A stretch of DNA of 61,411 nucleotides from NCBI GenBank assembly GCA_017938285.1, contig JAGBBW010000094.1, positions 1 through 61,411 of the forward strand, given 5' to 3'. Shown here one piece after another: positions 1 to 61,411 of the stretch (position 1 is its first letter; each line of letters starts with the position of its first letter). Below the pieces are notes generated by a model. The model was given only the letters and a program-made list of their open reading frames with translations, had not been told where the DNA came from and did not search any database. The DNA is from Lachnospiraceae bacterium. GTDB lineage: Bacteria > Bacillota > Clostridia > Lachnospirales > Lachnospiraceae. Made by a program: the position numbers and the translations under genes.

Positions 1-278
1 ACAGACATATGAGGATACAGAGCGTAGTTCTGGAATACCATCGCGATATCTCTGTCCTTTGGCTCAACGTCGTTCATCAGCTTGTCGCCAATGTAAAGCT
101 CACCGGATGTAATTTCTTCCAGACCAGCGATCATACGGAGTGTAGTAGACTTACCACAACCGGATGGACCTACGAAGATGATGAATTCCTTATCTGCGAT
201 TTCAAGATTGAAATCCTTAACAGCTACAAATCCATTAGGATATGTCTTATTAATATGCTTTAAAGATAAACTTGCCAT
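1..278 (-). CDS. msmK: ABC transporter ATP-binding protein, MsmK/UgpC type (partial)
   Basis: The N-terminal 92 residues of a cytoplasmic ATPase that energises carbohydrate ABC importers. The reading starts [16 protein letters not shown], has a complete Walker A (GPSGCGKST, about residues 36-44) and a Q-loop region ([11 protein letters not shown]) just before the window ends; the signature, Walker B and TOBE-like regulatory domain lie outside. The start is fixed by an AGGAGG about 9 bases upstream (288-293). In Firmicutes one such ATPase often serves several sugar importers, which fits a gene with no permease upstream. Which sugar it serves cannot be told from this fragment. The family call is firm; the symbol is by resemblance. 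Confidence 0.9.
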
Positions 279-499
279 TTGTTCATTCCTCCTAATATAG
301 TTATCAACTTTTTCAATAGTGTCTTACAAAATATGAACCAGATTTTCTGGTTTTTTCTTAACATGGTTATATCATACTACAAATCAAAAAAAAAAGCCAT
401 ATCTTAAATAACCAAAATCTGTTTTGTTTATTTGTTCAATTTGTATAAATCGTTTCGATTTTGGTTGTTTTGCCTGTTTTTTTATGTTTTTTTGTACTT
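279..499. other. Intergenic region upstream of msmK with two small inverted repeats
   Basis: AT-rich 220-bp gap holding the leader of the msmK-type gene. It contains AACCAGA...TCTGGTT (about 329-347) and AAATCG-TTT-CGATTT (447-461). Either could be an operator, but no regulator gene is adjacent and I could not assign a convincing -35/-10 pair. Nothing coding was seen. Confidence 0.4.
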
Positions 500-1366
500 T
501 TACTGTCTAATTTCAATAAAACCTTCGCCCATTACTTCCCGGACATCATTCACAATGACGAAAGCTGATGGGTCAATTTTGTGAACAATATCGATCAACT
601 GGACAATTTCTTTCTTGGTTACCACGCAGATCAGCATTTTTTTCTCTTCTCTGGAATACATTCCCTGTACATTTACACCGGTGGCGCCACGGTCCACATC
701 CTTTAACACCACTTCTGCGATTTCTTCTGCCTTGTCAGAAATGATATGGGCCATTTTGGCAAATTTGACACCCTGCAGTATGCCATCCGAAATTTTGGAA
801 CAAAGATACACCACACATACAGCGTACATGGCATTATCCACGCCAAACACCAGCGCACCGAGTACCACAATAGTACCATCAATCACCGCAAGGAGCTGTG
901 GAATGGAAACATGTTTCATTTTTTCATGAATCAATGCACTTAAAAGGTCTGTTCCGCCCGTAGTCGCCATTCTGGCAAGTACAAGACCAATACCCGCCCC
1001 GCTCATGACACCACCAAACAGCATTGCCGGCACATAATCATCAAACATCTGGTAAATCGGCAGAATGAGAATCCATACCGACAGCATAACCGTGGCAAAC
1101 ATCGTCTTGACAATATACTTTCTTCCTTTCTTTACCAGTGCCATCAGAAACAACGGACCGTTAAACAACAGATTTGTCAGCCAGACCGGGAACCCTCCTT
1201 CCCACAACATGCCGGTCACATGCTTGATTACAATGGCAAGACCCGTAACACCGCCACAGACCAGCCCCATGGGGTCAAAAGCGAGGTTGATTCCAAGTGC
1301 CATCAGAAAAGTTCCGGCAAGGATATAAAAAATATCCTTCCAAAGTCCAATATCCTGTTTTCTCAT
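500..1366 (-). CDS. YitT family membrane protein with C-terminal DUF2179
   Basis: 288-residue integral membrane protein of the YitT/YczE family. Five or so hydrophobic segments fill residues 10-205 (for example ILAGTFLMALGINLAFDP and VMLSVWILILPIYQMF), with the family's glycine-rich GLVCGGVTGLAIVI and ATTGGTDLLSALIHE stretches. The last 80 residues form a soluble DUF2179 domain (GATGVNVQGMYSREEKKML) resembling small ligand-binding domains. Length is typical for the family. Function is not established. It is the last gene before msmK on this strand and follows a small exported protein by 20 bases, so the two may be co-transcribed. Confidence 0.88.
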   Translation of the reverse strand: MRKQDIGLWKDIFYILAGTFLMALGINLAFDPMGLVCGGVTGLAIVIKHVTGMLWEGGFPVWLTNLLFNGPLFLMALVKKGRKYIVKTMFATVMLSVWILILPIYQMFDDYVPAMLFGGVMSGAGIGLVLARMATTGGTDLLSALIHEKMKHVSIPQLLAVIDGTIVVLGALVFGVDNAMYAVCVVYLCSKISDGILQGVKFAKMAHIISDKAEEIAEVVLKDVDRGATGVNVQGMYSREEKKMLICVVTKKEIVQLIDIVHKIDPSAFVIVNDVREVMGEGFIEIRQ

Positions 1367-1386
1367 TACTGCAATTTTCTCTCTTT

Positions 1387-1803
1387 CTATTGTTTTTCAC
1401 CAGATAAAAAGATAACACAGGTTGCCGCCGCTGTAAAGCCGCTTCCGTCGGCCGGAGCCAGATATGAATGATACTTCTGCACCTTCGTTCCTGCATTTGC
1501 CAGACTTCCGGATGTAAGATCAATCAGATTTCCTGTCACAGTGGCACTGCCTGTATAAACAATCAGCTGTGCACCCTGGGCAACTTCCAGGGTATCTCCC
1601 TTTTTCATGGTAATGCATTCATAGCCGCCTGTGGCGCCTTTTAACTGTTCTTCCAGATAGCTCCGGGTGATCAGCGGATCACCAGCAGAACCTGGTTCAC
1701 TGGTTGCTGCCCCTACCGTCATTCCTGAACAGAACAGCAGGGAGCCTCCCAGAACCACAGCCCCTGCCATCCAGAATCGTTTGTTTGCTTTCTTTTCCAT
1801 CAT
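1387..1803 (-). CDS. Small exported protein of unknown function
   Basis: 138 residues with a clear signal peptide: basic start MMEKKANKR, hydrophobic core VVLGGSLLFCSGMTVG and an AAA-like cleavage region near residue 33. The mature part has a predicted helix (SYLEEQLKG) followed by beta-rich sequence (MKKGDTLEVAQGAQLIVYTGSATV) that looks like a small cupin or adhesin-like sandwich, but I do not recognise a named domain. The AAAAGGA ribosome site lies 7 bases before the first ATG. It is placed between an LCP-like protein and YitT on the same strand, suggesting an envelope role; that is inference. Confidence 0.75.
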   Translation of the reverse strand: MMEKKANKRFWMAGAVVLGGSLLFCSGMTVGAATSEPGSAGDPLITRSYLEEQLKGATGGYECITMKKGDTLEVAQGAQLIVYTGSATVTGNLIDLTSGSLANAGTKVQKYHSYLAPADGSGFTAAATCVIFLSGEKQ

Positions 1804-1869
1804 TTTTTATTCCTTTTCCCTATGTTTTATTTTTTTTCGCAGCCCTGTCTTCTTCCGCATTTTCCTTTA

Positions 1870-2616
1870 TTAATTACCACTTATGCTTTTTCCTGCCATC
1901 AACTCCTGCAGCCGTTCCCTGGAACGTTTCCCGGAAAGCAGAAAACCATCTTTTTCCTGGGTTCCAGGGGCCTGTTCCACCATAATCTGCTGAACATTCT
2001 GCCAGCTTTCAAAATACATCCAGCGTGTTTCCGGAGACATATCCGCAGAAGTTTCCTCCAGCCATACCGTATATTCTTCAAAAAATCCCCTGGCTGTCTT
2101 CTCCTTCTTAAGAATTTTCCACCAGTTTTCCAGCGCATCGGTATCTGTCCTTACATAATGCTCCATGGAAATTCCAAGCAGTTCTGACACTATCCGGTTG
2201 CAGCCCTTCAATCCATATTCCCTGGAAAAACTCTCTGCCATATTGGAAAGTTTCAGATATTGCGGAAGCTCCGGAGCATACGCCTGTAAACTTTTATATA
2301 ATTCCTCCGACAACGTCACCCTGGTATCCACCGGTATCTGCAGATAGGAAACTTCCTGGCTTTTTGTATGGAATACTTCTATATAAATGGCATTGATTTT
2401 TTTAGAGTCTTCCTCCATTACATAAAGCACTGTCACCAGCTGCTCCTGCGGTTTTTCCGGATGGGGCGTCTGAAACACTTCCATGGATTCGTTGTATCCC
2501 ACTTCGATTTCGGTCAGCTCATTGAGCACCGGAATAAGTACCGTCATGGTCAGAAGCACCAGAATGACACCTCCGGCTGTGATTATTGTTTTTTTCACGG
2601 ATGATTTTTTACCCAC
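1870..2616 (-). CDS. Membrane-anchored LCP-like protein (divergent, short)
   Basis: 248 residues. A basic N-terminus and one transmembrane segment (IITAGGVILVLLTMTVLIPVL) anchor it to the membrane. The outer part resembles a trimmed LytR-CpsA-Psr fold: IYIEVFHTKSQEVSYLQIPVD followed by a threonine and a VSELLGISMEHYVRTD-like stretch. LCP enzymes attach wall polymers to peptidoglycan. The usual catalytic arginines are not evident, so this may be a non-enzymatic relative. The start is taken at a GTG 6 bases after GAGGTG; another in-frame GTG lies three codons upstream at 2625. Family call moderate. Confidence 0.6.
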   Translation of the reverse strand: MGKKSSVKKTIITAGGVILVLLTMTVLIPVLNELTEIEVGYNESMEVFQTPHPEKPQEQLVTVLYVMEEDSKKINAIYIEVFHTKSQEVSYLQIPVDTRVTLSEELYKSLQAYAPELPQYLKLSNMAESFSREYGLKGCNRIVSELLGISMEHYVRTDTDALENWWKILKKEKTARGFFEEYTVWLEETSADMSPETRWMYFESWQNVQQIMVEQAPGTQEKDGFLLSGKRSRERLQELMAGKSISGN

Positions 2617-2710
2617 CTGTTTCACCTCTGTATTTTTTTACTACCTCCATAATAACCGAAAGTCAAAAAAATTACTACTATAAAAAGAAGGAAATACACT
2701 TTTATTTTTA

Positions 2711-2739
2711 TTGGGATTTTCCGAAAAATATGGTACAAT
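2711..2739 (+). promoter_or_regulatory. Upstream promoter of the SDR gene
   Basis: TTGGGA (2711-2716), 17-bp spacer, TACAAT (2734-2739) preceded by an extended TGG. A second copy of the -10 region lies 80 bp downstream (TACAAT 2814-2819) inside a 17-base direct repeat, without a good -35. Confidence 0.6.
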
Positions 2740-2743
2740 GTCC

Positions 2744-2799
2744 GCAAAGGGCGGAGAGGAATGTAGCAAATCTTTGATTTGCGAATCTGCGCCCTTTGC
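2744..2799 (+). repeat. Nested inverted-repeat element between duplicated -10 sequences
   Basis: Outer arms GCAAAGGGCG (2744-2753) and CGCCCTTTGC (2790-2799) are a perfect 10-bp inverted repeat. Inner arms GCAAATC (2766-2772) and GATTTGC (2776-2782) form a 7-bp stem with a 3-base loop. The element is bracketed by a 17-base direct repeat ending TATGGTACAATGT (2725-2741 and 2805-2821). It may be a miniature mobile repeat or a structured leader. Confidence 0.6.
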
Positions 2800-2843
2800 C
2801 AGAGAAAATATGGTACAATGTGAAAAAAAGAAAGGATTTTCCC

Positions 2844-3575
2844 ATGAAACGAAAAACAGTTCTTGTTACCGGCTCCGCCCGTGGTATTGGACGTGCCATT
2901 GCCCTTGCCTTTGCAAAAAATGGATATGATGTTATTGTAAACTGTGTCAGAAGCATCGAGGCACTTTCTGATTTAGAGGAAGAGATTCTCGCCTGTGGTG
3001 TCCGAAGCCGCTCTTTTATTGGAAATGTCGGTGATGCCTCCTTTGTCCGCCGGATGTTTGAAACCATTGCAAAAGAATCCGGCACTCTGGATGTTCTTGT
3101 GAACAATGCCGGGATTTCTTATGTCGGTCTGCTTACTGACATGACCGCAGAGGACTGGCAGACTATACTGGATACGAACCTGTCCTCCGTGTTTTACTGT
3201 TCTTCCCAGGCGATTCCTCTGATGCTGAAAGAGCATAAAGGGCGCATTATCAATATCTCCTCCATGTGGGGAACCAGTGGTGCCTCCTGTGAAGTAGCCT
3301 ACTCTGCCACCAAAGGGGGAATGAACGCTTTTACAAAAGCACTTGCAAAAGAGCTGGCTCCCAGCGGTATTACCGTCAACGCCATTGCCTGCGGTGTCAT
3401 TGATACTGAAATGAACCACTGTTTTTCCGAAGAAGAACGTGCTGCCCTGGCAGAGGAAATTCCGGCCGGACGCTTCGGCACAGCCGAAGAAGTGGCACAG
3501 CTGGCACTCCAGCTGGCAGAAGGACCGGACTATCTTACCGGACAGATTATTGGTCTGGACGGAGGATATTTATAA
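2844..3575 (+). CDS. SDR family NAD(P)-dependent oxidoreductase (FabG-like)
   Basis: 243-residue short-chain dehydrogenase/reductase of classical size. It shows the cofactor motif TGSARGIGRA (residues 9-18), the NNAG structural motif (VLVNNAG, near 84), catalytic Ser in NISS (near 137) and YSATKGG (Tyr and Lys of YxxxK near 150-154), and the C-terminal LTGQIIGLDGGYL typical of FabG-type 3-oxoacyl-ACP reductases. No other fatty-acid genes are adjacent, so a housekeeping FabG is not certain; a YmfI-like or other ketoreductase is possible. The start is placed 7 bases after AAAGGA. A strong terminator follows. Confidence 0.9.
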   Translation: MKRKTVLVTGSARGIGRAIALAFAKNGYDVIVNCVRSIEALSDLEEEILACGVRSRSFIGNVGDASFVRRMFETIAKESGTLDVLVNNAGISYVGLLTDMTAEDWQTILDTNLSSVFYCSSQAIPLMLKEHKGRIINISSMWGTSGASCEVAYSATKGGMNAFTKALAKELAPSGITVNAIACGVIDTEMNHCFSEEERAALAEEIPAGRFGTAEEVAQLALQLAEGPDYLTGQIIGLDGGYL

Positions 3576-3597
3576 AATTCTCTTACCGTATACGCAG

Positions 3598-3655
3598 ACA
3601 CCAGAAGGAGTCGGAAAAGAACGGTTTTCCGACTCCTTCTGGTGTTCTTTTTTAT
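3598..3655 (+). terminator. Rho-independent terminator after the SDR gene
   Basis: A perfect 21-bp stem (3598-3618 with 3625-3645), 6-base loop and a following TCTTTTTT tract. It also separates the convergent ABC operon. Confidence 0.95.
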
Positions 3656-3719
3656 TCTCTTGTCATCTCCTGGACTTCTCCCGAATCATTTATTTTTGTG
3701 TTATTCTCCCGTAATACTT

Positions 3720-3776
3720 TTATTTCACTGCCGAACCCACAATTCCTGCCGCCAGCATTAAAATCAGATAAATCAT
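3720..3776 (-). CDS. Possible 18-residue hydrophobic peptide
   Basis: MIYLILMLAAGIVGSAVK, preceded by AGGAGA about 7 bases before the ATG and placed 12 bases after the stop of the last permease of the operon. The composition suits a single short membrane helix. Evidence is the ribosome site, position and composition only; it could be chance. Confidence 0.3.
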   Translation of the reverse strand: MIYLILMLAAGIVGSAVK

Positions 3777-3788
3777 ATTCTTCTCCTT

Positions 3789-4283
3789 CTATTCTCCCAA
3801 TCCGGCTCCAACTGTTCCAATGAAACAATAAAACAATATATTTACTACTGCCGCTGCCAGAAGCACTCCCTGATACAGCAGAATATTTCCTGCTCCAAAC
3901 AACGGAGCCCCTGCCAGCTGCACCACCAGGGCAATTACCCAGCGGACCGCCACATATTCACCCATAATTTTTATCTTACTGAGCAGAAATGCAGATTTCC
4001 GTATCGGAAAGTATACTGCCCGGCGGATTCTCCGGGCTGCCTTGTAATTTGCATTTGTCTCCCAGAACAGTGGACCTGCCACCAGCCCGACTAACAGACT
4101 CGCTGCAAAAATCGCAACGCCAATACAGCCCTCTACTGGCATTAACCCAACAAACAGTTCCACCCCTACCATAAAAAACATTACTACCAGTAAAAACATC
4201 CGGTATCCCCCGGATACCATCACACGGTCAAAGGCTTCCTCCGGTGTTTTGTATTCTCTATCTGTCTGCTTTATAACATTCAT
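3789..4283 (-). CDS. ABC-2-like membrane subunit of YtrA-type operon
   Basis: 164 residues with four hydrophobic segments (FLLVVMFFMVGVELFVGLM, VAIFAASLLVGLVAGPLF, WVIALVVQLAGAPLF, VLLAAAVVNILFYCFIG). It begins with a polar tail (MNVIKQTDREYKTPEEAFDRV). The start overlaps the 3' end of the upstream ATPase gene by 26 bases and follows AAAGGAG, so the pair is translationally linked and presumably forms one transporter. The sequence is too divergent to name a substrate; relatives of such operons handle peptide antibiotics or lipid-linked compounds. A longer in-frame extension upstream lies inside the ATPase gene and is rejected. Confidence 0.75.
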   Translation of the reverse strand: MNVIKQTDREYKTPEEAFDRVMVSGGYRMFLLVVMFFMVGVELFVGLMPVEGCIGVAIFAASLLVGLVAGPLFWETNANYKAARRIRRAVYFPIRKSAFLLSKIKIMGEYVAVRWVIALVVQLAGAPLFGAGNILLYQGVLLAAAVVNILFYCFIGTVGAGLGE

Positions 4284-5061
4284 CCTTCTGCCGCTCCTTT
4301 CCTTCCACCAGTTTATCATAATGGTATATGACATCTTCCAGCCGCACCGTACCATGCCCTGCTGCCTCTCCATGCAGACGGCGCATATAATTCTGGTACT
4401 TCTCATAAAGTTCTTCCTTCGATTCAAAAAACTTCATCCGTCCGCCTTCCATGAACGCCACATAATCTGCCACTTTATCCAGGTCCTCGGTTACATGGGT
4501 GGAAATAATCACAGAGACCATTTCCTGTTCCACTGCTTCCTGCAGCAGGTAGTAAAATTCCTTGCGGAATACCACATCCAGTCCACCGGTTGCTTCATCC
4601 ATCAGCAAAAGCTTTGGCTTGTAAGCCAGAGCAAATGCCAATTGGAATTTCATCCGCATACCTCTGGACAGATTCCGGTAGGTGGTTCCTTTTCCCAGTT
4701 CAAACTTTCTTAAATACTTTTCAAACGCCTCCTGGGAAAATTTTTCATAATACGCGCCCAGCAGTTTTCCGTTCTTCTCCAGTGACCAGTCCTCCAGAAA
4801 TGGCATTTCCTCCATTAGTACACCCATTTCCTGCTTCGCCTGTACCGGATGTTTCCCTGCGTCTATCCCCGCAATCGTGACGCTGCCGCTGGCTGCGGTT
4901 TCCGGATGCAGCAGCTGTTTTATTAATGTTGTTTTACCCGCACCATTTCTCCCGGTCAGTCCAAGAATATATCCCGGCTCCAAAGAAAAGGTAACCTCAT
5001 TTAATGCAAAAGAATGATATTTTTTACTGATTCCATTTACCTTTAATAATGCTTCTTCCAT
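4258..5061 (-). CDS. ABC transporter ATP-binding protein (second ATPase of operon)
   Basis: 267 residues. Walker A GRNGAGKTT (near 37-45), Q-loop region, signature NLSRGMRMKFQLA (LSRGM in place of LSGGQ, near 130), Walker B LLLMDEATGG (near 153) and H-loop STHV (near 192) are all present. The LSRGM variant is usual in YtrB/YtrE-like exporters and the paralogue upstream has LSAGM. It sits between a GntR regulator and its membrane partner and overlaps the latter, implying one transport complex. Substrate unknown. Confidence 0.9.
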   Translation of the reverse strand: MEEALLKVNGISKKYHSFALNEVTFSLEPGYILGLTGRNGAGKTTLIKQLLHPETAASGSVTIAGIDAGKHPVQAKQEMGVLMEEMPFLEDWSLEKNGKLLGAYYEKFSQEAFEKYLRKFELGKGTTYRNLSRGMRMKFQLAFALAYKPKLLLMDEATGGLDVVFRKEFYYLLQEAVEQEMVSVIISTHVTEDLDKVADYVAFMEGGRMKFFESKEELYEKYQNYMRRLHGEAAGHGTVRLEDVIYHYDKLVEGKERQKDECYKADR

Positions 5062-5146
5062 TTTGCCTCATTTCTGCCGTGCTTACCTTCCGGCGGTTCC
5101 TTTATATCATAAGTTTTTGGATGCATGGTACTAATTTCCTTACATA

Positions 5147-5521
5147 TTATGTTTCCTCATACAGCAGCTCCAACATATCCACAATGTCCTCTTTGGAAAG
5201 CTCTGCTGCCTTGCAGTCCCGGATTAACTCGCTCATCCGCTTCTCCAGGTCCTGGATTTTTTTCTCCTTTAACATTTCCAGCTTCCGGTTGCAGACAAAA
5301 AACCCACGACCCGGCACGGAATAAACCAGTCCCTGCGCCTCCAGTTCCTCATACGCCCGTTTGGTCGTAATGACACTAATCTGTAAATCCTTCGCCAGAC
5401 CCCGGATGGAGGGCAGTGCCTCCTCCGGTTTTATTTCCTGCCGTAAAATCGCGTCCTTTATCTGCTGTTCTATCTGCTCATAAATTGCCGCATTACTATG
5501 TTCTGATATAAAAATTTTCAT
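5147..5521 (-). CDS. GntR family transcriptional regulator, YtrA type
   Basis: 124 residues: an N-terminal winged helix (IYEQIEQQIKDAILRQEIKPEEALPS, then LAKDLQISVITTKRAYEELEAQGLVYSVPGRGFFV) and a short C-terminal helical dimerisation tail instead of a ligand-binding domain. That short form is the YtrA subfamily, which normally represses its own ABC transporter operon. Here the gene lies in the middle of two ATPase-permease pairs. The likely operator is the palindrome at 7403-7431 over the promoter at the operon head. Confidence 0.9.
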   Translation of the reverse strand: MKIFISEHSNAAIYEQIEQQIKDAILRQEIKPEEALPSIRGLAKDLQISVITTKRAYEELEAQGLVYSVPGRGFFVCNRKLEMLKEKKIQDLEKRMSELIRDCKAAELSKEDIVDMLELLYEET

Positions 5522-5572
5522 TTATTACCTCTCTTTCACATGCTGTCTTCCTTCTTCTGACGGATTACAGAG

Positions 5573-6340
5573 TTACTCCTCCGGTGTAAACAGCGTTGTT
5601 CTCTGGTCCAGATTGCCATATATGCTTCTGCGGTGCACCTTCGTATATTCCTCAATTTTTACCCAGCGCATGACATCCGCCCGGAAAATAAACATTACTG
5701 CATACGCACCTAACACAACCATCATTTTCGTTCCAACATTCTCATTATAATCCATAAACATTGCAACAACTATTCCGACAAGCAGCAGAACAACACAATA
5801 TACCCCATAAATGGCAAAACGGATTTTTCTGGCTCTCGGAAGCCCGGATTCCATGAGACTGACTTTTTCCGGCTTACAGTAACCACACAGTGTCGCAAGA
5901 AACATTCCTTCCAGCGTTACCAGTAAAAATGTTGTCATAATAATCCCACGCTCCAGGAAAATTTCAACACCGAATGCCTGCAATAAAAGTCCGGTTGCCA
6001 GGGAAATTACCATAATCCATGCTGTCAGCAGATTGGTCCGGTATACCAGATAATATACAATATCCTTCGTGGACAGCGGCAGGAAATGAAACTGCTTTTC
6101 TACACGCGCCTCCACCAGCATCAGTAACCACATGGTCATATAATAATACGCTCCTATATTTACCGTATCCACTTTTTTCAAATACGGAAGCAGTAAAAAT
6201 CCCAGATACAGAAACACCAGCAGCAGACATTTCCAACTGCATATCACATCCCTTACATCCGCCCAGAGCATTCTGCCCGCCATTTTTCTAAGATTCTTTT
6301 TATTTTTTCTGTTTTGTTCCAGTTTATCTGTCCAATCCAT
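5573..6340 (-). CDS. ABC transporter permease (first of operon)
   Basis: 255 residues, about six hydrophobic stretches (CLLLVFLYLGFLLLPYL, AYYYMTMWLLMLVEA, LLTAWIMVISLATGLLLQAF, IIMTTFLLVTLEGMFLATL, FAIYGVYCVVLLLVGIVVAMF, MMVVLGAYAVMFIF). Start at the ATG 6 bases after AGGAGG (6340); an in-frame ATG at 6367 has no comparable site. It follows the first ATPase gene and is probably its membrane partner. No similarity to the second permease is obvious by eye. Confidence 0.8.
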   Translation of the reverse strand: MDWTDKLEQNRKNKKNLRKMAGRMLWADVRDVICSWKCLLLVFLYLGFLLLPYLKKVDTVNIGAYYYMTMWLLMLVEARVEKQFHFLPLSTKDIVYYLVYRTNLLTAWIMVISLATGLLLQAFGVEIFLERGIIMTTFLLVTLEGMFLATLCGYCKPEKVSLMESGLPRARKIRFAIYGVYCVVLLLVGIVVAMFMDYNENVGTKMMVVLGAYAVMFIFRADVMRWVKIEEYTKVHRRSIYGNLDQRTTLFTPEE

Positions 6341-6415
6341 ATCGTTCCTCCTGTTCCGGCTGTCCACAACCCTCCAGCCACCTGATTTTAAACCTCTGCG
6401 CTGATGGGAGTTGTC

Positions 6416-7300
6416 TTATCCCCGCTGCACATTGGCATACTTTGAAATGTTTTTCTTATCTCCATATAAATAGCACAACAGCTGTTCAATATCCGGCGTT
6501 TCTACCTTATCCGCCAGCCGGAATGGTCCATTCTCCGCCAGCACCAGCCCTTCGCTGTAATTCTCCCGGTCAATTCTTCCAATCAGCTGGCTTTTCATAT
6601 AGTCCAGCTGGTTTTTGCTGCCTTTTACCACACGGTATCTGGAAAGCAGGGCATCCTTTTCTTCAAAGAACGTCTGACTTCCCTTTTCCAGAAAAAGCAG
6701 ATAATCTGCCATCCGGTCCAGCTCCTCCGTTAAATGGGTCGTCCAGATAATGTTGCGTTTTCCGGATTCCATATACTCTCCCATCAGTTCATACAAGTCT
6801 TTTCTGGCAAAACTGTCCAGGGACGCTGTTGGTTCATCCAGAAACAATACGTTGGAATCATAGCTGAAGGCAAATGCCATCTGCAGCTTCAGCTTCATTC
6901 CGGCGGATAATTTTTTCACCTTCTTGTTTTCCGGAATTTCCAGCCGTTTCAGCAGTTCCTCATACCGTTTTTCATCAAACTCCCGGTACAACGGTCCATA
7001 TACCGCTCCGATGTCCTTTGCATTCAGCGTTTCATTGAACGGACAATCTTCCATGACAAACGCACACTGGCGCCGGTATTCCTGCCGTTCCTCACCATCT
7101 CTTCCCGCTTTCTTTCCATTAATACAAATGCTTCCACCATCCAGACACTCTCCAAATAACATCGTCTGAAACAAGGTACTCTTACCGGAACCATTACGGC
7201 CAACCACGCCAAGAATGTACCCCTCCGGCAGGTCAAAATTTATTTCTCCAAGGGTAAAACCATCCCGTTTCTTTTTATACTGCTCTACTTTTACTCCCAT
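6416..7300 (-). CDS. ABC transporter ATP-binding protein (first ATPase of operon)
   Basis: 294 residues. Walker A GRNGSGKST (near 34), signature KLSAGMKLKLQMA (near 132), Walker B VLFLDEPTASLD (near 154-165) and switch histidine in TTHL (near 191). The 80-residue C-terminal extension after the H-loop (from EKGSQTFFEEKDALL) is also seen in the second ATPase and is a feature of this exporter group. First gene of the operon, with the promoter/operator 120 bases upstream. The start at 7300 has AGGAAGG at good spacing; an ATG nine codons earlier has none. Confidence 0.9.
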   Translation of the reverse strand: MGVKVEQYKKKRDGFTLGEINFDLPEGYILGVVGRNGSGKSTLFQTMLFGECLDGGSICINGKKAGRDGEERQEYRRQCAFVMEDCPFNETLNAKDIGAVYGPLYREFDEKRYEELLKRLEIPENKKVKKLSAGMKLKLQMAFAFSYDSNVLFLDEPTASLDSFARKDLYELMGEYMESGKRNIIWTTHLTEELDRMADYLLFLEKGSQTFFEEKDALLSRYRVVKGSKNQLDYMKSQLIGRIDRENYSEGLVLAENGPFRLADKVETPDIEQLLCYLYGDKKNISKYANVQRG

Positions 7301-7402
7301 CCTTACCCTTCCTTTCTGAATTATCATCAGATACTTCTGTTTTTTTATGATAAGTACCTGACTGTGTATACTTTATATCGTTACTGTGTATCAACCGTTT
7401 AT

Positions 7403-7446
7403 AAACTGTATATATTATATATACACAGTTTATGTACAAATGTCAA
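7403..7446 (-). promoter_or_regulatory. Promoter with palindromic operator for the YtrA-like operon
   Basis: Reading leftwards: TTGACA (7441-7446), 17-bp spacer, TATATA (7418-7423). The -10 sits inside a dyad: GTATATAT-T-ATATATAC flanked by AAACT and AGTTT (7403-7431). A repressor bound there would block RNA polymerase, and the GntR/YtrA protein of the same operon is the natural candidate. Confidence 0.75.
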
Positions 7447-7507
7447 TAGTTTTTTTAAAAAAGATAAAAGTTATTCTCCCCCTTTCCTTTTCTTTACCGA
7501 AACTAAG

Positions 7508-7536
7508 TGGACACCTATAAAAGAATCAGATAATAT
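7508..7536 (+). promoter_or_regulatory. Probable promoter of the PiT phosphate transporter
   Basis: TGGACA (7508-7513), 17-bp spacer, TAATAT (7531-7536), about 65 bases before the gene. No clear Pho-type direct repeats were seen. Confidence 0.45.
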
Positions 7537-7603
7537 ATAATTAAATGTAAAAATATTTCTACTATATTTTCCAAATAATTTTTACATACAGAAAGGAGAC
7601 GTT

Positions 7604-8656
7604 ATGACAATTTCATTGGCTGAATTTCTTTCCCAATTAGTATCCAGTCCTGTACTTGCTATTACCGTAGCACTAACCCTTGGCGTAGTTCTTGTCAACG
7701 GGTGGACCGATGCACCAAACGCCATTGCGACCTGTGTATCAACAAAGGCAATCTCTCCAAAGGCAGCCATTCTGATGGCGGCAGTATTTAATTTCTTAGG
7801 AGTTCTTGTGATGACCATGGTGAATGCCAGTGTCGCAGCTACCATTTACAAAATGGTTGATTTTGGTGGAAATTCCGGTGATGCGCTGGTCGCATTGTGT
7901 GCGGCATTGTTTGCGATAGTCACCTGGGCAACCGCAGCCTGGTGGTTCGGAATTCCAACAAGCGAAAGCCATGCTTTAATTGCCGGCATTTCCGGTGCGG
8001 CAATTGCGCTTCACGGCGGTCTTGGCGGTATCAACGGCAGCGAATGGGTCAAAGTAGTCTACGGTCTGGGAATGTCTACTGTGCTGGGCTTTGGTCTTGG
8101 ATGGATTACTGTAAAAACAGTGGAACGGATTTGCAGGAACATGGACCGTCGTAAGACACAGACCTTTTTCAAGGGCAGCCAGATTGCCGGCGGTGCAGCA
8201 ATGGCCTTCATGCATGGAGCCCAGGATGGTCAGAAGTTCATGGGCGTATTTATGTTAGGTATCTTTTTAGTAAACGGCCAGGCAGATGTCAACAATTTCC
8301 AGATTCCTATCTGGTTAATGGTTCTTTGCAGTGCAGTCATGGCACTTGGTACCTCCATCGGCGGTTACCGCATTATCAAAGCAGTCGGTATGGATATGGT
8401 TAAATTAGAAAAATACCAGGGATTTTCTGCCGATTTAGCCGGAGCAGGCTGTCTGCTGTTGTCCTCCGTAACAGGTATTCCTGTTTCTACCACCCATACC
8501 AAAACAGTAGCTATCATGGGCGTAGGTGCGGCGCGCCGTATTTCCAGTGTAAACTGGGGAGTGGTAAAAGAAATGGTGCTTACCTGGGTACTTACCTTCC
8601 CAGAATGCGGTCTGATTGGATTTCTGATGGCAAAATTATTTATGTGGCTCTTTTAA
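7604..8656 (+). CDS. pit: Inorganic phosphate transporter, PiT family
   Basis: 350-residue cation-phosphate symporter. Both PiT signature repeats are visible: GWTDAPNAIATCVSTKAISP near residue 33 and the inverted second half around TSIGGYRIIKAVG with GIPVSTTHTKT near 300. Roughly ten hydrophobic segments alternate with short loops. The start follows AAAGGAG. It is 21 bases upstream of a DUF47 (PhoU-like) gene, the standard partnership for low-affinity phosphate uptake in Firmicutes. Confidence 0.93.
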   Translation: MTISLAEFLSQLVSSPVLAITVALTLGVVLVNGWTDAPNAIATCVSTKAISPKAAILMAAVFNFLGVLVMTMVNASVAATIYKMVDFGGNSGDALVALCAALFAIVTWATAAWWFGIPTSESHALIAGISGAAIALHGGLGGINGSEWVKVVYGLGMSTVLGFGLGWITVKTVERICRNMDRRKTQTFFKGSQIAGGAAMAFMHGAQDGQKFMGVFMLGIFLVNGQADVNNFQIPIWLMVLCSAVMALGTSIGGYRIIKAVGMDMVKLEKYQGFSADLAGAGCLLLSSVTGIPVSTTHTKTVAIMGVGAARRISSVNWGVVKEMVLTWVLTFPECGLIGFLMAKLFMWLF

Positions 8657-8677
8657 GAGATGAAAGGAGAATATAAC

Positions 8678-9301
8678 ATGCCAAAAAAAGATAGCAACTA
8701 TTATTTTGATGCGTTTGCAAAAGGAATTTCCTATGCAAATGAGGCAGCTGCGCTTTTACAGAATATTTCTGAAAATTTTGATGCTTCCAAAATTAAAGCA
8801 CAACTTGATGAAATGCATAAAATCGAGCATACCGCAGACGGTGTAAAGCATGAAATGATGGAACGCCTGGTGAAAGAATTCCTGCCGCCTATTGAGCGCG
8901 AAGATATTGTAGAACTGGCACACACCATTGACGAAGTCACCGATTTAATTGAAGATGTACTGTTAAGAATTTATATGTACAATGTTACTGCACTGCGTCC
9001 GGATGTCAAAGAATTTACAAAGCTTATTACCCGCTGCTGTGCAGACCTGATGGAAGTATCCCGTGAGCTGCACAATTACCGCAAGCCGACAGCATTACTG
9101 TCAAAGGTGACCGAGGTTAATACGCTGGAGGAAGATGGCGACCGTCTGTACTTAGAGGCAACACGCCGCCTGTATACCGAAGAAAAAGATCCGGTAGCCG
9201 TTCTTGTATGGACAAATATTTATGACCGTCTGGAAAAATGCTTTGATGGCTGTGAGAAGGTCGTGGATATGGTAGAACTGATTATTATGAAGAATAGTTA
9301 A
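8678..9301 (+). CDS. DUF47 family protein (PhoU-like), PiT accessory
   Basis: 207 residues, all helical, with the PhoU-like pattern of paired acidic motifs (HKIEHTADGVKHEMM; EREDIVELAHTIDEVTDLIEDV; DRLEKCFDGCEKVVDMVELI). DUF47 proteins accompany PiT transporters and are thought to gate them. The start is set by AAAGGAG nine bases before ATG 8678; an upstream in-frame ATG (8660) overlaps that site and is rejected. Confidence 0.92.
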   Translation: MPKKDSNYYFDAFAKGISYANEAAALLQNISENFDASKIKAQLDEMHKIEHTADGVKHEMMERLVKEFLPPIEREDIVELAHTIDEVTDLIEDVLLRIYMYNVTALRPDVKEFTKLITRCCADLMEVSRELHNYRKPTALLSKVTEVNTLEEDGDRLYLEATRRLYTEEKDPVAVLVWTNIYDRLEKCFDGCEKVVDMVELIIMKNS

Positions 9302-9314
9302 TTATTTACAGTGG

Positions 9315-9370
9315 TCCGGTTGTGCCGAACACAGAGAAGAAAAGCTTTCCCTATGTTCGCCGCAACCGGA
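9315..9370. terminator. Hairpin between convergent genes
   Basis: TCCGGTTG (9315-9322) pairs with CAACCGGA (9363-9370), with a second helix GAACA/TGTTC inside. There is no long T-tract, so it may act as a weak bidirectional terminator or only protect mRNA ends. Confidence 0.5.
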
Positions 9371-9452
9371 TTCCAGTTTTTATCATAACCAGCCATATAA
9401 AGTGTCAGTACTTATGAAATTTATTGAGTTTCCGTATTTTGCAACAAAATAA

Positions 9453-10142
9453 TCATTCTTCTGCAATTCTGTAAAGCATACACGGACGTCCTCCTGTTTC
9501 ATAATTCATTTCACCGGTAACCATTCCTGCCTCGGCAAGATAATTCATATACCTCCGGACAGTAACTCCGGTCAGCCCCGTCTTTTCCGCTATGGCATCG
9601 CCAGTTAACCACACCAATTTATCTTCCTTCAAATGCTCCACAATTAGCTGCAATGTTTTCTCCTGGATTCCCTTTGGGTGAATATCCTCGCTTTTCTTCC
9701 GTGAAGCATCAATAATAAAATCAATGTTCTTTTGATTCAGTGTTTCCAGATCCTTCAGGGCCTCCATCTGGACAATGAATTTATCCAGCGCCATCCGAAA
9801 CCGGTCAAAGGTAAAGGGTTTCACCAGATAATCCACTACTCCAAGATGAAGAGCTTCCTCTAAAGACTCCTTGTCATTTGCCGCTGTTACCATAATAGCC
9901 TCCACCGGAATCTTGTTTTTCCTAATCTGGCGCAGGGTTTCAAACCCGTCTGCATAGGGCATGAACACATCCAGAATAATCAAATCCACCGGATTGCTTT
10001 TCAAAAACTCCAAAGCACTCCTGCCATCCTTGCATTTTTCAACCACCGTAAAATTTTTATTCCGACTGATATACTGCTCATTTATCATGGCCACCATCGG
10101 ATCATCTTCCACAATCAATACCTTGTACATACTCATCCCCAC
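9453..10142 (-). CDS. Response regulator of the CitB/DcuR family
   Basis: 229 residues. Receiver domain with acidic pocket EDD (VLIVEDDPMV), phospho-acceptor Asp in LIILDVFMPY, switch Thr in MVTAAND and Lys in LVKPFTFDRF. The C-terminal part has a helix-turn-helix (LTGDAIAEKTGLTGVTVRRYMNYLAEAGMV) typical of CitB/DcuR regulators of C4-dicarboxylate or citrate uptake. GTG at 10142 is chosen because GGAGG lies 8 bases before it; the ATG two codons on (10136) is 14 bases away. It overlaps the kinase gene by 41 bases. Target genes are not adjacent. Confidence 0.92.
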   Translation of the reverse strand: MGMSMYKVLIVEDDPMVAMINEQYISRNKNFTVVEKCKDGRSALEFLKSNPVDLIILDVFMPYADGFETLRQIRKNKIPVEAIMVTAANDKESLEEALHLGVVDYLVKPFTFDRFRMALDKFIVQMEALKDLETLNQKNIDFIIDASRKKSEDIHPKGIQEKTLQLIVEHLKEDKLVWLTGDAIAEKTGLTGVTVRRYMNYLAEAGMVTGEMNYETGGRPCMLYRIAEE

Positions 10143-11799
10143 GTTCGTCACCTCCCTGCTTGTTCTCTGTAAAACTAACAGAAAACGATGTTCCAATACC
10201 CTCCTGGGTCTCCACCAGAATCGTTCCGCCCAGTCCCTCCACCAGCGTCTTCACCTGATACAATCCGGTACCTCTTCCTTCTCCCTTTGTGGAATACCCA
10301 TTCTCAAAAACATGCTCCAGATGTTCCTGTCCTATCCCGGCTCCGGTATCGTCTGCCGTAATCAACACTGCTCCCGGACGGGAATAAATACCAAACAGCA
10401 ACTCCTTTGGCTCCCCATTCCTATTGTCCTGTTCATTCATGGCATCAAACCCATTGTCAATCAGGTTTCCAATAATGGTTACCAGCGCTTCTGCCGGCAA
10501 GGACATCGCCCCACTGGAATAATAACATCCCTCCCGTAGAACAAACTTCACATTCAGCTCGGAGGCTCTTGCCACCTTGCCAATCAACAGAGCCGCCACC
10601 GCAGGCTCATTTACCGTATTCATAATTTTACTAATGGTCGCCCGCTGTACCATGCTGATATTTTCTATATAAGAAGTAGCCTCCTCATACATTTCCATCT
10701 GAATCAGCCCAAGAATCACATGCAGCTTATTCGTAAAATCATGGTTATTGGCACGCATGGAATCCACCAGATAACGGGTTCCTGTCAGGTCTTCCATCAG
10801 CTTTGTATACTCTGTCCGGTTATGCAGAATTCCTACGGCACCTGCCACTGTTCCCCCTTCTTTTATCGGAATCCTGTCAATCAGGATATCTGCTTTGCCA
10901 ATACTGCGTTCCTGGATGTTAAATTCCTTCTCCCCTGTTTCCAGAGTATGCCGGAGCAGTTCTACATTGCAGACACTTTTTAACGGTTTTCCAACGATAG
11001 TTTCCTCCCTTCCCTGTTCACCACAAAGCATTACGGCTGCCGCCTGATTGGCAAACTGTATCGTCTGCTCATTGTCAATGGCAATGATTCCTTCATCCAG
11101 CGATTCCAGAATGTTATCACGAATCTGGTACATCGCAGAAAATACATCCGGCTCATAACCAAGCAGGCTCTCTTTAATTTTTCCGGACAATTCTGACGAA
11201 ATCATAAGCTCCATTAAAATGGCCGCCATTGTAATCAGGAAAAAAATAAAAAAGGTCTGAAAGGTTTCCTCCCGGATATTTTCTCTCAGCATGATGGCCA
11301 TAACAAAACCGGTATACTCCCCCTCCACATTGTAAACAGCAGCATATGCCCTTCTCTGCGTGCCGGATGGTCCGCTGTCATCCGCTGCATAATATTCTTT
11401 CCCACCATGTCCAAACTTCGGAATCGTACCATCATAAACGGTGCCAATCAAGTCATGATTCGTATGATACAGCCGGACACTCTCGTTAGTGACAACCGAA
11501 ATAACATCAATATCCTCCAGGGAATCCTGCAAAGAATCCAGATATTCCTTTAATACCGTCAAATCTTCCCCATACTCTTCCTGTCTTCCTGTCAATATCG
11601 GGGAACCTGCAATCGTCTGGGCGACATTTTGAAGATTCTCATCCCGTTTCTGCGTTTCAAACTGTATATTAATCAGTGTTCCGGCAATTCCCAGAAACAA
11701 CGCCAACGTAACAATCAAAATCAGCTGAGCACGAAAAAAATTCTTCTGTATACTTTTTAGTGTTATATTGTGCTGTGCCATTACTTTTTTTCTCTTCAT
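10102..11799 (-). CDS. Sensor histidine kinase, CitA/DcuS type
   Basis: 565 residues. First membrane helix near 21-45 (AQLILIVTLALFLGIAGTLI), an outer PASTA-free sensing domain of the PDC/CACHE kind (VTNESVRLYHTNHDLIGTVYDGTIPKFGHG), second helix near 200 (FFIFFLITMAAILMEL), PAS domain (LDEGIIAIDNEQTIQFANQAA) and a catalytic core. The phospho-acceptor His is in RANNHDFTNKLHVILGL, the LytS/CitA-type NHDFxNKLH box; N-box LIDNGFDA and G-box GTGLYQVK follow. The ligand is probably a carboxylate by family, but no transporter is next to it. Confidence 0.93.
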   Translation of the reverse strand: MKRKKVMAQHNITLKSIQKNFFRAQLILIVTLALFLGIAGTLINIQFETQKRDENLQNVAQTIAGSPILTGRQEEYGEDLTVLKEYLDSLQDSLEDIDVISVVTNESVRLYHTNHDLIGTVYDGTIPKFGHGGKEYYAADDSGPSGTQRRAYAAVYNVEGEYTGFVMAIMLRENIREETFQTFFIFFLITMAAILMELMISSELSGKIKESLLGYEPDVFSAMYQIRDNILESLDEGIIAIDNEQTIQFANQAAAVMLCGEQGREETIVGKPLKSVCNVELLRHTLETGEKEFNIQERSIGKADILIDRIPIKEGGTVAGAVGILHNRTEYTKLMEDLTGTRYLVDSMRANNHDFTNKLHVILGLIQMEMYEEATSYIENISMVQRATISKIMNTVNEPAVAALLIGKVARASELNVKFVLREGCYYSSGAMSLPAEALVTIIGNLIDNGFDAMNEQDNRNGEPKELLFGIYSRPGAVLITADDTGAGIGQEHLEHVFENGYSTKGEGRGTGLYQVKTLVEGLGGTILVETQEGIGTSFSVSFTENKQGGDERGDEYVQGIDCGR

Positions 11800-11982
11800 T
11801 TTCTACACTATCCCTCTGTTTATCACACTCTGTACTATAACGGTACTTCTCTCTTCTCCGCTATTTGCCCAACATTCTACCATAAGAAACTATCAAATAC
11901 AATTTCATTTCTTTCCAAAACGACTTTTGAAAGTAAAAAAAATAAATCTGTTTTCAAAATAAATTTCATAATTTTCTTAAAA

Positions 11983-12011
11983 TTGCCTTCTGGTTCCGTA
12001 CATGCTATCCT
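11983..12011 (+). promoter_or_regulatory. Promoter of the PQ-loop gene
   Basis: TTGCCT (11983-11988), 17-bp spacer, TATCCT (12006-12011), 34 bases before the start codon. The rest of 11800-11982 is AT-rich with nothing recognised. Confidence 0.5.
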
Positions 12012-12044
12012 ATGTCCAACAAAAAGCAAAGGAGATTTTTTCAT

Positions 12045-12335
12045 ATGGGTTCTATGTTTGAAACAATCATGTTAATTTGTTTTGGTCTGTCCTGGCCACT
12101 GAATGTCATCAAGGCATACAAAGCAAGAACAACCAAGGGAACCAGCCTTCCCTTTATTCTTTTAATTATTTTTGGCTACGTTTCCGGTATTACCGCAAAG
12201 CTGGTTACTGACCAGATTAATTATGTTCTGGCAGTTTATCTGATTAATCTGGTTATTGTATCCCTGAACGTTATTGTCTATTTCAGGAACAAAGCTCTGG
12301 ATAAAAACGCAGCCTTAACCGGAAATCCAGCGTAA
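12045..12335 (+). CDS. SemiSWEET-type PQ-loop membrane protein
   Basis: 96 residues with three hydrophobic helices (ETIMLICFGLSWPLNVI, LPFILLIIFGYVSGITAKL, YVLAVYLINLVIVSLNVIVYF), the single triple-helix bundle of bacterial SemiSWEETs, which dimerise to pass small sugars. SWPLNV occupies the PQ-motif position, with P and N retained and Q replaced. Start at ATG 12045 after AAAGGAG. It is followed 26 bases later by an SGNH-like gene, probably co-transcribed. Confidence 0.8.
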   Translation: MGSMFETIMLICFGLSWPLNVIKAYKARTTKGTSLPFILLIIFGYVSGITAKLVTDQINYVLAVYLINLVIVSLNVIVYFRNKALDKNAALTGNPA

Positions 12336-12361
12336 CACACTGCAAATTGGAGGAATATGAA

Positions 12362-12955
12362 ATGTCTGAACATGAAATCAAGAAATATCTGGCACTAAAT
12401 GAACTGGCAGAGTCCAACGGCATTATTATTATTGGTGGTACAGAGGATAAGGATATTCCACTCTGTGAATTAAAACAGGCCTTTGAATTGAATTCCAACT
12501 TATATAACCGAAGCATTACCAATCTTTCCATCAACCACGCCATGGAGGTTTATGACTCCTGTGTTGTCAGCCTGAAACCAGACTTCGTTTTATTGCACCT
12601 GGGTGCTGCCGATTTAGACTTTTTTCAGTCAAATCCATCTGCGTTTGACCAGAAATACAGGGAACTGATTCGTCATATTCGAAGCCTGAATCAAAAATGC
12701 AGCATTGCTATTATTTCGCTGAGAAATCCAAAACAGCAAAATACTATTTCCGAACTGAATAAACACCTGAGCTATATTGCAGACTCAGAGCACTGCGAAT
12801 ATGAAGATATTACAAGGCGGGTGTGGAATCCAAAAGAAACGAAAGATATTGTATCTTTTGTCTACTCCACCGGTTTTGTCCGTCCATTACGCAGCCAGCG
12901 GTCCATTTACGATCTGGTTAAAATTTTGTTCTGTTCCACGCCATTACCGGCCTGA
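12362..12955 (+). CDS. SGNH/GDSL-like hydrolase domain protein
   Basis: 197 residues, cytoplasmic (no signal peptide). The core looks like an SGNH hydrolase fold: GIIIIGGTED at the nucleophile block with the Ser replaced by Gly or Thr, N/L-rich NLSINHAMEVYDS in the second block, and FVLLHLGAADLDF in the block that normally carries GxND. The Ser, Asn and C-terminal DxxH residues are not clearly conserved, so an inactive or altered member is possible. Start at ATG 12362, 8 bases after GGAGGA. No substrate can be proposed. Confidence 0.55.
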   Translation: MSEHEIKKYLALNELAESNGIIIIGGTEDKDIPLCELKQAFELNSNLYNRSITNLSINHAMEVYDSCVVSLKPDFVLLHLGAADLDFFQSNPSAFDQKYRELIRHIRSLNQKCSIAIISLRNPKQQNTISELNKHLSYIADSEHCEYEDITRRVWNPKETKDIVSFVYSTGFVRPLRSQRSIYDLVKILFCSTPLPA

Positions 12956-12979
12956 TTCATAAAATATACTTTTTCCCTG

Positions 12980-13228
12980 CTATTTCCCCATGGTTCCGGA
13001 TAATATCTTAATCACAGTCTCATAATTCTCCGGCTCATGGGGAAAGGTACAGTCTTCACATGATTTTACTTCCACACCCTTCCACGAAATCTTTTTATAG
13101 TTTCCCGGACAATGTTCCAGATGATATAATGGACAATAACAAAACAGACAATTAATGCACTCCGTCTTCTCATGGCATGGATAATATGCGCATGCTTTAT
13201 TTTCAAAAAATTTATATGAATTTTCCAT
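12980..13228 (-). CDS. Cysteine-rich small-domain protein
   Basis: 82 residues with ten cysteines and four histidines arranged as ACAYYPCH, CINCLFCYCPLY, HCPGNY and SCEDCTFPHEPENY. This matches the cysteine-rich small domain (zf-like, Pfam PF04071), presumed to bind metal and sometimes fused to cobalamin-pathway proteins. An excellent AGGAGG lies 7 bases before ATG 13228; longer in-frame extensions have no such site. No corrinoid genes are nearby, so its role is open. Confidence 0.8.
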   Translation of the reverse strand: MENSYKFFENKACAYYPCHEKTECINCLFCYCPLYHLEHCPGNYKKISWKGVEVKSCEDCTFPHEPENYETVIKILSGTMGK

Positions 13229-13374
13229 CTGTACCTCCTGTTGTTCCCACATCACTTTTCGCCCGCTACATACACGTCTAACTCCTGTCAGCCTACAGCC
13301 CTCTCTCTCTTCACACATCTTATCATAAAAAAATAAACAATCTCTGGTTTCTTTATTAAAAGACTATAAACCCC

Positions 13375-13403
13375 TTGAAATTGCACTTTTTACACCATAA
13401 AAT
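13375..13403 (+). promoter_or_regulatory. Promoter of the dnaK-like gene
   Basis: TTGAAA (13375-13380), 17-bp spacer, TAAAAT (13398-13403). No CIRCE-type dyad (TTAGCACTC with GAGTGCTAA) was found between 13229 and 13479, so HrcA control is not indicated. Confidence 0.6.
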
Positions 13404-13479
13404 AAAAGAAACCTGCTGTTTGTCAAAATGAACAGTAAAAAAATGTGCCCGATTGCACAAAGAACGGAGAAAACATATC

Positions 13480-15228
13480 ATGAGCAAAGTCATCGGAATC
13501 GATTTAGGAACCACCAACAGCTGTGTTGCCGTTGTCGAAAACGGCGAACCTGTCATTATTACCAATGAAATGGGGCAGCGCACCACCCCAAGTATCGTTG
13601 CCTTCACCAAAGCAGGCGAACGCTTAGTCGGAGAAGTTGCCAGACGCCAGCTTGCCACTAACGCCGAGCGTACCATTTCTTCTGTCAAGCGCCATATGGG
13701 TACTGACTGGTACAAAATGATTGACGGAAAGGAATACAAGCCCCAGACCATCAGTGCCATGGTACTTGCAGGCTTAAAGAAAAGTGCGGAAAGCTTCCTC
13801 GGCGAACCGGTTACCGATGCCGTAATTACCGTTCCGGCTTACTTTAACGAAGCCCAGCGCCAGGCCACCAAGGATGCCGGACGAATTGCCGGGTTAAATG
13901 TCCTCCGTATTATTAATGAACCGACCAGTGCTGCCCTGTCCTACGGTCTGGACCATGGGGATGCCCAAAAGCTCATGGTTTATGACTTAGGCGGCGGTAC
14001 TTTTGATGTTTCTGTCATTGAAATTGCAGACGGTGTTATCGAAGTTCTGGCAACTGCCGGTGACAATCACTTAGGCGGCGACGATTTTGACGCACGAATT
14101 GCCACCTGGATGGTGCAGGAATTTAAAAGCCAGCACCGTATTGACCTGTCCAAGGACATTACCGCCTATTACCGTATCAAAGAAGCGGCAGAAAAAGCAA
14201 AAAAAGAGCTTTCCACCGCAGAAACCACCAATATCAACCTGCCGTTCCTGACCCAGATTAAGGGCGAACCGGTTCACCTCGACATGAACCTGACCCGTGC
14301 CAAATTTGAGGAATTGGTTCATGACTTAATCAACCGTACCGTGGGTCCGGTGCAACAGGCCCTGTCTGATGCCGGAGTTTCCACAAACGAACTGTCCCGG
14401 GTTCTTCTGGTAGGCGGCTCCACCCGCATTCCGGCTGTTCAGGCAAAGGTACGCCAGCTCACAGGAAAAGAACCTTCCCGGAACATTAACCCGGATGAAT
14501 GCGTGGCTTTAGGTGCGGCCGTTCTTGGCAGTACCTTGCAGGGAAATGCCCTGATTGCCAAGGGCACCGGAAAGGACCTGTTGCTTTTAGATGTTACCCC
14601 GATGAGTCTCTCCATCGAAACCGTGGGCGGCGTTGCCACCAGACTCATTGAGCGCAACACTACCATTCCGACCCGCTACGCCAAAGTATTCTCCACTGCT
14701 GCTCCTTACCAGAGCAACGTTGACATCCGCGTCCTTCAGGGCGAGCGTCCGATGGCAGCGGATAACAAACTGATTGGTAACTTCCGTCTGAAGGGAATCC
14801 GCAAGGCTCCTGCCGGAGTACCGCAGATTGAAGTGACCTTCGACATTGATGCCAACGGTATTTTAAAGGTATCCGCCAAAGACCTGGACACCATGAAGGA
14901 ACAGTCCATTACCATCACAGCCTCCGACCGTATGTCTGATATGGAAGTAGAACAGGCTATGCGGGACGCAGCAGAATATGCAGGCCTTGACGCTCTCCGT
15001 GTGGAAGCACTGGAAGTTTCCAGAGAAGCCCAGACTACCTGGTCCAAATCCCAGCAGCTCCTGAAGGACGAAGGAAAAACCATGGACAAGTCAAAGAAAA
15101 AGCAGCTCAAAAAAGATGCGGATGCCCTTCAAAAGACCCTTTCCAAACTTCGGGTGGACAAGGTAACACCGGAGCAGATTGCAAATATCCGGCAGGCGAA
15201 GGCGCAGTTGGAGCAGACGATGGGCTGA
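13480..15228 (+). CDS. dnaK: Hsp70 chaperone, short DnaK paralogue
   Basis: 582 residues. The ATPase domain is complete: [13 protein letters not shown] at the N-terminus, [42 protein letters not shown] and [12 protein letters not shown]. The substrate domain has [12 protein letters not shown], but the lid is short and ends [18 protein letters not shown], without the long acidic tail of the main DnaK. No hrcA, grpE or dnaJ is nearby and no CIRCE precedes it. I therefore read it as a second, specialised Hsp70 and not the heat-shock operon copy. The start follows GGAG with 9 bases spacing. Confidence 0.9.
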
Positions 15229-15262
15229 TATCAAATGAATGTAAATTACGGAGGCGGATGAT

Positions 15263-15577
15263 ATGAAAATAGAACTACAACCAGATGGAATCTGGTATCA
15301 TGGCTCGAATAAAATTTTTTCAGAATTAAGAACAAATAGTACGATTACACAATGGAAAGAACTTGCAGAAGCATTTTCCCATCAGCCAGACAGCTTAGGC
15401 TATGATGATAATGGTGTAATTCGTCATAATGGAACAGAAAAAGGATATTTGTATATCGTTGACGAACCTGTTACAATAGACATCGACATCTACCAGCATC
15501 CAAAAACAACGATGGACAAAAACGCAGAATTTTTAACCAGAAAGCCTTTAAAAGTAAAACTGATCTGTGAATTATAA
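15263..15577 (+). CDS. Hypothetical protein, possibly ADP-ribosyltransferase-like
   Basis: 104 residues, no signal peptide or membrane segment. Motifs are IWYHGSNKIFSEL, STITQWKELAEAFSH and GYLYIVDEPVTIDIDIYQHP. The YHGS...F opening and AEAFSH recall short bacterial ADP-ribosyltransferase-fold proteins, but a catalytic Glu cannot be pointed out with confidence. Codon and base use is more AT-rich than the dnaK gene 34 bases upstream, hinting at separate origin. Start after GGAGGCGG. A 10-bp hairpin follows. Confidence 0.6.
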   Translation: MKIELQPDGIWYHGSNKIFSELRTNSTITQWKELAEAFSHQPDSLGYDDNGVIRHNGTEKGYLYIVDEPVTIDIDIYQHPKTTMDKNAEFLTRKPLKVKLICEL

Positions 15578-15591
15578 TTTTTTTACTCCCT

Positions 15592-15625
15592 GGGGTATCA
15601 GTATGATTTTTTTCTCTGATACCCC
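15592..15625. terminator. Hairpin after the hypothetical gene
   Basis: GGGGTATCAG (15592-15601) and CTGATACCCC (15616-15625) form a perfect 10-bp stem with a 14-base loop rich in T. It lies between convergent genes; there is no T-tract after the stem, so termination is uncertain. Confidence 0.5.
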
Positions 15626-15668
15626 TCAAAACCAGGCTTACCATGTTTTTTTGTCCTCTCTCCTGGTA

Positions 15669-16142
15669 CTACTGCTTTAATTTCCGTTTCCCGGTAAACT
15701 CCTTCGATACAATTTTAAAAACACACACTGACTCCGCCTGTGCTTCTGTAAATTCCACCCTTCTGCCCGACTGATGTTCAAACATCCGCCCCAGCGCATA
15801 GCACTTTTCCTGGGAATCCTCCACAAATTCTGCCCTTCCGTTTCCAATTACACTGGAATAATAGTAACCGGAATTGCAGGGAATTTCTGCATGCAGCGGC
15901 TCTCCTTCTGAGAAAACAGAAAAACAGACCTGATTATTTTTCTTTAAAAGTTCCAGCTTCTTTCCCTCTTTGGCACAATGAAAATAAAGCACCAGACTCT
16001 CGTCTTTATACTCACAGCCATAGCTTAGCGGAACTACATAAGGCATACCATGGTCCACCATCGCCAGACTGGCCGTTTTGCACTGGTTTAATATACCCAT
16101 AATTTCATTAATATCTGTAACTTCCCTGTCTTTTCGTCTCAT
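15669..16142 (-). CDS. Pyridoxamine 5'-phosphate oxidase family flavoprotein
   Basis: 157 residues of the split-barrel FMN-binding fold, NimA-like group. Visible blocks are ILNQCKTASLAMVDHGMPYVVPLSYGCEYKD, the LYFHCAKEGKKLELL strand-helix and VCFSVF, then SSVIGNGRAEFVED. Such proteins reduce small molecules with FMN; some confer nitroimidazole resistance, but that cannot be read from sequence. Start at ATG 16142 preceded by AGGAGA. Not obviously in an operon. Confidence 0.82.
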   Translation of the reverse strand: MRRKDREVTDINEIMGILNQCKTASLAMVDHGMPYVVPLSYGCEYKDESLVLYFHCAKEGKKLELLKKNNQVCFSVFSEGEPLHAEIPCNSGYYYSSVIGNGRAEFVEDSQEKCYALGRMFEHQSGRRVEFTEAQAESVCVFKIVSKEFTGKRKLKQ

Positions 16143-16213
16143 TGTTTTTCTCCTATCAAAGTAGTTATTTTTTAGTTTTCCAGTCCTCCACAAACGGAAA
16201 CCCCATCTCCTTT

Positions 16214-16939
16214 TTATTCAAAATCTGCCCTTCCCAAATTAATGTCTGCTTTCCTTGCCTGACTGCACAAATCCCGCACCTGTAACGTATAACTCTTCCC
16301 ATCCTTCACAAAATGTGTTCCACACTGTCTAAAATCAAAGCAAACCTTCTTTGCCCTGCATTGCTCCCGGATGTCAAGCACCCAGTCATAATCAAGCGGT
16401 CTTGCATTCTTATCCGACTCCCCACCGACCACAACCAGGTCGATATTGTCCAGATAAGCCGAAATATCCATTCGTTCTATCATAGGCTGGCACACAATAT
16501 TCTTATGCTTTATCGGAAGCTCACGAAAAATGTTCAGACGGTAATCCGCCCGGTCCTGATTCTCCACCGTGCAGCTCACCACCACATTATCATAGCCATC
16601 GCCCCAGTCCGCAGGTATACAATCCAGAAAACGCTCTATCCTCTTTGTCAAAAACAAAAACGTTAAATCAGAGCGTTCCTTTATCATCTGCCAGCAGTCC
16701 TTTCGCCATTCATCTGCTTCCTCAATTAAAAAGTCGGAGGAAAAACACACATACACCAACTGTCCGGGTTTCATTTTGTATTCACCTTTTTTGTCCTTCC
16801 GGACTGGTGCGTCAAACTTGTCCGTTTTCGTAATCTGGTTTGTGTCAGTTCCCCGTTTTGCGTCTCCTTTATGGGTATAGCAGAACTTACAGCCTTCACT
16901 ATATTTGTGGCAGCCATGCCACGGATCCCATCTCGCCAT
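16214..16939 (-). CDS. DUF5131 family (phage Gp37/Gp68-like) radical-SAM-related protein
   Basis: 241 residues. The N-terminus has MARWDPWHGCHKYSEGCKFCYTH, giving a CxxxxxCxxCY cluster like that of radical SAM relatives, followed by FSSDFLIEEADEWR, FLFLTKRIERF, VVSCTVENQ and VVVGGESDKNARPLDYDWV. This is the phage Gp37/Gp68 family (DUF5131), found on phages and chromosomes, whose reaction is unknown. Start at ATG 16939 after AGGAG; codons further upstream overlap the preceding gene. Confidence 0.82.
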   Translation of the reverse strand: MARWDPWHGCHKYSEGCKFCYTHKGDAKRGTDTNQITKTDKFDAPVRKDKKGEYKMKPGQLVYVCFSSDFLIEEADEWRKDCWQMIKERSDLTFLFLTKRIERFLDCIPADWGDGYDNVVVSCTVENQDRADYRLNIFRELPIKHKNIVCQPMIERMDISAYLDNIDLVVVGGESDKNARPLDYDWVLDIREQCRAKKVCFDFRQCGTHFVKDGKSYTLQVRDLCSQARKADINLGRADFE

Positions 16940-16979
16940 TGTTTCTTCTCCTGATTCCTGATTTTTTGTAATTATTGCA

Positions 16980-17633
16980 TTATTCTGCTGTTTCTGCATT
17001 TACAGCGTATACTGTCTTTTCTTCGAACTTTTTCCTAAGTTCTTCTGGGTTTCCTAAGATCAGTTCCTCTTTCTGTAAAAGCAATACCTGATTTTCATAC
17101 ACCAGAGCAAACAAATCTTTTGTTTCAAAAGTATATTCCAGATGTTCATAAACAATTTTCTTTTCCTCTGTTTCAATGCCACTTAAAACAAGCTCTGTAT
17201 CAGAAAACCGAATCCGCAGCTTTTGGTTCTCCATGCCAGTATTCAACTGCTCCAGCAGCATTTTTGCTTTTTTCTCAAAAATATCCTGTTTATTACTATC
17301 CCTGCGCAGGTACAAGACACCAAGCAACATAGAAAATACTCCTGCAATCAGCGGTCCCATCAGCTCCTGAGGCTGCATGATTCCCGGTGCAAAGAGGAAC
17401 ACTCCCATGACCAGAAACAAGCCGCCCCATAACTTTTTCCGTGCCTTTCGTCTTTTTTGCACTGCTTCCGGTGCACGCCCCACACCGTTCATTTTATCTG
17501 TAATCTTCCAAAGAGCGGGCAGCTTTTTTCTGGAATTCTGCTGCGTCATCTGCTCCAGTATCCAGGCGGTCTGGAGGGAGAGTTCTTCCACATTGTAGGG
17601 TTTCATAAAGAAAATAAAATTCTGGTATGCCAT
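16980..17633 (-). CDS. Two-helix membrane protein with YcxB-like domain
   Basis: 217 residues. A basic cytoplasmic start is followed by two membrane helices (LWGGLFLVMGVFLFAPGIM and LIAGVFSMLLGVLYL, about residues 68-110). The C-terminal half resembles the YcxB-like domain: LRIRFSDTELVLSGIETEEKKIVYEHLEYTFETKDLFALVYENQVLLLQKEEL. Function unknown. Another in-frame ATG lies nine codons in (17606). It is 41 bases downstream-adjacent to the DUF5131 gene on the same strand. Confidence 0.65.
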   Translation of the reverse strand: MAYQNFIFFMKPYNVEELSLQTAWILEQMTQQNSRKKLPALWKITDKMNGVGRAPEAVQKRRKARKKLWGGLFLVMGVFLFAPGIMQPQELMGPLIAGVFSMLLGVLYLRRDSNKQDIFEKKAKMLLEQLNTGMENQKLRIRFSDTELVLSGIETEEKKIVYEHLEYTFETKDLFALVYENQVLLLQKEELILGNPEELRKKFEEKTVYAVNAETAE

Positions 17634-17713
17634 AAGTCAGCCTGCCTTTCGTTTTCCTGTTGTACATTTTACCATACTTTTCTTTTCTGAACAATCCACC
17701 TTGAGCACAAACT

Positions 17714-19468
17714 CTACATTTCCTCCGGGCATTCCATTCCCAATAATCCACAGGCTTCCTTTAACACCTTCTGTACCGCCTCCACCAGCACCAGCCGCGC
17801 CTGTTTTTCTTCCTTCTCTGCACTCAGAATCGGACATTCATGGTAAAATTTATTAAACGCACTGGCAACAGAAATAATGTACCGGGCCACAACGGAAGGC
17901 TCATACCGTTCCACTGCTCCCAACACCGCATCCTCGTAGCCAGCCAGTGTTTTCACAAGGGCATAGCTGGTATCCTCGGTCAAAAGATTATATTCCAAAT
18001 TCTTTTTCTTCCCATCTGCCCACTGTTCTTTCGCTGTACCGCCTGTCTCCTCTTCCCTGCTCTGCTTCTTTTCCTCTTCACTCTTCCGCAAAATACTTTT
18101 CGCCCGGGCATAAGTATACTGCACATAAGGCCCCGTTGTTCCCTCAAAGCTCAGCACATCCTCCCAGTTAAAATCCACATTTTTGATTCGCTGATTGAAA
18201 AGGTCGTGAAAAATTACAGCCCCGACTCCTACCATCTTTGCCGTTTCTTCTTTGTTTTTCAATTCTGGATTTTTACTCTGAATAGCCGCCATGGCCCGTT
18301 CCATGGCCTCCTTCAAAATATCCTCCGCATAAATAATATTGCCGGACCGGGTAGAAAGCTTTGCCCCTGCCAGACTTACCAGACCATACGGCACATGTAC
18401 CAGGGAATCCGCAAACTCATATCCCATTACCTTAATTGCCGTAAATACCTGCTTAAAATGCAGTGTCTGCTCCAGTCCGGTCACATACAGGCATTTTTCA
18501 AAATCGTAGGTTTTCTTCCGGTACAGCACTGCAGCAATGTCCCTGGAATGATAAATAGAACCACCGTCACGCTTCGTAATCAGACAGGGCGGCATATCAT
18601 ACTCCTCCAGACTGATAATGTTTGCCCCCTGACTTTCCTCAAGTAACTTCTTTTCCTTTAACTCCTCCACCAGTGCCGGAACCTTGTCACGGTAAAAACT
18701 CTCTCCCAGGTAAGAATCAAAGGAAATACCTAACAGCTGGTACACCCGTTCAAACTCCACCATGCTGATTTCTTTGAACCAGTTCCAGATATCCAGTGCC
18801 TCTTCATTATTTTGCTCCATTTTCACAAACCAGCTCCGGGCTTCTTCCAAAAGATCCTTGTCCTGCTCCGCCTCGTTATTAAACTTTACATAAATCCGCA
18901 GCAGCTCCTCAATGCCCTTTTCTTCCACCGCTTCCTTGCTGCTCCACCGCTTGTACGCCACAATCAGTTTACCAAACTGGGTACCCCAGTCCCCCAGATG
19001 ATTGATTCGTACCACCCGATAGCCCAGCTTCTCATAAATCTTGTACAGAGAATTTCCAATGACTGTGGTCCGCAGATGTCCCACATGGAAATTCTTTGCG
19101 ATGTTTGGGGAAGAATAGTCCATGCAGATTGTCTTTCCCTTCCCTGTGTGCTTAACGCCACAGTTTTCCTGGCTGACCACTGTAAGACACTGTTTTACAT
19201 AGGCTGCCCGGTCAAGAAACATATTGCAGTAGCCATTCACCGCTTCTACCCTGGCAATTCCAAGCGCCTCTTTGTCCGCCTCCAGGCTTGTTTTCAGTTC
19301 CTCTGCAATCAGCTTCGGACTTTTCCGCAATACCTTTGCAAAAGTATAGCAGGGCAGGGCGAAATCCCCCATGGCGTCATCCGGTGGCGTTTCCAGAAGC
19401 CCCCATATCTGGTCACTGGTAGTTCCTTCTAACAGTTTTGTCAGATAGTTACAGATTGTTTGTTTCAT
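17714..19468 (-). CDS. argS: Arginyl-tRNA synthetase
   Basis: 584-residue class I synthetase that charges tRNA-Arg. The HIGH-type motif is FHVGHLRTTVIGN (near 125-137), preceded by DYSSPNIAK, and the C-terminal all-helical anticodon domain (DALRVEPS-type block) ends the protein with LLTEDTSYALVKTLAGYEDAV and YIISVASAFNKFYHECPIL. As in most ArgS, KMSK is degenerate (AKLSTRSGN). ATG 19468 is chosen, 7 bases after GGAAGGAG; the ATG two codons earlier is too close. Expression appears to be controlled by the leader peptide and attenuator at 19506-19696. Confidence 0.97.
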   Translation of the reverse strand: MKQTICNYLTKLLEGTTSDQIWGLLETPPDDAMGDFALPCYTFAKVLRKSPKLIAEELKTSLEADKEALGIARVEAVNGYCNMFLDRAAYVKQCLTVVSQENCGVKHTGKGKTICMDYSSPNIAKNFHVGHLRTTVIGNSLYKIYEKLGYRVVRINHLGDWGTQFGKLIVAYKRWSSKEAVEEKGIEELLRIYVKFNNEAEQDKDLLEEARSWFVKMEQNNEEALDIWNWFKEISMVEFERVYQLLGISFDSYLGESFYRDKVPALVEELKEKKLLEESQGANIISLEEYDMPPCLITKRDGGSIYHSRDIAAVLYRKKTYDFEKCLYVTGLEQTLHFKQVFTAIKVMGYEFADSLVHVPYGLVSLAGAKLSTRSGNIIYAEDILKEAMERAMAAIQSKNPELKNKEETAKMVGVGAVIFHDLFNQRIKNVDFNWEDVLSFEGTTGPYVQYTYARAKSILRKSEEEKKQSREEETGGTAKEQWADGKKKNLEYNLLTEDTSYALVKTLAGYEDAVLGAVERYEPSVVARYIISVASAFNKFYHECPILSAEKEEKQARLVLVEAVQKVLKEACGLLGMECPEEM

Positions 19469-19505
19469 AATCATTCTCCTTCCTCATTTCTGCGTAAGCA
19501 GGTAA

Positions 19506-19556
19506 TAAAAAAAGAACCGCAACAAACTGGCACCATGCCAAATCTATTACGGTTCT
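19506..19556 (-). terminator. Attenuator terminator upstream of argS
   Basis: On the transcribed strand AGAACCG (19550-19556) pairs with CGGTTCT (19513-19519), extended by T-G and A-T pairs, encloses a TGGCA/TGCCA inner hairpin and is followed by seven T (19506-19512). It sits 38 bases before the argS start. Confidence 0.85.
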
Positions 19557-19652
19557 GCTATGATTTCTTTATAAACAGCACCGCACGAAAACAAGACGTA
19601 CTCTCTTGCAGCCATGCGGTAAAATTTCATGGACTACAAGAACTTACGTCTT
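19550..19652 (-). promoter_or_regulatory. Mutually exclusive RNA helices of the argS attenuator
   Basis: Helix A: AAGACGTA (19645-19652, the last Arg codons of the leader) with TACGTCTT (19593-19600), extended by TCTTG (19637-19641) with CAAGA (19604-19608). Helix B: ACCGCA (19615-19620) with TGCGGT (19580-19585). Antiterminator: TGCGGTGCTG (19576-19585) with CAGAACCGTA (9 of 10 pairs), which uses the terminator's 5' arm. A and B interlock and cannot form together as a simple fold; B blocks the antiterminator. Confidence 0.7.
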
Positions 19653-19696
19653 ACTCTGCGTCTTAATCTTAAGCTGTTTACACAAGATACTTTCAT
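19634..19696 (-). CDS. Arginine-rich leader peptide of argS
   Basis: A 20-codon frame immediately upstream of the argS attenuator, with six Arg codons clustered in its second half (LRLRRRVRRK; codons AGA, AGA, CGC, AGA, AGA, CGT) and a TAG stop. A purine-rich GAGAGGGA lies about 7 bases before the ATG. Codon clustering for the cognate amino acid, the following overlapping helices and the terminator are the hallmarks of ribosome-mediated attenuation: slow decoding of Arg codons would leave helix A free to form and allow read-through into argS. Regulatory role is inferred; the peptide itself probably has no other function. Confidence 0.8.
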   Translation of the reverse strand: MKVSCVNSLRLRRRVRRKFL

Positions 19697-19805
19697 GTTA
19701 TTTCCCTCTCTTTGGAATATGCAATGTACTTTATCATATTTGAAGTCGAAATGCAAGCATAATTTTGTGCTGATATTTTTCTACTTTTTTACCAATTCAT
19801 GTTAT

Positions 19806-19955
19806 CTAAATTCCTTTTAAACAAAAATCAATCAGGTTCATATGAATAATCCCATCTCTGGAAATCGGTATTTTATCCATGGAAACTACATACTTTGGAT
19901 AATTATCCAACACACTGTCATACGCTCCAAATTCACGCATTTCTCGTTTTACCAT
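19806..19955 (-). pseudogene. C-terminal remnant of an AAA ATPase (DUF4143-type)
   Basis: 49 codons reading REFGAYDSVLDNYPKYVV then SMDKIPISRDGIIHMNLIDF, which matches the extreme C-terminus of the common prokaryotic AAA ATPase family with a C-terminal DUF4143-like nuclease-fold domain (usual length about 400 residues). The ATPase core is missing. The ATG at 19955 is internal to the parental gene, and a GGTGAAG upstream could still allow translation. Read as a decayed gene. Confidence 0.7.
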
Positions 19956-20004
19956 ATCTTCACCTTTTTTATTATTATCATATCATGTTTTTTAACGACT
20001 TTCA

Positions 20005-20068
20005 ACAAAATTAAATAGGTTTAATTTTGTTCTTATCATTCAATTCAAAATTAAATCCATTTAATTTT
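20005..20068. promoter_or_regulatory. Two related AT-rich palindromes
   Basis: ACAAAATTAAA-tagg-TTTAATTTTGT (20005-20030) and AAAATTAAAT-cc-ATTTAATTTT (20047-20068). Both share the AAAATTAAA half-site. They look like paired operators, but the gene they served may have been lost with the adjacent ATPase remnant. Confidence 0.55.
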
Positions 20069-20121
20069 CCTAACATAAGGTATCCTATATCCTCTTTAAA
20101 TTGGAAGTACACTCATAAATT

Positions 20122-20415
20122 TTAACACTGCCGTTTTACTATTTGCAACTCATATCCTAACGCCTGAAGTATGTTACAAAATATCCGCAGAGAGGGACTA
20201 TTTTCTCTTTTCTCAATCCGCGAAATCACCTGCTGCCTGCTCCCGGTCAATTCTGCCAGTTGGCTCTGCGTCATTTTTTCTTTCTTCCTGATACATATCA
20301 TCTCTCCAATCAGGCGATATTCTTCACGACTATCTTCCCATAATTGTTCAAACTCTTTTGAGGTACTTTTTCTTTTTTTAATTTCTTCCTGTACATTTAA
20401 CTGTTCAAAAGGCAT
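20122..20415 (-). CDS. HTH (XRE) antitoxin of a RelE/HigB-type module
   Basis: 97 residues. A helical N-terminal stretch with EEIKKRKSTSKEFEQLWEDSREEYRLIGEMI is followed by an XRE helix-turn-helix (MTQSQLAELTGSRQQVISRIEKRENSPSLRIFCNILQALGYEL). It lies 17 bases downstream of a RelE-superfamily toxin gene; toxin-first order with an XRE antitoxin is the HigBA arrangement. The antitoxin probably binds the dyad at 20801-20822. Confidence 0.87.
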   Translation of the reverse strand: MPFEQLNVQEEIKKRKSTSKEFEQLWEDSREEYRLIGEMICIRKKEKMTQSQLAELTGSRQQVISRIEKRENSPSLRIFCNILQALGYELQIVKRQC

Positions 20416-20432
20416 TCTGCTCTCCTCCCAGA

Positions 20433-20771
20433 CTAAATAAAACTTTTTCCCAACATTTTTCCAAGCTCTTTTGCCCGTCTAATTACAACTTTCTTATCCG
20501 TCTTTTCTGTCCGATTTTTTTGTTTACGGCATGCGTGCAGTAAATATATATCCTCTTCCTCTACCGTAACATAAAAAATCCTGTTATGTTTTTGAAAATA
20601 GACCTCATAGATTTTCTTTTCCCACTGCTTAAATATTATTTTCTCTAACTCTCCATTTTCCATACATTCCAGTACGGAAAAGGCATCTACCCGTTCCGGT
20701 TCTGTTAATGAATCGATATACTCCATTATCAAATCCCTACCGGAAGAAGATTTATAAGTGTGTAAATTCAT
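20433..20771 (-). CDS. RelE/ParE-superfamily toxin (HigB/Gp49-like)
   Basis: 112 residues, basic, with the Gp49/HigB pattern: a GRDLIMEYIDSLTEPERVDAF helix, IIFKQWEKKIYEVYF and RIFYVTVEEEDIYLLHACRKQKNRTEKTDKKVVIRRAKEL, where the K/R-rich helix after HACRKQ carries the residues used for mRNA cleavage in this family. Start at ATG 20771 after AGGAGGG; upstream in-frame codons run through the promoter. First gene of a two-gene operon with the antitoxin. Confidence 0.87.
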   Translation of the reverse strand: MNLHTYKSSSGRDLIMEYIDSLTEPERVDAFSVLECMENGELEKIIFKQWEKKIYEVYFQKHNRIFYVTVEEEDIYLLHACRKQKNRTEKTDKKVVIRRAKELGKMLGKSFI

Positions 20772-20798
20772 GTCCCTCCTTTCTATCTCTCCTCTCTC

Positions 20799-20827
20799 AT
20801 AATACAACTTATTCGTTGTATTGTCAA
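20799..20827 (-). promoter_or_regulatory. Promoter and operator of the toxin-antitoxin operon
   Basis: TTGACA (20822-20827), 17-bp spacer, TATTAT (20799-20804). The spacer is filled by a perfect dyad AATACAAC-N6-GTTGTATT (20801-20822), a textbook place for autorepression by the XRE antitoxin. Confidence 0.85.
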
Positions 20828-20948
20828 GTAAAAACAAAGCGTTTCTGACCATATACAGCCAAAAACACTATATTTTTTCTTGATACTATTCTGCTTTTTT
20901 CTTCGCCCCGATTTCCACACACCTGTTCTGCCAGCCTGCTCTAAATCC

Positions 20949-21776
20949 TCACGCCCGCTTCTGGCAATGCTCGCAAAAGTACACCGTACCACCCATATAC
21001 GCCGCCTTGTGGATTTCATACCCGCACCGCATACATGGCTCATGCAGGGAATTTTTGCTCAGCTGTGTCACATAACCGCCTTTCTCCCCAAACAGCGTTT
21101 TCTCTGTATTCCTTCCGCCACCGTCGCACATTTCCCGCAGAATCTTCCGTACCGAAGTATACAGTGTCTGAACATCCTCCTCCGTGGCATTTGCCATATC
21201 AAACCGCGGGTTAATTCCCGCGTCCCACAAAATATCCTGCAGCACACCGTTACCCAGCCCCGGAATGCGCTGCTCCGTGGCAAGAAATGCCTTAGCAGAG
21301 AGTTTCTTTCCGTTTGCCGGATAAAGGCTTTTGAAATACTCATAAGAAAACTCTTCTGTCAGTGGATCAGGCTTTGTACTGGAAGAAATATAATATCCTT
21401 CCTCACATTGCCCCTTCGGGAATACCATCAGAAAACCATACATCTGAATGGACACAAACATCGCCGTATCATCATCAAAATAAACCGCCAGCTGGTGATT
21501 CTTCGGGAACTTTTTCTTATCCTCATAATACTTCGGATAGGACCCATCCGAAAGAAGAAGCATGCTGTCCTCTGTGTCAATTTCCAAAATACCGCCCTGA
21601 TGTCTGGCTGCTTCTATGGTCTGACCCTCCAGCAGTTCTTCAAAACCGTCCTGTCCACACTTCACCCAGGCAAACCTGTGGGGCGTATGCAGAAGCTCAA
21701 TGTAACTGATAATTTTCCCTTTTAAATGCTCGTTTATCTGATTTGCAATAGTATAACTTTCTGGTAATTCTAACAT
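20949..21776 (-). CDS. Fpg/Nei-like DNA glycosylase homologue lacking the catalytic proline
   Basis: 275 residues with the overall MutM/Nei architecture: N-terminal beta domain, helix-two-turn-helix region (FLATEQRIPGLGNGVLQDILWDAGINPR) and a C-terminal four-Cys zinc finger (CMRCGY...YFCEHCQ). Canonical Fpg starts MPELPEV, with Pro2 as the Schiff-base nucleophile; here it starts MLELPES, so Pro2 is Leu while Glu3 is kept. The finger arginine expected in GRGT is also absent (MGGTVYFC). Start at ATG 21776 after AGGAGG, so the altered residue 2 is not an annotation artefact. Activity is doubtful or differs from classical Fpg. Confidence 0.85.
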   Translation of the reverse strand: MLELPESYTIANQINEHLKGKIISYIELLHTPHRFAWVKCGQDGFEELLEGQTIEAARHQGGILEIDTEDSMLLLSDGSYPKYYEDKKKFPKNHQLAVYFDDDTAMFVSIQMYGFLMVFPKGQCEEGYYISSSTKPDPLTEEFSYEYFKSLYPANGKKLSAKAFLATEQRIPGLGNGVLQDILWDAGINPRFDMANATEEDVQTLYTSVRKILREMCDGGGRNTEKTLFGEKGGYVTQLSKNSLHEPCMRCGYEIHKAAYMGGTVYFCEHCQKRA

Positions 21777-21801
21777 ACGCCCCTCCTGAATTTGTTTTTC
21801 T

Positions 21802-22089
21802 TTACTTCTTCCAGCGTTCCAGTGTTGGAAGGAATTTTCCAAGCTGTTCCTTTGCTTCTTCCAGTGTCTTACATCTGCCATCCTTTACTTCAATCGGCGC
21901 ACAAATATCAATCATTTCCTCCAGCGTGCACTCGCCAAGCTCACCATCCTGAAAGCAGTAGCAGCACCACTTGTCATTCTTTGTACCGTCTGCATTTTTT
22001 GAAATATGTTCCTCCTGTAACAGCGGCATACCGCAGCTCTGGCATATCTTTACCTTTGACCAGTCCATTTCCTTTGTGTTTGTTTCCAT
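21802..22089 (-). CDS. Zinc-ribbon domain protein
   Basis: 95 residues with ICQSCGMPL, then DKWCCYCFQDGEL, giving a CxxC...CCxC metal site at residues 18-47, followed by an acidic helical tail (CTLEEMIDICAPIEV; CKTLEEAKEQLGKFLPTL). It matches the putative zinc-ribbon family often annotated in Clostridia, with no proven role. Start is the ATG 8 bases after GGGAGG (22089). It is 25 bases upstream of the Fpg-like gene on the same strand and probably co-transcribed. Confidence 0.8.
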   Translation of the reverse strand: METNTKEMDWSKVKICQSCGMPLLQEEHISKNADGTKNDKWCCYCFQDGELGECTLEEMIDICAPIEVKDGRCKTLEEAKEQLGKFLPTLERWKK

Positions 22090-22251
22090 GTCCATTTCCT
22101 CCCATTATGATGATTCTGTCTCCGGGATATCGGTGAATTTCCCTGTCTGTTATATGTTCCAGATATCGTTCCATTTCGAACCGATTTCCCATTGCCGACT
22201 ATATCCTACCAGAGAAAAACTGACACCTGTATGTCATATTTAAAATTTTAC

Positions 22252-22278
22252 GTAACGATTCCGTACCTTCATAGTTAT
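22252..22278. repeat. Dispersed 27-bp imperfect palindrome, copy A
   Basis: GTAACGATTC...CATAGTTAT, 24 of 27 bases identical to copy B at 45689-45715. The ends can pair weakly. It lies just after the stop of the WYL regulator. Confidence 0.65.
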
Positions 22279-22282
22279 AATT

Positions 22283-23200
22283 TTACTCATAATTTCCCAG
22301 CATTTTTCGAATCCGCTTCTGCACTTCCACCCGGACACTCTCTGGTTCCAGCACCTTTGCCGATGGTCCAAACCATAGAATCAGGCTGTATACCCACTCA
22401 TCCAGCGGATAGGCACAATGAACAAGATAATTTCCATCTTCCAGAACTTCCAGTTCCGATTCATCAAAACGGTCAAAAATCCGGTAAGCTTCTTTTTTAT
22501 CAATCCAGAGTATCAGGGGAGTAACCGGAAACTTTCCTGCCGCAGCCGCTTCTGCTGATTCCAGTAAAAGTGGCTGCTCTTCTTCCTCTGGCTCCTTTTT
22601 TGGCACAAAGCTCTCCTCCGACACCACCAGTCTCTGCATCCGGAATAATTTAAACGTCCGGAACTCCTGACGTTCCCTGCAATAGGCCCGCAGATACCAG
22701 GTATATTCCTTAAACTGAAGCTGCACCGGTTCCACCGTCCGGCGGCTCATCGGACGGTTCTGTCCATAATAATCAAAACTGACTACATGCCGGGTCAGAA
22801 TTGCTTTCTTTATATCCTCATACATCTGTTTCCTGAGTCCACTCCAATCCGACAAGTCAATATTTACCCAGGGAACCGGCTCTGCCTGAAAAAACTCGCC
22901 AAGCTTTTTCAAGGTCTCCTGCTCCTCCACTACTTCTGCTTCCTGAAAGCCAACAAGCGCAGAAAGAATTTCCTGCTGCTCTTTCCTCGTCAGAAGCAGC
23001 TTGTTCAATACAAACTCCTCCGTCAGGCTGATGCCGCCATTTTTTCCTTTTTTACAGTACACCGGAATTCCTGCCATACTCAGTGCCTCAATATCACGGT
23101 ATATCGTTCTTACAGAAACTTCAAACCGCTCTGCCAGTTCTCCTGCCGTTACAGTTCCTTTATTCATCAGAATATAAATAATTCCAAGCAGCCGTTCCAT
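22283..23200 (-). CDS. HTH and WYL domain transcriptional regulator (YafY type)
   Basis: 305 residues. The N-terminal DeoR-like winged helix (LLGIIYILMNKGTVTAGELAERFEVSVRTIYRDIEALSMAGIPVY) is followed by a WYL domain near residues 135-215 (VVSFDYYGQNRPMSRRTVEPVQLQFKEYTWYLRAYCRERQEFRTFKLFRMQRLVV) and a C-terminal WCX extension. WYL proteins sense nucleic acid or nucleotide ligands. Start at ATG 23200 after AAAGGAAG. The neighbouring gene on this strand is the zinc-ribbon protein; no target is evident. Confidence 0.9.
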   Translation of the reverse strand: MERLLGIIYILMNKGTVTAGELAERFEVSVRTIYRDIEALSMAGIPVYCKKGKNGGISLTEEFVLNKLLLTRKEQQEILSALVGFQEAEVVEEQETLKKLGEFFQAEPVPWVNIDLSDWSGLRKQMYEDIKKAILTRHVVSFDYYGQNRPMSRRTVEPVQLQFKEYTWYLRAYCRERQEFRTFKLFRMQRLVVSEESFVPKKEPEEEEQPLLLESAEAAAAGKFPVTPLILWIDKKEAYRIFDRFDESELEVLEDGNYLVHCAYPLDEWVYSLILWFGPSAKVLEPESVRVEVQKRIRKMLGNYE

Positions 23201-23331
23201 CCTGATTCTTCCTTTCACCGTTTCCTTCCATACTTCTCTTTCCTGCTATCCTTCCCTATATTCCAAGGAAGTACCGACTAATTCATTGCTTTCTTAGAAG
23301 ACTCCGGCAGATCGCATGAATTTGAGAATGC

Positions 23332-23361
23332 AAAAAAGACCTTTGCTTTTTTGCAAAAGTC
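23332..23361 (-). terminator. Terminator of the DegV-PlsC-DegV operon
   Basis: GACTTTTGC (23353-23361) pairs with GCAAAGGTC (23338-23346), one G-T wobble, 6-base A loop, followed on the transcribed strand by six T (23332-23337). Confidence 0.85.
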
Positions 23362-23375
23362 CTTTCTGTTTTTTA

Positions 23376-24248
23376 CTAAATTCCTTTTAATTCTCTGCCA
23401 TAATACGTCAGTGCCATTGCTCCCGGACCAGTGTGCGCACCAATCACCGGACCAATATCGCCAAAAATAATTTTCTTTGGATGAAACTCCCGTTCTACCA
23501 GTTCTGCCAGTGCTTTTGCTTCCTCTATGCAGTCGCTGTGGGAAATCCCGACATATCCAAATTCTTCCAAGTCAGCAGATGCTTTCATCTTACTGAACAA
23601 TTCCGTAATAGAAGCTTTACGTCCCCTCACCTTACCAACACTCTGCAGTTTTCCTGCCATGTCCATAATGATAATCGGCTTAATCTGCAGCACCGATCCG
23701 GCAATTGCTGTTGTTGCGCTGATTCTGCCACCTCTCTTTAAAAAGAACAGGTTTTCCACCGTAATCTGATGGTGGATATGATCTTTGACAGCATCCACCT
23801 TTTCTATAATTTCCTCCATGGAACAGCCTTCTTCCCGAAGCTGCGCTGCATAATATACCAGAAGTCCCTGACCTCCGGTAGCTGCAAACGTATCTGTATG
23901 CAGAATTTTTCTCTCCGGAAACTCGTCCTTCAATTCATTAATCACCATGACACCATTATTATAGGTTGCAGACAAGCCGGAAGAAAATCCTACATATAAA
24001 ATATCCTTTCCTTCCTGCAGGCATGCTCTCATATGCTCTTCAAAATGTCCCAGTGTCACAGCAGATGTTTTGATATTGGCACCATTTCTTAATAAATCAT
24101 AGCACTTCTTTACTTCAATATCCCGGTTCAGTACCGGTGGCTGGTCGTCTACAATTACCTCCAGCTGCATCACATGCAGATTAAACTGCTGCACATATTC
24201 CTGTGGTAAATCACAGGACGAATCTGTGAAAATCTCAAATGTTCTCAT
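23376..24248 (-). CDS. DegV family fatty-acid-binding protein
   Basis: 290 residues. Hallmarks are FTDSSCDLP at the N-terminus, SAVTLGHFEEH and LYVGFSSGLSATYNN (fatty-acid carboxylate binding loop), HTDTFAATGGQGLLVYYAAQL, FLKRGGRISATTAIAGSVLQIKPII and IGAHTGPGAMAL near the C-terminus. DegV/FakB proteins present fatty acids to a kinase for phosphorylation and entry into phospholipid synthesis. The gene is paired with plsC and a second degV; the kinase fakA is not in the window. ATG 24248 follows GGAG; longer starts overlap plsC. Confidence 0.92.
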   Translation of the reverse strand: MRTFEIFTDSSCDLPQEYVQQFNLHVMQLEVIVDDQPPVLNRDIEVKKCYDLLRNGANIKTSAVTLGHFEEHMRACLQEGKDILYVGFSSGLSATYNNGVMVINELKDEFPERKILHTDTFAATGGQGLLVYYAAQLREEGCSMEEIIEKVDAVKDHIHHQITVENLFFLKRGGRISATTAIAGSVLQIKPIIIMDMAGKLQSVGKVRGRKASITELFSKMKASADLEEFGYVGISHSDCIEEAKALAELVEREFHPKKIIFGDIGPVIGAHTGPGAMALTYYGRELKGI

Positions 24249-24268
24249 AACTACACTCCCTATTCTCT

Positions 24269-24985
24269 TTATTCCCGGGAATTTGCATTCACGCATTCCT
24301 CTATCCTGTCATGCACCATAGCCGCCAGTTCCGGCGTCTTCATTTCTTTATACTCATCATACGGAATTGGTTTCAGATAGTGAATCTGCATACTGACCGG
24401 CTTACTTCCTTTTTCATCAAAGACTTTGTAGCAGTCAATCAATGCCACTGGTACAATCGGGCACTTTGCCTTTGTGGCAATTTTAAAACTCCCTGCATGA
24501 AATTCTATCATCTGATTCCCATTTTTGCTCCTGGTACCTTCTGGAAAAATCAGATAATTACGGCCTTTCTTCACTTCCTCTGCCGTGGCTGTAATTACCT
24601 CCATCGACTGCCTGACATCCTCCCGGTCCATCGGAAACGACTTTGTACAGGCAATCACCTGTTTCAGAAAAGGTATATCTTTTAATTCTTTTTTTAATAC
24701 CGCTGCCAATGGCTGCTCACAGGTAGCCGGAATTGCCAGGATATCAAACATTCCCTGATGGTTGGAATATATCATAAACCCATTTTCTTTTGGAATATTT
24801 TCCTCACCATATACCTTAAGATTTACATTTCCAGATTTTACTGCCGTTTTAAAAATATACTGAATATGACGATACTTTTCCAGTTCCGGATATTTTTCCG
24901 TATGTTTTGCATAATGACAAAGTTTTAAATATGCCGGAGGAACTTTAAAAAAATTTCTAAGGCACATCAGCACGATTCGATTCAT
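24269..24985 (-). CDS. plsC: 1-acyl-sn-glycerol-3-phosphate acyltransferase
   Basis: 238 residues with the four acyltransferase blocks: YSNHQGMFD (HxxxxD catalytic dyad, near 93-98), FPMDRED, FPEGTRSKNG (near 152) and VPVALID. It adds the second acyl chain to lysophosphatidic acid at the membrane. The position between two DegV genes, with gaps of 20 and 32 bases, supports joint use of exogenous fatty acids. Confidence 0.93.
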   Translation of the reverse strand: MNRIVLMCLRNFFKVPPAYLKLCHYAKHTEKYPELEKYRHIQYIFKTAVKSGNVNLKVYGEENIPKENGFMIYSNHQGMFDILAIPATCEQPLAAVLKKELKDIPFLKQVIACTKSFPMDREDVRQSMEVITATAEEVKKGRNYLIFPEGTRSKNGNQMIEFHAGSFKIATKAKCPIVPVALIDCYKVFDEKGSKPVSMQIHYLKPIPYDEYKEMKTPELAAMVHDRIEECVNANSRE

Positions 24986-25017
24986 ATCCTTTATTTCCTC
25001 TCATTTAGCTTTTTGAT

Positions 25018-25893
25018 TTATCTTTTGGGACGGCAGGAACAGCCAATCCCCAACGCACCCTCTCCTGTATGACAGGAAACTCCCATGGTAAGATTATCGC
25101 ACATTACCTCCATTCCTGGAAAATATGCTTTGATTTCTTCCACCCATGCCTTTGTTGTCTCTTCATCTGCACTGGAAGCCGCCATCAGGTAAAGTTCATT
25201 TTGTTCAACTGCAGTCCGGAACCTTGTTTCCAGTTCCTGCTTCATTGTTTCCAGCATTTCTGCCTTTGCTTTTTTCATGCCCCGGCATTTTTTGTAAGTA
25301 TCCAGCATCCCGACTCCCAGACGAAGCACCGGTTTTATATTTAACAGGGTCCCCAGTGCTGCAGTTGTGGCAGTAATCCGGCCACCTTTCTTTAAATATT
25401 CCAGTGTCTCCACTGCAATATAAATAGTCATGTTTTCTTTGTCTGCTTCCAGAATTTCTTTTATCTGTTCCGCACTGTAACCTTCCTCTGCCAGCTCCAT
25501 GGCATCCAGGATGGACCGGTGAAGAGGTGTGGCAATACGACCAATATCTGCTACAAATACCCTGCCTGCAAATTCCTCCTCCCCTGCCAGCATCATTGCT
25601 GTATGACAGGACCCGGAAAGACCACTGCTCATTGGAATATATACCAGACTTTCATATTCCTGCAGACATTCCCTCCATAACTCTGTCACGTTTTCCGGCG
25701 ATGGCTGAGAAGTCGATACCGTTTCTCCTGCCGTCAAACGCTGGAAAAACTCTTCCCTGGTAATAGACACTTCTTCGTAATAACATTCTTCTCCAAAATA
25801 AAACGGCATAGGAAGCACTTTAATACCTAGTTTTTCTGCTTCCACCGGTAAAATACCACTCTGGCTGTCTGTCGCTATTCCAACTCTTCTCAT
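25018..25893 (-). CDS. DegV family fatty-acid-binding protein (second copy)
   Basis: 291 residues, first gene of the operon. It has IATDSQSGI, STSQPSPENVTELW, LVYIPMSSGLSGSCHTAMMLA, FVADIGRIATPLHRSILDA, YLKKGGRITATTAALGTLLNIKPVLRL and SCHTGEGALGIGCSCR. The sequence differs substantially from the downstream copy, as expected if the two bind different fatty acids (as FakB1 and FakB2 do in staphylococci). Promoter at 25975-26003. Confidence 0.92.
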   Translation of the reverse strand: MRRVGIATDSQSGILPVEAEKLGIKVLPMPFYFGEECYYEEVSITREEFFQRLTAGETVSTSQPSPENVTELWRECLQEYESLVYIPMSSGLSGSCHTAMMLAGEEEFAGRVFVADIGRIATPLHRSILDAMELAEEGYSAEQIKEILEADKENMTIYIAVETLEYLKKGGRITATTAALGTLLNIKPVLRLGVGMLDTYKKCRGMKKAKAEMLETMKQELETRFRTAVEQNELYLMAASSADEETTKAWVEEIKAYFPGMEVMCDNLTMGVSCHTGEGALGIGCSCRPKR

Positions 25894-25974
25894 ATATCTT
25901 TCCTCTCTGAATCATCAGAATTTGTAACTGTTTCTTTTCTGCATGTTACGTGTCAGCACACTGGTTACTGTCTT

Positions 25975-26003
25975 ATTATAGTATACAACTGGTAGGTTTG
26001 TAA
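25975..26003 (-). promoter_or_regulatory. Promoter of the DegV-PlsC-DegV operon
   Basis: Reading leftwards: TTACAA (25998-26003), 17-bp spacer, TATAAT (25975-25980), 82 bases before the first gene. No FapR-like dyad was recognised. Confidence 0.6.
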
Positions 26004-26119
26004 ATTTCTTTTTCTGTTCACAATAAAATCTTTTTCCCGGAAACCGTAACATAGTATATCCTGCCGCTAATAAAAAAAATATTTTGGAATCGTGCGTTTG
26101 TTTATTTTCATTTACCGTA

Positions 26120-26148
26120 TTGACGCTTTTCTGATTATGTTTTATACT
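26120..26148 (+). promoter_or_regulatory. Promoter of the AraC family gene
   Basis: TTGACG (26120-26125), 17-bp spacer, TATACT (26143-26148), 41 bases before the start codon. Confidence 0.7.
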
Positions 26149-26189
26149 GTTATCTACTAACCTATTCTACTTTTTAAGGAGGCAGTCCT

Positions 26190-26972
26190 ATGTTTACAGT
26201 TATCAGAGGCGGTTGTTTTTCCAGACATTCTTCCGATTTTGTCATGCAACGTCCTAACGGATTGCCTTATTATGTACTGCTTATTATCAAATCCTGCTCA
26301 GAAATTACGATTAATGGCAGACAACAGACATGCCGGCCAGACAGTTTCCTGCTCATCCGTCCAAACACACCATATTCCTACAAAAACCCAAATGGAGAAT
26401 ACATTGACGACTGGCTCCATTTCCACTGCCAGCCGGAAGACATGGAAATTCTGGAGGAAGGTATGTTCCACCAAAGCTTTCCTATCTGCAACACCAGACT
26501 GCTGACCACTTATATCCAGCAGATTTTATGGGAAAATAATTTTTCTGAACAGGACGAAAAAGAATACTATGTAGACTCCCTGTTCCGGATATTACTGCGG
26601 CATGTCTGCAGTGACTTTCATTCCGATGCCGTTCCAGACTATAATCCTTATCAGTACAAGCTGCAGAAAATACGGCTGGAGCTGTCTGCCGCCCCCTATA
26701 AAAAGTATTCTGCGGGCGAATTTGCCGAACAGCTAAAAATCAGTACTTCTTATTTCCAGTCCCTGTACAAAACACTGTTTGGGATTCCATTCCAGGCGGA
26801 TATTATCAATATGCGGGTGGACTATGCCAAAGAACTGATTCTCTGTACAGACATACCGTTAGAGCAGATTGCCTATTCCTGCGGCTATACAAACGAAGTG
26901 CATTTTTACCGGCAGTTTTTATCAAAAACAGGTATGACACCAGGAGATTACCGGAAAATTTATTCCTCATAA
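26190..26972 (+). CDS. AraC family transcriptional regulator with cupin-like sensor
   Basis: 260 residues. An N-terminal jelly-roll (SFLLIRPNTPYSYKNPNGEYIDDWLHFHC) suits sugar sensing, and the C-terminal 100 residues hold two helix-turn-helices (YSAGEFAEQLKISTSYFQSLYKTLFGIPFQADIINMRVDYAKELI and IPLEQIAYSCGYTNEVHFYRQFLSKTGMTPGDYRK). No adjacent sugar operon exists, so its target lies elsewhere or is its own gene. GGAGG-type site 8 bases before ATG. Confidence 0.92.
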   Translation: MFTVIRGGCFSRHSSDFVMQRPNGLPYYVLLIIKSCSEITINGRQQTCRPDSFLLIRPNTPYSYKNPNGEYIDDWLHFHCQPEDMEILEEGMFHQSFPICNTRLLTTYIQQILWENNFSEQDEKEYYVDSLFRILLRHVCSDFHSDAVPDYNPYQYKLQKIRLELSAAPYKKYSAGEFAEQLKISTSYFQSLYKTLFGIPFQADIINMRVDYAKELILCTDIPLEQIAYSCGYTNEVHFYRQFLSKTGMTPGDYRKIYSS

Positions 26973-26975
26973 AAC

Positions 26976-27016
26976 AAAAGCATGGAACCAGGTTTTTCAA
27001 CCAATTCCATGCTTTT
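26976..27016. terminator. Bidirectional terminator between AraC gene and mscL remnant
   Basis: Perfect 12-bp stem AAAAGCATGGAA (26976-26987) with TTCCATGCTTTT (27005-27016), T-rich on both sides. Confidence 0.9.
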
Positions 27017-27045
27017 TATTTTATTACCAGAGCTATACCATTTCC

Positions 27046-27369
27046 TTACTTTTCCAGTTCAGAAGTACAATGAGGACATCTGGTTGCCTCAATACTGATT
27101 TCTGACTTACAGAACGGACAGGTTTTTGTTGCAGGTGCTTTTGGTGCCTCCGGTTCCTTGTTCGCATTACGTAACTTGTTTACCCAGCGAACAAACAGGA
27201 ACACAATAAACGCCATGATTAAGAAGTCCAGCAGACCTGCTAAAAATGCTCCATACTTAAAACATGCTGCACCTGCTTCCTCTGCTGCTGCCAATGATTC
27301 ATAGTTCTTTCCATCCAACGCAATAAACAGCTTTGCAAAGTCAATCTTTCCAGTAAAAATACCAAGCAG
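27046..27369 (-). pseudogene. mscL: Large-conductance mechanosensitive channel, N-terminally truncated
   Basis: The readable part begins LLGIFTGKIDFAKLFIALDGK and continues through the second helix (GAFLAGLLDFLIMAFIVFLFVRWVNKLR) to a C-terminal zinc ribbon (CPFCKSEISIEATRCPHC), the form common in Clostridia. The first 35-40 residues, which hold the pore-lining first helix, are missing: upstream the frame runs into VLV, then a palindromic repeat with an in-frame TAG. An internal ATG at codon MDGKNYES (27318) could start a 90-residue fragment, but that would not make a channel. MscL normally protects cells from hypo-osmotic lysis. Confidence 0.85.
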
Positions 27370-27379
27370 TACTAGTACA

Positions 27380-27427
27380 AATTCAAAAATCCTCAGCGTA
27401 GCCCGCTACGCCTACGTTTTTCGAATT
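27380..27427. repeat. Palindromic repeat at the mscL breakpoint
   Basis: AATTCAAAAA (27380-27389) faces TTTTTCGAATT (27417-27427), with a perfect inner stem GCGTAG-CCCG-CTACGC (27396-27411). It replaces the mscL 5' end. Its shape suggests a dispersed intergenic repeat; no second copy was found in the window. Confidence 0.6.
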
Positions 27428-27482
27428 GCACTCTGAAAGAAATCTTCTGCGTATTTAGTCCAGTTATTAAGAAACCGATGTA

Positions 27483-28265
27483 TTAATAATTTCTACCACA
27501 GCTATGTCCTTCTTCTCCATGGTTTCCACAGCCATGTTCTCCGCAGGTTCCATGATGATCCCCATGTCCGTGATGGTCACATTTTACATCCGGATTATAG
27601 TTTAAACTGTTCTGAACCAGTGCCTCTACCGCTGCATCCGCACTTCCTGTCACGCCGCCGTATAACTTAATTCCGGCTGCTGCCAGTGCCATCTGGGCTC
27701 CACCGCCAATGCCGCCACAAATCAGCACGTCCACCTTATGTTCTGCCAGAAATCCAGCCAGCGCACCATGTCCGCTGCCATTGGTATCCACAATCCGGCT
27801 GGCTGTGACTGTATTATTTTCCACATCATACAGCTTAAACTGTTCCGTGTGCCCAAAATGCTGAAATACCTCTCCATTGTCATATGTAACTGCAATTCTC
27901 ATCTGAATATTACCTCCTTCGTCCTCAACCCGGTACGGAACTCCACAGCAGTGCCTTCTGTGACAGTTTTCTTTCGTTTCACAGAAAAAAACATCTCCAC
28001 CTTCTATTCTGAGTTCTCCTGCCTGGACCAGTGCCCGTGCCAGCTTTTCCCTGGCACTTTTATAAACAGCCTGTACTGTTGTTCTGGCTATCCCCATCTG
28101 GGCGGCACACTGTCCCTGCTCCAGTCCTTCATAATCCATCAGACGGATACATTCATATTCGTCCAGAGACAGCACAATCACTTCCTTGGACTGTAACTGC
28201 TCCGGACGAAATCTGCTGCACTTCGGCCTTCCACATATTTTCCGTTTTTTACAAGGTCTTGGCAT
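27483..28265 (-). CDS. DUF134 - NifX-like fusion protein
   Basis: 260 residues in two parts. Residues 1-100 are a DUF134 DNA-binding domain (MPRPCKKRKICGRP start, then LSLDEYECIRLMDYEGLEQGQCAAQMGIARTTVQAVYKSAREKLARAL, a sigma-70-region-4-like helix-turn-helix). Residues 122-230 are a dinitrogenase iron-molybdenum cofactor (NifX/NifB C-terminal) domain (MRIAVTYDNGEVFQHFGHTEQFKLYDVE...VDVLICGGIGGGAQMALAAAGIKLYGG). The tail is His/Cys-rich (HHGHGDHHG, CGEHGCGNHG), suited to metal binding. Probably a metal-responsive regulator; nitrogen fixation is not implied. Confidence 0.9.
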   Translation of the reverse strand: MPRPCKKRKICGRPKCSRFRPEQLQSKEVIVLSLDEYECIRLMDYEGLEQGQCAAQMGIARTTVQAVYKSAREKLARALVQAGELRIEGGDVFFCETKENCHRRHCCGVPYRVEDEGGNIQMRIAVTYDNGEVFQHFGHTEQFKLYDVENNTVTASRIVDTNGSGHGALAGFLAEHKVDVLICGGIGGGAQMALAAAGIKLYGGVTGSADAAVEALVQNSLNYNPDVKCDHHGHGDHHGTCGEHGCGNHGEEGHSCGRNY

Positions 28266-28366
28266 CGTTTTTCTCCTTTTATTGTACCTCTAGTATACCT
28301 GTATTATTGACATATGTCAATAAACTTTTTTCCCCTCTTCTTTTTTTACGCACAATCACCTTAAAG

Positions 28367-28750
28367 TTACTGTTCACACATATCTTTCTTCCAAAGTCCG
28401 TGAAGGTTACAGTATTCATACACATTCCGCAGCTTATCGCCTTCTGTCAGTAAAAATTCTGCCTTTGGCTGATCTTCCGGTGTCAGTTTTACTTTCTGAC
28501 ATCCTTTCTCTGTTTCCATTACAATCCATTCAATATGGTGTTCCTCTGTCATCGGGTGTTCTACAGACCCAATCTGCACCAATACACGATTTTGTTCCAC
28601 TGTTACTGCCGGAACATGTTTTTCTGCTGCACCATCCGAAGTTCCCGGCACCAGTTCCTTCATTTTGGAACCACAGCACATAACCGGTACACCGGACTCT
28701 TTTACATACTCAATGATATTGCCGCATTGTCCACACACATAAAACTTCAT
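28367..28750 (-). CDS. Desulfoferrodoxin (superoxide reductase)
   Basis: 127 residues. The N-terminal desulforedoxin domain binds Fe through CGQCG and VMCCGSK (CxxC plus CC). The superoxide reductase centre has EKHVP (Glu and His), IGSVEHPMTEEHHIEW (two further His) and YCNLHGLW (Cys and His ligands). It reduces superoxide to peroxide without making oxygen, as fits strict anaerobes; electrons would come from rubredoxin (45494-45655). ATG 28750 is preceded by GGAGGGA at 8 bases; an ATG one codon upstream is also possible. Confidence 0.95.
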   Translation of the reverse strand: MKFYVCGQCGNIIEYVKESGVPVMCCGSKMKELVPGTSDGAAEKHVPAVTVEQNRVLVQIGSVEHPMTEEHHIEWIVMETEKGCQKVKLTPEDQPKAEFLLTEGDKLRNVYEYCNLHGLWKKDMCEQ

Positions 28751-28826
28751 CATTATTCCCTCCAATTCTTTTTTTATAGTATATAGTTCTTAGTGAAAAA
28801 AATTCCCGGAAGTAATACCCGCAATA

Positions 28827-29306
28827 TCAAATATCTTCCTCCTCTTCTGTACCATTTTTTTCTTCTCTTTGTTTTAATATCCTATTAATCTCGTCCGATG
28901 TTTTTTTATCTACCTGGAATACCACGACTGCCACAATCAGAAAAACAATTCCTATGGCAATCAGCATTCCCACGACCATTGGCAGACTGTTACGGTCAAA
29001 CCACTGAAAAAAAGAACCAAATCCCAGCACTACCATATTCACATAAAGATAACAGCCAGCCCAGCGGAGCCAGAATTCCAGCCTGCCTAACATCCGGTTC
29101 TTTTTTGTGGCAAATATAATATTACTGAGGGAACCTAAAAACGATACCAACAGTATCTGCCACAGTACCGCAACACTTATCTGGGCATCTATTCCCCAGA
29201 AAAAAGAAATATACCCGGCAGTCACAACCAGCACCAGAACAGTGATTATAAAAAAATAATGGATGGTTCCTTTTAATAACTCTGCTATATTCTTCATCTT
29301 TCTCAC
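28827..29306 (-). CDS. DUF3021 family membrane protein
   Basis: 159 residues with four membrane helices (YFFIITVLVLVVTAGYISFFW, VAVLWQILLVSFLGSLSNIIF, WAGCYLYVNMVVLGFGSFFQW, VVGMLIAIGIVFLIVAVVVFQ) and a charged tail. DUF3021 proteins are the usual partners of LytTR regulators; the ATG overlaps the LytTR stop in an ATGA, so the two are coupled. The role is thought to be control of the regulator at the membrane; that is inference from genomic pairing. Confidence 0.88.
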   Translation of the reverse strand: MRKMKNIAELLKGTIHYFFIITVLVLVVTAGYISFFWGIDAQISVAVLWQILLVSFLGSLSNIIFATKKNRMLGRLEFWLRWAGCYLYVNMVVLGFGSFFQWFDRNSLPMVVGMLIAIGIVFLIVAVVVFQVDKKTSDEINRILKQREEKNGTEEEEDI

Positions 29307-29770
29307 CTCTGCAATCCCAGTACTTCTTTTAACACCGTTACATACTGTCTGGAAATAATGACTTTTTCTCCATTTTTCAGCCGCGCTTCAAACCGTCCCC
29401 CCAGTCCCGGTGCAAGACTGCCAATTTTATTCAGATTCAGAATACAGGACTTGCTGACCCGGATAAAATCCTTTTTGGGCAGTTGTTCTTCAAGTTCATA
29501 TAACCTGCTTTTAATTTCATATACTTTTGTCTTTCCATAAACAAATACTTTCTGGTCCACATACTCAAAATAGTAGACATCTGACGGCTCCATCAGATGA
29601 ATATCTCCATTCTGGTACACCTTCAGCTTATGCACCAGCTTTGTACTCTCCTCCATGCCCGGATTCTTCAATTCATTAATTAATTCCACAACCTTCGATT
29701 CCAGCGTTGCACACTTTACAATAAGTTCCTCTTCTTCTCCTGGAAGCAAATCCATAATTGTAACTTTCAT
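29303..29770 (-). CDS. LytTR-domain DNA-binding regulator
   Basis: 155 residues. The C-terminal LytTR domain is typical: VYQNGDIHLMEPSDVYYFEYVDQKVFVYGKTKVYEI, LEEQLPKKDFIRVSKSCILNLNKIGSL and GEKVIISRQYVTVLKEVLG. There is no receiver domain; the first 45 residues are a short helical region. Together with DUF3021 it forms the end of an ABC exporter operon. The direct repeats at 31828-31858, two helical turns apart and upstream of the operon promoter, are its probable binding sites. Confidence 0.92.
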   Translation of the reverse strand: MKVTIMDLLPGEEEELIVKCATLESKVVELINELKNPGMEESTKLVHKLKVYQNGDIHLMEPSDVYYFEYVDQKVFVYGKTKVYEIKSRLYELEEQLPKKDFIRVSKSCILNLNKIGSLAPGLGGRFEARLKNGEKVIISRQYVTVLKEVLGLQR

Positions 29771-29787
29771 CGTTCCTCCCTGCGTTT

Positions 29788-30699
29788 TTACTCCAGACTG
29801 CTATGCTTTCTTCCAGCCAGAGCAATGGCGATCAATACTATTATACCACAACCTGCAAGAAAAAGAAGCTGAACTTCTGTAGAAAGTACCGTATCCTGCA
29901 TTACAATATCAATTCCCATAACTTCACGGTAAACCTTTACTACCTCTTCCGGTACTCCGGCAAAAGCCTGTTCCAATGCATCCATACACATAAACTTCCG
30001 CATGATGGATGCCGCATGCAGGATTGGCAGACACTTTAACACTCCTGTTACTCCCTCCGGCAGACTGCCCACCGGAATATAAACCGCACCAAGGAAACCG
30101 ACAAAAGTACCAACAATCGTGGCCAGACCTCCCCAGGCACTGCTGCTCTTTACAAAAAGCGCCAGCAGATACATCAATACAGAAAATAAAATTACATTTA
30201 CCAGGGTTCCTACCAGCACCTTGCCTATAGTAGGAAGTGTCAGCACTTCACCGCCCATACACCAGATGAAACCCATATAAAGCACAAAAACCAGAGTACA
30301 TAAAACAAATCCAACAATAATTGCAGACAAAATATACGACAGTGCTACTGTAAGTCTGCTGACCGGTGCAGTATAAAAGCTTTTCAGCTTATTCCCTACA
30401 CGGTCTGTTACCAAAGTGCCCACTACGGTTAATGTCACTGTCATGGAATTTACAACCATGAGTCCTGCCAGTGTCCAGTACTGTACCAGCATATCTGCAT
30501 TTTTTAAATCTGTGGCACTGTCCCTTGCTCCTCCATAAAGCTCCTGCAGCTCCGTTACATAATTCACATTCATGTCTCCTAAAAAGAAAAACATCAGCAT
30601 TAAGACAATCATCATGGATAACATGGAAAAAAACACTGCACTTTTATCCTTTATGTACACCAGGATGTTTCTTTTTGTTAAATGAAATAACTGATTCAT
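29788..30699 (-). CDS. ABC-2 type exporter permease
   Basis: 303 residues, six membrane helices in the ABC-2 layout. The first helix (VFFSMLSMMIVLMLMFFFLG) is followed by a long outer loop, then a cluster including LTVVGTLVTDRVGNKLKSFYTAPVSRLTVALSYILSAIIVGF, the coupling-helix region of drug and polysaccharide exporters. Partner of the ATPase 60 bases upstream. Substrate unknown; LytTR-linked exporters are often bacteriocin- or drug-related. Confidence 0.9.
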   Translation of the reverse strand: MNQLFHLTKRNILVYIKDKSAVFFSMLSMMIVLMLMFFFLGDMNVNYVTELQELYGGARDSATDLKNADMLVQYWTLAGLMVVNSMTVTLTVVGTLVTDRVGNKLKSFYTAPVSRLTVALSYILSAIIVGFVLCTLVFVLYMGFIWCMGGEVLTLPTIGKVLVGTLVNVILFSVLMYLLALFVKSSSAWGGLATIVGTFVGFLGAVYIPVGSLPEGVTGVLKCLPILHAASIMRKFMCMDALEQAFAGVPEEVVKVYREVMGIDIVMQDTVLSTEVQLLFLAGCGIIVLIAIALAGRKHSSLE

Positions 30700-30759
30700 A
30701 ACATTCTCCTCTTTTCTATCCTATTCTTTTTTTGACTTTCACTTGTGGGTTTATTCCCT

Positions 30760-31668
30760 TTACTCTCTCGTTATATTCAGGAATACGTCATCCATCGTTC
30801 CCTGAATCACCTCAAATCCGGTAATACACTCCTTTACCAGTTCCAGAACCGGAAGTGCCTCCATGGTAGAAGACAGATAAATACGCAGTCCTGCGTCTTT
30901 GCGCTTACTTTTTATTCCCCGTTCCAGTAATAACCGCTGCAGTTGTTCTTCTTTCCCTGCTTCCGGCACCAGCAGCAGTTTATCCCTCGCAAACTGTTCT
31001 TTTAATTCAAACGGAGTTCCATACTGCACCAGTCGTCCCTTCTGCATAATGCCGATGTGATTTGCTTTTGCTGCTTCTTCCATGTAGTGGGTTGTTAAAA
31101 ATACCGTCATGCCAAGTTCCTTACGCAGCCTGTGAATGCTTTCCCATACACTTTGTCTGGAAGCCGGGTCCAGTCCGGTTGTCGGCTCATCCAGAAACAG
31201 GATTTCCGGGGTATGCAGCAGTGCCCTTGCAATTTCACACCGGCGCTTCTGTCCACCGGACAGCTTTCCATAGCGGCGGTTCATCAGGTCCTTCAACTCA
31301 AGAATTTCACAGACCTTCTCCAGATTTTCCATCTGCTTCTGTCTGTTTCCTTCATATAACGCTCCCCGGCTTACCAGATTCTGCTTCACCGTCAGTATTT
31401 CATCCAGACAATTGTCCTGATATACCACTCCAATACTACGCTTAATCTGATTATCTTCCTTGCCAAGTCTGCTGCCTGCTATAACCGCTTCTCCCGAAGT
31501 AACCTTTAACAGCGTACAAAGCATGTTGATGGTTGTTGTTTTCCCGGCACCATTTTCGCCAAGAAATCCAAACAGTTCTCCCTTTTCGACTGAAAAACTG
31601 ATATCGTTTACTGCTGTTATTTCTTTAAATTTTTTGGTCAGATGGGTGACCTTGATAATCTCCTGCAT
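30760..31668 (-). CDS. ABC exporter ATP-binding protein (DrrA/CcmA type)
   Basis: 302 residues with Walker A GENGAGKTT (near 37), Q-loop VVYQDNCLDEILTV, signature KLSGGQKRRCEIARALLH (near 137), Walker B ILFLDEPTTGLD (near 157-168) and switch TTHYMEEA. The C-terminal 80 residues after the ATPase core (from AKANHIGIMQKGRL) form the small regulatory domain of DrrA-type proteins. First gene of the operon ATPase-permease-LytTR-DUF3021. Confidence 0.93.
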   Translation of the reverse strand: MQEIIKVTHLTKKFKEITAVNDISFSVEKGELFGFLGENGAGKTTTINMLCTLLKVTSGEAVIAGSRLGKEDNQIKRSIGVVYQDNCLDEILTVKQNLVSRGALYEGNRQKQMENLEKVCEILELKDLMNRRYGKLSGGQKRRCEIARALLHTPEILFLDEPTTGLDPASRQSVWESIHRLRKELGMTVFLTTHYMEEAAKANHIGIMQKGRLVQYGTPFELKEQFARDKLLLVPEAGKEEQLQRLLLERGIKSKRKDAGLRIYLSSTMEALPVLELVKECITGFEVIQGTMDDVFLNITRE

Positions 31669-31787
31669 TGACTTTTCCTCCTGTATTACATCTCCCTGTA
31701 TACTTGTTCAGGTCCTGTTTGTTACCCTCCTCATGGATTCTGCTAGACCATTTCAGGGATTTCTTTTTGATTTCCTTTGTTGAATGC

Positions 31788-31816
31788 AGTATACCTGAAA
31801 AATTCCACTGACTCAA
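31788..31816 (-). promoter_or_regulatory. Promoter of the LytTR-linked ABC exporter operon
   Basis: Reading leftwards: TTGAGT (31811-31816), 17-bp spacer, TATACT (31788-31793). Confidence 0.7.
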
Positions 31817-31827
31817 TAGGAGGCATG

Positions 31828-31858
31828 GTAAGTTGCATGAGAAGGAACGTAAGTTGCA
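31828..31858 (-). promoter_or_regulatory. Direct-repeat LytTR box pair
   Basis: TGCAACTTAC occurs twice on the transcribed strand (31849-31858 and 31828-31837), 21 bp apart, and the nearer copy ends 11 bp before the -35. A weaker copy (7 of 10) lies another 21 bp upstream at 31870-31879. Two-turn spacing of short direct repeats is how LytTR proteins bind. Confidence 0.65.
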
Positions 31859-31891
31859 GCATAGGGATGGCAAGATACACAGAACAGATAC

Positions 31892-31955
31892 AAAAATGCA
31901 ATATTGGCACAGGTTCTCCCTTCATTACAGATACCTGTACCAATACTGCATTTTT
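31892..31955. terminator. Long inverted repeat, probable bidirectional terminator
   Basis: Two 23-base arms (31892-31914 and 31933-31955) pair at 21 positions and are bounded by five A and five T, giving T-tracts on either strand. It insulates the exporter promoter from upstream transcription. Confidence 0.8.
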
Positions 31956-31997
31956 AATTCATACTTATGCGGACCATCTTCTATTGTCCTCTAATAC

Positions 31998-32383
31998 TTA
32001 AACTTCCTGCTTCTTTTCCTGCTGCTGCAAATAAAACATCGCTTTCTGGGTTTCGATTTCTGCTCGAAGCTCTTCTTCTGTTGGCAAATATAATTTGTAC
32101 TTTGACGCAAATAACTGCTCATTTCCAATTTATAAAAAGAATAAAAGCTATACAAATTTGTTTTTGTAAATCCTTTTCCATAAACTTCCGATAATTACTT
32201 AGCCAATTTTTGGATTACGCCAGCACCATACTCTGCCCGGTTTTCTCCCTGTAATTCTTCCTCCGCAATCCGATACCCAATCAGCCAGTTTCTCTGAAGC
32301 AGTACCGTATTCACCGCCTGATACGCCTGTTTCTGGGATGTTTCAATAATATTCTGCATATTATTCCCTGTTCTGTTCTCCAT
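31998..32383 (-). pseudogene. YhcG-family (DUF1016) nuclease, decayed
   Basis: Three fragments of one family lie in order in different frames. The N-terminus is intact for 62 codons (NNMQNIIETSQKQAYQAVN to GAGVIQKLAK, stop at 32195). A frame-shifted piece reads GKGFTKTNLYSFYSFYK. The C-terminus reads LYLPTEEELRAEIETQKAMF and QQQEKK to a stop at 31998. The central nuclease part, some 200 residues in intact members, is deleted. YhcG proteins are PD-(D/E)XK-like nucleases often linked to mobile DNA and restriction loci. Confidence 0.75.
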
Positions 32384-32442
32384 GCCGTCACCTCCGCAAA
32401 AACAAGCTGTTTACTCCTTCCATCATACACCAGAATCTCCAT

Positions 32443-34197
32443 TTATTCCATTTGTTTTTTCGCATTCTCCAGAAATTCTGCCACACTCATGCTTCCCATA
32501 TCGCCGCCGTCACGCTTTCGGACTGCAATCATGCCGTCTTCCTGCTCCTTTTGTCCCACAATCACCATATACGGCACTTTGTCCAACTGCGCCTCTCTGA
32601 TTTTGTAACCGATTTTTTCTGCCCGGTAATCAATCTCGCAGCGAAGTCCCACTGCTTTCAACTTAGCCGAAACATCCTCCGCATACGGTACAAAACGGTC
32701 TGCAATCGGTAGAATCTTCACTTGCACCGGTGCCAGCCACAATGGGAATTTTCCGGCATAATGCTCAATCAGAATGCCGATAAACCGCTCGATGGAACCG
32801 AACACTACCCGGTGAATCATAATCGGACGGTGTTCCATGCCATCCTGACCCACATATTTGATGTCAAACCTCTGTGGTAATTGAAAATCCAATTGAATCG
32901 TGCCACACTGCCACGTTCTTCCCAAGGAATCCTTCAAGTGAAAGTCTAACTTTGGACCATAAAAAGCACCATCTCCCTCGTTAATGCTGTACGGTATATT
33001 CATGGCATCCATGGCATTTTTCAGTGCATTCGTTGCCAGCTCCCATTCTTCCTCCGTACCAATGCTGTTCTCCGGTCTCGTGGAAACCTCTACGGAGTAT
33101 TCAAATCCAAATTGGGAATATACCTCATCAATCAGCCGTGCCACCTTCTGGATTTCCGGGATAATCTGTTCCTCCGTCATAAAAATGTGGGCATCGTCCT
33201 GTGTAAGGGCACGAACCCGCATAAGACCATGCAACGTACCGGATTTTTCATTGCGATGTACCAGCCCAAGCTCGGCAAGACGCAGCGGCAATTCCCGGTA
33301 AGACCTTGGCTGGGATTTATAAATCAGCATTCCTCCCGGACAGCTCATCGGCTTAATTGCAAAATCCACCTCATCAATCACCGTCGTGTACATATTTTCC
33401 CGGTAATGCCCCCAGTGGCCGGATGTTTCCCATAGCCCGCGGTCCAGCATAATCGGTGTGGAAATTTCCTGATAGCCTTCCCTCACATGAATCCTGCGCC
33501 AGTAATCAATCAGCAAATTTTTCAAAATCATGCCCTTTGGCAGAAATACCGGAAAACCCGGTCCTTCTTCAAACATCGTAAACAGCCCAAGCTCCCTGCC
33601 AAGCTTTCTGTGGTCGCGAAGCTTTGCTTCTTCTAACAGCTTCAAATACGTTTCCAGTTCTGACGCCTTTGGAAAAGAAATACCATAAATTCTCGTCAGC
33701 ATTTTACTTTTCTCATCGCCACGCCAGTAGGCTCCTGCCACGGACAACAATTTAAAAGCCTTGATGTGGCATGTATTGGAAATATGTGGTCCTGCACAAA
33801 ACTCCACATAGTCCCCCTGCTTGTAAAAGGAAATCTCCTCATTCTCCGGAAGATTTTCTATCATCTCCACCTTGTACACCTCGTCCCGCTCCTTCATGTA
33901 AGCAATGGCGTCCTCCCGGCTCATTTCATACGCCTGTACCGTCAGCGTTTCCTTCACAATTTTCCGCATTTCCAGTTCCACTTCCTGCAAGTGTTCCTCG
34001 CCAAAGGCAAAGGAAAATTCAAAATCATAGTAAAATCCTTTTTCAATGGCCGGACCAATGGCACATTTCGTTTCCGGGTACAAACGCTTTACTGCCTGGG
34101 CAAGCACATGGGCGGACGTGTGCCAGAATGCTTCCTTTACCCAGCTTTCCTCAAAACTTCCTTCTCTGATTTCGTTGTTTCTGCAAATTACTTTCAT
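32443..34197 (-). CDS. thrS: Threonyl-tRNA synthetase without TGS domain
   Basis: 584-residue class II synthetase. It opens directly in the editing (SAD) domain (EAFWHTSAHVLAQAVKRLYPETKCAIGPAIEKGFYYDF) with its HxxxH zinc/editing motif (HTSAH), and C...H later (EFCAGPHISNT). Motif 2 (MRVRALTQDDAHIF), zinc ligands (MSCPGGM) and motif 3 (HRVVFGSIERFIGILIEH) are present, and the anticodon domain ends the protein. The N-terminal TGS domain of about 60 residues, normal in 640-residue ThrS, is missing although the start is well placed (AAGGAG 7 bases before ATG 34197). A T-box leader controls it. Confidence 0.95.
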   Translation of the reverse strand: MKVICRNNEIREGSFEESWVKEAFWHTSAHVLAQAVKRLYPETKCAIGPAIEKGFYYDFEFSFAFGEEHLQEVELEMRKIVKETLTVQAYEMSREDAIAYMKERDEVYKVEMIENLPENEEISFYKQGDYVEFCAGPHISNTCHIKAFKLLSVAGAYWRGDEKSKMLTRIYGISFPKASELETYLKLLEEAKLRDHRKLGRELGLFTMFEEGPGFPVFLPKGMILKNLLIDYWRRIHVREGYQEISTPIMLDRGLWETSGHWGHYRENMYTTVIDEVDFAIKPMSCPGGMLIYKSQPRSYRELPLRLAELGLVHRNEKSGTLHGLMRVRALTQDDAHIFMTEEQIIPEIQKVARLIDEVYSQFGFEYSVEVSTRPENSIGTEEEWELATNALKNAMDAMNIPYSINEGDGAFYGPKLDFHLKDSLGRTWQCGTIQLDFQLPQRFDIKYVGQDGMEHRPIMIHRVVFGSIERFIGILIEHYAGKFPLWLAPVQVKILPIADRFVPYAEDVSAKLKAVGLRCEIDYRAEKIGYKIREAQLDKVPYMVIVGQKEQEDGMIAVRKRDGGDMGSMSVAEFLENAKKQME

Positions 34198-34394
34198 TCT
34201 CATGCTCCTTTCTGAGGGATGCCATCTTCTGCTATCTTGCTGTTCACAGTCTTTCTGGATTTTTTTAATTTTCAGGCTCTTGCCTCATAAACCTCGAACA
34301 GTTCGAATAACAGCCTTATTACAACACCTCATAACAAATTGATAGTTCGCTGCTAACATAAGAAAGGATTTGCATTGCAGGTACTTTTCCTGTA

Positions 34395-34672
34395 ATACAA
34401 AAAGCACCCAAAGCTTTGCATATTTCATGCATAGCTAAGGGTGCAGTAATCGCACGGTTCCACCTTGACTTTTCACTTCAGATTCCATCAAATCCTATCC
34501 TTTAACGCAGGCTTACGGTAACACTTACTGGTATCATTAGCGACACACTTCGGCGTTACAGCTCTGGAATGGTTTTCATTTAGCTTTCACATAAGGAACT
34601 TCCACCAAATGTTCCTCTCTCTGGATGCTTCCGATAAACTACTCTTTCCGTCTTCGCTTTTCTTATGTTGTT
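34395..34672 (-). ncRNA. T-box riboswitch of thrS
   Basis: Leader RNA that senses uncharged tRNA. The T-box core AAGGTGGAACCGTGCG is at 34451-34466. A terminator follows: GCACCCTTAGC (about 34434-34444) with GCTTTGGGTGC (34404-34414) and a T-tract. Stem I elements (AGAGAGAGGAAC...GGTGGAAGTTCC) are recognisable. A plausible specifier is ACC (Thr) at 34530-34532 in the sequence GATACCAG. Confidence 0.93.
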
Positions 34673-34677
34673 TTAAG

Positions 34678-34704
34678 AGTATACGATATTTTTGAAAATG
34701 TCAA
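34678..34704 (-). promoter_or_regulatory. Promoter of the thrS T-box transcript
   Basis: TTGACA (34699-34704) and TATACT (34678-34683) with a short 15-bp spacer. It starts 8 bases after the stop of the upstream glycosyltransferase gene. Confidence 0.55.
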
Positions 34705-34712
34705 GAGGCATT

Positions 34713-35861
34713 TTACACCGTTATCTCCTCATAAATATCCTCAATCGACTCCACAAAATGCTCCTTATCAAAGGATTCTGCAATCTTCTCGCTCTGGGCT
34801 CCTGCCTTTTTGCGCCACTCCGGGTTCTCCATAATCAGACGTAGTTTCTCCAAAAACTCCGCCTCTGTAGAATATTCATAACCGTTGACGCCCTCTTTGA
34901 TAACATCCTTGAGGCATGGGTCCTCCCGGCAAAGCAGTGGCAGTCCGTTGGCGGCTGCTTCAATATAGGTCAGCCCCTGGGTTTCACTGGTAGAAGCACT
35001 GACAAACACATCTGCCAACTGATAATACTTCTGTACCTCCGATGGGTTCACCATTCCGGTAAACACCATGTGCTCTGCAATGCCAAGCTTCTTTGCCATC
35101 TGCTCTAAATGTGACTTATCCGGTCCGTCACCTACAATCATAAAGGTCAGATCCGGTTCTTCTTTTACCGCCACAGCAAAGAACTCCAGTAACTCTTCCA
35201 GATTCTTTTCCGTACCGAGACGTCCCAGATTTAGTAATACATGGTTCTGCTCCGGAATTCCAAGCTCCTGACGCTTTTTCTGACGCTCCTCTGCGCTTAC
35301 CCGGTAATGGTGCTGCTCTAAGGAAATTCCGGTTGGAACTACCTGAATGTCTGTCTTTATGCCATAGCCACGCAAGGCAGCTTCCACCTTGCTGGTAGGA
35401 GCAATCACCATCTTTACCTTCTTTAAGCGCATACGGGACAGCTGGCGGACAAACTGTTTTCCAATAAATTTGCTTGGCGTCAGATAAGTCACATACTGTT
35501 CATACAAAGTGTGGTACGTATGTACAATCGGTGCTCCTGTCAGTTTAGCAATGCGCTTCGCAAACTGGAAGCTGAAAAATTCACACTGGCTGTGCACCAC
35601 GTCCGGTTTCCAGTCAATCAACTCTTTAATCAGACGGTTCCGGTAGGATATCGGCATACGCACATCCGGGTATACAAAACCAATCGGAATGGATTTGATA
35701 TAATAAACCGGACCCTCCTTATAGCTTTCTCTATCACCTGACAACGTCAGGATACGGACATCATGTCCTTTTTCTTTTAATTCATCATGCAGGTTTCGAA
35801 CCGAAGTTACAACACCGTTTGTTGATGTTGTAAACAAATCTGTTGTAATTAAAATCTTCAT
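34713..35861 (-). CDS. Glycosyltransferase family 4, diacylglycerol glucosyltransferase-like
   Basis: 382 residues, GT-B fold. N-terminal half: ILITTDLFTTSTNGVVTSVRNL, DVVHSQCEFFSFQFAKRIA and PIVHTYHTLYEQY. C-terminal half: the donor-binding GRLGTEKNLEELLEFF, FMIVGDGPDKSHLEQMA and the E-x7-E motif ASTSETQGLTYIEAAANGLPLL. This pattern is that of bacterial alpha-monoglucosyldiacylglycerol synthases, which make membrane glycolipids; lipid specificity is inferred from family resemblance. Start at ATG 35861 after AAAGGAGG. Confidence 0.9.
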   Translation of the reverse strand: MKILITTDLFTTSTNGVVTSVRNLHDELKEKGHDVRILTLSGDRESYKEGPVYYIKSIPIGFVYPDVRMPISYRNRLIKELIDWKPDVVHSQCEFFSFQFAKRIAKLTGAPIVHTYHTLYEQYVTYLTPSKFIGKQFVRQLSRMRLKKVKMVIAPTSKVEAALRGYGIKTDIQVVPTGISLEQHHYRVSAEERQKKRQELGIPEQNHVLLNLGRLGTEKNLEELLEFFAVAVKEEPDLTFMIVGDGPDKSHLEQMAKKLGIAEHMVFTGMVNPSEVQKYYQLADVFVSASTSETQGLTYIEAAANGLPLLCREDPCLKDVIKEGVNGYEYSTEAEFLEKLRLIMENPEWRKKAGAQSEKIAESFDKEHFVESIEDIYEEITV

Positions 35862-35969
35862 CAGTTGCATTCCTCCTTTGCGGTGACATACATCTGCGTA
35901 CATTCTAACTCATTCTTTCAAAAATTGCATTAGAAAAAGATTAAAAAGTTTATTAAAATTAATTTTTCA

Positions 35970-36045
35970 TAAAAAATAAAGCGGACAAACTCTCTTCTGT
36001 TCCTGTATCACCTGGTCAGAAAAGACTTTTCCACTTTATTTCTTT
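35970..36045 (-). terminator. Possible terminator after the aldolase-family gene
   Basis: On the transcribed strand AAATAAAGTGG and CCGCTTTATTT can pair around a long loop, with T-rich sequence after. The pairing has one mismatch and the loop is about 50 bases, so this is a weak call. Confidence 0.4.
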
Positions 36046-36047
36046 GT

Positions 36048-37028
36048 TTATTCCATATGATCCAGCAGTTCCTGGTAAAATCTGGAGTAATCTTCTCTTC
36101 TTTCCCCGGTAAAACGGATAGCCGAAGACGGATGACAGTTTAAAACACCGGTCAGCAGATATGGAATATCATACCCCCATACATTTCCCTTTTCTTTTTC
36201 TGCCTTTATATACTTCTGCACAAAATCCATGACCGGAACCAGATTATATCTTGGATTTCTAAGAAATGCCAGTAAAGATTCCATGTAGCAGTTTCCGGCA
36301 CCACGACCCATGCCGCTGACAGTAGCATCCAGTAAGCTTGCACCATTCGTCAGAGCCTCAATCGTATTGGCAAACGCCAGCTGCTGATTGTTGTGGGCAT
36401 GAACACCGATTCTCTTTCCATGCTTTTCTGCAATGTTCATATACATGTCAGTCAGACGGCGTACCTGCTCCGGATAAAATGCTCCAAAACTGTCCACCAG
36501 GTAAATGACATCCACATCACTTTCTGCCAGAATCTCCAGACCTTTTTCCAGTTCCTCTTCACGTACCTTGGAAATTGCCATGATATTCACCGTTGTTTCA
36601 TAACCCTTGTCATGGGCATCCTGAATCATTTCAATAGCCGTCGGAATCTGATGAATATAGGTTGCTGTACGCACCAGGTCAATGACGCTGTCCGACTTCT
36701 TTAAAATATCATTTTTGTAATCGGTTCTTCCCACATCGGTCATAACCGCAATCTTTAAATCAAAATCATTATTACCTACAACAGCACGGATATCCTCCTC
36801 GTCACAGAATTTCCATTTACCGTACTCTTCTTTACTGAAAATTTCCTTGGAAGCCTTGTAACCAAACTCCATATAATCCACACCTGCTTTGATGTTTGTG
36901 CGGTATAAATCCTTGACAAATTCATCCGAAAAAGAAAAATTATTTACAAGACCACCATCACGCAGGGTACAGTCAACGACCTTAATATCCGGTCTGAATG
37001 CAATTAAGTTACCATTATTTCTTTCCAT
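36048..37028 (-). CDS. HMGL-like aldolase catalytic domain protein
   Basis: 326 residues, a TIM-barrel of the HMG-CoA lyase / isopropylmalate synthase group. Metal and catalytic motifs: VVDCTLRDGGLVNNF (DxTLRDG, near 20), YLVDSFGAFYPEQV and GVHAHNNQQLAFANTIEAL (HxH metal ligands near 215), then DATVSGMGRGAGNCYMESLLAF. The C-terminus (YDIPYLLTGVLNCHPSSAIRF) lacks the LeuA regulatory domain, so it is not LeuA; it is closest to DmpG-like or uncharacterised aldolases. Start at ATG 37028 after CTGGAGG. No pathway partners are adjacent. Confidence 0.88.
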   Translation of the reverse strand: MERNNGNLIAFRPDIKVVDCTLRDGGLVNNFSFSDEFVKDLYRTNIKAGVDYMEFGYKASKEIFSKEEYGKWKFCDEEDIRAVVGNNDFDLKIAVMTDVGRTDYKNDILKKSDSVIDLVRTATYIHQIPTAIEMIQDAHDKGYETTVNIMAISKVREEELEKGLEILAESDVDVIYLVDSFGAFYPEQVRRLTDMYMNIAEKHGKRIGVHAHNNQQLAFANTIEALTNGASLLDATVSGMGRGAGNCYMESLLAFLRNPRYNLVPVMDFVQKYIKAEKEKGNVWGYDIPYLLTGVLNCHPSSAIRFTGERREDYSRFYQELLDHME

Positions 37029-37142
37029 TTGATTTTCCTCCAGGCATTTATGATATTCTGATGTAACTTCTTCCATAAGCGTACTGTTACATCCTGTTTT
37101 CTATCTCTGTTCCATCTTTTCATAAAGCGCTCGTTTTTGTCA

Positions 37143-37212
37143 CTTTAAACCGTTGCGCTTTAAACTGTTAAAGTACATATATTATCATAAACCCTTGAAA
37201 AGAAATTGTCAA
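37143..37212 (-). promoter_or_regulatory. Promoter and direct repeats upstream of the aldolase-family gene
   Basis: Promoter read leftwards: TTGACA (37207-37212), 17-bp spacer, TATGAT (37184-37189). Just downstream of the expected start lie two direct repeats AAC(A/G)GTTTAAAG (37158-37169 and 37143-37154; 11 of 12 identical, 15-bp period), a candidate operator. The -35 is 10 bases from the stop of the VWA gene. Confidence 0.65.
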
Positions 37213-37221
37213 TACCATAAA

Positions 37222-38433
37222 TCATTTTTTCGATGTACGTTTCTGGAATTCTTTCTCAAACTGTGCTAAATCCTGTCCTGCCAGTGCACGTTCCAGCAGT
37301 ACCGGCAGCATCTGCGGATTGCAGGCAAAGCAAGGGATTCCCATTGCCGCCACCTTCTGTGCCATCTGTGCGTCATAATACGGCTTACCTCCTTCTGCCA
37401 GGGCAAGCAGACAGATTACTGTAACTCCTGCTCCCTTCATTTCTTCCAGACGGCGCAGCATGGCTGCCCGGTTACCGCCTTCCTCCAAATCAGAAACAAG
37501 AAAGAACAGCGTTTTCCGTGGATTTTCAATAAACTGTTCACAGTAAGCAATAGACTGGTCGATATTGGTGCCACCGCCCAACTGGAAACCAAACAGTAAA
37601 TCCACCGGATCATCACTTTTTTCCGTCAGATCCACAATGTTGGTATCAAAAGCCACAATCCTTGTTTTCAGGCTGGACATACTGGCAAGAATGCAGCTGA
37701 CAATGGAAGAATAAATCACCGATTCTCCCATGGAACCGCTCTGGTCAATATCCAGAATGACCGTCCACTTATTGGCCGCTGTGGTACTCGTCCGGTCAAA
37801 AAAGTAAAAATGCTCCGGAACAATCGTGCCCAGTTCCCTGTTGTAATTTTTTAAATTTCTTGAAATGGTCATTTTGTAATCAATGGCCGCTGCGGAAGGA
37901 ATCGGGGAATGCTTCCGCTTATTGAGGGAGGCCGTCACCGCCCGCCGGATATCCTGCTCCAGAAGCTTGTTGATTTCCTCCACAATCTTTTTGATAAACG
38001 CCCGGACACTGTCCTTGGAGCGCTTTGGAATCTGCTCTTTCAGCATAAGGATGGTGGACGCCAGTCCCACATCCGGTTCCAGATTTTCCAACAGCTCCGG
38101 TTCAAACAGCAGTTGTTTCAAACCGCAGCGGCTCATGGCATCTCCCTGAATGACAGTTACCAGCTCTTTATCAAACAGACTCCGGACATCTCCCAGCCAC
38201 TTGGAAATCTGTGGATTGGACGGACCATGTCCGCCCCCCGCACCAGGTGTACCATTTCCAAAACCACCAGATTCCCTGCGGTTGTAAATTGCCGCCAGCG
38301 CCTGGTCCATTAAGTCAAACTCTCCTTGAAGCGATTCTCCGCCCATGCCGGAAAACCGGTTCTGGCTCTCACTGCCAAGTATCAGTCTCCATCGCTGCAT
38401 TTGTGTTTTTTCATCCATACTCTGCACCACCAT
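37222..38433 (-). CDS. VWA domain protein of the MoxR/DUF5682 cluster
   Basis: 403 residues. The von Willebrand A domain occupies the C-terminal half, with the MIDAS motif DIDQSGSMGES (DxSxS, near 228-238), the conserved Thr region GGGTNIDQSIAYCEQF and LVSDLEEGG. The N-terminal half is helical (GDVRSLFDKELVTVIQGDAMSRCGL...KQLLFEPELLENLEPDVGLASTILML). VWA-MoxR pairs act as metal-dependent co-chaperones. The ATG shares a base with the DUF5682 stop (TAATG). ATG 38418 is an alternative start with GGTGG upstream. Last gene of the cluster. Confidence 0.92.
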   Translation of the reverse strand: MVVQSMDEKTQMQRWRLILGSESQNRFSGMGGESLQGEFDLMDQALAAIYNRRESGGFGNGTPGAGGGHGPSNPQISKWLGDVRSLFDKELVTVIQGDAMSRCGLKQLLFEPELLENLEPDVGLASTILMLKEQIPKRSKDSVRAFIKKIVEEINKLLEQDIRRAVTASLNKRKHSPIPSAAAIDYKMTISRNLKNYNRELGTIVPEHFYFFDRTSTTAANKWTVILDIDQSGSMGESVIYSSIVSCILASMSSLKTRIVAFDTNIVDLTEKSDDPVDLLFGFQLGGGTNIDQSIAYCEQFIENPRKTLFFLVSDLEEGGNRAAMLRRLEEMKGAGVTVICLLALAEGGKPYYDAQMAQKVAAMGIPCFACNPQMLPVLLERALAGQDLAQFEKEFQKRTSKK

Positions 38434-40691
38434 TAAAAGTCAAAATCAAAGTCATCCAGACTTTCGATTATATTCTGCTCTGCTTCTCCCAGGGTACCGT
38501 TCAACACTTCGCTGACCTGCTGGCTGTTCGTTCCCCAGAGTTCTCCTAAGTTTTCTGCAATTTCATCTTTTTCCTTCGCAGAAAAATCAGCAAAGGCCCG
38601 GCGTAAAAATACAAGTGCACGCTTAAATTCCTCATCCTCCAGTGTGCCCAGATAATTATCCAGACTCTCCCATAAAGACAATCTGGCAATCAGGGCATAA
38701 CGGTTTTTCATGGCAAGTCCTTCAAACCAGCCCGCTCCCAACTCTGCCGGAACTCCTATGGAAAGCCTTCTTCCTACTTCCAGACGCAGTTCCTGATTGT
38801 CCATTCTGCCGCGCTCCAATAAAACGGCTGCCGCAAAACCGGACAGTCTGGTATTCAAATCATCCCGGTGGGAAACTTCCGTCAGTGTCTGTATCCAGGT
38901 TTCCTCTTCCAGAAACTCATGGGCAAGGGCTGCACTGTTTATCATCTCCATGGCCTGAATCAGTTCCTTACTGGCAGCATCATCACAAATACATTCTCCC
39001 GGAAGAATCAGACAGGCACGATAATATATCTGCTGCAGAATCGGTATCAATGGCTCCGAATCCAGTCTGCGGATACTGCCATACTGAAGGACTGTGGACA
39101 GCCGGTGTGCTGTTTTTGCCAGCTCCACAATGGACGCTGCATCCACCGCCATAGCCTGTAACCCAGCAGTGGCATATACCATGGCTTCTGCCATGCCGCA
39201 GGTGAAAGCGTCCTCAATTACCTGGGCAATTTCACTGATTCCAGCCGCATGCTCTACCCGCTCCTTCAATGCAAAGGAGGCCGCCAGAAACACGGTATCC
39301 CCCTTTAATGCCGCCTCTACCAGTTCTATTTCTGCTTCCGGCGTCCAACGGATGACCCACTGCTCCGCCCAGGTAGCATTGTCCTGTTTCACTGCTGCAG
39401 TACGGGCAAAGGAAACCTGTAATACCCTGAGCTGATGTAAAAAGAACGAACGGTGCAAATCAAGGAACGCCGCCTTTTCCGTGGAAACCGTGCGGTTTTC
39501 TCTCAAATCAAGACTCAGGTCCTGTGCCGTAATATCCCGGTACTTCTCTAACTTCAGTTCCCGCAGCTTCCGGTAAAAATCTTCCTGAATACTGGTGTTG
39601 CTGACCCCCTCCGGCAGTGCACCAATGCGTGTACCGATTTCCGTGTCTGCGATTGCCAGACTAATTGACGGCAGACTTCCTTTTCCAAGACAGGTCACTG
39701 CTGCATCCCGTAAATCCCTCAGTGCCGGATATTTTCCTCCACGAAGTACCGCAAGGGAATTTGCCAGACGCACTGCCTCAATCACCTCTGCAGAAGACAC
39801 CGGATTGCCGGATTTTCTCTGATACGCTGCAATTCTGGACAAATAGCACTCTGCCATGTACTGGTAGTCTCCACGTTTTACCGCTTCCCACAAAATACTG
39901 TAATAAGCCGGTGCACGGTTTCCCGCACCATAACCAGACCGTGTGGACAAACGGTAATCCGAGTACGGCATGAGCGTATGTTTTGCTTCCTTTCCTGGCA
40001 GAGACTTTACTTCTTCCTCCGTCATTGCCACCGCAGTCTCGTCCAGCAGACCTGCCACATGGTAAGCACCTGTTACTACGACAATTTCCTCTGGTGCAAA
40101 GCCTTCCTCCAGTGCCTCCTTTATTTTCCTGCGCATATAGGCCTCCCGCACCAGAAGCTCCGGCCAGTCCCGTTCCTGCCCCTCACTGAACGCCCGGATA
40201 TGTTCTCCAAACACATTGGCACCCTGATGATACTCCTCTGTCTTCTCTGCATGCTCCAGTGTCCGCTCCCAGAAGGTATCATGCCCGTCTTCTCCTGCCT
40301 GCTTATCTAACAGATCATAGACGCTCATCCGCTCCTCTTCGCCCCTGGACTCGTTCTGCAGGTCGGAAGGAAGCGCCAGAAATACTTCCGACGGCAAATC
40401 CATAAACCGGCACTTCACCTTGTTTTCCTTACACCAGACAATGGCCTGATACTCCGGGGAATATTCCGCAAAAGGATATAAAATGGTACGGACCGGAGCC
40501 TCCTTTGTATACGCCAGAATAGCAATCGGTGTCCGGGTATCCGGATGGGTGATATACTCTATCTGGTCATCCAGGTCGCTGGGGCCTTCGATTAACACCA
40601 GTTTCGGCTGCTTTTCTGAAAGAAAGCGTGTCAGATGCCATGCTCCGGCAGGGGATAAATGCCTGATACCAAAAATATATGGCTGCTTCAT
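38433..40691 (-). CDS. DUF5682 family protein
   Basis: 752 residues, cytoplasmic. The N-terminal 260 residues have FGIRHLSPAGAWHL, LVLIEGPSDLDDQI, CRFMDLPSEVF and IVVVTGAYHVAGLL, a pattern like ChaN/TraB/erythromycin-esterase-type folds with GxRHLxPA, EGP and GxYHxxGL motifs that may form an active site. The rest is helical repeat-like. It is joined to MoxR upstream and VWA downstream by TAATG overlaps, so a fixed protein ratio is likely. DUF5682 is a named family with no known activity. Confidence 0.88.
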   Translation of the reverse strand: MKQPYIFGIRHLSPAGAWHLTRFLSEKQPKLVLIEGPSDLDDQIEYITHPDTRTPIAILAYTKEAPVRTILYPFAEYSPEYQAIVWCKENKVKCRFMDLPSEVFLALPSDLQNESRGEEERMSVYDLLDKQAGEDGHDTFWERTLEHAEKTEEYHQGANVFGEHIRAFSEGQERDWPELLVREAYMRRKIKEALEEGFAPEEIVVVTGAYHVAGLLDETAVAMTEEEVKSLPGKEAKHTLMPYSDYRLSTRSGYGAGNRAPAYYSILWEAVKRGDYQYMAECYLSRIAAYQRKSGNPVSSAEVIEAVRLANSLAVLRGGKYPALRDLRDAAVTCLGKGSLPSISLAIADTEIGTRIGALPEGVSNTSIQEDFYRKLRELKLEKYRDITAQDLSLDLRENRTVSTEKAAFLDLHRSFFLHQLRVLQVSFARTAAVKQDNATWAEQWVIRWTPEAEIELVEAALKGDTVFLAASFALKERVEHAAGISEIAQVIEDAFTCGMAEAMVYATAGLQAMAVDAASIVELAKTAHRLSTVLQYGSIRRLDSEPLIPILQQIYYRACLILPGECICDDAASKELIQAMEMINSAALAHEFLEEETWIQTLTEVSHRDDLNTRLSGFAAAVLLERGRMDNQELRLEVGRRLSIGVPAELGAGWFEGLAMKNRYALIARLSLWESLDNYLGTLEDEEFKRALVFLRRAFADFSAKEKDEIAENLGELWGTNSQQVSEVLNGTLGEAEQNIIESLDDFDFDF

Positions 40692-41773
40692 TATACCAGC
40701 TCCTTACATGCCTTATATAAGCCGCTCCATGCTGCTCCACGCTTCTTCATCACATTCTCCAGGTATTCCTTCCAGGCAATGGCATCCTTTTCCTCTTCTT
40801 TAATGATGGCACCCTGCAGTCCTGCTGCCAGATCACCTTCGCTGATGGTTCCATTGCCAAAACTTCCTGCCAGTGCCATACTGTTGCAAAGCAGGGAAAT
40901 CGCTTCTGCGGTGGATAACACACCACTGGTTCCCTTTACCTTCTGGCTCTTGTCGCAGGTTTCCCCGCACCGGAGCTCGCGGAAAATGGTGCACACCTTC
41001 TCTACCACATTATCCTCCGGCAGCTTTGCATTTAAGTCAAGACCTGCGGATAACTGTGCTACTCTCGTCTTTACAATCTCCATTTCTGATTCCAGATCCG
41101 CAGGAGCCGGCAGTACTACAATATTAAAACGTCGCTTCAGGGCCGCAGACATTTCATTGACACCCTTGTCTCTCGTATTCGCCGTGGCAATAATGGAAAA
41201 TCCTTTTTTCGCCGGAACCTCCATATTCAGCTCCGGTACGGAAATTCTCTTTTCTGACAACAGGGAAATCAGCGCATCCTGCACCTCGGAAGCACAACGG
41301 GAAATTTCTTCCACTCTGGCAATGGTTCCGGTTTCCATGGCATGAAATACCGGACTCTTTAACATTGCTTCCTTCGATGGTCCCTGGGCAATCAGCATGG
41401 CATAATTCCAGGAATAGCGAATCTGTTCTTCTGTCGTTCCTGCCGTTCCCTGAATCACCTTCGTGGAATCTCCGTTGATTGCTGCTGTCAAATGCTCCGA
41501 CAGCCAGCTCTTTGCCGTACCCGGTTTTCCAATCAAAAGCAGGGCACGGTCTGTCACCAGCGTGGCAATGGCAATCTCCACCAGACGCTCATGACCGATG
41601 TATTTTGGTGTAATTACCGTTTTTCCGGCCTTACCTCCACAAATATAAGTACGCACAGACCGTGGGGACATCTTCCATCCTGCCGGAACCGGGTCTGTTT
41701 CTGCTGCAATCAGCGCATCAATTTCTTTTTGGAACAACTGCTCTGCCGGCAGCCTTAAAATCTGTTCTTTCAT
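40691..41773 (-). CDS. MoxR-type AAA+ ATPase
   Basis: 360 residues. Walker A LLIGKPGTAKSW (near 83-94), Walker B region GTIARVEEISRCASEVQDALISLLSEKR, sensor 1 IIATANTRDKGVNEM, arginine finger region SAALKRRFNIVVL. MoxR ATPases work with VWA proteins to mature or remodel target complexes. In Walker B the usual DE is EE, acceptable for AAA+ proteins. Start at ATG 41773 with GGAGG 11 bases upstream. Central gene of the cluster. Confidence 0.92.
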   Translation of the reverse strand: MKEQILRLPAEQLFQKEIDALIAAETDPVPAGWKMSPRSVRTYICGGKAGKTVITPKYIGHERLVEIAIATLVTDRALLLIGKPGTAKSWLSEHLTAAINGDSTKVIQGTAGTTEEQIRYSWNYAMLIAQGPSKEAMLKSPVFHAMETGTIARVEEISRCASEVQDALISLLSEKRISVPELNMEVPAKKGFSIIATANTRDKGVNEMSAALKRRFNIVVLPAPADLESEMEIVKTRVAQLSAGLDLNAKLPEDNVVEKVCTIFRELRCGETCDKSQKVKGTSGVLSTAEAISLLCNSMALAGSFGNGTISEGDLAAGLQGAIIKEEEKDAIAWKEYLENVMKKRGAAWSGLYKACKELV

Positions 41774-41819
41774 TTTACTTTTTTCCTCCATTCTGGAACT
41801 ATTCCATGCCTCATGTTAT

Positions 41820-43772
41820 TCACACTCTCTGCCTGTTTTCCTTCACACTATCCACATACTGGGTAAAATACTGCTCATTCCAATTACGAATCTGCACCTT
41901 TCCTGCACTGACTAACTGGCGAAGCGCTTCTGCTTCTCCCTCAATGGCTGCCGCAGTTCCCGGCAGTTCCCGCAGACTGTAGTACATCTGCCAGGCCTCT
42001 ATTCCCTTAGCACCGCCGTTCTTTGATACATAAGAGGTCAGCAGTCCTTCACAGGTTTCAAAGCCACATCTTCTGAGACCTTTCCAGTAGGTACGTCCAT
42101 CCGTCACTACCTTCGCCTTTTTATAAAAATAATCTCCCAGCTTCTCACACAATTCCTTGTTTGCCGGATTGATAAAACTCATCAGCTCCTCATCCACTTC
42201 GGAATCCGAGTATTCCATTAAAATATCAGTAAATGCACCTGCAATATCCTGTGGTACCGGCTGAACATAACACTGCTTCTGCTCATCTGCTTCATCCCAC
42301 ACTTTTATCTTTAAACAGTATCCCCCTGCTTTTTCCTCATAGTTCAGGCAGGCCAGTACTTCCGCCAAAAGATGTCTTAAGTCACTGTTCTTCTTTGTTC
42401 CCAGCAGACTCTTTGGGAACAGCTGGCTTCTCAGCCATTCTGCGCAATCCTCCGTTCCCAGCAGTTTTGCTGTTGCCACCGCAGAAAAGTAGGCTGCATT
42501 TTTATTATGGGAATTCTTCGTTCCATACAATTCCTCTGCCAGCGCACACAAGGAAACATCTGCATTTCTCTGGATGGCTTCCTTTAATCTGGCAGCTACA
42601 ATCTCTGGCATACGGCTTCCCTTAAAAGTCCTTGGGTCAATACGCCGCGCTGTGGAAAGCTCCCAAGGCAGAATTTCTTTCTTCCCTGATGGCTGATAGA
42701 AAATGTCCTCCACCTCATAGGCTTCCCGGAAGGCTTCACAAATAAATTCCCCTGTTTTTCCAGGAAGTGTCTTTAATGCAAGCCCCAGAAGCAATGTCTC
42801 CTCTTCTGTATGTACATTTTCCTCTTTGCCATACAATGGCTTCTTACAGCGTTCCAGCAGGCTCCGCAGACTTTCCGTTACCAGTCTGGCAGCCCATGCG
42901 GTGGTGGTCATGCTTAAAAAGCCCAGAGCTTCTGCCGGCTTTTTCTCATACATTTCCCGGAAATACTGTTCTGCCCTTGTATCTGACATACAGGCCAGGG
43001 CATACTGTGCCATCTTTTTGGCATTGCCCTTTTCCTTCTTCACCAGTTCTAACAGCAGTTCCACATTTTCTTCACTGTGACGCAACGCATAAATTAAGGC
43101 ATTCTTTACCTCCTTTTCCGCTTCCGGCAGCATAGTTACAAAGAATGCATTGCAGGCCGCACCTGCCACCGCTTCCATGACCTGTACCCGGCGCACCATT
43201 TCTTTTTTCCCCTTCGGGTCAAAACCTTTTTGCAGCATAGGCACCAGTCCGGGACCTTCTTCCTTCAGCCATACTTCCACCTGCTCTGCCAGTTCAGCAT
43301 AACCGGCACCCAGGGCCTGCACCATGGCAGATTTTACACGGTAATCCTGAAATAATTCCGGTTTTTCCTCATGGGTATCCAGCACATACTGATAGTGACC
43401 GTTCCCGGAGGTAGTCAGAGCTTCTACTAATGTTTTCACAACAGAATATGGCGCATTCGTAATAACGCTTCCCCAGCTGTCCACGGTAACCGGTGTAATT
43501 TCCCCTGTCACTGCCACCTGTCCCTGGGTACATAACAGGGCATCCACTAACGTAATCGTATCCAGCAGCAGCCCCTCCTTATTTTCACAGGAATCTGACA
43601 AAAGCGTCTCTGTCATCTGCCCAATTTTTGCAAACACCGGAGAAAGAGCCTCCATCGGTTTCATATCTTCTGCCGCCCGTTTCAGGCGGAAATCCTCAGA
43701 AATCAGATTTGTTCCGGCAATCATTGCAGTTCTCAGACGGCTGCGTAATTCATATATAGGTGTTAAATTCAT
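41820..43772 (-). CDS. Large helical-repeat protein of the MoxR cluster (DUF5691-like?)
   Basis: 650 residues, no signal peptide or membrane segment. Almost entirely helical by eye, with HEAT-like antiparallel pairs (VQALGAGYAELAEQVEVWLKEEG; VQVMEAVAGAACNAFFVTMLPEAEKEVKNALIYALRHSEENVELLLELVKKEKGNAKKMAQYALACM). Such proteins usually serve as scaffolds or substrate adaptors. In comparable clusters this position is taken by DUF5691 proteins; I cannot confirm that family here. Start at ATG 43772 after GGAGGAAACT. The 31- and 46-base gaps on either side point to one operon. Confidence 0.7.
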   Translation of the reverse strand: MNLTPIYELRSRLRTAMIAGTNLISEDFRLKRAAEDMKPMEALSPVFAKIGQMTETLLSDSCENKEGLLLDTITLVDALLCTQGQVAVTGEITPVTVDSWGSVITNAPYSVVKTLVEALTTSGNGHYQYVLDTHEEKPELFQDYRVKSAMVQALGAGYAELAEQVEVWLKEEGPGLVPMLQKGFDPKGKKEMVRRVQVMEAVAGAACNAFFVTMLPEAEKEVKNALIYALRHSEENVELLLELVKKEKGNAKKMAQYALACMSDTRAEQYFREMYEKKPAEALGFLSMTTTAWAARLVTESLRSLLERCKKPLYGKEENVHTEEETLLLGLALKTLPGKTGEFICEAFREAYEVEDIFYQPSGKKEILPWELSTARRIDPRTFKGSRMPEIVAARLKEAIQRNADVSLCALAEELYGTKNSHNKNAAYFSAVATAKLLGTEDCAEWLRSQLFPKSLLGTKKNSDLRHLLAEVLACLNYEEKAGGYCLKIKVWDEADEQKQCYVQPVPQDIAGAFTDILMEYSDSEVDEELMSFINPANKELCEKLGDYFYKKAKVVTDGRTYWKGLRRCGFETCEGLLTSYVSKNGGAKGIEAWQMYYSLRELPGTAAAIEGEAEALRQLVSAGKVQIRNWNEQYFTQYVDSVKENRQRV

Positions 43773-43803
43773 AGTTTCCTCCATTCACTTCCGATACCAC
43801 TTT

Positions 43804-45270
43804 TTAATATAACAATCTTACAATTTCTTTTTCCGTCACAATACTCAGTGGCTGCAGCTTCAGTCTCCGGTCTTCACTGTCATAATAAAAGGCACCAAGC
43901 AACACCTGGTTTTCCAGCAGTTTTCCGTCCGGAAGCAGTCCAATCCGGTCTACACTGGCCTCCAGATAAGGACAGTCTCCAAGCTGTATCGTTTCTCCGG
44001 CAGCATTTTTCAGCACATAATGTTCTCCGTTGGTTCCCAGCAGCTCATAGGAAACCAGACTAATATGTACCGGGTCTGCCAGGGCATTTTTAATCATATT
44101 CTTTACCGCCTTTGTCTCTGCTGCCAGAGAAGTAACCGCAAAACCCCGTACTGCCGCAATATCCTTTTCCTCCACCGAACGGATGGAAGAACCGTCCCAG
44201 CGGACTCTCTGGTTGCCCTGTCCCGGATAATAAAAGGCCATCGGCAGCTCCGCCACACCAAAAATCGTATCCTCCTGCTTCACATACTTTAACGCTTTCA
44301 CCGGACGGTAATTATAAGTCATGGAAATTTTTCCTGTGGCAAGGTCTGCCCAGCAGCCGGTATCAATATACTCTTTTCTTGCCGCATCATAATTCACCCA
44401 GAACGCTAACTGCACCAGGCTTACCTTCTGTGCACAGCTTCCGATTTCCTCTAATTCTGTCAGCTTCCAGATGCCTCCCAGTTCCTCATACAGCTCATTG
44501 TCATCCTGGGACACATTGTCATTTTCAATTTTCTCTGTCAGGTACACTTTCGATTTTTTAATCAGTGTCCAGAACTTCTCCAACACATCAATGGCCGCTT
44601 CGTAATGCTCTTCTTTTTCATCCTTCTGGAATGCAGCAATTTCTAAAATCAATCCATTCAGCAGCCGCTGTGGTCCCGGCAGGTAATAGTCTCCTAACTG
44701 CTTGGACAACTGCTCATAGGTCTTTAATGTAGTTCCGCCCATGGTGCCAAGTCCGGCCTTTATCAAATCTGTTACCAGCTTTTCCGCTAATTCCAGACCT
44801 TCCAGCTGCTTTTTGATTTTCTTTACCTTTGCCGCCTTGGCACTCTTTGCTGACGCAGCTTTTTTCTTTGCTGCTTCCTCCTCTGTCAGACCATTTGCAG
44901 AATCACCGGCTTCTGCCTTTTCTGCTCTTGCCTGCTTTTTATCACGCTTTTTCTGAATATCCTCCGGAATCTCACAGACTCCAAAACTCTTTTTCGCACT
45001 AATCTCAAATAAAAGTGCCAGACCATGCTTACACGGAAACTGACGGCTCGGACAGGAGCAGCGACACACCGGAGACGCCGCATCCAGAAAATCCACGGAT
45101 GTAATATAATTATTTTTTCCGCTTCCGGTACATTCTCCCAGGTAAAAGGTATCATCCGCCGAACATTCCAGACGGACAAAACCACCCTTCTGGGATATCT
45201 TCTTCGCATTGGCTACCGCAGACTGGTTCGGCGCCATGGCAACAATCTGCTGTTCTGTAATCTCTCGCAT
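43804..45270 (-). CDS. SWIM zinc-finger protein
   Basis: 488 residues. The SWIM motif is near residues 70-90: CRCSCPSRQFPCKHGLAL (CxCx...CxH), a zinc site used for nucleic-acid or protein contact. A Lys/Ala-rich linker (KKRDKKQARAEKAEAGD...KKKAASAKSAKAAKVKKIKKQ, near 110-160) follows, then a long helical and beta C-terminal part. GGAGG lies 11 bases before ATG 45270; nine-codon-longer frame starts with TTG. First gene of the SWIM / helical-repeat / MoxR / DUF5682 / VWA cluster. Confidence 0.9.
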   Translation of the reverse strand: MREITEQQIVAMAPNQSAVANAKKISQKGGFVRLECSADDTFYLGECTGSGKNNYITSVDFLDAASPVCRCSCPSRQFPCKHGLALLFEISAKKSFGVCEIPEDIQKKRDKKQARAEKAEAGDSANGLTEEEAAKKKAASAKSAKAAKVKKIKKQLEGLELAEKLVTDLIKAGLGTMGGTTLKTYEQLSKQLGDYYLPGPQRLLNGLILEIAAFQKDEKEEHYEAAIDVLEKFWTLIKKSKVYLTEKIENDNVSQDDNELYEELGGIWKLTELEEIGSCAQKVSLVQLAFWVNYDAARKEYIDTGCWADLATGKISMTYNYRPVKALKYVKQEDTIFGVAELPMAFYYPGQGNQRVRWDGSSIRSVEEKDIAAVRGFAVTSLAAETKAVKNMIKNALADPVHISLVSYELLGTNGEHYVLKNAAGETIQLGDCPYLEASVDRIGLLPDGKLLENQVLLGAFYYDSEDRRLKLQPLSIVTEKEIVRLLY

Positions 45271-45425
45271 TTTTTGTAAAACCTCCATTTCCAACGATGT
45301 TGTTATCCTTTTATGTAAACTCTATTTTTCCCTGCATTTTATAACGCTTCCTTTTTTCACATTCGACACATGTAAAAAAAATCCCAAAAACTATTTTACC
45401 ATATCTTTCCCGTTTTTTATATAAG

Positions 45426-45472
45426 AAAAAAGCAACAGGCGGACTACTTTTCTTCCGACTGCTGCTTTTTTA
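45426..45472. terminator. Terminator between rubredoxin and SWIM genes
   Basis: AAAAAAGCAACAGGCGGA faces TCCGACTGCTGCTTTTTT, an imperfect stem bounded by A and T tracts, so it can act on transcripts in either direction. Both flanking genes are on the minus strand, separating their transcripts. Confidence 0.75.
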
Positions 45473-45493
45473 CATCCTTATTCTGTTCCGTGA

Positions 45494-45655
45494 CTATTCT
45501 TCTACTTCGCTGAATACGTCCTTGCCTACGCCACAAAGCGGGCATACAAAATCATCCGGCAGATCTTCAAACTTTGTACCCGGCTCAATACCATTCTCCG
45601 GGTCACCGGCTTCTTCATCATAAATCCAGTTGCATACGTCACACACATATTTCAT
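45494..45655 (-). CDS. Rubredoxin
   Basis: 53 residues, the normal rubredoxin size. Two Fe-binding loops, [20 protein letters not shown] and [11 protein letters not shown], supply the four Cys ligands, with the usual aromatic core residues. Start after AAGGAGG. It lies 103 bases downstream of the flavodiiron protein gene on the same strand and is its expected electron donor; it could also serve desulfoferrodoxin (28367-28750). Confidence 0.97.
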
Positions 45656-45688
45656 GACAATTCCTCCTTGTTTTACCTAAATTTTCTT

Positions 45689-45715
45689 GTAACTATTCAG
45701 TACCTTCATAGTTAC
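45689..45715. repeat. Dispersed 27-bp imperfect palindrome, copy B
   Basis: GTAACTAT-N11-ATAGTTAC, a perfect 8-bp stem, 24 of 27 bases identical to copy A (22252-22278). It lies between the flavodiiron and rubredoxin genes, inside their likely common transcript. Confidence 0.7.
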
Positions 45716-45758
45716 ATTTTCTTTTCATTTTATCCAGAAACAAGACTTTCTATTCTGT

Positions 45759-46916
45759 CTATTTTTCTGCACAAAGCTCCTCTGCCAGTCTCTCCAGCTG
45801 TGCTTCATTTTCCTCATTCATGGCTGACATAATTTTTACCGTTGTCTCTGCAAAGGCAAGATTTTTGCTTTTTTCCAGCATATCCCTCATCACCTTCGCC
45901 GCCACCGGTGCCCAGCTTCCGTTTTCTACAAAAGCCACCTCACGGTTACTGTAGCCACGTTCGGTCAGATGATGGATAAATTCCCGCATAAATGGGAAAA
46001 TTTCTCCATTATATGTGGTAGTAGCCAGTACCAGCTTACTGTACCGGAATGCATCTTCCACCGCTTCTGCCATATCACATCTTGCCAAATCATTGACAAC
46101 CACTTTGCAGCCCTTTGCCTTCAATACCTCCTCCAGCTTAAGTACTGCCTTTTTTGTATTACCATAGATGGAAGTATACGCAATTACCACACCTTCCTCT
46201 TCCGGCTGATAGCCTGACCAGGTGTTGTAAAGGTCCAGATAGTACCCCAGATTTTCCGTTAATACCGGACCATGCAGCGGACAAATCATCTGAATATCCA
46301 GCCTCGCAGCCTTTTTTAATAAAGTCTGCACCGGTGCACCATATTTTCCAACAATGCCAAAATAATACCGTCTCGCTTCACAGGCCCAGTCCTCTTCTAC
46401 ATCAAGAGCCCCGAATTTTCCAAAACCATCGGCAGAGAACAGCACCTTGTCCGCACTGTCATAGGTTACAATCACTTCCGGCCAATGTACCATCGGTGCC
46501 ATATAAAAGGTCAGTTCATGTTTTCCGAGAGAAAGACGGTCTCCTTCGCCCACCACCAGTCTGCGCTCCAAAAACTCCGTTCCAAAGAAATTTTTCATCA
46601 TGGCAAACGCCTTGGCAGAAGCCACTACCACTGCCTCCGGATATGCTTTCATAAAACTCATGATATTTGCCGAATGGTCCGGCTCCATATGCTGTACTAC
46701 CAGATAATCCGGCGTTCTTTCCCCGGCTGCTTTCCGGATATTGTTCAGCCACTCTTCTGTAAAACCAGCATCCACACTATCCATAATGGCAATTTTTTCA
46801 TCCAGAATCGCATACGAATTGTATGACATGCCATTTGGCACATGATACTGTCCCTCAAACAACTCTGTTTCATGGTCATTCACGCCAATGTATAAAATGT
46901 CTCTTGTAACCGTCAT
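45759..46916 (-). CDS. Flavodiiron protein (FprA family A-type flavoprotein)
   Basis: 385 residues: a beta-lactamase-like diiron domain (VVQHMEPDHSANIM giving the HxExDH ligands near 82-87, MVHWPEVIVTYD, ICPLHGPVL) and a flavodoxin domain with FMN loop AYTSIYGNTKKAVL (near 253) and NGSWAPVAAKVM. It reduces oxygen or nitric oxide to harmless products, using electrons from rubredoxin. Start after TGGAGG. The gene diverges from a Crp/Fnr regulator that may control it. Confidence 0.96.
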   Translation of the reverse strand: MTVTRDILYIGVNDHETELFEGQYHVPNGMSYNSYAILDEKIAIMDSVDAGFTEEWLNNIRKAAGERTPDYLVVQHMEPDHSANIMSFMKAYPEAVVVASAKAFAMMKNFFGTEFLERRLVVGEGDRLSLGKHELTFYMAPMVHWPEVIVTYDSADKVLFSADGFGKFGALDVEEDWACEARRYYFGIVGKYGAPVQTLLKKAARLDIQMICPLHGPVLTENLGYYLDLYNTWSGYQPEEEGVVIAYTSIYGNTKKAVLKLEEVLKAKGCKVVVNDLARCDMAEAVEDAFRYSKLVLATTTYNGEIFPFMREFIHHLTERGYSNREVAFVENGSWAPVAAKVMRDMLEKSKNLAFAETTVKIMSAMNEENEAQLERLAEELCAEK

Positions 46917-47036
46917 CCCTTTTCCTCCATTCTGAGTCCTTTTTCAAGGCTGTATACAATTATTATTTCCAACGAATGTAATTTGAATACTTTTTTCATT
47001 GTGTCTTTTCCAACCATTCCAGAATAAAATTTTTTC

Positions 47037-47095
47037 TTGTCTGGTTATACTTAGTATACTATAATCAAACTGCATAATCTGTTGAAATTTCAACA
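47037..47095 (+). promoter_or_regulatory. Promoter and Crp/Fnr-type site between flavodiiron and regulator genes
   Basis: TTGTCT (47037-47042), 17-bp spacer, TATAAT (47060-47065). The perfect palindrome TGTTGAAATTTCAACA (47080-47095) lies just after the expected transcription start, suited to autorepression and possibly to control of the divergent flavodiiron gene. Confidence 0.75.
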
Positions 47096-47109
47096 AAAGG
47101 AGAACCTAT

Positions 47110-47769
47110 ATGAAAAAATATTTTCCTGTTTTGCGAAAATGCTCCCTGTTTCAACAAATCCAGGAGGAACAGCTTTCTGCCCTGCTCCAATGCCTTGGTG
47201 CAATAGTAAAGAGTTACAGCAAAAAAGAGAGCATTCTGAAAGAGGGACTTCCTGCAAAGCATATTGGTATCGTACTTTCCGGTTCGGTACAGATGATTCA
47301 GATTGATTATTACGGCAACCGTAGTATTGTTTCCCACGCAGAGCCTTCCGAACTTTTTGGAGAATCTTTTGCCTGTGCTGAAGTTTCCTCCATTCCTATC
47401 AGTGTCGTTGCCAACGAATCCTGTGAAATTATGCTGATTGAATGTCAGCGGATGATTCACTCCTGCTCCAACGCCTGTGAATTCCATCAGCAGCTGATTT
47501 ACAATCTGCTAAAAAATGTAGCCAGAAAAAACATCCAGTTCCACCAGAAAATCGAGATTACCTCCAAACGGTCCACCAGGGAAAAACTGATGACCTACCT
47601 GATTCTACAGGCAAAGAAGGCAAACAGCAACCGTTTTGATATTCCCTTTGACCGGCAGGAGCTGGCAGATTATCTGGAAGTTGACCGCAGCGGCCTTTCA
47701 GCCGAAATCAGCAAATTACGAAAAGAAGGCATTCTGCGCAGCGAAAAAAAGAGGTTTGAATTACTTTAA
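47110..47769 (+). CDS. Crp/Fnr family transcriptional regulator
   Basis: 219 residues. N-terminal cyclic-nucleotide-binding-like barrel (KKESILKEGLPAKHIGIVLSGSVQMIQIDYYGNRSIVSHAEPSELFGESFA) with several cysteines, a long dimer helix (QLIYNLLKNVARKNIQFHQKIEI) and a C-terminal winged helix (DIPFDRQELADYLEVDRSGLSAEISKLRKEGIL). No CxxC iron-sulfur pattern of classical Fnr is obvious; the group includes redox and NO responders in Clostridia. The divergent flavodiiron gene is the probable target. Start after AAAGGAG. Confidence 0.9.
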   Translation: MKKYFPVLRKCSLFQQIQEEQLSALLQCLGAIVKSYSKKESILKEGLPAKHIGIVLSGSVQMIQIDYYGNRSIVSHAEPSELFGESFACAEVSSIPISVVANESCEIMLIECQRMIHSCSNACEFHQQLIYNLLKNVARKNIQFHQKIEITSKRSTREKLMTYLILQAKKANSNRFDIPFDRQELADYLEVDRSGLSAEISKLRKEGILRSEKKRFELL

Positions 47770-47778
47770 AAGAACAAA

Positions 47779-47903
47779 GAGTTCTGCTTGCAGAACTCTC
47801 GCGCCGAGCGCGGTCGCTTGCGACAAACTTCATCTTCGCGCGAGTGCGCATCCTTGCGGAGCATTTTTGTGATATAGGAAAGAGTACTTTCCTATATCAC
47901 AAA
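47779..47903. repeat. Composite palindromic repeat region
   Basis: Two perfect hairpins, GAGTTCTG-CTTG-CAGAACTC (47779-47798) and a 17-bp stem (47866-47882 with 47887-47903, beginning TTTGTGATATAGG), flank GC-rich sequence containing several GCGC-type palindromes (TCGCGCGAGTGCGC). GC content is well above the surroundings. No coding frame. Confidence 0.65.
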
Positions 47904-47904
47904 G

Positions 47905-47952
47905 GAAGGCGGCTGCAAACCAGATTCACTGTCTGCAGCCGCCTTCTTTTTT
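47905..47952 (+). terminator. Terminator after the Crp/Fnr gene
   Basis: Perfect 13-bp stem GAAGGCGGCTGCA (47905-47917) with TGCAGCCGCCTTC (47934-47946), followed by TTTTTT. It abuts the stop of the convergent chemoreceptor gene. Confidence 0.92.
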
Positions 47953-49663
47953 AAAACTTATACTTTGTTACCTGCTCATTCAGTCTTCCTGAATGTCTGG
48001 AGTTCGTTTTTGATGTTGCACTGAGTTTCTCAAAACTCTCTGCAATCTGTTCTGTGGAAACCACAATTCCACTGGCACTCTCCGCAGTTTCCGTCACCGT
48101 TACCGTAATCTTCTGTACGTTGGAATTTATCTCTGCAATGGACTGTGAAATCTGCTCACTCTGATTTCCAATTTCCTGCATCTTTGTCCGTATCATTTCT
48201 GTTGTAGAACCATATTCTTCTCCCAGTGCGGCGAAAGAATCATAATCCCTTGCCACATCCTCGGATACGAAGCGGATCATCTCTTCCAGAACCTCTGTCA
48301 GCGTTCCTACTGCTGCCAGCACCTGTCCATTAATCCTATTGATTTCCATAACCGACTGGTCAATATCATTACTCAGATTTCCAACCTCTGTAGCAACTAC
48401 CGCAAACCCTTTACCCATTTCCCCTGCTCTGGCAGCTTCAATCTGTGCATTCAGGCTGAGCATTCTTGTCTGGCTGGCAATCGCACCAATTTCCTCCGCA
48501 ATTTTTCTGACCTGCTCAATTTTCTGGACATCCCGGCTGGTTTTTCTCATTCTTTCCTGCAGAACCTGAATCGAACTCATGGCATTTTTCCGGTTTTCCC
48601 TGGCCATCGCAGATGTTTCCTGCGCACTCTCGTTTGCAGCCTGCACCTGACTGCAGATATCCTTTACATTCCGGGCAAACTCTGCAATATGTCCTGCACT
48701 TTCTGCCAGACTGCCGGATAACTCCCTGCTGGACACCGCACTCTGTTCCATATTCGCAGTAATTTCTGAAATTTCTGCATTCATACCGGACATAATCCGT
48801 GTATTCTCTTCCACTTCCGCATTCATTTCCTCGCCTGTCTGAAGAATTTCCTCTGTAGAGCGTGTCACACGCCTTACCAATGTACGAATCTGCTCCAGAA
48901 AAGCATTCATATTTCCTGCAATTACTTCCAGCTCATCTCCGGTATAAATATCAATTTCCTTTGTTAAATCACCGGAACCACTGGCAAGTTCCTTCACCTT
49001 GTCATTTAATTTTCCCATGCCCCGCTTAAACTTTGTCATAAGAAATCCAAGCACGGCAAGGCTCACAACATAGGTTCCGAAGCAAATCACCAGAACAAGA
49101 TTCCGTAAATCCTGCATCTGCTCATCAATCCAGTTCGCACTGATATCAACACCAACTGCACCAACCACCTCTTCTTTATCATATACCGGGCTGTATGCTG
49201 ACAAATGACTTCCCCATTCATCTGTGAACGGTTCTTCATCCGCAGCAGTGACATGTTGTGTAAATGCAGCCACCAGTCCCTCCGTACTTTCACATTCCTC
49301 ACCAATGTCCGCTGGTTCTTCCGGGTCAGAGTCTACAACAAAAATGAATTGTTCCTCCCCCGTCTGGCGCAGGGTATAAATATATTCAATATCCGCATTG
49401 TCCCGGAATAAGGCAAGTTCACTGAGAATTATTTCATATTCTTCTGTTCCCTCTTCCCCTTCCTCCATATTCCGAAGCAAATCACCACTCACATTCATTG
49501 CCGCACACTGGGCAATATTCCTTGCATTACTCTGAATCTGTCTGAACAATGCCGACTCCGAACGGCTGTACGCAAAAAATCCCAGCATGGAATTTCCCAA
49601 AAGCAGCAGAACAGCAAGCCACAAAAATAACTGACTGAAAATTCCTAATTTGCGTGTTTTCAT
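47951..49663 (-). CDS. Methyl-accepting chemotaxis protein
   Basis: 570 residues. First membrane helix near 8-30 ([21 protein letters not shown]), an outer single-CACHE/PDC-like sensor ([22 protein letters not shown]...[22 protein letters not shown]), second helix near 195-218, HAMP ([21 protein letters not shown]) and a cytoplasmic signalling rod with the hairpin tip [34 protein letters not shown]. Acidic sensor, ligand unknown. Start at ATG 49663 after GGGAGGAG. No che or flagellar genes are in the window, so it is an outlying receptor. Confidence 0.93.
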
Positions 49664-49866
49664 ACTAATCTCCTCCCTCGCATGTCCCATTGGCTGAAAC
49701 ATCTGCCGGAATATAAATCAATTCCCCATCCTGCTTTTTTTCGATACATTACAACTCTATCATACTAAAACCTACCATAATTTTCAACATAAAAATACAA
49801 AAGGAGCTGCCCTTTCCGTTCCGCAGCTCCTTTTAAAATAGATTTATCCCCTAAAATAACTATGAA

Positions 49867-51915
49867 TTAACTTGAAAATCGTCCTACTATTTCCCTGATG
49901 GAAAATGCATTACCTTCGTTTACTCTGGCAATTTCCACCAGTTCTTCTGTTGTCTGCCTGGTCTGTCCTACTTTCAAAAGCATATCCTCTGTACTGACAT
50001 TCACTTCTGCCGGAGTACTTTGTACATTATCTATCTGACTCTGAATATCCGCAACTGACTGTACAAATACATCGGAACATTCTTTCATCTCCTGTATAAT
50101 CTGCTGTATCTGGGTAATGGACTCATTATACTCATTTGTTGCATGTACAAATGTCTCAAACTGAACCCTGATATCATTCTGCATAAAGTAAATAATATTG
50201 TCAAAGCATTCCTGCACCTTTGCAATATTCTGCCTTGTTTCACCGCAGATTGCCTGAATTTCCGTTGCTGTCTGCGAAGAACTGGTTGCAAGATTTCCTA
50301 TTTCTCCTGCAACTACCGTGAAGCCCCTTCCCGCTTCTCCCGCACGCGCTGCTTCAATGGACGCATTCAGTGACAACAAATTGGTCTGGCTTGTAATATC
50401 CAGAATCTGCTTTGCCATTTCATCAATCTGGGTCAGGGACTGCAGATTAACCATAGCCTTTTGTATTGCTGCATGGTTTTCTTCAATCTTTATATTGGTA
50501 TTTGCCAAAGAAGCACTGGCACTTTCCCGCATTTCTACAACCTTTTTCATTAATTCGGTACTTCTTTCATTACCAATCCTTATCTTCGTTTCCACTTCGG
50601 AAACTACCTCAGCAATTTCTCCAATTTCTCCATCTACCTGCTGCACCGTTTCATTTACTTTTTCCGTATGCTCCGTAAACAGTTCCGTTACCGCCGCATT
50701 TTCTTCTACACACTGTACTAACACACCAGAAGAATCTGACATTTTACCAGCCGACCGTGTCAGCGAATCAGAACAACTTTCCAGTGTTTCTACAATATCC
50801 TGGAAAGAATCGCTTAACGAATCCAGTGCTGTTGCAATCTGACCCACTTCACTTCTGCAGTTAAGATATTTTTCCAGTCTGGTTTCCTTACGTATTCTCA
50901 GATTCTTTAAATCCAGCAGCGCACTTGTCACATACGTCAATGGCTTTGTGCTAAAATGAATAAACAGCCAGGATAATACTGCAATTAATATACAGGAAAT
51001 AATACAAATCAATCCAAGTTCCTGCATAACTTTGTATACCTCTGCATACAGATTCGTTTCGCTGTCTTTTGATATTACTGCCCATCCATGTTCCTCATTA
51101 TACTGATAAGCAACCACATACTTTGTTCCCTTTTCATCCTGACAGATAATATCTCCCCTGTCAGATTCCGTATTGTTCCGGATGGTTTCCATTACTTCCA
51201 ACAGCATTTTGTCTTCTATTTTCGTTGCAATCAAAGACTCATCTTCATCAAAAATATACATTTCCGAATCCAGGTTAATCATGGAATACTGCATGGTTTT
51301 ATCCTGTTCTTCCTCTAAATCCTGCAGAATTGCTTCCAGTGTTTCTGCAAACGGACCTCCTCCAACATATCCAAGAATCGTCCGGTTATCTTCTGCATAC
51401 ACAGGACAATACATGGAAAGTGTCAGTTTCTGGGAAGCCGGTGATACAATGATACCTGCATTATATACTCCATCTGCCTCTTTCATTGCATTCTGTAATT
51501 CTTTTAAACGGTCCCCGGTTCTTGTAGTAATTCCAATTACCGCATGATTGGAATGTGCTACCACATGTGTGTTCCATTCGCCTACATAAAGGCCTTCCCA
51601 GTTATCCAGATACTGAAAATACATGTCGGTATATTCCTGGGCCGCCTGCTGCTTTTCTTCCTTTGACAGGTCTTTCAGATACTCCACTATGACAGGATTT
51701 ACACCATATTCTTTCAACAGGTCTTCCTGGTGTGCCACATATTCGTCAATCAGTGCAGCCTGTGCGCTCAGGGCAAACTTCATATGTTCCAACGCAGACT
51801 GCTTCATCAATGCAGTCATTCCCGATTGGGCACTGAGAAACAGTAACGAAATGCAAACGACTACCAGCAATGTTATCATTGTAGTCAGTTTGGTCCTCAT
51901 CTTCCGGTTCTTCAT
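49867..51915 (-). CDS. Methyl-accepting chemotaxis protein (double-CACHE)
   Basis: 682 residues. Helix 1 near 10-30 ([21 protein letters not shown]), a large outer sensor of dCACHE type ([33 protein letters not shown]...[20 protein letters not shown]...[13 protein letters not shown]), helix 2 near 297-318 ([22 protein letters not shown]), HAMP-like region and signalling tip [34 protein letters not shown]. The sensor suggests small-molecule (amino or carboxylic acid) ligands by family. It lies on the same strand upstream of the first receptor, 203 bases apart. Confidence 0.93.
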
Positions 51916-52094
51916 CTCTCCATCCTCCTCCGAATTTTCAGATTAAAATAGTGTGAACATCCACCGTTTTCTAACACAAGTGCACCTGTTTGAATCAGTA
52001 TAGCAAAAAACATCATTTTCGTCTTTCATTTTTGCGCAATCTATTATATAATCAAGCCATAATATGATGATGATCCGGAGGAACTACCAGACTT

Positions 52095-53318
52095 ATGAAT
52101 ATACCGTTTGAAGCTCAACTAAAGTTATTTCACCAGGCATCCCTGATTCCACTTTGTATCTTTGATCATGCCCGGAAAACCATTTTACATTACCCTTTTA
52201 TTTCTTCTCCTGGCTGCTCCCCCGAGACCATACATAAATGCTACGAGGTCTTAAAAAAACATCCTGTTAAACAGCATGTTCCTCTGCTTTACTCCACCGC
52301 TTCCTGTTTTTTTGCATTGCTCCGGATAGAGGAACACACCAGCATTATGTTCGGTCCTGTTTCCTCTGTTCCTCTCACTTACAGGGAATTTTATTATATC
52401 GCTCAAAACAGCTGCAATCCGGAAGACCTGCTCTATTTCTATCGGATCATGCAGCAAAGCCCAAGGTTCACACTTTCCCAGTTTGCCAGCAGTCTGTCCT
52501 TATTTATACAGTTGATCTTTCATGAAACAGTTTCTGCTGAAAGCATACTTGCACAGCAGGTATGCTTTCAAAAAAGCACAGAACTTCTGCCGGCTGATAC
52601 CAAATGTCCATTATCAGATGAACCACATTATATGAGCATTACAGAGGCGATAGAGTTTCAAAAACACATCCTTCTCCTGATTCAAAATGGAGATGTTGCC
52701 GAAATTGAAAAAGTCTTTCAACAGACTCCTTTTTTTACAAACTTAGAAGCTTTTCCTCCTTCGGCAGCGGATTTACAGAAAATATTTTTTGTATATGTTA
52801 CCCTTTGCTGTATAGCTGTTCTGGAAGAAAAACTGGAACTTCCAAAAGCTTATCCCATTTTCGATGCCTATACCGCAAAAATCCCATCTATTGCTACGCC
52901 AGAAGATTTATCAGCACTATGCAGACAAATTTCCATTGACTACAGCGTGCAGATGTTCAATTTAAAAAAATATCAGTCCGTTTCTCCTGTAGTAACCAAA
53001 TGCCTGCAATATATTCAGGAAAATCTTTACTCCAGAATTACCGTGGATGACCTTGCCCGGCACTGCAGTCTCAGTAAACGGACCATCACCAGACACTTTA
53101 CGGAATTTTACCACATTTCAGCTGCAGATTATATTTTAAATTATAAATTAGAGGAAGCTGCCTTTCTTCTGACCCATTCTGCCTTTTCCCTGGCAGAAAT
53201 CAGCATTCAGCTGGCATTTTCTTCGCAGAGCCATTTTACCACAGCCTTCAAAAAGAAATATTCCTGCTCACCACAAAAATACCGTGATACTACTGTCAGA
53301 AAAATAGAGAAACAATAA
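52095..53318 (+). CDS. AraC family regulator with long N-terminal sensor (YSIRK-regulator-like)
   Basis: 407 residues. The first 290 residues form an uncharacterised sensor (LFHQASLIPLCIFDHARKTILHYPF; FALLRIEEHTSIMFGPVSSVPL; EIEKVFQQTPFFTNL) of the kind found in regulators near YSIRK-type surface genes, and the C-terminal 100 residues an AraC DNA-binding domain (ITVDDLARHCSLSKRTITRHFTEFYHISAADYILNYKLEEAAFLL and FSLAEISIQLAFSSQSHFTTAFKKKYSCSPQKYR). Divergent from the dCACHE chemoreceptor and may regulate it; that is inference. Confidence 0.87.
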   Translation: MNIPFEAQLKLFHQASLIPLCIFDHARKTILHYPFISSPGCSPETIHKCYEVLKKHPVKQHVPLLYSTASCFFALLRIEEHTSIMFGPVSSVPLTYREFYYIAQNSCNPEDLLYFYRIMQQSPRFTLSQFASSLSLFIQLIFHETVSAESILAQQVCFQKSTELLPADTKCPLSDEPHYMSITEAIEFQKHILLLIQNGDVAEIEKVFQQTPFFTNLEAFPPSAADLQKIFFVYVTLCCIAVLEEKLELPKAYPIFDAYTAKIPSIATPEDLSALCRQISIDYSVQMFNLKKYQSVSPVVTKCLQYIQENLYSRITVDDLARHCSLSKRTITRHFTEFYHISAADYILNYKLEEAAFLLTHSAFSLAEISIQLAFSSQSHFTTAFKKKYSCSPQKYRDTTVRKIEKQ

Positions 53319-53321
53319 AAA

Positions 53322-53367
53322 CAGCTTCTGCCATCCATTTCTATCCGGACAGCAGAAGCTGCTTTTT
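53322..53367. terminator. Terminator between AraC and gdhA genes
   Basis: Perfect 10-bp stem CAGCTTCTGC (53322-53331) with GCAGAAGCTG (53352-53361), flanked by AAAA and TTTTTT, working in both directions. Confidence 0.9.
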
Positions 53368-53391
53368 TGTATTATGTAATTTTATAAAAGC

Positions 53392-54747
<1,356 letters not shown>

Positions 54748-54772
54748 TCATCATATATGATTATGATGCTTT

Positions 54773-54801
54773 ATTATATTAGTCTGATAAAGTTTTTGCA
54801 A
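54773..54801 (-). promoter_or_regulatory. Promoter of gdhA
   Basis: TTGCAA (54796-54801), 17-bp spacer, TATAAT (54773-54778), 47 bases before the ATG. Confidence 0.8.
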
Positions 54802-54862
54802 GAGGAAATTTAAATTTTTTTGAATTTTTTTCATTTTTATTTCCCATTCCCTCTTATTTTTA

Positions 54863-55561
54863 TCATCTTGTATGAAATTCGGCAAAAAACGACACCCCAT
54901 ACGGTGTCAGATAGTACCTTTGCAGAAGCTCCATACTGATTTTCTTCTGCTGCTCCATGGCTGCCGCCTGTCTCTCCTCTCTTCCCTTTTCTTCTGCATT
55001 TCCTTCCTCTTCCGCAGCCTCTGAATTTGATATGGTTTCCTCTATCCTCTGCCTTGTCCTTGTCAAAATATCCTTCCACTCCAGCACAAACTGCTCATAT
55101 TCCTTTAAGTTTGTTTCTCCCAGCCATTTATCAATTTTTACCTTACTCCGGTTTTCCTTCCTGCACTCTCCAGTCATCAGCACATAAGAAAACCCTCCAT
55201 CATGGTAATAGCGTCCCAGTGGAAACAGGCGGCAGATTCCAGGACGGAACGCATGAATACTGCAGCGTCCTTCCTCATTCAGAAACGGGCATGCTCCGGT
55301 TTCGCCCTCCATATTTAAACTTGGCAGAATCAGATCATCCACCACAGACAACATCACCTGTTTTCCAATCATTCCGGCAAATGGAATCCTAAGTCCCCTC
55401 TCCAACCGCCACACATCATACGGGTCCAGGACCACGGAATTTCCCATGCCTTTACAACAGGCAGAGCAGCCCTCGCAATCATTACATCCAAGCCTTGCCA
55501 TGTCGCTGCTTCTGTATAATTTTCCATCCGTTAAAGAAGATAAATTGCCTTCCCGTCTCAT
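54863..55561 (-). CDS. YkgJ family cysteine cluster protein
   Basis: 232 residues. The N-terminal cluster CNDCEGCSACCKGMGNSVVLDPYDVWRL, followed by CPFLNEEGRCSIHAFRPGICRLFPLGR, gives the CxxCxxCC...C...C pattern of the YkgJ (Fe-S or zinc cluster) family. The C-terminal third is charged and low-complexity (EAAEEEGNAEEKGREERQAAA). Function unknown. Start after GGGAGG. Alone on its strand between gdhA and a divergent lipid kinase. Confidence 0.88.
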   Translation of the reverse strand: MRREGNLSSLTDGKLYRSSDMARLGCNDCEGCSACCKGMGNSVVLDPYDVWRLERGLRIPFAGMIGKQVMLSVVDDLILPSLNMEGETGACPFLNEEGRCSIHAFRPGICRLFPLGRYYHDGGFSYVLMTGECRKENRSKVKIDKWLGETNLKEYEQFVLEWKDILTRTRQRIEETISNSEAAEEEGNAEEKGREERQAAAMEQQKKISMELLQRYYLTPYGVSFFAEFHTR

Positions 55562-55607
55562 GCTAATCCTCCCTTCACATTACTGACAATCCTAAAACCA
55601 GTTTCCA

Positions 55608-55636
55608 TTGACAACTTTTTCTCTAAATGTTATCGT
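55608..55636 (+). promoter_or_regulatory. Probable promoter of the lipid kinase gene
   Basis: TTGACA (55608-55613), 17-bp spacer, TATCGT (55631-55636), about 100 bases before the gene. A second AT-rich candidate (TTGTCA with TAAAAT, poor spacing) lies nearer. Confidence 0.5.
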
Positions 55637-55739
55637 AATACCTGATGAAACTTTTTGTCAACCCTTGTCATACTTAAAATAGTAACAGTTCAGCCTTTGC
55701 AAATGGCACAGGCTGACAAAATGAGAACGGAGATTCCCT

Positions 55740-56666
55740 ATGCTTTACTTTTTTGTAAATCCAGCCTCCCGCTCCGGCAAAGGTGCCGCCAAATGGGAGC
55801 AGGCGGAACATATATTAAAAGAAAAAAAGATTCCATACGAAGTGCACTTTCTAAAGGCTGCCACCTCACCCCGCCCGGTGATGGAAGAAATTTTTGCAAA
55901 AGAAACCGGTCCGGTTTCCCTTGTGCTAATCGGTGGAGATGGTACTCTCAACCAGTGTATCAACGGCATTCCGGATTTTGACCGTGTGGAACTAAGTGTC
56001 ATACCAACCGGCTCCGGCAACGATTTCTGCCGGAACAAAGACATTCCAAAAACACTGGAAGAACAGATTGACCATATTGTCACAAAGAAACATACCCTGC
56101 TGGTAGACCGTGGCATTATCACCTACCGCAAAGAGGGTCTGGCACCAGTGACCAGTGCTTTCATGGTCAGCACCGGTCTTGGCTATGATGCCGCCATCTG
56201 CCACATGGCAGAACGCTCCAAATTAAAGAAAATATTAAATAAAATCAAACTTGGCAAGCTGGTTTACCTGATGATTGGTATAAAAGAAATTTTCGGTGCC
56301 CGGCTGACCGACATGGACATCACCATAGACGGCAGCAAAAAGCATTATAAAAATGTATTCTTTATTGCCACAATGAACCAGCCCTTTGAAGGGGGCGGCG
56401 TTGCCATGACACCAAGTGCTTCCGACTGCGATGGTCAGCTGGATTTCATGATTTTCAGCGGTGTTTCCAAGTTAAAAGCGTTATGTACCATTCCCCTGCT
56501 GTATGTAAAAAAACATGCAGGAAAACCAGGTGTCACACTGCTTACCGGAAAAGAAGTTTCTGTCACTACCTCCGGTGCCAGAATCGTTCACTGTGATGGA
56601 GAAAGTGAGGAAGGCTGCACGGGATTTGAGGCAAGGCTGGATGGAAAAATACCATTTATCTACTAA
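55740..56666 (+). CDS. Diacylglycerol/lipid kinase (YegS/DgkB family)
   Basis: 308 residues. FFVNPASRSGKGAAKWE at the N-terminus, the nucleotide loop VLIGGDGTLNQCINGI (GGDGT, near 65), VIPTGSGNDFCR, and later YDAAICHM and PFEGGGVAMTPSASDCDGQLDFMIF are the hallmarks. The protein phosphorylates diacylglycerol or related lipids with ATP at the membrane surface. Start at ATG 55740 with CGGAG 7-8 bases upstream. Single-gene transcript by context. Confidence 0.92.
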   Translation: MLYFFVNPASRSGKGAAKWEQAEHILKEKKIPYEVHFLKAATSPRPVMEEIFAKETGPVSLVLIGGDGTLNQCINGIPDFDRVELSVIPTGSGNDFCRNKDIPKTLEEQIDHIVTKKHTLLVDRGIITYRKEGLAPVTSAFMVSTGLGYDAAICHMAERSKLKKILNKIKLGKLVYLMIGIKEIFGARLTDMDITIDGSKKHYKNVFFIATMNQPFEGGGVAMTPSASDCDGQLDFMIFSGVSKLKALCTIPLLYVKKHAGKPGVTLLTGKEVSVTTSGARIVHCDGESEEGCTGFEARLDGKIPFIY

Positions 56667-56704
56667 CATTCTTTCCTGTGTCGACTATAATATAAGCATA
56701 ACAA

Positions 56705-56755
56705 TAAACTCCCATCCGAGAATGTTTTTCTGCTCTTCTCTCTGATGGGAGTTTA
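56705..56755. terminator. Inverted repeat between lipid kinase and exporter genes
   Basis: TAAACTCCCATC (56705-56716) and GATGGGAGTTTA (56744-56755) pair perfectly over 12 bp, with a T-rich 27-base loop. No T-tract follows, so it is a weak terminator or a convergent-gene hairpin. Confidence 0.6.
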
Positions 56756-56795
56756 CTGGTATATTTCAGTTATAACAATCCGGTAACCTGTGTAA

Positions 56796-59474
56796 TTATC
56801 CGTCTTCTCTTAATCGTTCCACTACACTGTATTTTGTACTCTGTCCATACGCAATAGACGGAATCAGCCATCCCAGTAACACAAAAACAGGTACGGCTGC
56901 CAGTACAGCAGCAATGGTAAAGTCCACACTGAAAAACCAGAACACCTTTTCCAGCAAAGTTCCAATCAAAGGATTCCATATGATAGAAAGAAGCAGTGCA
57001 GCCGCAGCCGAACCAAGCGCATAAAATAAGCCCTCATATATCAGCATAGCCTTAAGCTGTTTATTTGTCATGCCGACTGCCTGAAGAACCGCAAACTCTC
57101 TTTTACGTGACAGAATCCCTGTCATAACTGCATTAAAATAGTTAAGAATTCCTGTCAAACCAATAATTGCACAAAGCACTCCACCCAGTATCAGGGTCAT
57201 ATTTCGTAAACTTTCAAACTGGGCACGTATCGTGGCTTTGCTTTCATACATCAGTTCAGACAGCGCACCATCCGTCAGAACGGAAAGGTATTCTTCCGCA
57301 GCTTTTTCTGCAGCAGAGTCGGGAGTATCAAACACATAAACCATGGGAAGCACCTCCTGCTGACTATCTGCCGCCATTCTTTCCACAGGAAGCACAAAAC
57401 TGTATCCCATGGTTCTATATCCAAACCCCATGGACTCCGGAACTACCACATAAGCACAGATCGTATACTCCACATCATGACTCTGGGCAATATGATATTC
57501 CCAGTATTTCCCTGGTGTCTGTGAAACATCGACCCGCTCTCCGGTTCGGCTGTCTATGTAATACGCTTCATCGATATAAGTGATGGTCTGTGCTGCTCCC
57601 AGTTCCGGACAATACTCCAGATTTGTCACATTACCGAACTTATCAGCGTGAACCACCATGGCGATGGCATTACTTCCTTCCTGAAAAAGCGGTTCCAGAT
57701 CACCTTCAACCACCATCAATTTTTCGAACAAAGCCGTATCCAGCCCTTCCATCAGGGAATCACACGCTACCAGATTTCCCCGCCGCTCATATCGTGCAAG
57801 TATATCCTCAGTTTCTCTGGTAGCACCATAAAAAACAGCGATATCCATCCGCAGACTTTCCTCCGTCATCCATGCAACAGGCTTAATCTTCCGCCCTTCT
57901 TCTACTGTTCTTTCCACTGTATAGCCGCAGCCGGACAGGGACTGCGTTGTATCAGCCGCAATCTGTTCAATCATATCCTGTGAAATATATTCATCCTGAG
58001 TATATGATTCTTTAAAATAATCGGTACTGCCCACAACGAAATCAGCGCAGATCTGCTGTGTCAGATATTTCTCCATATCAAATCCACGGACAAACATAAC
58101 GAGCACATTCAAAAGAACAACTGTAAAGGAAAGAGAGACAACAACCAGCACTGTTTTGCTCTTATTTCTTCCCAGATTTGCAAATGCCATTTGACAGATT
58201 CCGGCACCACGGGTAGTGCGGCTTATTTTTCCTGTCTGGAAACCTTCTGTATATTTCGTTGCTTCTACCGGAGACACTCTTCCCGCCATGCGGCCCGGAC
58301 GAAAACAGGACAGTAGCACAGTACCCAGTGCAAACAACGCTGAGGCCAGAAAAATCAAAGGAGAAGAACTTGTCATGGCAGTCTCCGCACCCAGACCGGA
58401 AGCTTCGATTACCACAGGAGTAAGAACGCCTCCTACCCAGTATCCCAGCAGCAGCCCAGCCGGGATTCCCACCAGACAAAGCAGTAATGCCTGGTAACGG
58501 ATAATGCGGCGGAGCTGCCGTGGTGTCACACCAATCGTTTTAAGCAGTCCATAGAAGCGGATATCTCCCGTCACGGATATCTGAAATACATTATAAATAA
58601 TCAGGTATCCTGTAAAAATTACCAGAACCAGAAATGCTGTCAGAGCAATAATCGTTGATATATCCATACTTTTGTCCACTTGTACTGTAGTATATCCCCA
58701 ATTGACATCATAGGGAACATTATTTTCTTCACCATACCGGTCCCATGTATACCCCAACTCCTGATTCACCTGCATCATCTGTCCTTCAATATCCATACCT
58801 GACGCCATCATTACGGTCAGGTCTCTGCGAAAACGCACAATACCTTCCCTTGTTCCCTCCTCCATCACGGAGTCTGCATATTCTTCTGAAATATTAATAT
58901 AATGCACCGGGCTGATTTTATCATATTCCCACCAGCCAACCAGTGTAAACGTATCTGTTTTCTCATAAGAGAGAATGTCATAATTCCCTACCAGGTAAGT
59001 TAATGTAATTTCAGCGCCAATCTCCGGCTGGATCCCCAGTAATTCCAGACATCTGGTGTCCATACTGATTTCTTTTCCACTTTCCGGCATTCGTCCCACC
59101 TTTGGTTCTGCAAATGCCCATTTGGTGCAATTATCATCCATATAGCTGATTTCTGCCGCATCTTTAGAAAATATGCCATCATTTACAGCACCGATATTCA
59201 TACAAATACCGGAAGCTTTCACATTCGGATGCACTGCGATTGCTTCTGCCTGTTCCACCGTTACTTCCTTAAATACCCCATGTGAATATCCACCAATCTG
59301 CCGGAATGCGTACATCTCGTAACTGGAATTGATGGACAGGGCAATTGTAAAAATAGAAGTAAACAAAAGTGCCGTCAATGCGATGGCAACCGTTGCAATA
59401 CAATTACGTTTCCGCGCCGCCCAGAACATCCGGAAACTAAGCCGTCTGATACATGTTCCGTTTTTCACATTCAT
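56796..59474 (-). CDS. FtsX-like ABC exporter permease (MacB/BceB-like, duplicated)
   Basis: 892 residues with two FtsX-type halves. First membrane helix near 24-45 (IATVAIALTALLFTSIFTIAL), outer domain to about 280, three helices (IIALTAFLVLVIFTGYLIIYN; YQALLLCLVGIPAGLLLGYW; LIFLASALFALGTVLLSCF), then a second unit (VLVVVSLSFTVVLLNVLVMFV ... LILGGVLCAIIGLTGILNYF, ALGSAAAALLLSIIWNPL, AVLAAVPVFVLLGWLIPSI). The ATG at 59474 follows GGAGGTGGCGGAG. It lies directly behind an ATPase gene that is now truncated at 59659, so this exporter may lack its own energy source. Confidence 0.92.
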   Translation of the reverse strand: MNVKNGTCIRRLSFRMFWAARKRNCIATVAIALTALLFTSIFTIALSINSSYEMYAFRQIGGYSHGVFKEVTVEQAEAIAVHPNVKASGICMNIGAVNDGIFSKDAAEISYMDDNCTKWAFAEPKVGRMPESGKEISMDTRCLELLGIQPEIGAEITLTYLVGNYDILSYEKTDTFTLVGWWEYDKISPVHYINISEEYADSVMEEGTREGIVRFRRDLTVMMASGMDIEGQMMQVNQELGYTWDRYGEENNVPYDVNWGYTTVQVDKSMDISTIIALTAFLVLVIFTGYLIIYNVFQISVTGDIRFYGLLKTIGVTPRQLRRIIRYQALLLCLVGIPAGLLLGYWVGGVLTPVVIEASGLGAETAMTSSSPLIFLASALFALGTVLLSCFRPGRMAGRVSPVEATKYTEGFQTGKISRTTRGAGICQMAFANLGRNKSKTVLVVVSLSFTVVLLNVLVMFVRGFDMEKYLTQQICADFVVGSTDYFKESYTQDEYISQDMIEQIAADTTQSLSGCGYTVERTVEEGRKIKPVAWMTEESLRMDIAVFYGATRETEDILARYERRGNLVACDSLMEGLDTALFEKLMVVEGDLEPLFQEGSNAIAMVVHADKFGNVTNLEYCPELGAAQTITYIDEAYYIDSRTGERVDVSQTPGKYWEYHIAQSHDVEYTICAYVVVPESMGFGYRTMGYSFVLPVERMAADSQQEVLPMVYVFDTPDSAAEKAAEEYLSVLTDGALSELMYESKATIRAQFESLRNMTLILGGVLCAIIGLTGILNYFNAVMTGILSRKREFAVLQAVGMTNKQLKAMLIYEGLFYALGSAAAALLLSIIWNPLIGTLLEKVFWFFSVDFTIAAVLAAVPVFVLLGWLIPSIAYGQSTKYSVVERLREDG

Positions 59475-59488
59475 CTCCGCCACCTCCA

Positions 59489-59659
59489 TTACTGCCTGGT
59501 AACAATCCGGCCATCTTCAATGCGGATAATACGGTCAGCCATTTGTGCAATCTCTTCGTTGTGTGTAATCATCACAATTGTCTGGGAAAACTTCTGACTG
59601 GTGACCTTCAGAAGTCCCAATACGTCCTGACTGGTTTTGGAATCCAGATTCCCAGTAGG
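59489..59659 (-). pseudogene. ABC exporter ATPase, C-terminal fragment (MacB type)
   Basis: 56 codons beginning PTGNLDSKTSQDVLGLL, that is, at Walker B DEPTGNLD minus its DE, then the switch region TIVMITHNEEIAQMADRIIRIEDGRI and stop. Everything upstream (Walker A, Q-loop, signature) is absent; at 59660 the sequence changes to unrelated DNA. Its TAA overlaps an ATG of the permease frame (TAATG). Interpreted as a gene cut by insertion of a mobile element, whose other half should lie outside the window. Confidence 0.85.
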
Positions 59660-59685
59660 CTGTGTAAAGTTAGTACAAAATAGAC

Positions 59686-59719
59686 AAACCCCAGCAAGGC
59701 TGCTGCCTGCCGGGGTCTT
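59686..59719. terminator. Hairpin near the element end
   Basis: ACCCC...GGGGT with internal GCA/TGC pairs (about 59688-59714) and CTTTTT after it on the plus strand. It lies between the last element gene and the ATPase fragment and may shield one from the other. Confidence 0.55.
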
Positions 59720-59720
59720 T

Positions 59721-60041
59721 TTATTGCTCTACTGGTTTTACGAAATAGTCCATTCTTGTCCAGCCGCCGTGTGCTTTTATCTCTTTTATTTTCATTGTTG
59801 CACTTTCTGGCTTTTTGAACTCTTCTGTTATTTTGCCGTATTTGTATTGGCAATTATCCAGACGGCTTGTGTATGAGTATTTCAAGTCTGTTGCCACCTC
59901 AAACGCTCCCCACTCTTCCGGCTTCTCTTTCAGCACCTCTTCCACAAATTCTTGCACCGTGTATTCGTGGTCAAGTATAACATCATAACTGCTGCAACAA
60001 TCCCCATAAGGACCGCCAGTGTGTTTTATTCTAAATGCCAT
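59721..60041 (-). CDS. Hypothetical protein of the mobile element
   Basis: 106 residues, soluble, charged. FRIKHTGGPYGDCCSSYDVI opens the protein, followed by an acidic helix (YTVQEFVEEVLKEKPEEW) and WTRMDYFVKPVEQ at the end. No family recognised. Start after AAAGGAAAC. Last gene of the element's minus-strand set in this window. Confidence 0.7.
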   Translation of the reverse strand: MAFRIKHTGGPYGDCCSSYDVILDHEYTVQEFVEEVLKEKPEEWGAFEVATDLKYSYTSRLDNCQYKYGKITEEFKKPESATMKIKEIKAHGGWTRMDYFVKPVEQ

Positions 60042-60059
60042 GTTGTTTCCTTTCTCTGC

Positions 60060-60251
60060 CTATTTGTGCAGCTTTGGTGGGTGTTCTCTCCCGTCTATCC
60101 AGCCAGACAGCTTTTGGCTGCATTTTGGGCACTTCTCCGGCTGCCCTGCGTAATCGTCCAGCCATATTCCGCACGTTGGGCAAAATACACCCTCTAGCGC
60201 TTTTTCCGGGTTCCAGATTGCAGGTCTGCCGCTTTCGTCTTCTTTCTCCAC
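60060..60251 (-). CDS. Zinc-ribbon hypothetical protein of the mobile element
   Basis: 63 residues with FCPTCGIWLDDYAGQPEKCPKCSQKL, two CxxC knuckles 16 residues apart, a rubredoxin-like or zinc-ribbon site. The start is taken as GTG 60251, 8 bases after GGAGG; an in-frame GTG at 60260 touches that site. It begins 12 bases after the stop of the preceding gene. Confidence 0.65.
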   Translation of the reverse strand: MEKEDESGRPAIWNPEKALEGVFCPTCGIWLDDYAGQPEKCPKCSQKLSGWIDGREHPPKLHK

Positions 60252-60263
60252 TTCTGGCACCTC

Positions 60264-60503
60264 CTAAAAATCAAGTGTAATCACCATGACCGCTGCTGTG
60301 TGCTTCCAGTGAATAATTGGTTTGTCAAAGTGCGCTGCTGCCATGACCTCCCATGGTCCACCATAGTTCCATATTAACGTATGTGCTGCATTGTTTTTCT
60401 GGATAAATACAATTTCGCCGTTTTCCCAGTCAAAGCCCTTGTAATCTTCTCTGAACTCTGCAAAAGTTTGTCTGCTGTATTCGTTGCCGCTGTTTTCTTT
60501 CAT
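60264..60503 (-). CDS. Hypothetical protein of the mobile element
   Basis: 79 residues, WENGEIVFIQKNNAAHTLIWNYGGPWEV and HWKHTAAVMVITLDF, mixed beta and aromatic-rich, no signal peptide. Not recognised. Excellent AGGAGG 8 bases before ATG. It precedes the zinc-ribbon gene in the same small operon. Confidence 0.7.
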   Translation of the reverse strand: MKENSGNEYSRQTFAEFREDYKGFDWENGEIVFIQKNNAAHTLIWNYGGPWEVMAAAHFDKPIIHWKHTAAVMVITLDF

Positions 60504-60623
60504 TCCCGGTTCCTCCTGCTTGAATTATTATATTGACCTTGCCACATTTTCTTGCTATTATCTATATAAACAGTTTGGGGCTTTGGTGGCAAGCCCGCCG
60601 CCCCTCTGTTTTTACCCTGTCAG
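60504..60623. other. Gap with GC-rich inverted repeat inside the element
   Basis: GGGGCTTTGGTGG...GCCGCCCC (about 60576-60604) can fold, with CTGTTTTT after it on the plus strand. A TATAAT-like sequence lies before the downstream gene on the minus strand without a good -35. Confidence 0.35.
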
Positions 60624-60770
60624 CTATTCAGCTGACTTTTCTTTTTTCTGGTCTTCCAGAAGTTCATTGACCTTTTCTTTTGCTTCGTCAAGGTCTTTGC
60701 AACCCTCTAAAATCATGCTGACCATTTTTAAGATTTTATCAAACTGCTTATCTGTCATATTGTCTGCCAT
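60624..60770 (-). CDS. Small acidic/helical protein of the mobile element
   Basis: 48 residues: MADNMTDKQFDKILKMVSMI, then a charged helix containing CKDLDEAKEKVNELLEDQKK. Wholly helical, coiled-coil-like, soluble. AAAGGAG lies 5-6 bases before the ATG. It is served by the consensus promoter at 60828-60856 that carries operator copy 1. Confidence 0.7.
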   Translation of the reverse strand: MADNMTDKQFDKILKMVSMILEGCKDLDEAKEKVNELLEDQKKEKSAE

Positions 60771-60827
60771 GTTTTCTCCTTTCTCTTGCCGATTTGTTAA
60801 AGTGTTGTTGCTTCTTTAACTATCTTT

Positions 60828-60856
60828 ATTATATACTTGCGCAAGTATATTGTCAA
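60828..60856 (-). promoter_or_regulatory. Consensus promoter with operator copy 1
   Basis: TTGACA (60851-60856), 17-bp spacer, TATAAT (60828-60833): a perfect sigma-A promoter. The spacer and -10 are covered by the palindrome ATATACTTGCGCAAGTATAT (60831-60850). Confidence 0.92.
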
Positions 60857-61020
60857 TAGTTTTTTGCTAAAATTTCTAACTTTTCATAATTTCGGCAATC
60901 CTTAACCACTTTGAAGCAGTCGGAAAGATTTTCTGTGCAGCACTCCGGGAAATCAAATATATTTCTGCACGTCTTGCACTGCGGTTCCATTCTTCTTTCT
61001 TCCGCTTCCTTACTCTCCAT
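60853..61020 (-). CDS. Cysteine-rich small protein of the mobile element
   Basis: 55 residues with six Cys (QCKTCRNIFDFPECCTENLSDC...KDCRNY), a likely metal-binding knuckle. Its ATG lies inside the 3' end of the ribbon-helix-helix gene (11-base overlap) and its TGA overlaps the -35 of the next promoter. GGGAGGG lies 11 bases upstream. Not recognised. Confidence 0.6.
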   Translation of the reverse strand: MESKEAEERRMEPQCKTCRNIFDFPECCTENLSDCFKVVKDCRNYEKLEILAKNY

Positions 61021-61258
61021 CAACGTTGTGTCCCTCCCTTTCCATGCGCTGATATACCGCAGTTACCACATAATCATTAAGACTTTGACCAGCTGCGCTT
61101 GCTGCTCTCTCAATCTTTGCTTTGTTTCCAGCTTTAACAAATGGGTATAATCTGTCATAGTTCTTGTTGTTAAAGTTGTTCTTTGCTTTTGTGGCTGCTG
61201 TCTGGTTTCCGGTGTTCTTTGTATCTGGTTTCTTCTTTTCTTCTGCTTCCGCACTCAT
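61010..61258 (-). CDS. Ribbon-helix-helix-like protein of the mobile element
   Basis: 82 residues. A basic, Asn/Lys-rich N-terminal tail (KAKNNFNNKNYDRLYPFVKAGNK) is followed by KIERAASAAGQSLNDYVVTAVYQRME, the strand-helix-helix signature of Arc/MetJ-type DNA-binding proteins. It is the best candidate to bind the TATACTTGCGCAAGTATA operators, three of which lie in its own upstream region. Start at ATG 61258 after GGAGGTG. Confidence 0.75.
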   Translation of the reverse strand: MSAEAEEKKKPDTKNTGNQTAATKAKNNFNNKNYDRLYPFVKAGNKAKIERAASAAGQSLNDYVVTAVYQRMEREGHNVDGE

Positions 61259-61307
61259 GCTTTGCACCTCCATATATTTTTTGTTTCAGTATATCACCAT
61301 TTCCAAT

Positions 61308-61344
61308 CTTGCGCAAGTATACATTTCACACAACCTTGCGCAAG
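61308..61344 (-). promoter_or_regulatory. Operator copies 2 and 3 upstream of the ribbon-helix-helix gene
   Basis: CTTGCGCAAG cores at 61308-61317 and 61335-61344, each followed by GTATA on one side only. A promoter read leftwards uses TTGCGC of copy 2 as -35 with TATACT 17 bp later, so copy 2 overlaps it. Confidence 0.7.
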
Positions 61345-61365
61345 TATATTTGTGCATTTTGTCTA

Positions 61366-61394
61366 TTGATTTTATACTTGCGCAAGTATATAAT
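61366..61394 (+). promoter_or_regulatory. Outward promoter with operator copy 4
   Basis: TTGATT (61366-61371), 17-bp spacer, TATAAT (61389-61394). The spacer holds the perfect palindrome TATACTTGCGCAAGTATA (61373-61390). It drives a gene to the right of the window. Confidence 0.85.
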
Positions 61395-61411
61395 AAAGAC
61401 AGTTAAAGAAA

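Follow-up and report, generated by a model that had tools for sequence, protein, structure and literature searches.

A candidate leader-peptide attenuator sensing charged tRNA-Arg upstream of a seemingly auxiliary arginyl-tRNA synthetase gene in Lachnospiraceae

The window analysed here, the whole 61,411-nucleotide stretch of Lachnospiraceae DNA, encodes an arginine--tRNA ligase (argS, 586 aa) at 17714–19474 on the minus strand. Its product scores 486 against the TIGR00456 cut-off of 261.65, contains the Pfam catalytic, DALR and N-terminal domains, and belongs to the clade of arginyl-tRNA synthetases (ArgRSs) that carries the attenuator described below. A gene for a DUF5131 protein lies downstream (16214–16999, minus strand), and the ORF between it and argS (16980–17633) matches no Pfam family at E ≤ 0.001. 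Upstream of the argS leader, genes for an HTH_3 protein (20122–20415, minus strand) and a Gp49-like (DUF891) protein (20433–20852, minus strand) are arranged in tandem, presumably as a toxin-antitoxin pair of the HigBA/RelBE type.

The space between these genes and argS holds a leader whose parts had been proposed from the letters of the DNA alone. That sequence-only reading described a short Arg-rich frame, a terminator with seven T and a set of competing pairings ahead of argS; with the coordinates rechecked, all of these are present on the minus strand. The leader peptide ORF (MKVSCVNSLRLRRRVRRKFL, 19634–19696, with its ATG at 19696 and a TAG ending at 19634) comprises 20 codons, six of them for Arg, and is directly preceded by a GAGAGGG ribosome-binding sequence. 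Six of the ten residues in its segment LRLRRRVRRK are Arg. Boxes resembling a –10 element precede the leader ATG by 23 to 54 nt, these being best-match picks made without a control, on which no promoter is claimed.

Five helices can be drawn in the leader RNA, all on the minus strand. The 5′ strand of helix H0 (UCUUGUGUAAACAGC, 19673–19687) consists of the codons preceding the Arg run and is matched, judging by duplex energies, to a 3′ strand at 19579–19566 (GCUGUUUAUAAAGA) that overlaps the antiterminator. Helix H1, identified by covariation and, for its 5′ strand, also by the ribosome scan, pairs the segment running from the last Arg codons through the stop codon and a little beyond (AAGACGUAAGUUCUUGUAGUCCAUG, 19628–19652) with CAUGGCUGCAAGAGAGUACGUCUU (19593–19616). 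H2, a putative anti-antiterminator hairpin supported by pairing and covariation, spans 19580–19620 (ACCGCAUGG:UCGUGCGGU, with an inner CAAGA:UCUUG); it reuses bases of H1 from the middle of the leader and is mutually exclusive with both H1 and the antiterminator. The antiterminator pairs UGCGGUGCUG (19576–19585) with CAGAACCGUA (19548–19557), a pairing that is conserved without covariation and whose 3′ strand overlaps the 5′ arm of the terminator. The intrinsic terminator itself occupies 19507–19556, with the stem AGAACCGUAAUAG...UUGCGGUUCU followed by seven U (seven T at 19513–19507). As a whole, the 221-nt window leader folds at –76.6 kcal/mol, a z score of –6.6 against 200 dinucleotide shuffles.

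A search of the whole window with Rfam 15 at gathering scores returned a single match, a T-box (RF00230, 99.9 bits) at 34663–34434 on the minus strand, located 5′ of thrS (34203–32443), as the sequence-only reading had supposed. T-box or riboswitch control of the window argS was rejected, with no match at its leader at gathering score and, at E ≤ 10 over 19400–19800, only seven low-scoring matches to unrelated families (best E 1.9), none of them a T-box or riboswitch.

Homologous leaders and their helices

Relatives of argS were gathered from 61 genomes (loci from the best 30 matches) and from 71 contig loci, and Arg-rich ORFs were sought up to 600 nt upstream of every predicted argS start. 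A pattern filter for LRRR..RRxLL-type endings retained 25 distinct leaders, the window's included, though such a filter cannot itself show the generality of the peptide. From these 25 a covariance model (model R1) was built and run on 397 genomes of the family and 392 of the order; nine further distinct leaders came from its matches and one, L044, was added by hand, giving 35 (alignment A3). The ten leaders outside model building score 98.8 to 151.3 bits. Weak model matches (E 0.001 to 1) at ten loci (L114–L120, L161–L163) contain no Arg-rich ORF followed by TGCGG. L044 (1781–1846 of its locus) had escaped the pattern filter with a stop codon displaced by three codons (RRKLLQRM*), a natural variant in which the H1 partner is also slightly altered.

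The 35 distinct leaders, all from Lachnospiraceae relatives, share the pattern ..NSLRRRxRRKLL* and encode peptides of 15 to 21 residues with four to seven Arg each. Lacrimispora xylanisolvens DSM 3808 (L040) and L. defluvii (L045) are among the carriers. In L049 and L091 the length of 15 residues is probably an underestimate, as an in-frame ATG occurs three codons earlier; the same two leaders are the only ones without a Shine-Dalgarno-like motif, which a broad motif list detects in 32 of the 34 leaders for which upstream sequence is available. No part of the peptide varies less than the Arg run. Conservation of Arg codons, one of the checks proposed by the sequence-only reading, is nearly complete: core codon R1 is AGA or AGG in 34/35 (AGA 33, AGG 1, GAA 1), R2 is CGN in 34/35 (CGC 27, CGT 4, CGA 3, AGC 1), and R3 is AGA in all 35. 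Changes in the first two core Arg codons are synonymous in 8 of 10 cases, and gaps within the coding part are multiples of three, a regularity that the in-frame filter favours. Between leader and gene, an intrinsic terminator with a run of 3 to 8 U ends each of the 35 rows, the shortest runs being those of L003 and L004, where a C interrupts them. By these comparisons the argS attenuator leader is a conserved feature and not a product of chance, because it is kept in 35 distinct homologues.

Covariation was the second check, and it held for H1 and H2. In alignment A3, 97.1% of the 625 cells of H1 are paired, and sliding the partners by one to three columns lowers this to 32 to 48%. In comparison with 500 shuffles, which ignore the relatedness of the leaders, both-side changes affect 8 of 18 pairs (4.5 in shuffles; 7/500 as many) and doubly changed cells number 19 (6.3 in shuffles); no shuffle equalled H1 in cells paired, doubly changed cells or covariation score, while further pair types are unremarkable (74/500). 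Five leaders (L047, L109, L159, L160, L091) have replaced Arg CGU with His CAU and carry the matching change in the partner strand, from G-C to A-U; the first four are close kin by argS or by sequence. Elsewhere in H1, one position that is C-G in other leaders is U-A in L111 and U-G in L049 and L042, and L128 has C-G in place of U-A. The cells of H2 are paired in 99.4% and 98.2% of cases in two computations (the latter over 490 cells). Its covariation score exceeds all 500 shuffles, under the same disregard of kinship, with double changes in 2 of 14 pairs (31/500 shuffles as many).

The expected covariation did not extend to the antiterminator, which is conserved (94.2% of 241 cells paired) but shows no double changes, no excess of covariation over the shuffles and no better pairing of cognate than of non-cognate strands (p 0.147). 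This may be because its strand is common to several helices, leaving little room to vary. The terminator stem is paired in 94.9% of 275 cells, also with no excess of double changes, and its cognate arms pair better than non-cognate ones (p 0.0008). Taken from the alignment, H1 and H2 are mutually exclusive helices kept by covariation, one of them made from the leader's own codons.

H0 is an additional helix that would join the leader's first codons to the bases directly 3′ of UGCGGU. In the window it reads AAACAGC:GCUGUUU, and quite different bases form it in L007, L111 and L113. Cognate duplexes average –11.2 kcal/mol and non-cognate ones –7.9 (0/5000 permutations as low), with the cognate partner best or tied best in only 4/35 because relatives share sequence. 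It is weak in L040, L041 and L045 (–3.7 kcal/mol) and in L102 (–4.5). In alignment A1, with the columns as fixed by MAFFT, a modest 77% is paired, because the position of the helix shifts between sequences. Without translation of the leader, H0 would be expected to promote termination.

The synthetase behind the leader

In a quick tree of 106 ArgRS proteins, the 29 that are preceded by a leader form one clade (SH-aLRT 100); the row labelled as leaderless L164 is in fact the argS of genome G716, behind leader L160. For the remaining 77 loci of the tree, the attenuator model detected no leader in front of argS. Five matches arose in these loci at E ≤ 1, and the best (L061:3682–3802, 24.4 bits) lies at and beyond the 3′ end of argS and is probably an ordinary terminator. 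On this tree, one origin on one ArgRS clade is enough.

Strong model matches (E < 1e-18) are confined to the window's family: they occur at 11 sites in 10 of 397 genomes sampled from the family, in 5 of 392 from the order, which again belong to that family, and in 1 of 398 from the phylum, which is the genome of the window. Each set is a sample taken with strict filters. The proposal that the leader replaced a T-box of leaderless argS genes of the same type was not supported: T-box searches were empty at gathering score in 19 argS loci, two of them leader-bearing (L007, L049), and at E ≤ 0.01 in 12 of the 77 leaderless tree loci. Other elements observed around argS in the collection are a Clostridiales-1 RNA just beyond the end of the argS match (L008:3197–3348) and a THF riboswitch in another argS locus (L009:4081–4181). 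One argS of the leaderless group (L142, G315:C4:217486–219171) contains a single in-frame TAA.

The leader is associated with the possession of a second ArgRS. The window genome encodes another enzyme of 34% identity (G000:C140). Within the family sample of 397 genomes, 33 contain argS of the window type (E < 1e-150), 8 with the leader and 25 without it by the model; a second ArgRS of the other type is found in 8/8 of the former and 0/25 of the latter. A second check of the 25 leaderless genomes, this time querying with the other type and scoring every candidate, again gave a single ArgRS in each. As a single origin of the leader suffices, this contrast of 8 with 25 does not represent 33 independent events. 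Outside the family sample, genomes G002 and G716 fit the association, and in G001, which is 78% complete, the leader and argS are present and no second ArgRS was found.

An intact argS follows 29 of the 35 leaders and is broken or missing behind the other six. Remnants remain behind L091 (middle missing), L102 and L106 (a C-terminal piece) and L159 (an N-terminal stub). Behind L112, whose Arg run has decayed (NSLERREEERRLL), lies an ORF that appears methyltransferase-like as read without a family search. The sixth case, L128:1477–1662, is a second, orphan copy of the whole attenuator with no argS within the locus, in a single-contig genome (G371) that has an intact leader-argS pair elsewhere. 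Control of other genes by the element was considered and set aside, the six leaders being read as relics after argS loss. Three genomes checked among the broken or lost cases (G010, G142, G625) keep only the other ArgRS. Some of the contigs with broken argS are metagenome assemblies, in which single cases could be assembly errors. Isolated C-terminal argS pieces in L095, L097 and L099 (around 1950–2280; about 80–90 residues, 53–76% identical, with no N-terminal part in the stretch read) are apparent further losses of the window-type gene.

The loss of argS behind six leaders suggests that several lineages can do without the window-type enzyme, which would suit an auxiliary role. From these comparisons the attenuated enzyme looks auxiliary and inducible. 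The alternative for this part of the interpretation is that starvation controls the main ArgRS of the cell and that the other enzyme is minor. Both proteins pass the NCBIfam argS cut-off, and the window type is the only ArgRS found in the 25 leaderless genomes. Against such a role, 351 of the 384 family genomes with a match have no window-type argS, only weaker matches as of the other type, and where the window-type gene is lost or broken the checked genomes retain the other ArgRS. Control of a main ArgRS is considered quite unlikely.

Ribosome position and the proposed mechanism

Each of the 35 leaders was folded as far as the terminator loop with a ribosome placed at every codon, using a 29-nt footprint assumed from standard toeprint distances. 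With no ribosome the mean probability (P) of the antiterminator is 0.27, exceeding 0.5 in 10/35 leaders and leaving it closed in 25/35. With the A-site on the residue preceding the core run it reaches 0.99 (above 0.5 in 35/35), and it then declines from 0.96 at R1 (34/35) through 0.81 at R2 (28/35) and 0.68 at R3 (26/35) to 0.28 at codon +5 (10/35) and 0.02 at the stop codon (0/35). In silico, this bears out the proposal of the sequence-only reading that a ribosome stalled early frees the antiterminator and one at the stop codon closes it. From codon –7 to –1, ahead of the run, the predicted P is also high (0.63 to 0.99), since masking H0 is by itself enough to release the antiterminator strand; the switch is therefore modelled as staying open for as long as the ribosome has not passed the Arg run, and not as a peak on the Arg codons only. 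L035 opens weakly, with 0.65 one codon before R1 and 0.15 at R1. An earlier scan of 25 leaders that included no upstream RNA gave open states at R1 to R4 in 25, 24, 24 and 18 of 25, at the stop codon in 5/25 and without a ribosome in 9/25. When the full-length RNA is folded to equilibrium, the terminator is preferred in every ribosome state (mean P 0.98, 25 leaders). The switch must therefore be kinetic, and the antiterminator has to form first during transcription.

With considerable confidence, the element is proposed to regulate a second, auxiliary arginyl-tRNA synthetase through ribosome-mediated transcription attenuation, in response to the level of charged tRNA-Arg. With ample Arg-tRNA, the ribosome would reach the leader stop codon and cover the end of the leader; H2 could then form and sequester the antiterminator strand, so that the terminator would halt the transcript ahead of argS. 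During a shortage of Arg-tRNA, the ribosome would stall at the first Arg codons, covering the H0 5′ strand and leaving the end of the leader exposed. H1 would form and disrupt H2, UGCGGU(U)GCUG would pair with CAGAACCGUA, and the terminator would be pre-empted, allowing argS to be transcribed. In an untranslated leader, H0 and H1 would tend to hold the antiterminator strand, making termination the default in most leaders. The leader ORF, the terminator, H1, H2, H0, the association with a second ArgRS and the single clade come from sequence and comparison, and the dependence on ribosome position is computed; on these grounds we infer the response to arginine, the kinetics in vivo and the auxiliary role.

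A bolder version of the same mechanism, held to be unlikely, would make the element a double-lock attenuator and a new RNA family in which only an Arg-paused ribosome opens both locks. Such a ribosome would cover the H0 strand and spare that of H1, and neither absent nor completed translation would open the switch. The attenuator would then drive a spare emergency ArgRS, perhaps one able to withstand a natural compound that inhibits the housekeeping ArgRS where these anaerobes live; if so, that inhibitor would await discovery.

The ribosome might instead be stalled by an antibiotic of the macrolide type or by the basic nascent chain, and not by uncharged Arg-tRNA, with the RNA switch itself unchanged. 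Macrolide-type drugs reportedly arrest ribosomes at basic-X-basic motifs, as in ErmDL, the leader peptides do contain runs of basic residues with R-X-R motifs, and drug-induced leader peptides are common in Firmicutes. The regulated gene, however, is argS behind 29 of the 35 leaders, and within the peptide it is the Arg run that varies least, its changes mostly synonymous, which makes a drug or nascent-chain stall very improbable. An untranslated RNA element, T-box-like or another riboswitch, in which the structures are real and the ORF incidental, is slightly less probable still: H1 is stable even without a ribosome, but the leader has no T-box or riboswitch match at E ≤ 10, it shows Shine-Dalgarno-like motifs (32/34), gaps in threes and synonymous Arg changes (evidence partly conditional on how the leaders were selected), and the antiterminator is predicted to be closed without a ribosome in 25/35, so that such an element would need some ligand as an inducer.

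Comparison with known systems

One of the closest parallels to the proposed attenuation by Arg-tRNA is that which Vecchione and Sello reportedly described in 2010, a ribosome-mediated attenuator on an auxiliary tryptophanyl-tRNA synthetase (TrpRS) gene of Streptomyces. Both would exert leader-peptide attenuation on a second, inducible aminoacyl-tRNA synthetase. The Streptomyces system differs in sensing Trp instead of Arg and in belonging to Actinobacteria, and the two are likened by description, not by sequence; to our knowledge it has no helix of the H0 type. In the classical trp, his and leu attenuators of Enterobacteria, the ribosome sets alternative helices, the terminator is the default and an untranslated leader tends to terminate, all of which the argS element would share. 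In contrast to these, the argS element has more segments, its anti-antiterminator is a separate hairpin, and the lock for its untranslated state is formed between leader codons and the antiterminator strand.

T-boxes bind tRNA directly, in contrast to the proposed attenuator, and none is found at the argS leader at E ≤ 10. One of the three argS genes of B. cereus ATCC 10987 is preceded by a T-box (PMC2494555, in excerpt). This gene and the thrS of the window resemble the argS element in placing a synthetase gene under a terminator and antiterminator that respond to tRNA charging.

The sequence-only reading had regarded ribosome-mediated attenuation of argS as notable in a Firmicute. Leader-peptide attenuators in Firmicutes are less exceptional than this implies, as others have been predicted within the phylum. 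In bacilli, His leader peptides are predicted upstream of hisS and hisZ paralogues, and the authors considered these, to their knowledge, new outside Proteobacteria and Actinobacteria (PMC2965389, as excerpted). Attenuators of his operons are reported in three Firmicute lineages (PMC9413887, in the part available). As far as these extracts describe them, they too combine a leader of cognate codons, an antiterminator and a terminator, partly on duplicated synthetase-type genes; they concern histidine and other lineages, are predicted, and are likened here by description and not by sequence.

A Leu-rich leader peptide precedes the isoleucine operon of S. aureus (PMC13009471, in excerpt). It likewise belongs to Firmicutes and would link a leader peptide to transcription antitermination under amino-acid limitation, differing in that the operon is biosynthetic and concerns branched-chain amino acids. 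For speF orf34 of Salmonella (PMC6386406, from an extract) and for rbfL of S. aureus (PMC13009471, likewise), ribosomes are described as pausing at the Arg codons within an upstream ORF. By these accounts, neither acts on an intrinsic terminator and each serves another gene, speF through Rho, RNase G and RNA structure and rbfL through occlusion of the ribosome-binding site. Second synthetases that operate under stress or drugs have been discussed as well (PMC9437257, in part).

No leader-peptide attenuator with an intrinsic terminator for argS or arginine was found in Rfam or among the papers listed by the literature searches, most subscription journals lying outside these. The kind of mechanism is already known; the apparent novelties are the amino acid sensed and the gene controlled, the RNA family, H0 as a lock and the link with a duplicated synthetase. 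If the proposal is true, it adds an arginine-specific leader-peptide attenuator with an intrinsic terminator to the controls of synthetase genes in a phylum that often uses T-boxes for them, along with a comparative set of 35 leaders, a covariance model and natural compensatory changes. The association with a second ArgRS would suggest that the pressure came from arginine starvation or from an inhibitor of ArgRS. An attenuated ArgRS beside a second ArgRS would also link this control to gene duplication, as with inducible second synthetases elsewhere.
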